Shown in pieces: positions 1 to 13,164 of a stretch of 13,164 nt of DNA. Both the position numbers and the translations under genes were made by a program. The DNA comes from Planctomicrobium sp. GTDB lineage: Bacteria > Planctomycetota > Planctomycetia > Planctomycetales > Planctomycetaceae. Under the pieces are notes generated by a model. That model did not search any database. It was given only the letters and a program-made list of their open reading frames with translations, and was not told the DNA's origin. Numbering within the stretch: position 1 is the first letter of the stretch; every line of letters starts with the position of its first letter. The stretch is from the NCBI GenBank assembly GCA_018659505.1, contig JABJMI010000336.1, positions 1 to 13,164 of the forward strand, given 5' to 3'.

Positions 1-1
1 A

Positions 2-103
2 CAAGAAATCCGAGAATACATCAACTACTACAATACCTCCCGCCGACACTCATCCATAGACTACCAAACCCCAACCCGCTTCGAAGCGATCCACAACTCT
101 TAA
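2..103 (+). CDS. IS3-family transposase (OrfB), C-terminal end only
   Basis: The window opens inside this gene; only the last 33 codons and the TAA stop are present. The readable peptide contains YYNTSRRHSSIDYQTP. This is the typical end of the DDE integrase core (rve_3) of IS3-family OrfB transposases, where a YN-x-RRxHSS-x-xYxTP motif closes the catalytic domain shortly before the stop. The enzyme would cut and rejoin the ends of its own insertion sequence. The active-site residues, OrfA and the left end of the element lie outside the window, so whether the copy is intact cannot be judged. Family assignment is by motif recognition. Confidence 0.82.
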   Translation, partial: QEIREYINYYNTSRRHSSIDYQTPTRFEAIHNS

Positions 104-137
104 GGAATCGCGCGCCCGTCAAGTTGGTACCACCTCA
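104..137 (+). mobile_element. Probable right end of the IS3-type element
   Basis: Just after the transposase stop codon the sequence runs through a GC-rich stretch and then GGTACCACCTCA, ending in CA at 137. IS3-family elements typically end in TG...CA terminal inverted repeats within a few tens of bases of the orfB stop, so this is the likely terminus. The matching left repeat and the target-site duplication are not in the window. The exact boundary is inferred. Confidence 0.4.
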
Positions 138-154
138 TTTATAGTTAGATACAT

Positions 155-189
155 TCTGTCGTAATACACTTATCGTCTATTACGACAGA
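155..189. repeat. 12-bp perfect inverted repeat upstream of PEP-CTERM gene
   Basis: TCTGTCGTAATA at 155-166 is matched exactly by TATTACGACAGA at 178-189, separated by 11 bases. It lies between the probable IS end (137) and the preferred start codon of the PEP-CTERM gene (288). It has no T-run, so it is not a standard terminator. It could be a repressor-binding dyad or an mRNA hairpin in the leader. It covers the ATG at 189, which argues against that codon being the real start. Function is inferred only. Confidence 0.6.
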
Positions 190-287
190 TGCTTAGATCA
201 CTTGCTTGTTTTATGCTAGTACATGAGACTAAACTCAGGCATCACCTGAAAGCCCGTACAAGTTTAATCGTTTTTGAGAGTAGAATT

Positions 288-926
288 GTGTCAAAGTTTT
301 CGTACGCCTTACTTCTCGTCTGCCTCCTTCCGGTGACTGCTCAGAGCGCACTCATCTTGAGTATCGAAGAATATACAACAGATACGTTTGTATTTAGCGT
401 CTCTGGAACCTTCGATGCAGATACCGTAGGTACTTCTTTCGAGGGGTTTCTTGGAGTGAAATGGGATTACGAAGGGAATCCAGGAGTTCACACAGACTTT
501 ATCACTCCAGATGCAGGAGACGTTGGAAATCCTCCTTATAGCTCCGGGAGTTTAACTTTTAACGGAATCGCTAGCTTACCGAGTTTTGCCCCGACGACGG
601 GTACGTTTGCCGATAGTATTCGTTTCGGGAATCCATCTGGAGGAGTTGGTACTCCATTTGCTGCGGGGACCGTTGTGTCAGGGACAATTTCCGTGGACCT
701 TTCGGGTGAACCGATTTCGTTTTTGCCAGTCGATCCGTTGAGTTTTGATCTTGTCAGCGGTCTAAATGATGGTTTTACAAGTTGGAATCGGCTCGAAGCG
801 TCAGCAACATTGGTTTCGGGTGTGCCCGAACCAAGTAGTTTCTTGCTACTAGGGCTAGCATCTCTTTCCCTGCTTCTGCTGCGATTCAGACGATCCACGA
901 ATCAATCAGAGACGATGACCGTTTGA
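288..926 (+). CDS. PEP-CTERM sorting domain protein
   Basis: This is a secreted protein of about 212 residues. An open frame extends up to an ATG at 189, but I place the start at the GTG at 288. It has GAGAG seven bases upstream and opens directly on a classic signal peptide (MSKFSYALLLVCLLPVTAQSA, cleavage near residue 20). The middle is a Gly/Ser/Thr-rich, beta-type domain with no recognised fold. The C-terminus has VPEP at about residue 179, then a Leu-rich membrane segment, then RFRR. This is the tripartite PEP-CTERM signal recognised by exosortase, which removes it while sending the protein to the cell surface or exopolysaccharide. The ten-residue tail after RFRR is slightly longer than usual. 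The substrate or role of the mature domain is unknown. The gene converges with rsfS. Confidence 0.85.
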   Translation: MSKFSYALLLVCLLPVTAQSALILSIEEYTTDTFVFSVSGTFDADTVGTSFEGFLGVKWDYEGNPGVHTDFITPDAGDVGNPPYSSGSLTFNGIASLPSFAPTTGTFADSIRFGNPSGGVGTPFAAGTVVSGTISVDLSGEPISFLPVDPLSFDLVSGLNDGFTSWNRLEASATLVSGVPEPSSFLLLGLASLSLLLLRFRRSTNQSETMTV

Positions 927-934
927 TTTCTTAG

Positions 935-949
935 GCAATCGTTGCTTTT
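935..949 (+). terminator. Small hairpin plus TTTT after the PEP-CTERM gene
   Basis: GCAA-TCG-TTGC at 935-945 is followed by TTTT, nine bases after the stop codon at 924-926. It has terminator layout but only four base pairs. It is in the right place, between two convergent genes, but thermodynamically weak. Confidence 0.25.
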
Positions 950-964
950 CTGTCTGTCACGAAC

Positions 965-1396
965 CTAATCAGCAATCGTCGCTGACTTCCAATCAACTCG
1001 TGGGGCGTCTGCCCAGAGGTTTTCTAGGTCGAATTCTACTCGTGCGTCGGGAGAGAAGACGTGCAAGACGACATCACCGTAATCGTGGCAAATCCACTCG
1101 GTTTCGTAACCAGAGGTGCTGCGACGTTCTGAGCCGACTTCAGCCAGGACATCATCGGAATGGTCAGCCATCGCACGCAATTGACGTCGACTCTTGCCTG
1201 TTGCGATCACGAAGTAATCGAACAGCGGAGTGATTTCGCTGGTGTCGAGGACGATAACGTCATGACCACGAAATTCATCACAGGTATTCGCAACACGGCA
1301 GGCGTTCTCGAAAGCTCGCTGTAAGACAGCGGCATCCCGGATACCTGTCAATTCTCCGTTTGTTTTACATTCGCGTGTTTTTGTTGCGGTCGTCAC
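965..1396 (-). CDS. rsfS: Ribosome silencing factor RsfS
   Basis: A 143-residue cytoplasmic protein of the RsfS (RsfA/YbeB/Iojap) family. The family binds ribosomal protein uL14 on the 50S subunit and blocks subunit joining, lowering translation in poor nutrients. Family marks run in order: VIVLDTSEITPLFDYFVIATG at about residues 47-67, SRRQLRAMADH at about 69-79, and GYETEWICHDYGDVVLHVF at about 96-114 followed by FDLENLWADA. The length fits, allowing for an N-terminal extension of about 25 residues. The start is a GTG at 1394-1396 with only a weak GTAGG-like site upstream, so the extreme N-terminus is uncertain. It lies 165 bp downstream of hppA and converges with the PEP-CTERM gene. Elsewhere rsfS often sits near nadD, which is not seen here. 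Confidence 0.93.
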   Translation of the reverse strand: MTTATKTRECKTNGELTGIRDAAVLQRAFENACRVANTCDEFRGHDVIVLDTSEITPLFDYFVIATGKSRRQLRAMADHSDDVLAEVGSERRSTSGYETEWICHDYGDVVLHVFSPDARVEFDLENLWADAPRVDWKSATIAD

Positions 1397-1516
1397 TTCG
1401 GTTACCTACTCATTCGCCGTGATGTTTTGATTGTTCGTGTCGTTGATAGAGGTTACCAGACGACTCGAACAACACATTCTACCCATTTCGGGACTGTTTG
1501 TGGGAAGAATTTTAAA

Positions 1517-1528
1517 AAAACCGGTTTT
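1517..1528 (-). terminator. AAAACCGGTTTT palindrome with T-run downstream of hppA
   Basis: The 12-bp perfect palindrome AAAACCGGTTTT lies 34 bp beyond the hppA stop. Read on the hppA strand it runs into three further T residues. It could help end hppA transcription, but a palindrome with no loop is a poor hairpin. The call is tentative. Confidence 0.25.
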
Positions 1529-1561
1529 GGCAAGATTCGTGGGAATTTCCAGGCAATTACG

Positions 1562-4156
1562 TCATAACTGCAAAGCATAGCGAACAATTAGACCAGCGAA
1601 GACCACGCTCACGATACTCATCAACTTAATGAGAATGTTCAAACTTGGACCGGATGTGTCTTTGAATGGATCACCAACGGTATCTCCGACAACGGCGGCC
1701 TTGTGGGCATCTGTCCCTTTGCCGCCATGTGCGCCGGATTCGATATACTTCTTGGCATTATCCCAAGCTCCACCCGCATTTGACATCATCACCGCGACTG
1801 CAAAGCCGGAAGTTAATCCTCCAGCGAGCATTCCCATGACTCCGCCGACCCCTAATACCATTCCGACTAAAACGGGAACAACTAATCCCAAAACGGCAGG
1901 AATCACCATCTCACGCTGAGCGGCTCGGGTACTGATATCGACACACGCTGCGTAATCGGGTTCGCCAGTCCCTTCCATGATTCCGGGGATATCATGGAAT
2001 TGTCGTCGTACTTCTTCCACCATCGAACGTGCTGAACGTCCTACGGCTTTCATCGTCATCGCGCAGAAGACGAACGCCAGCATGACTCCCATGAACATTC
2101 CGACCAGCACCTTGGGGTTCATGATGGTGACATTGTAGTACCTCACAAAATCCGGCATCCGTGCATACTTCGCATCAACCAGGATGCCACGTTCTGTAAA
2201 GTCGATGAGATCGACTTGGACTGTTTCGCCCACTTTAGCTTGGCGACCAATAAGTGCTTCGGTTTGAGTTGTCTGAAGCTTAGAGATCGGCGGGAATACG
2301 AGATATGCCTGATTGTGTTCTGCTTCTGGACCACGCACTGCCAAGACTCCAGAACTGACGACGACAGCATTCGCGTTTGAAAGCTCCTCTGACGGAAGTA
2401 CGTCAACATGTTCAACCCAGCGATCAAATCCGACTCGAACTTCTTCCACGTAAGCTGCCATCAGTGCCAATGCCGTGAGTGCCGCTGAACCAATCGCAAA
2501 ACCTTTCCCGGTGGCAGCGGTCGTGTTGCCGAGACTGTCCAGAGCGTCAGTACGCTGACGGACCAATGGATCGAGTTCACTCATTTGAGCGTTGCCGCCA
2601 GCGTTGTCTGCAATCGGTCCATAAGCATCTGTTGCCAGCGTGATGCCTAACGTACTCAGCATTCCAACCGCTGCGATGGCGACTCCATAGAGTCCCATCG
2701 CGAAGAGATTCGCATTTCCATAATCGAACCCAGTACATGCTCCGAAGGAGAGCATGATCGCTGTCCCAATGACAACAATCGGAACCCAGACACTATAGAA
2801 ACCTTCAGCGATGCCAGCGATAATAACAGTCGCTGGACCAGTGACTGACTGATCCGCGATACGCTTCGTAGGAGCATAAACATCACTCGTAGAATACTCT
2901 GTCCACCTGCCGATGATCATGCCTGAGAAGAGTCCGATCACAATCGACGCAAACACTCCAAACAATTGCATGCCATGGCGAAGCCCATCGGCGACGAGTT
3001 GGTCAGAGACCGCCGCTGAAGGTCTGACGAGCATGAGGTAAACGAGAATCGCAGAGACAATCGCGACACCGAGAGAACTTCCATTGATGCCGTTGCCGAG
3101 TGCTCGTAGTAATTTCTTTTGGTCGGCATTTTCGTCTGTTCTAACAAGAAAAACGCCCATGATTGATAAGCCGATTCCCAGACCAGCAATCACAAGTGGT
3201 AACAGCAACATCAACAACTGCATCTTGAGATGCCCTTGATACGCTGCCACTCCCAAAGCTGCTGAAGCTAAAATTGAACCGCAATTGGATTCGTAAAGGT
3301 CCGCTCCCATGCCAGCGACGTCGCCGACGTTATCGCCAACATTGTCCGCAATCGTCGCTGGGTTACGAGGATCGTCTTCGGGAATACCCGCTTCGACTTT
3401 ACCCACTAAGTCTGCCCCAACATCGGCAGCTTTCGTGAAGATGCCTCCGCCCACGCGAGCAAACAACGCTTGACTACTCGCTCCCATACCGAAGCAAAGC
3501 ATGGTGACTGTGATCTCCTCCAGTGACATTCCATGACCGAACATTGGAAAGATCCAATACAAGACGGCAAACCACATGCAAATATCGATGAGTCCGAGAC
3601 CGACGACTGTTAACCCCATCACAGCACCACTGCGGAAGGCAACTTGCAGACCTTCATTCAAACTCGTCTTACATGCTTGTGCAGTTCTTGAGCTTGCAAG
3701 AGTGGCTGTCTTCATTCCGCACCAGCCAGCGAGCGCAGAAAAGAATCCTCCTGAGAGAAACGCGATGGGAACGATCGTCGACAACGCATGAAACACGGTC
3801 GAAACAATGATCAGTAACAGACTCACGATCGCAAAGAAGATGGCAACAACTCGGTATTGCCTCCACAAATATGCATCCGCTCCATCACGCACATGCTGTG
3901 CAATCTTGACCATGGAGTCATCGCCTTCATCCTGCTCAACCATCCATTTAAAGAAGCGATAAGCAAACACAAGCGCAGCGATCCCACCACCTAAAGCGAT
4001 GAACCAACTAAAGAAAACCCCTGCGGATGAAACTTCATTTGAGTCCGCTGCGAACAACGGCGTGGTTGTGAAGACCACAAGTATCGCCGTGAGGGCTGTC
4101 TTCATAAGACGACCGATGGAAGTCTTTGAAGATACGTTATCTAAATATGAGAGCAA
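1562..4156 (-). CDS. hppA: Membrane-bound ion-pumping pyrophosphatase, K+-dependent type
   Basis: This inner-membrane enzyme hydrolyses pyrophosphate and uses the energy to pump H+ or Na+. The 864 residues have many membrane helices and carry the family's three conserved loops. These are [13 protein letters not shown] followed by an Asp-rich DNVGDNVGD stretch (245-280), [15 protein letters not shown] (543-557), and [12 protein letters not shown] plus [17 protein letters not shown] (796-840). Ala547 and Gly550 replace the Lys/Thr of K+-independent enzymes, so K+ dependence is expected; H+ versus Na+ specificity cannot be read. The start is a TTG (4154-4156) with a strong GAAGGAG seven bases upstream; an ATG at 4105 has no such site. 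A signal-peptide-like segment precedes the first core helix. Residues ~570-675 form a polar insertion absent from the shortest homologues (about 660-700 residues). Confidence 0.95.
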
Positions 4157-4163
4157 CTGACCA

Positions 4164-4170
4164 CTCCTTC
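4164..4170 (-). promoter_or_regulatory. Ribosome binding site that fixes the TTG start of hppA
   Basis: Read on the - strand this is GAAGGAG, seven bases before the TTG at 4154-4156. It is the best Shine-Dalgarno match in the area, and the alternative ATG at 4103-4105 lacks one. Confidence 0.7.
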
Positions 4171-4218
4171 ATTCCGTTACGGGTGCAGAGTCGTTGGGAT
4201 TTTAATTGGTGAATAGTC

Positions 4219-4257
4219 TTGTTCTTCGAACAAACAGCAAAATTTCAATATTGAAAT
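4219..4257. promoter_or_regulatory. Two dyads upstream of hppA
   Basis: TTGTTC-TTC-GAACAA (4219-4233) and the 16-bp perfect palindrome ATTTCAATATTGAAAT (4242-4257) lie 63 to 101 bp upstream of the hppA start, in the 234-bp gap after pfkB. This is where a promoter and operator would be expected. No known regulator site is recognised, and an AT-rich palindrome can arise by chance. Confidence 0.35.
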
Positions 4258-4358
4258 GCTCAGTGCTCAATCACATCAACTATGTTCGTGAGTCTAGTTC
4301 GGAAGAATTTGGACTGTCAATGAAGTGTTGCGAAAGAGTGCAAAGGTCTTCAGGAATG

Positions 4359-4389
4359 TTTTGCCGGACACTTCAAGTGTCCGACAAAA
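4359..4389 (-). terminator. Strong hairpin immediately after pfkB
   Basis: CGGACAC (4365-4371) pairs with GTGTCCG (4377-4383) around a five-base loop. Outside one C/A mismatch, TTTTG pairs with CAAAA. It begins two bases past the pfkB stop. On the pfkB strand the 3' arm is A-rich rather than T-rich, so it is not a textbook intrinsic terminator. It may instead stabilise the 3' end of the mRNA or act in both directions. Confidence 0.5.
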
Positions 4390-4390
4390 C

Positions 4391-5368
4391 TCAAATCACC
4401 AATGGATTCTCGCTGACAAATTGATTGAGTTCTTCAACATTAAAGACGCCAGTCGTTGCCCCGGCGTGCTGAACACAACTCGCTCCCATGGCGCTGCCAT
4501 AGGTCAGGCATTCGGCAGGTGAAAATTCATTGAGGAGTCCATAAATGTAACCAGCCACAAAGGCGTCGCCTCCACCGGTTCCATCAATCTGTTCGACGAC
4601 ATAGGATGGAGTCTTAATTGCGGGTTTGCCTTGCTCCTTGAACAAAGACCCACTCGGTCCAGACGTAATAACAACCGCTTTCGCCCCTTGCGTCAGAAAA
4701 GCATCAGCTTGCAAATCTGGATTTGATTGACCTGTCAACAATCTCGCTTCATCACAGTTCGGCAAGAAGAGATCAACATGGGGCAGGGCATCCACCAGCA
4801 TTTCCGCACATTCAACAACGTCGTCAAGCACTACGTCGAGCAGAGTCATGACTTCGTGTTGATGTGCTCGCTCAAAGAGTTCCGCGATGTTTTTTCCTGA
4901 AAGAGCGGGGTTCAAACCAAACCCACCAACGCAAAGAATCTTCGCCTGCTCCAAGAGTTCGTTAGAAACTTCAAGGCCGGTCAGTTCCGTATTTGCGCCG
5001 ACGGCATGGATGAAGCGTCGGTCTTCTCCCTGCACGTTGACAACCATTGTCGCTGACGTCTGGGATTCATTTGAGATGCGAACATGATTACAATTCACAC
5101 CATTCGAGCGGAGTTCATGCAGGACAAACTCTCCAAAAGGATCTTCTCCAACGCAGCCAACTAATGAAACCGGAACACTGATCTTGGCGAGGTCTGTACT
5201 GACATTTGCAGCACAACCCCCGATGGTCAAGTGAAGCTTGGAAGTCGTAATCAGACTACCAGGAGCAGGGAATTTGCGAATCGGCGCACAGACATGATCC
5301 ACTACTGTCAGACCAACACAGATGACATCACAAGGAATCGTTCCACTGCGGCCAATGTTCTCGCCCAT
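4391..5368 (-). CDS. PfkB-family carbohydrate/nucleoside kinase
   Basis: A 325-residue cytoplasmic kinase of the ribokinase/PfkB superfamily, which phosphorylates a sugar or nucleoside with ATP. Signature 1 is visible as GGCAANVSTDLAKISVPVSLVG at about 50-71 followed by GEDPFG. Signature 2 is DGTGGGDAFVAGY at 262-274, in which Gly265-Gly267 form the anion hole and Asp268 is the catalytic base. NCDEARLLTG at 204-213 is the usual ATP-side motif. The substrate (ribose, fructose, adenosine, tagatose-6-P and so on) cannot be read from these motifs. The ATG start has GAGGTG four bases upstream. It follows the DUF2062 gene by 44 bp, so the two are probably co-transcribed, and it ends at a hairpin. 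Confidence 0.9.
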   Translation of the reverse strand: MGENIGRSGTIPCDVICVGLTVVDHVCAPIRKFPAPGSLITTSKLHLTIGGCAANVSTDLAKISVPVSLVGCVGEDPFGEFVLHELRSNGVNCNHVRISNESQTSATMVVNVQGEDRRFIHAVGANTELTGLEVSNELLEQAKILCVGGFGLNPALSGKNIAELFERAHQHEVMTLLDVVLDDVVECAEMLVDALPHVDLFLPNCDEARLLTGQSNPDLQADAFLTQGAKAVVITSGPSGSLFKEQGKPAIKTPSYVVEQIDGTGGGDAFVAGYIYGLLNEFSPAECLTYGSAMGASCVQHAGATTGVFNVEELNQFVSENPLVI

Positions 5369-5412
5369 TATTCACCTCATCAACGAATTCAAGATTCTTC
5401 GCTGTAAGGTAC

Positions 5413-6171
5413 TCAGAGGGAATCGTGTTCAGCAACCGCTGCTTGAATTTGGCTCTCAGATTTCTGTTGAGCCTTCTTCGCCTTACGCAGTTTTCTACGT
5501 AGTTGGACTTTTTCGACCAAACGCAGCATTAAAGGATATGTCGGTAGTGCAAAGACCGTTGCCACGATTAAAGATCCAATGACAAGCGGAGCACCTAAGG
5601 TGTAGAACACATTTGCGATTGTGGAAAACCATTCGGAATAATCACTGTATTGAAAGAGGCTTTTGAATTCATCCCAAGAAATATCAGAGGAGATAAACAG
5701 CGTTCCGAGTCGATAATTGAACCAATAGATCGGCAGCATCGTAAACGGGTTCGAAACATAGACTGCTACCAACGCAGCGAACTGATTGAAGTGAAAGAAA
5801 GGTCGCGCTAAGAACGCAATCGCAAGCACCAACAACATTTGAATTCCAAATGATGGTGTTAGCCCGATGAAGACGCCAATCGCTGTCCCGAGTGCGATTG
5901 CGTGTGGAGTATCCTGGAGGTGAACAATTGTGCGTATCCACTGTCTGGGGTCGCACCACCAGCTTACTTTTGATCGCCAGGACATTGAAGAATTCTCTGA
6001 GTGAAGCTCTAACTCATCATCGAGTTCGATAAACTGAGCAAAAAACCAATGGGGAGCGTCCAGTCGTTTATCTTGCGTCAATGAGATGGAATGGTCATGC
6101 ATTCCAATCGACGAAACAGCTTGATTGTGTAATCCCAATGATTCATCAGAATTGATAAGCCGTTGCCCCAC
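5413..6171 (-). CDS. DUF2062 membrane protein
   Basis: A 252-residue inner-membrane protein. The DUF2062 domain spans about residues 85-215. DTPHAIALGTAIGVFIGLTP at 87-106 matches the family's conserved opening (S/T-P-x-x-I-A-x-G-x-A-x-G-x-F-x-G). It is followed by hydrophobic helices near 108-123 and 130-150 with the conserved NPFTMLPIY (141-149), and a further helix near 190-210. The C-terminus is a basic, Lys/Arg/Gln-rich tail. The biochemical role of the family is not established; some homologues are fused to or sit near glycosyltransferases. I chose the GTG at 6169-6171 because it has GAGG five bases upstream. The N-terminal ~60 residues are polar and poorly conserved-looking, and an ATG at 5985 is the alternative start. 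Confidence 0.85.
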   Translation of the reverse strand: MGQRLINSDESLGLHNQAVSSIGMHDHSISLTQDKRLDAPHWFFAQFIELDDELELHSENSSMSWRSKVSWWCDPRQWIRTIVHLQDTPHAIALGTAIGVFIGLTPSFGIQMLLVLAIAFLARPFFHFNQFAALVAVYVSNPFTMLPIYWFNYRLGTLFISSDISWDEFKSLFQYSDYSEWFSTIANVFYTLGAPLVIGSLIVATVFALPTYPLMLRLVEKVQLRRKLRKAKKAQQKSESQIQAAVAEHDSL

Positions 6172-6221
6172 GTTGACCTCATGCCGAACCGAAACGAATT
6201 TCGCAGAATGGCAGGTGCCTT

Positions 6222-6240
6222 ACAGGAAGTCTTTTCCTGT
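6222..6240 (-). promoter_or_regulatory. Perfect 7-bp hairpin ahead of the DUF2062 gene
   Basis: ACAGGAA (6222-6228) and TTCCTGT (6234-6240) form a perfect 7-bp stem with a five-base loop. It lies in the gap between the thioredoxin-like gene and the DUF2062 start, 51 bp before the latter. No T-run follows on either strand. It could be a leader hairpin or an operator. Confidence 0.35.
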
Positions 6241-6316
6241 TGAAAGGCAACATACCAATTAAAGCTTCATTGGATCGTATCGTTACGAAGGCATGGCGAA
6301 ATTTGCCGAAATATTC

Positions 6317-6967
6317 CTATTTCAACAAGTTCATCACAACAGGCATGATATCTGCCTGATAGGTAAACTCTGCGGGATTTTCCGGGTCTGGAAACTGTGC
6401 AGCCAACTCGCCAGATTGATCATAAACGTAGACAACGGGAATCGAACCTTGCGTCAGCTTTTCGTTATACATGGTGTCTGAATCGGTCGAGCAGAGAAGA
6501 TTTTGAAAGGTGGCCCCCTTCTCCTTCAACACAGCCAAAACTGGCTCTTTGTAGGACTCAACTGGCTGATCTTCAAATCCCTGATAATCGAGTGAGACCG
6601 AGATACATTCGACTTGATCACCATGCTCTTTGTGAATTTGCACGAGGTTTGGCAGTTCGACCAGACAAGGACCACAGTAAGTCGCCCAAAGATCGACGAT
6701 GACAATTTTGCCCTTTGAAGCTGCAATCAGAGCCTGCGTCTCTTCCCAGGATTTGATGTCGAGTGTTACTGGTGATGTTTCAGTAGACTCTGGTTCTTCT
6801 TCCTCCGTTTGACCTGAGGGGACAGGCTCCATTTCATCAGGAGACCCGAGTTCTACTGCATCACCTGCCTCAGGAACTTCAGGGTCTGGAGACGTCTCTT
6901 CCTGCTTAGAACAGCTTGTTACAAAAAGTGTTAACAAGCACATTAAGATCAATTGAGTTCGTTTCAT
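6317..6967 (-). CDS. Thioredoxin-like (TlpA/ResA-type) lipoprotein
   Basis: A 216-residue envelope protein. It begins with a lipoprotein signal (MKRTQLILMCLLTLFVTSC; lipid-carrying Cys at 19). An acidic Glu/Pro/Ser linker covers about 22-66, then a thioredoxin fold carries WATYCGPC (Cys98 and Cys101). The family uses such a CxxC to reduce or exchange disulfides in exported proteins, for example in cytochrome c maturation. GSIPVVYVYD near 175 supplies the cis-Pro loop typical of the fold. The start is the ATG at 6965-6967, which has AAGGAG seven bases upstream. An ATG seven codons earlier would bury that ribosome site in the coding sequence. The partner protein is unknown; no cytochrome maturation genes are nearby. 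Confidence 0.9.
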   Translation of the reverse strand: MKRTQLILMCLLTLFVTSCSKQEETSPDPEVPEAGDAVELGSPDEMEPVPSGQTEEEEPESTETSPVTLDIKSWEETQALIAASKGKIVIVDLWATYCGPCLVELPNLVQIHKEHGDQVECISVSLDYQGFEDQPVESYKEPVLAVLKEKGATFQNLLCSTDSDTMYNEKLTQGSIPVVYVYDQSGELAAQFPDPENPAEFTYQADIMPVVMNLLK

Positions 6968-7034
6968 ATTGGCTCTCCTTGGAGTCATTCAAGTATGACT
7001 TTGCATCTCACGCTTTGCGAAAAGCAGAGTCTTT

Positions 7035-7167
7035 TTAGACAGGATGAACATGATCTACAGGATAAGAAAAGATGTTGTGACGAGACATTAATAGGATTAT
7101 ATCCGAGAGACCGAAATCGCTTTTAATTTATCCTGTCAATCATGTTCATCCTGTCTAGTTTTCTTTT
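7035..7167. repeat. Repeat copy 1 (downstream of the GxxExxY gene)
   Basis: About 133 bp, roughly 90% identical and in the same orientation as 7556-7690. Its ends are inverted copies of one motif: AGACAGGATGAACATGAT at 7038-7055 and its reverse complement at 7139-7156, each followed inward by an imperfect CAGGATA/TATCCTG match. The whole element could therefore fold into a long hairpin. A central core, CGAGAGACCGAAATCGC, is unchanged in both copies. The last three codons and the stop of the GxxExxY gene lie inside this copy. Confidence 0.9.
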
Positions 7168-7532
7168 AGATACTCCCTGTATTTCCGCCTGACTTCAACC
7201 TTGTCGGGACCGAAATTGATTACTAATCCCAAGTCGATTTTAGTAGCCACGAGGTAATTCACTAACTGAACCTCGTGTGCAACTGCAATTTGGGAGACAG
7301 ATTTCAATTCCACGATTAAACGATCTTCCACAAGTATATCACAAGAAAAATCTCCAACATTAGAGCTATCGTAATAGACTTGAATTGAAGCTTGAGTTTG
7401 GTGTCGGATGCCGAGTTTGGATAATTCAATACTCAGCGACTTCTCATAAACGGATTCGAGAAACCCATATCCAAGAGTATTATGAACTCGAAATGCACAT
7501 CCAATCACTTGCTCTGTCAGTTGGTCATTCAT
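7155..7532 (-). CDS. GxxExxY protein (PD-(D/E)XK nuclease-like fold)
   Basis: 125 residues, the usual length for the GxxExxY family (Pfam PDDEXK_3). The name-giving motif GFLESVY is at 23-29. The nuclease-type signature is readable: Asp65 in DILVED, and Glu75-x-Lys77 in VELKS, with VQLVNYL (88-94) and GLVINFG (102-108) completing the conserved core. No cellular role is established for the family. The fold suggests nucleic-acid binding or cleavage, but that is inference. The start is the ATG at 7530-7532 without a convincing ribosome site. It lies between leuB and the thioredoxin-like gene and is bracketed by two ~134-bp direct repeats. The 3' copy provides its final Lys-Glu-Asn and stop, which suggests gene and repeats have been inherited as a unit. 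Confidence 0.92.
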   Translation of the reverse strand: MNDQLTEQVIGCAFRVHNTLGYGFLESVYEKSLSIELSKLGIRHQTQASIQVYYDSSNVGDFSCDILVEDRLIVELKSVSQIAVAHEVQLVNYLVATKIDLGLVINFGPDKVEVRRKYREYLKEN

Positions 7533-7555
7533 AGCTATAATTGTTGGAGAAAAAA

Positions 7556-7690
7556 TTTAGACAGGATGAACATGATCTACAGGATAAAAAAAGATATTGC
7601 GACGAGAGCTTATCAGGATATTATTCGAGAGACCGAAATCGCTTTTTAATTTATCATGTCAATCATGTTCATCCTGTCTAGTTTTCTTTT
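7556..7690. repeat. Repeat copy 2 (upstream of the GxxExxY gene)
   Basis: About 135 bp, a direct repeat of 7035-7167. The 18-bp motif occurs at 7559-7576 and inverted at 7662-7679. Most differences from copy 1 fall in a short variable stretch near 7607-7626; both ends are almost unchanged. It fills the space between the leuB stop (7701) and the GxxExxY start (7532), ending 23 bp before the latter, so it forms most of that gene's upstream region. Confidence 0.9.
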
Positions 7691-7700
7691 CCTCCGCAAA

Positions 7701-8780
7701 CTACCTCGAAAGTTCAGCGAGGACTTTCTCACCCATCTCGATAGTTCCTAATGCGACCTCGTTTTCTTTAGCGAGGTCTTTCGTACGATGTCCGGCTGCG
7801 AGGACAGCGTCGACAGCTTTCTCGATGGCAACGGCTTCTTCTTCCATTGAGAGGGAATGCCGCAATAACATGGCGGCTGCCAGGATTGTTGCTAACGGAT
7901 TTGCAATTCCTAAGCCAGCGATGTCAGGTGCAGATCCGTGAATCGGTTCGTACAAACCAGGACCGTCGCTGCCAATTGATGCGGAAGGCAAAAGCCCCAT
8001 TGATCCGGGAAGCATGGAACCTTCGTCTGTGAGGATATCTCCAAACATATTTCCGGTCACTACGACATCAAAAGTTGATGGTCGAGAGATCAAGTGCATC
8101 GCCATCGCATCGACTAAGACGACATCATATTTCAAGTCTGGAAACTCTTCTTTGACGACCCGTTCTGCCACTTTACGCCATAACCGAGAGGCTTCCAGAA
8201 CATTCGCTTTGTCGACAGAAGTTAGATGTCCACCGCGACCTTGAGCCGCCTTCGCTGCGATGCGGACAACACGTTCCACTTCGTGAGTGCTATAGACCAT
8301 CGTACTGGTGGCAGTTTCTGAGCCATCCTCATTTTGTTCGATCTTTGATTCACCGAAGTAAATGCCTCCGGTCAATTCTCGAATGAAAAGAATGTCAGTT
8401 CCTTCCACGATTTCACGTCGTAATGGAGATGAATCGAGAAGAAACTCGTGAGTTGTAATCGGTCGAAGATTCGCGAAGAGCCCGAGTTCTTTACGGATCT
8501 TAAGGAGACCTGCTTCTGGTCGTGTCTTGGCAGTGGGATCATCCCACTTAGGACCACCGACTGCACCGAGGAGAATTCCATCCGATTTGCGGCAGGCTTC
8601 CAATGTTGCCTCAGGAAGCGGGTCACCGAAGTCATCAATCGCATTGCCACCGATGGGGTGAGTTTCAAAGCTGAATTCGTGTCCGAATTTCTGACCAACA
8701 GCGGCAAGAACTTTTCGACCTTCTTCGGTCACTTCCGGTCCAATTCCATCTCCCGGCAGGAGAACAATCTTTGCATTCAC
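7701..8780 (-). CDS. leuB: 3-isopropylmalate dehydrogenase
   Basis: A 359-residue cytoplasmic enzyme of leucine biosynthesis. It oxidises 3-isopropylmalate with NAD+ to the 2-oxo acid that decarboxylates to 2-oxoisocaproate. The length matches bacterial LeuB (about 360). Markers in order: [11 protein letters not shown] (7-17), [10 protein letters not shown] (71-80), [12 protein letters not shown] (96-107) with substrate Arg residues, [11 protein letters not shown] (133-143) with Arg134 and Tyr141, VDKANVLE (189-196) with Lys191, and the family signature [19 protein letters not shown] (244-262) with Asp248 and Asp252 for the metal. GSAPDIAG (282-289) is the cofactor-binding loop. The start is a GTG (8778-8780) behind a weak AAGG; no ATG fits better. 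Other leu genes are not in the window, so the pathway is dispersed or lies elsewhere. Confidence 0.97.
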
Positions 8781-8884
8781 TTCGCTAACCTTACTAAATG
8801 ATGATCAATTTTGACTAATACGCTGCAAACGTATACTGCACTCAATCGAGTGCGAAGAATCACGAATCAATTTGTTAGATAACC

Positions 8885-8900
8885 TTGTCAGTCCTGACAA
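8885..8900. promoter_or_regulatory. Operator-like dyad upstream of leuB
   Basis: TTGTCAG-TC-CTGACAA is a perfect 7+7 inverted repeat with a two-base spacer, 105 bp ahead of the leuB start in the 170-bp gap after the esterase gene. The spacing and symmetry suit a dimeric repressor or activator. It could also be a weak terminator of the esterase gene, but no T-run follows. No regulator is assigned. Confidence 0.4.
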
Positions 8901-8950
8901 ATGGCTCAAAAGCCTTGATTCTGAACGAGAGTATTCTTGAACCGCTGATC

Positions 8951-9907
8951 TTAACGTCGAGGCTGTTTCAAAACGACTTCAGGAATCAATATTTCCGTTT
9001 TATACAACTGCTGGTTCCAAAACTTAGAGACAATCTCGTCGACTTCTTTGCTGCGGAATCCACCATGACCACCTCCTTCAATAGTGATCAAGGTTGATGA
9101 GACTTCTGTTTTATCAAGCAATTCGTCAAATTTTCGCGACTGATCAAACGGAACCAATGGGTCTTCGGTTCCATGGATAATCAAAAACCTTGCATCATCA
9201 GTTGAGACATAATGAATCGGCGAAGCGGCATTGGTTTGCTCTTTTAGCTTCTGAATTGGTCCTCCCATCAACTTCGACTCAGGAGAGTTCGGAGCGTTGT
9301 GGTCCATCTTTCCGGGGAAGTCATTCATTGTGAGCAATTCCGTGGGACCGAAGAAATCGACCACAGCAGCGACCCGACTCGATTGTTCGAGGTGCTCTCC
9401 CAGTTTGCCTTCGAGTTCTTTGACGCCTCCTGTCGTTCCTAGCATTGCAACAAGATGACCTCCCGCGGATGTTCCAATCACACCAATTCGCTCTGGGTCG
9501 ATTCCATACTTTTCTGCATTCCCTTTCAGCCAGCGAATGGCAGCTTTGCAATCGTGAATTTGAGCCGGCCAGATGGCGTGGTGACTCAACCGGTAATTGA
9601 TCGACGCTCCTACAAATTTACCTGATGCGACCAATTCATTCACGAATCGATTCCCGCCAGCCTTGTCCCCATTCTGCCAAGCACCACCATGAATATAAAC
9701 AATCAGCGGCAATTGCTCAGCTGATCTATTCGTTGGAAGGTACAGATCGAGTCGTTGGCGTTCATGCTCATCCGTCACGTAAGCGACATTTCGCACGACT
9801 TCAATTTCATGAGAGCTCGCTGTTTGATTCTGTTGTGCGTTCAGTGTTTCACAACAAGAGAATGTCAACAAAATCAAAAGTGCGTGAAGGCACTGACGTC
9901 GCTGCAT
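8951..9907 (-). CDS. Exported alpha/beta-hydrolase, BD-FAE-like esterase
   Basis: About 318 residues. The signal peptide begins at the ATG at 9905-9907 (MQRRQCLHALLILLTFSCC, cleavage after LNA). The open frame extends 22 codons further to a TTG, but without a ribosome site. The catalytic parts are all visible in order: HGGAW oxyanion motif (73-77), nucleophile Ser147 in GTSAGG, Asp249 in HGTEDPLVP, and His281 in GGGHGGF. This layout belongs to the carboxylesterase group that includes BD-FAE-like feruloyl/acetyl-xylan esterases and kynurenine formamidase relatives. The likely action is hydrolysis of an ester, such as on plant or algal polysaccharide, outside the cytoplasm. The exact substrate cannot be read. 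It points the same way as leuB but is separated by a 170-bp gap with a dyad. Confidence 0.9.
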   Translation of the reverse strand: MQRRQCLHALLILLTFSCCETLNAQQNQTASSHEIEVVRNVAYVTDEHERQRLDLYLPTNRSAEQLPLIVYIHGGAWQNGDKAGGNRFVNELVASGKFVGASINYRLSHHAIWPAQIHDCKAAIRWLKGNAEKYGIDPERIGVIGTSAGGHLVAMLGTTGGVKELEGKLGEHLEQSSRVAAVVDFFGPTELLTMNDFPGKMDHNAPNSPESKLMGGPIQKLKEQTNAASPIHYVSTDDARFLIIHGTEDPLVPFDQSRKFDELLDKTEVSSTLITIEGGGHGGFRSKEVDEIVSKFWNQQLYKTEILIPEVVLKQPRR

Positions 9908-10471
9908 TTTGAAACTTTCGTTTATGGATTGATTGTCACCGTTCACGGAAAACGATTGAACATTAGGAATCAAAGAGAGCAGAGGAGTATTGAGGACCTG
10001 ATGATAAAGCCACTTGGAGTATCAGGTTGGCACATGCTGTGTTTTGAATTCTACCAACTTAGGAACTGACCCGTATTAAAATCCCGATATAAGCCGTTTG
10101 GGCGTTAGCTCAACGGTATCAGTCTTGTGGAAAATGAGTCGGTCGATTCGCAATGGTACAACATTTGAGCTCGGAAGTGACAGTCTTTTATCTGTCATGT
10201 TGCCAGGGCAGGATGCCTTCTTTGTCTGATTCTTCATCAACTACCACACGGGTTATTGACGAGGTTCGAAAAGATGGAATTCCATCAAAAGGGTGAATTT
10301 TGCTCTTGGCAATGAATGCACCAATTGAAGCACATTTATTGATTGCAGTAAAAATACAACGGGAAATTTCCATTTGAGATGTATTCTTTCCTCAAATGAA
10401 ACGCTTACATCGAATTCGCAACCTATCTTCTATGTTACGTGACAAAATTGCGACCCACTAAGGAACTGATA
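9908..10471. other. Gap without a convincing gene
   Basis: This stretch of about 560 bp holds the divergent upstream regions of the esterase gene and the orphan gene at 10472. Visible items are a tRNA-like fragment near 10100 and a short hairpin, TGACAG/CTGTCA, at 10178-10197. A 61-codon open frame on the - strand (10188-10373) has no recognisable features or ribosome site and is not called. Confidence 0.6.
10100..10163 (+). pseudogene. Possible decayed tRNA fragment
   Basis: GGGCGTTAGCTCAACGGTA looks like a tRNA 5' acceptor strand, T8-A9, D-stem and D-loop. About 20 bases later GGTCGATTCG resembles a TPsiC arm. The anticodon stem, variable loop and closing acceptor strand do not pair, so a working tRNA is unlikely. 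Chance resemblance is possible. Confidence 0.25.
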
Positions 10472-10984
10472 ATGTCAATTACGAAATCAACAAATGTTGT
10501 TCAGTCAGGGAACTTTGAGTGGATCGATCTACTTTCACGAATCCAAAATCGAATTGCCCCGCTCCTCAATGAAAAACGTAACAGAAAGCGGATTTTGAAG
10601 GCGATGAAGGAAGTCATGGTCATAGTGGTGAACTTCGCTGACAGCCAATTTCCTGAAGATAAATTCGATGCCATGCAGGTCAAAGTGACTGCACTTTATC
10701 AGCAAATTGTGAACATCGAGGAAAAAATTGACTATCAACTCTACTACAAACTCGGCAGCGTTTTAGGATTTGGACGAGGGTATAAAACTGATCTGGAAGA
10801 ACGATATCAGGAAATTCACAAAGATTCTGTAGCATTGATTCGTAATGTTTTCTACGAATCTATTCTCCTATCTGGTACCGATGGAGCGACTGCAAAGGAC
10901 ATTTTTGACGGCGTTGATGCCTTGACGTCCGGACTTGAGTCCGTCTTTAAGTCGTCAAAGTTTACTGACCTAATCTTATCCTAA
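10472..10984 (+). CDS. Hypothetical helical protein
   Basis: Not recognised. The protein is 170 residues from the ATG at 10472, which has AAGGA seven bases upstream; an open frame reaches a GTG at 10439 with no ribosome site. It has no signal peptide or membrane segment and looks soluble and mostly alpha-helical. A basic stretch (NEKRNRKRILKAMKEV, about 33-48) is followed by amphipathic helices and a Gly-containing turn, GSVLGFGRGYKTDLEE (about 95-110). There is no catalytic motif, zinc site or DNA-binding signature that I can name. It is isolated: the esterase gene is divergent and far away, and the decayed peptidase follows 30-odd bases downstream. The codon pattern and clean ribosome site suggest a real gene. 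Confidence 0.6.
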   Translation: MSITKSTNVVQSGNFEWIDLLSRIQNRIAPLLNEKRNRKRILKAMKEVMVIVVNFADSQFPEDKFDAMQVKVTALYQQIVNIEEKIDYQLYYKLGSVLGFGRGYKTDLEERYQEIHKDSVALIRNVFYESILLSGTDGATAKDIFDGVDALTSGLESVFKSSKFTDLILS

Positions 10985-11016
10985 ATCGATTCCGGTCTAA
11001 CAAAATATTTTCAAGA

Positions 11017-11511
11017 ATTAATTCCTGTGAACTCTCCAACGGGATCCGTGTTGTTACCGAGGCGATTCCCTCTGTCCGTTCCGCATCTATTTGCGTACTC
11101 GTCTCCGCCAGCCCTCAAGACGAACCAGAAGATAAGGGTGGATTGGCACACTTCACTGATCATGCCCATTTTCAAGGAACGAGTAATAGAAACTCTACAG
11201 CGATTGCGAAGCTGATCGATGAATCTGGCGGGCAATTGGGTGGATTTACTGGTCGTGATTACACTTGTTCTTACGCTAACGTGATGGATGATAACGTAAC
11301 CATTGCAATTGATTTGCTCGGAGATATTCTACTGAATTCAACATTTCCTGAACAAAATTTGGCTCGCGCGAGAGAAGCCATTGTTCACGAAATCGTGATG
11401 AGTCTTGATTATCGGCTAAATCTTGTTCACCAAACGATTCGGTAAAATATCTGACATGGACACCACACTGGAGGATCTATCGTAGGCGCTCCGGAATCGG
11501 TTGGAAATTGA
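11017..11511 (+). pseudogene. Decayed M16 zinc peptidase, N-terminal part
   Basis: One reading frame carries clear similarity to the N-terminal domain of M16 (insulinase/processing-protease type) peptidases: LSNGIRVVTEAIPSVRSASI, then DEPEDKGGLAHF, TGRDYTCSYANVMDD, and AREAIVHEI. The zinc motif HxxEH reads HFTDH (11149-11163), with Glu replaced by Asp. The third ligand Glu is present 76 residues after the second His. There is no start codon where one is expected. In-frame stops occur at 11443-11445 and 11452-11454, after which family-like sequence resumes (GGSIVGAPESVG) until TGA at 11509-11511. Intact members exceed 400 residues, so only about 165 codons remain. This is a dead fragment. Confidence 0.82.
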
Positions 11512-11520
11512 TGAGCTAAG

Positions 11521-12474
11521 ATGGCTGTCGAATACTTGGAAGTGGCGATCAAGGCCGCACCTAATAACGACGTCGTGAAGATGTTCCTTGATTTGGCACA
11601 TCACTTTCAAAATTTCGATCCCAACAATAGCAGTATTGAGGAATTGAAATCGAGTGTCCGTGTCACCAGAAAAATAGAAATCTCAGCCCCTGAAGTGGTT
11701 GCAGCCAAGCCTTCGCCAGTAGACATCGAGACGGAAACTACTTCAGTTGAAACCGAAGCAGATGTTGACGTCACAGTGGACGCCGACTTAGGCGAGGACG
11801 ACTTGAACACTGTCGAAATTCCTGAACCTGAAATTGCGGAAATCGAGCAGCCGGTTGAGTCGCAAGAACCGACAGTGGAACAGGTGGAAGAAGATCTCGT
11901 CATAGAGTCAGTAGAACCAGAACCTGTCCCAGAACCAGAAGCGGAAATTCTACAGGAAATCAACGATCTCTCACAAAACATTTCCAGCAGTGTTGAACCA
12001 GTCGTCGAAGCCGAGGTCATTGTCGAACAAGAACAAGATCTCGTACAGGAATCAACTGCTGACATTAGCGACTATGTTTCGACCGAAACTCAGGCTCCCT
12101 TGATCCTGGCAGTCGACGACAGCCCAACGATTCGCAAGCTGCTGACGATGACTCTTGAGTCAGCGGGGTTTCGAGTCATGACTGCAGAAAATGGTCTGGA
12201 TGCAGTGAAGATGTTCTCTCAGGTGACACCCGAACTGGTCTTGCTCGATGTCAACATGCCGAAAATGAATGGCTACAAGTTGTGCAAACTGATTAAGAGC
12301 CACGCGTCAACCAAGTCGATTCCGGTCATTATGCTATCGGGAAAAGATGGTCTCTTCAACAAGTTGAAGGGAACAATGGTTGGCTGCAACGATTACATCA
12401 CAAAGCCGTTTGAGGCAGCCGCGCTCGTTGAACACGTCCGCCAGTATCTCCCAGAAGAAGTGCTTGTCGATTGA
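11521..12474 (+). CDS. Response regulator (PilG-like) with acidic linker and TPR-like stump
   Basis: 317 residues. Residues 1-30 (MAVEYLEVAIKAAPNNDVVK and onward) look like the end of a tetratricopeptide repeat. Residues 50-190 are a very acidic Glu/Val/Pro linker. Residues 193-311 are a receiver domain: acidic pair Asp199-Asp200 in VDDSPTIRKLL, phosphoacceptor Asp243 in LLDVNMPKMNG, Ser273 in MLSGKDG, and Lys295 in TKPF. The sequence style is that of PilG/CheY-type regulators, which relay signals from a CheA-like kinase to twitching pili or motors. There is no output domain after the receiver. A TGA stands three codons before the ATG, so the gene cannot extend upstream as it is. No strong ribosome site is visible. 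The partial repeat at the very N-terminus suggests a 5' truncation, next to the peptidase debris. Confidence 0.85.
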   Translation: MAVEYLEVAIKAAPNNDVVKMFLDLAHHFQNFDPNNSSIEELKSSVRVTRKIEISAPEVVAAKPSPVDIETETTSVETEADVDVTVDADLGEDDLNTVEIPEPEIAEIEQPVESQEPTVEQVEEDLVIESVEPEPVPEPEAEILQEINDLSQNISSSVEPVVEAEVIVEQEQDLVQESTADISDYVSTETQAPLILAVDDSPTIRKLLTMTLESAGFRVMTAENGLDAVKMFSQVTPELVLLDVNMPKMNGYKLCKLIKSHASTKSIPVIMLSGKDGLFNKLKGTMVGCNDYITKPFEAAALVEHVRQYLPEEVLVD

Positions 12475-12541
12475 TGTACGCAGTCCGTTGATCGCAACAT
12501 TCTTTTCAAGTGTTCAATTTCGAAAAAATGAGTCATAGGCT

Positions 12542-12928
12542 ATGGAAACTGCCCTACAAACATGTCGTGTTCTTGTTGTTGACGATAGTCCCACCTCTTT
12601 GAGTTATGTCTCGAAAATTCTGGAAGAATCAGGATTTGAAGTCATGCAAACTCAAGACGGAGAGTCGGCGATCGAGATTGCGGAAAACGAAAAACTGAAT
12701 GTTCTTTTACTCGATATCATCTTGCCTAAAAAAAACGGGTTTCAGGTCTGTCGAGAGTTGAAGTCAAATGCCTTAACAAGTGATCTAAAAATCATCTTGT
12801 TAAGTTCAAAGAGTCAGGAGACCGACCGATTTTGGGGTCAACGCCAAGGTGCGGATGCCTATCTAACAAAACCGGTGGACCCTGGAGAATTAGTGTCCAT
12901 CGTGCGAGCAGTTGCTCGCGGCAGCTGA
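12542..12928 (+). CDS. Single-domain response regulator (PilH-like)
   Basis: 128 residues, consisting of nothing but a receiver domain. The acidic pair is Asp14-Asp15 in VVDDSPTSL, the phosphoacceptor is Asp58 in LLLDIILPKKNG, the switch is Ser88 in LLSSKSQ, and the lysine is Lys110 in LTKP. FWGQRQGADAYLTKPV is characteristic of the PilH/CheY-like regulators that accompany PilG in Chp-type chemosensory systems. It lies 67 bp after the larger regulator on the same strand, so both may be phosphorylated by the same CheA-type kinase. No kinase, CheW or receptor gene is seen before the window ends. The PilH label rests on motif style and on the pairing, and is less certain than the receiver assignment. 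Confidence 0.88.
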   Translation: METALQTCRVLVVDDSPTSLSYVSKILEESGFEVMQTQDGESAIEIAENEKLNVLLLDIILPKKNGFQVCRELKSNALTSDLKIILLSSKSQETDRFWGQRQGADAYLTKPVDPGELVSIVRAVARGS

Positions 12929-12965
12929 TTCGATCGTTCCCTGTTTTAATTCAGTACCAAGTGAA

Positions 12966-12986
12966 CTGCGCTGAAGTTGCGCGCAG
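12966..12986 (+). terminator. GC-rich hairpin after the PilH-like gene
   Basis: CTGCGC (12966-12971) pairs with GCGCAG (12981-12986) around a nine-base loop, 38 bp beyond the stop. No clear T-run follows, so Rho-independent termination is doubtful. It may be only a spacer hairpin before the next gene. Confidence 0.25.
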
Positions 12987-13052
12987 AGCGAGCAGCACAT
13001 TTGTGTTGCGGTTCAACTTTCATCCCCCTTATCGGCGATATTGAGGTGCCTG

Positions 13053-13164
13053 ATGCCCCGGAAGAAGAAATCGAGAAAAAAGAATCCTCCTCAAGGACAG
13101 GATTCAGTGAATCCAACTCCTGTACCTGCGGAGGATCCGAATGGTGATCTCACCGCAGAGTCAA
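13053..13164 (+). CDS. Start of an unidentified gene with a basic N-terminus
   Basis: An ATG at 13053 has GAGGTG four bases upstream and opens a frame that runs off the window after 37 codons. The peptide starts MPRKKKSRKKNPPQGQ and continues as a polar, Pro/Asp/Glu-containing, probably disordered stretch. There is no signal peptide. In Chp-like loci a CheW, receptor or kinase gene often follows the two regulators, but nothing in these residues shows which, if any, this is. Confidence 0.6.
   Translation, partial: MPRKKKSRKKNPPQGQDSVNPTPVPAEDPNGDLTAES

Follow-up and report, generated by a model that had tools for sequence, protein, structure and literature searches.

A small gene of the GxxExxY family, lying between leuB and a lipoprotein gene in Planctomicrobium sp. 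and flanked by palindromic repeats, raises the question of whether gene and palindromes belong together, as an initial annotation of the sequence had proposed, and what such a pair might do. The window analysed here is an entire contig of 13,164 nt from an incomplete assembly (951 contigs, 75% complete), with the following features.

6317–6988, minus strand: TlpA/thioredoxin-like gene with a lipoprotein-type start, one flank of the junction
6989–7700: leuB-tlpA intergenic interval, 712 bp
7034–7168: hairpin downstream of the GxxExxY gene, three ACAGGAT-type words per arm, loop of about 62 nt
7038–7063, plus strand: three-word arm (GACAGGAT, AACATGAT, ACAGGAT)
7130–7155, minus strand: three-word arm, inverted
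7155–7532, minus strand: GxxExxY/PDDEXK_3 gene, 125 aa, with Pfam and NCBIfam matches
7556–7690: hairpin upstream of the GxxExxY gene, a direct repeat of the downstream hairpin, loop of about 63 nt
7560–7585, plus strand: three-word arm
7653–7678, minus strand: three-word arm, inverted, third word ACATGAT
7701–8780, minus strand: leuB (TIGR00169 match), the other flank of the junction

The two hairpins are 135 bp each and 90% identical (123 of 136 aligned columns shared), and are seen as two direct repeats, 7034–7129 with 7556–7651 (88% over 96 nt) and 7121–7167 with 7644–7690 (98% over 47 nt). The arms are inverted within each copy, 7036–7065 and 7128–7157 being 93% complementary over 30 nt, and both hairpins fold much better than shuffled sequence (z = −7.80 and −7.62, with none of 200 shuffles equally good). 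The stop codon of the gene (TAG, 7157–7155) and the K-E-N codons before it lie inside the downstream copy. The layout first described, in which a GxxExxY gene sits between two directly repeated palindromes, its last three residues and stop encoded by one of them, and the whole block lies between leuB and a lipoprotein gene, is therefore confirmed in each part. An Rfam search returned only miRNA families far under their gathering scores, i.e., matches of a generic hairpin kind.

The protein matches TIGR04256 (GxxExxY) with 139.2 bits (cut-off 35, E = 7e-41) and PF13366 with 135.5 bits (cut-off 22, E = 1.4e-39). It carries G21, G23, E26, Y29, D65, E75, K77, Q89 and Y93, in columns that are invariant or nearly so among 46 sequences (D65, E75 and K77 invariant). 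The closest folds to its AlphaFold2 model (pLDDT 94.6) are those of Cas4, RecB, lambda exonuclease, MGME1 and restriction endonucleases, all distant (Foldseek TM about 0.5–0.6), and tRNA splicing endonucleases appear lower in the list. The model thus predicts a Cas4/RecB-like PD-(D/E)XK nuclease fold with the catalytic D and ExK, and a putative nuclease activity. The likeness to Cas4, RecB, lambda exonuclease and MGME1 lies in the fold and in the conserved E, D, ExK and QxxxY positions, a set that we take to resemble the Cas4/RecB motifs. Cas4 bears a four-cysteine cluster, for which the GxxExxY protein has no room, being only 125 aa long with two cysteines and a single domain in the Pfam scan. 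The PADLOC defence families gave weak Cas4 matches only (best E = 0.0033, 15.7 bits), and a sequence search of the PDB gave nothing significant (best E = 0.55). In the Pfam scan, no match to PF01797 (HUH Y1 transposases) was listed at E up to 1, and PF05635 (S23, four-helix) was not among the matches.

An empty leuB-lipoprotein junction was sought among relatives and found in four congeneric genomes (G001–G004). These keep the tlpA-leuB order and the next gene beyond tlpA, with 58–201 nt between the protein matches, and their junctions hold no GxxExxY match and no word run, against 712 bp with runs on both strands in the window. The intergenic DNA of the window matches theirs in short pieces at the leuB side only, leaving no nucleotide-alignable empty site for comparison, and inspection by eye of the window's ends showed no obvious target-site duplication. 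Within the genus, gene and arms are both absent from G001, G003 and G004 and both present in G002, and G005 (82% complete) has arms only.

A count over the source assembly gives 64 + 51 occurrences of the arm motif (at most two mismatches) and none of the pattern read backwards, which identifies a genome-wide repeat family rather than a chance palindrome; three-word arms number 61. The same assembly has four GxxExxY genes. Each was scored by the best inverted repeat between its 350-bp flanks, a score of 16 being the threshold for bracketing. The window's repeat is found at the window's gene only; L002 and L003 lie between inverted CACGAA-type arms (scores 22.5 and 14.0) and L004 between ACAGGAG/AGCAGAG-type arms (16.5). 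L003 falls short of the threshold, with a score close to the 99th percentile for slid windows. GxxExxY genes without the repeat had been named as evidence against a partnership: the other three do lack the repeat of the window, but have inverted repeats of other sequence, one of them weak. For L002, the neighbouring gene was not found beside its partner in the congeners. The L004 protein had no match among phage records and matches in 7 of 72,556 plasmid records. A Sphingomonas plasmid has a GxxExxY gene between fabD and fabG (L245, 2483–2911), with a word array upstream only and a downstream gap of 2 nt.

Most copies of the repeat are gene-less. Such scattering had likewise been counted as adverse, yet the wider evidence given below still backs the partnership. 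None of 20 two-armed gene-less hairpins checked lies inside a spanning open frame of at least 150 codons. Decay from gene-bearing copies was considered as their origin and was not borne out, as no loop among 21 two-armed hairpins (19 plus the two of the window) matched the gene by tblastn at E = 0.01, a comparison of limited power in which many loops are short. Eight gene-less ACAGGAT hairpins (L018, L019, L023, L025, L032, L046, L047 and L058) share a homologous loop of 91–124 nt. By eye, hairpins of two word classes (ACAGGAT and CACGAA arms) are nested one in the other, or abut, at L017, L029, L016 and L021 of the source genome.

Bracketing was then scored at 173 loci. A public genome scan supplied the best 80 of its 565 confirmed relatives (not a random sample) to a first set of 113, which was completed by the four genes above and 29 loci from genomes of relatives; the source genome and its relatives gave 102 GxxExxY matches including fragments, 93 loci of which were examined. 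Over all 173 loci, again including the best 80 of 565 relatives, 122 are bracketed and 51 score below 16. The first set, with its best 80 of 565, contributes 81 of 113, and a further 60 loci of relatives contribute 41, or 39 of 54 among full-length genes. The threshold was reached by 4.2% of 1500 cross-paired flanks and 0.6% of 1229 slid windows, slid and control windows being drawn from the same contigs as the loci, and by one of 30 PIN genes from relatives. Judging from their record titles, L148 (Thermoplasmata, score 19.0) and L170 (Methanoperedens, 12.5) come from archaea. The partnership of gene and palindrome is well supported as real, and extends far beyond the window.

The innermost word arms point towards the gene ('>gene<') in 71 of 167 loci and away from it ('<gene>') in 13, counts that include loci from the best 80 of 565 relatives, and 43 of the 167 have no word run under the strict heptamer pattern. 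The corresponding figures for control windows are 0 and 1 of 323. The hairpin-gene-hairpin layout of the window is of the '<gene>' kind and, far from being typical, belongs to a minority; a gene between two single arms is the common arrangement.

An arm is an array of about three heptamer words placed 8–11 nt apart. Common words are CACAGAG and CACGGAG (CACRGAG), CGCAGAG, CGCCAAG, CACGGAT, CACGAAG and ACAGGAT. The mean arm autocorrelation peaks at 8–9 nt, and in 53 of 80 arms the value lies above the 95th percentile for shuffles of that arm. Within one locus, the left and right arms mismatch at 4.8% of word positions and 31.3% of spacer positions, and most of the word mismatches fall on the fourth letter, the degenerate one. 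The word patterns were derived from the same loci, so that the layout and left-right counts test arrangement and agreement and not word discovery. Words that agree while spacers pair poorly indicate that the sequence itself is kept, and not mere pairing. The conserved thing is thus the array of heptamer words, and not a 134-bp element or an 18-bp motif as originally envisaged. About 150–350 bp upstream of the gene of L101, the upstream arm is expanded in tandem (GATAGGAT, AACAGGAT and AACTGGA recurring), which looks as though arms can amplify in place.

The coupling of arm word and protein was examined in bracketed loci only, 79 with a score of at least 16 or 119 with at least 15, both sets including loci from the best 80 of 565. 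L082, L086, L094 and L149 were excluded from the protein work for want of a clean ORF, and six fragment loci and any with an internal stop were left out of the set of 119. Phylum labels were taken from record titles (15 labels among the 79 loci). Protein identity and arm similarity are correlated over the 79 loci (r = 0.339), and equally so when only pairs from different phyla are used (r = 0.337), values reached by none of 2000 permutations. Among the 78 pairs that span two phyla and share at least 60% protein identity, the arm score is 0.49, compared to 0.15 for the outer flanks and 0.20 for the inner spacers (32 pairs). For 43 of the 79 loci, the word class is shared with the closest protein of a different phylum (shuffled mean 14.6, maximum 31 in 500 shuffles).

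On a protein tree of 119 rows, whose resolution is poor (58 of the 116 inner branches are open), 38 word changes are counted over the 103 classed rows, the 16 rows without a word class being outside the count; the minimum of 300 shuffles is 57. Outside the planctomycetes there are 17 word changes (shuffled minimum 23). Host phylum gives a weaker signal on the same tree, with 39 changes (minimum 44), or 29 (minimum 33) outside the planctomycetes. The arm word follows the protein tree more closely than it follows the host. All seven rows classed as ACAGGAT form one clade with moderate support (SH-aLRT 89), spread over five phyla, in which the protein of the window is joined by two from planctomycetes and by those of Desulfobacterales, Marinimicrobia, Bacteroidetes and Opitutia. 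L081, which is outside the tree, has ACAGGAT words but scores only 10.5; the protein closest to it is that of L098 (unbracketed, 7.5), followed by those of L097, L087, L076, L001 and L099. Another subclade (SH-aLRT 100) unites the proteins of L292, L296 and L297, whose CACAAAA/CGCAAAA-type words the patterns used here do not cover. In 16 genomes with at least two loci (51 loci), arm similarity to the nearest relative in another genome (0.258) exceeds that to paralogues within the genome (0.104; p = 6e-6); when the nearest relative is taken from another phylum, the same planctomycete comparison gives 0.157, a difference that is not significant (p = 0.15). Gene lineages thus tend to own different arm words, and the particular repeat of the window does not mark GxxExxY genes in general. 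That gene and palindrome behave as a unit is supported by the bracketing, the covariation of word and protein and the empty junction.

The association also holds between genomes. The gene is patchily distributed, being present in 33 of 59 genomes. Arms were counted with two word patterns, for which the reversed control was zero in every genome, and number 1057 in the gene-bearing genomes (median 6) compared to 64 in the 26 others (median 0). At least two arms are found in 22 of 33 gene-bearing and 6 of 26 gene-less genomes (p = 0.0014); the remaining 11 gene-bearing genomes have one arm of the counted patterns at most. Arm number rises with the number of GxxExxY genes (rho = 0.64). Arms without a gene occur in G005 (17), G024 (26), G049 (9) and six more genomes (1–3 each). 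In the one-contig genome G047:C1 there are 84 ACAGGAT arms, and its two GxxExxY genes (L094 and L292) carry other words; the ACAGGAT arms are either an orphan family or have lost their gene.

Two other gene families were sampled for comparison, like the PIN genes in relatives of the window's genome only, with one best locus per genome first. PF01797 genes (Y1 transposases, a family that includes the RAYTs) are present in 47 of 59 genomes, and strong inverted repeats, mostly GC-rich, were found at 21 of the 29 loci scored (one of 30 was too short); as RAYTs are a known case of bracketing, these loci serve as a positive control. S23 genes (PF05635) of planctomycetes (L065, 1501–1815, and L175–L203) are bracketed at 20 of 30 loci. 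Their arms have a period of 7 nt (autocorrelation 0.55 at 7 and 0.60 at 14), and three GxxExxY words are present in none of 20 S23 arms compared to 96 of 116 GxxExxY arms, so the S23 arms are apparently a second protein-arm family. The PF01797, S23 and GxxExxY proteins are unrelated, and each of the three families thus has an arm type of its own. In three genomes, a single contig (G031:C180, G002:C182 and G051:C207) bears both GxxExxY and S23 genes, no more than about 2 kb apart.

We consider the block in the window to be, rather probably, a selfish cassette made up of a small PD-(D/E)XK nuclease and the palindromic arms that it recognises. The best reading by analogy would be something REPtron-like, run by a nuclease unrelated to RAYT. 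Action of the nuclease on the arms is inferred, as is movement of the cassette, which is plausible. Several findings count against a selfish cassette. The gene copies within a genome are diverse, with no recent identical bursts, and neither a target-site duplication nor a gene remnant in the loops of gene-less hairpins came to light. Of the 173 loci, 51 are below the bracketing threshold, arms and gene do not always occur together (G005, G024, G049 and G047 among the exceptions), and the protein tree also bears a signal of host phylum. The arm contrast with paralogues loses significance for relatives from another phylum, the word spacing is awkward for simple double-strand binding, and the structural matches are distant.

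An alternative, which appears unlikely, is that the element acts at the RNA level, the arms forming a hairpin in the transcript through which the GxxExxY mRNA is controlled or processed, with the nuclease acting on RNA or being autoregulated. It has a precedent in the intervening sequence (IVS) of Coxiella, where, according to PMC4990558, RNase III cuts a 28-bp inverted-repeat stem that encloses an S23 ORF, and it would suit both the arms around S23 genes and the presence of tRNA splicing endonucleases in the fold list. On the coding-strand RNA, G-U pairs slightly outnumber A-C (145 versus 114, p = 0.06), a preference that is not clear. Against this alternative, pairing alone would not predict the concentration of left-right mismatches in the spacers (31%, against 5% in words), and tens of copies are gene-less.

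Slightly less probable again is a host-side role, in which the palindromes spread by other means and GxxExxY, as a controller or domesticated enzyme, trims, silences or removes them. This would accommodate the gene-less majority of arms, the arm-bearing genomes that have no gene, and gene copies that are diverse and not bursting. A controller need not sit between its targets, however, yet 122 of 173 genes do (including those from the best 80 of 565 relatives); arm numbers also climb with gene numbers, and the distribution of the gene is patchy. That the palindromes are REPs or TIRs mobilised by RAYT or TIRYT HUH transposases, among which GxxExxY merely landed, is very improbable: PF01797 is common, correlates by itself with arm count (rho = 0.38), and TIR-flanked transposases with repeat families are described for R. 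baltica and others in PMC3733652, but GxxExxY words occur on both sides of none and on one side of one of the 29 PF01797 loci, the arm count hardly tracks PF01797 once GxxExxY is given (partial 0.18, compared to 0.58 for GxxExxY with PF01797 held fixed and −0.01 for S23), and the coupling of word and protein across phyla would be left unexplained.

Among known systems, the selfish cassette proposed here works like REP/RAYT, as first suggested, without belonging to it, since the protein matches PF13366 and has no PF01797 match. REPs are short intergenic palindromes in tens to hundreds of copies with repeat-specific enzymes (PMC3733652, PMC3116915 and PMC8266576). As in REPtrons and REPINs, an enzyme gene is flanked by copies of a dispersed palindrome family with an uneven distribution. 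The enzymes differ, RAYT being an HUH tyrosine transposase and GxxExxY having a PD-(D/E)XK fold, and so does the layout of the repeats: REPs, which carry a GTAG or CGTC tag, are palindromes of 20–40 bp, whereas GxxExxY arms are heptamer arrays at 8–11 nt with poorly paired spacers. TIRtrons (TIRYT) also have a small enzyme gene between long TIRs, some with dispersed families, but the enzyme is a tyrosine transposase and the shared TIR motif reported in PMC3733652, GGGGWSAS, differs from the GxxExxY words. The S23-encoding IVS of 23S rRNA is similar in having a short ORF within an inverted-repeat stem; S23 is a four-helix bundle and the IVS lies in rRNA, unlike the cassette of the window between protein genes. 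The multicopy hepta- and octanucleotide repeats of Geobacter are dispersed intergenic word arrays, some palindromic, discussed mainly as putative regulatory sites or short RNAs, and no link to an enzyme is described for them in the accessible parts of PMC2700814 and PMC2996986; they are likened here by description and not by comparison of sequences.

In the proposed mechanism, the GxxExxY protein would read its heptamer word, binding the arms as an array, either on the ends of the element or on a displaced or folded strand. Recognition of a word array is favoured over that of a perfect hairpin because the words, and not the pairing, are conserved. A spacing of 8–11 nt is not helically phased, which is awkward for simple double-strand binding and leaves single-strand recognition open. 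The protein might then nick or trim at the arms, which could allow the cassette and the gene-less palindromes to spread via replication or repair.

A broader proposal, to which we give slightly less than even credence, is that GxxExxY and S23 represent, independently of each other, two families within a single class of selfish DNA that has gone unrecognised, one where inverted arrays of lineage-specific heptamers, with a family-specific period (8–11 nt or 7 nt), bracket the genes and litter the genomes. GxxExxY would extend over more than a dozen phyla and reach the archaea, word and protein co-evolving as lock and key. No prior link between repeats and GxxExxY or intergenic S23 genes was found in the portions of the literature open to searching, which excludes subscription papers, preprints and supplements, so a prior description is possible. 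The searchable text naming GxxExxY is not about repeats, no functional study of GxxExxY was found in the searched literature, and six sample arm strings were found there only in an unrelated fish paper.

No role has been established for either GxxExxY or S23, both of them small and widespread protein families; PMC4990558 describes S23 as having 'no known function'. The lineage-specific word rule makes function directly testable, as a candidate substrate can be read off the flanks of each gene. Should the pairing prove real, a second class of enzymes dedicated to bacterial palindromic repeats would stand beside the RAYT transposases, and the word-protein pairs found across phyla would be a ready-made collection with which to map how a minimal Cas4-like fold recognises sequence. 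If the lock-and-key proposal holds as well, these pairs would amount to a natural library of DNA or RNA recognition.
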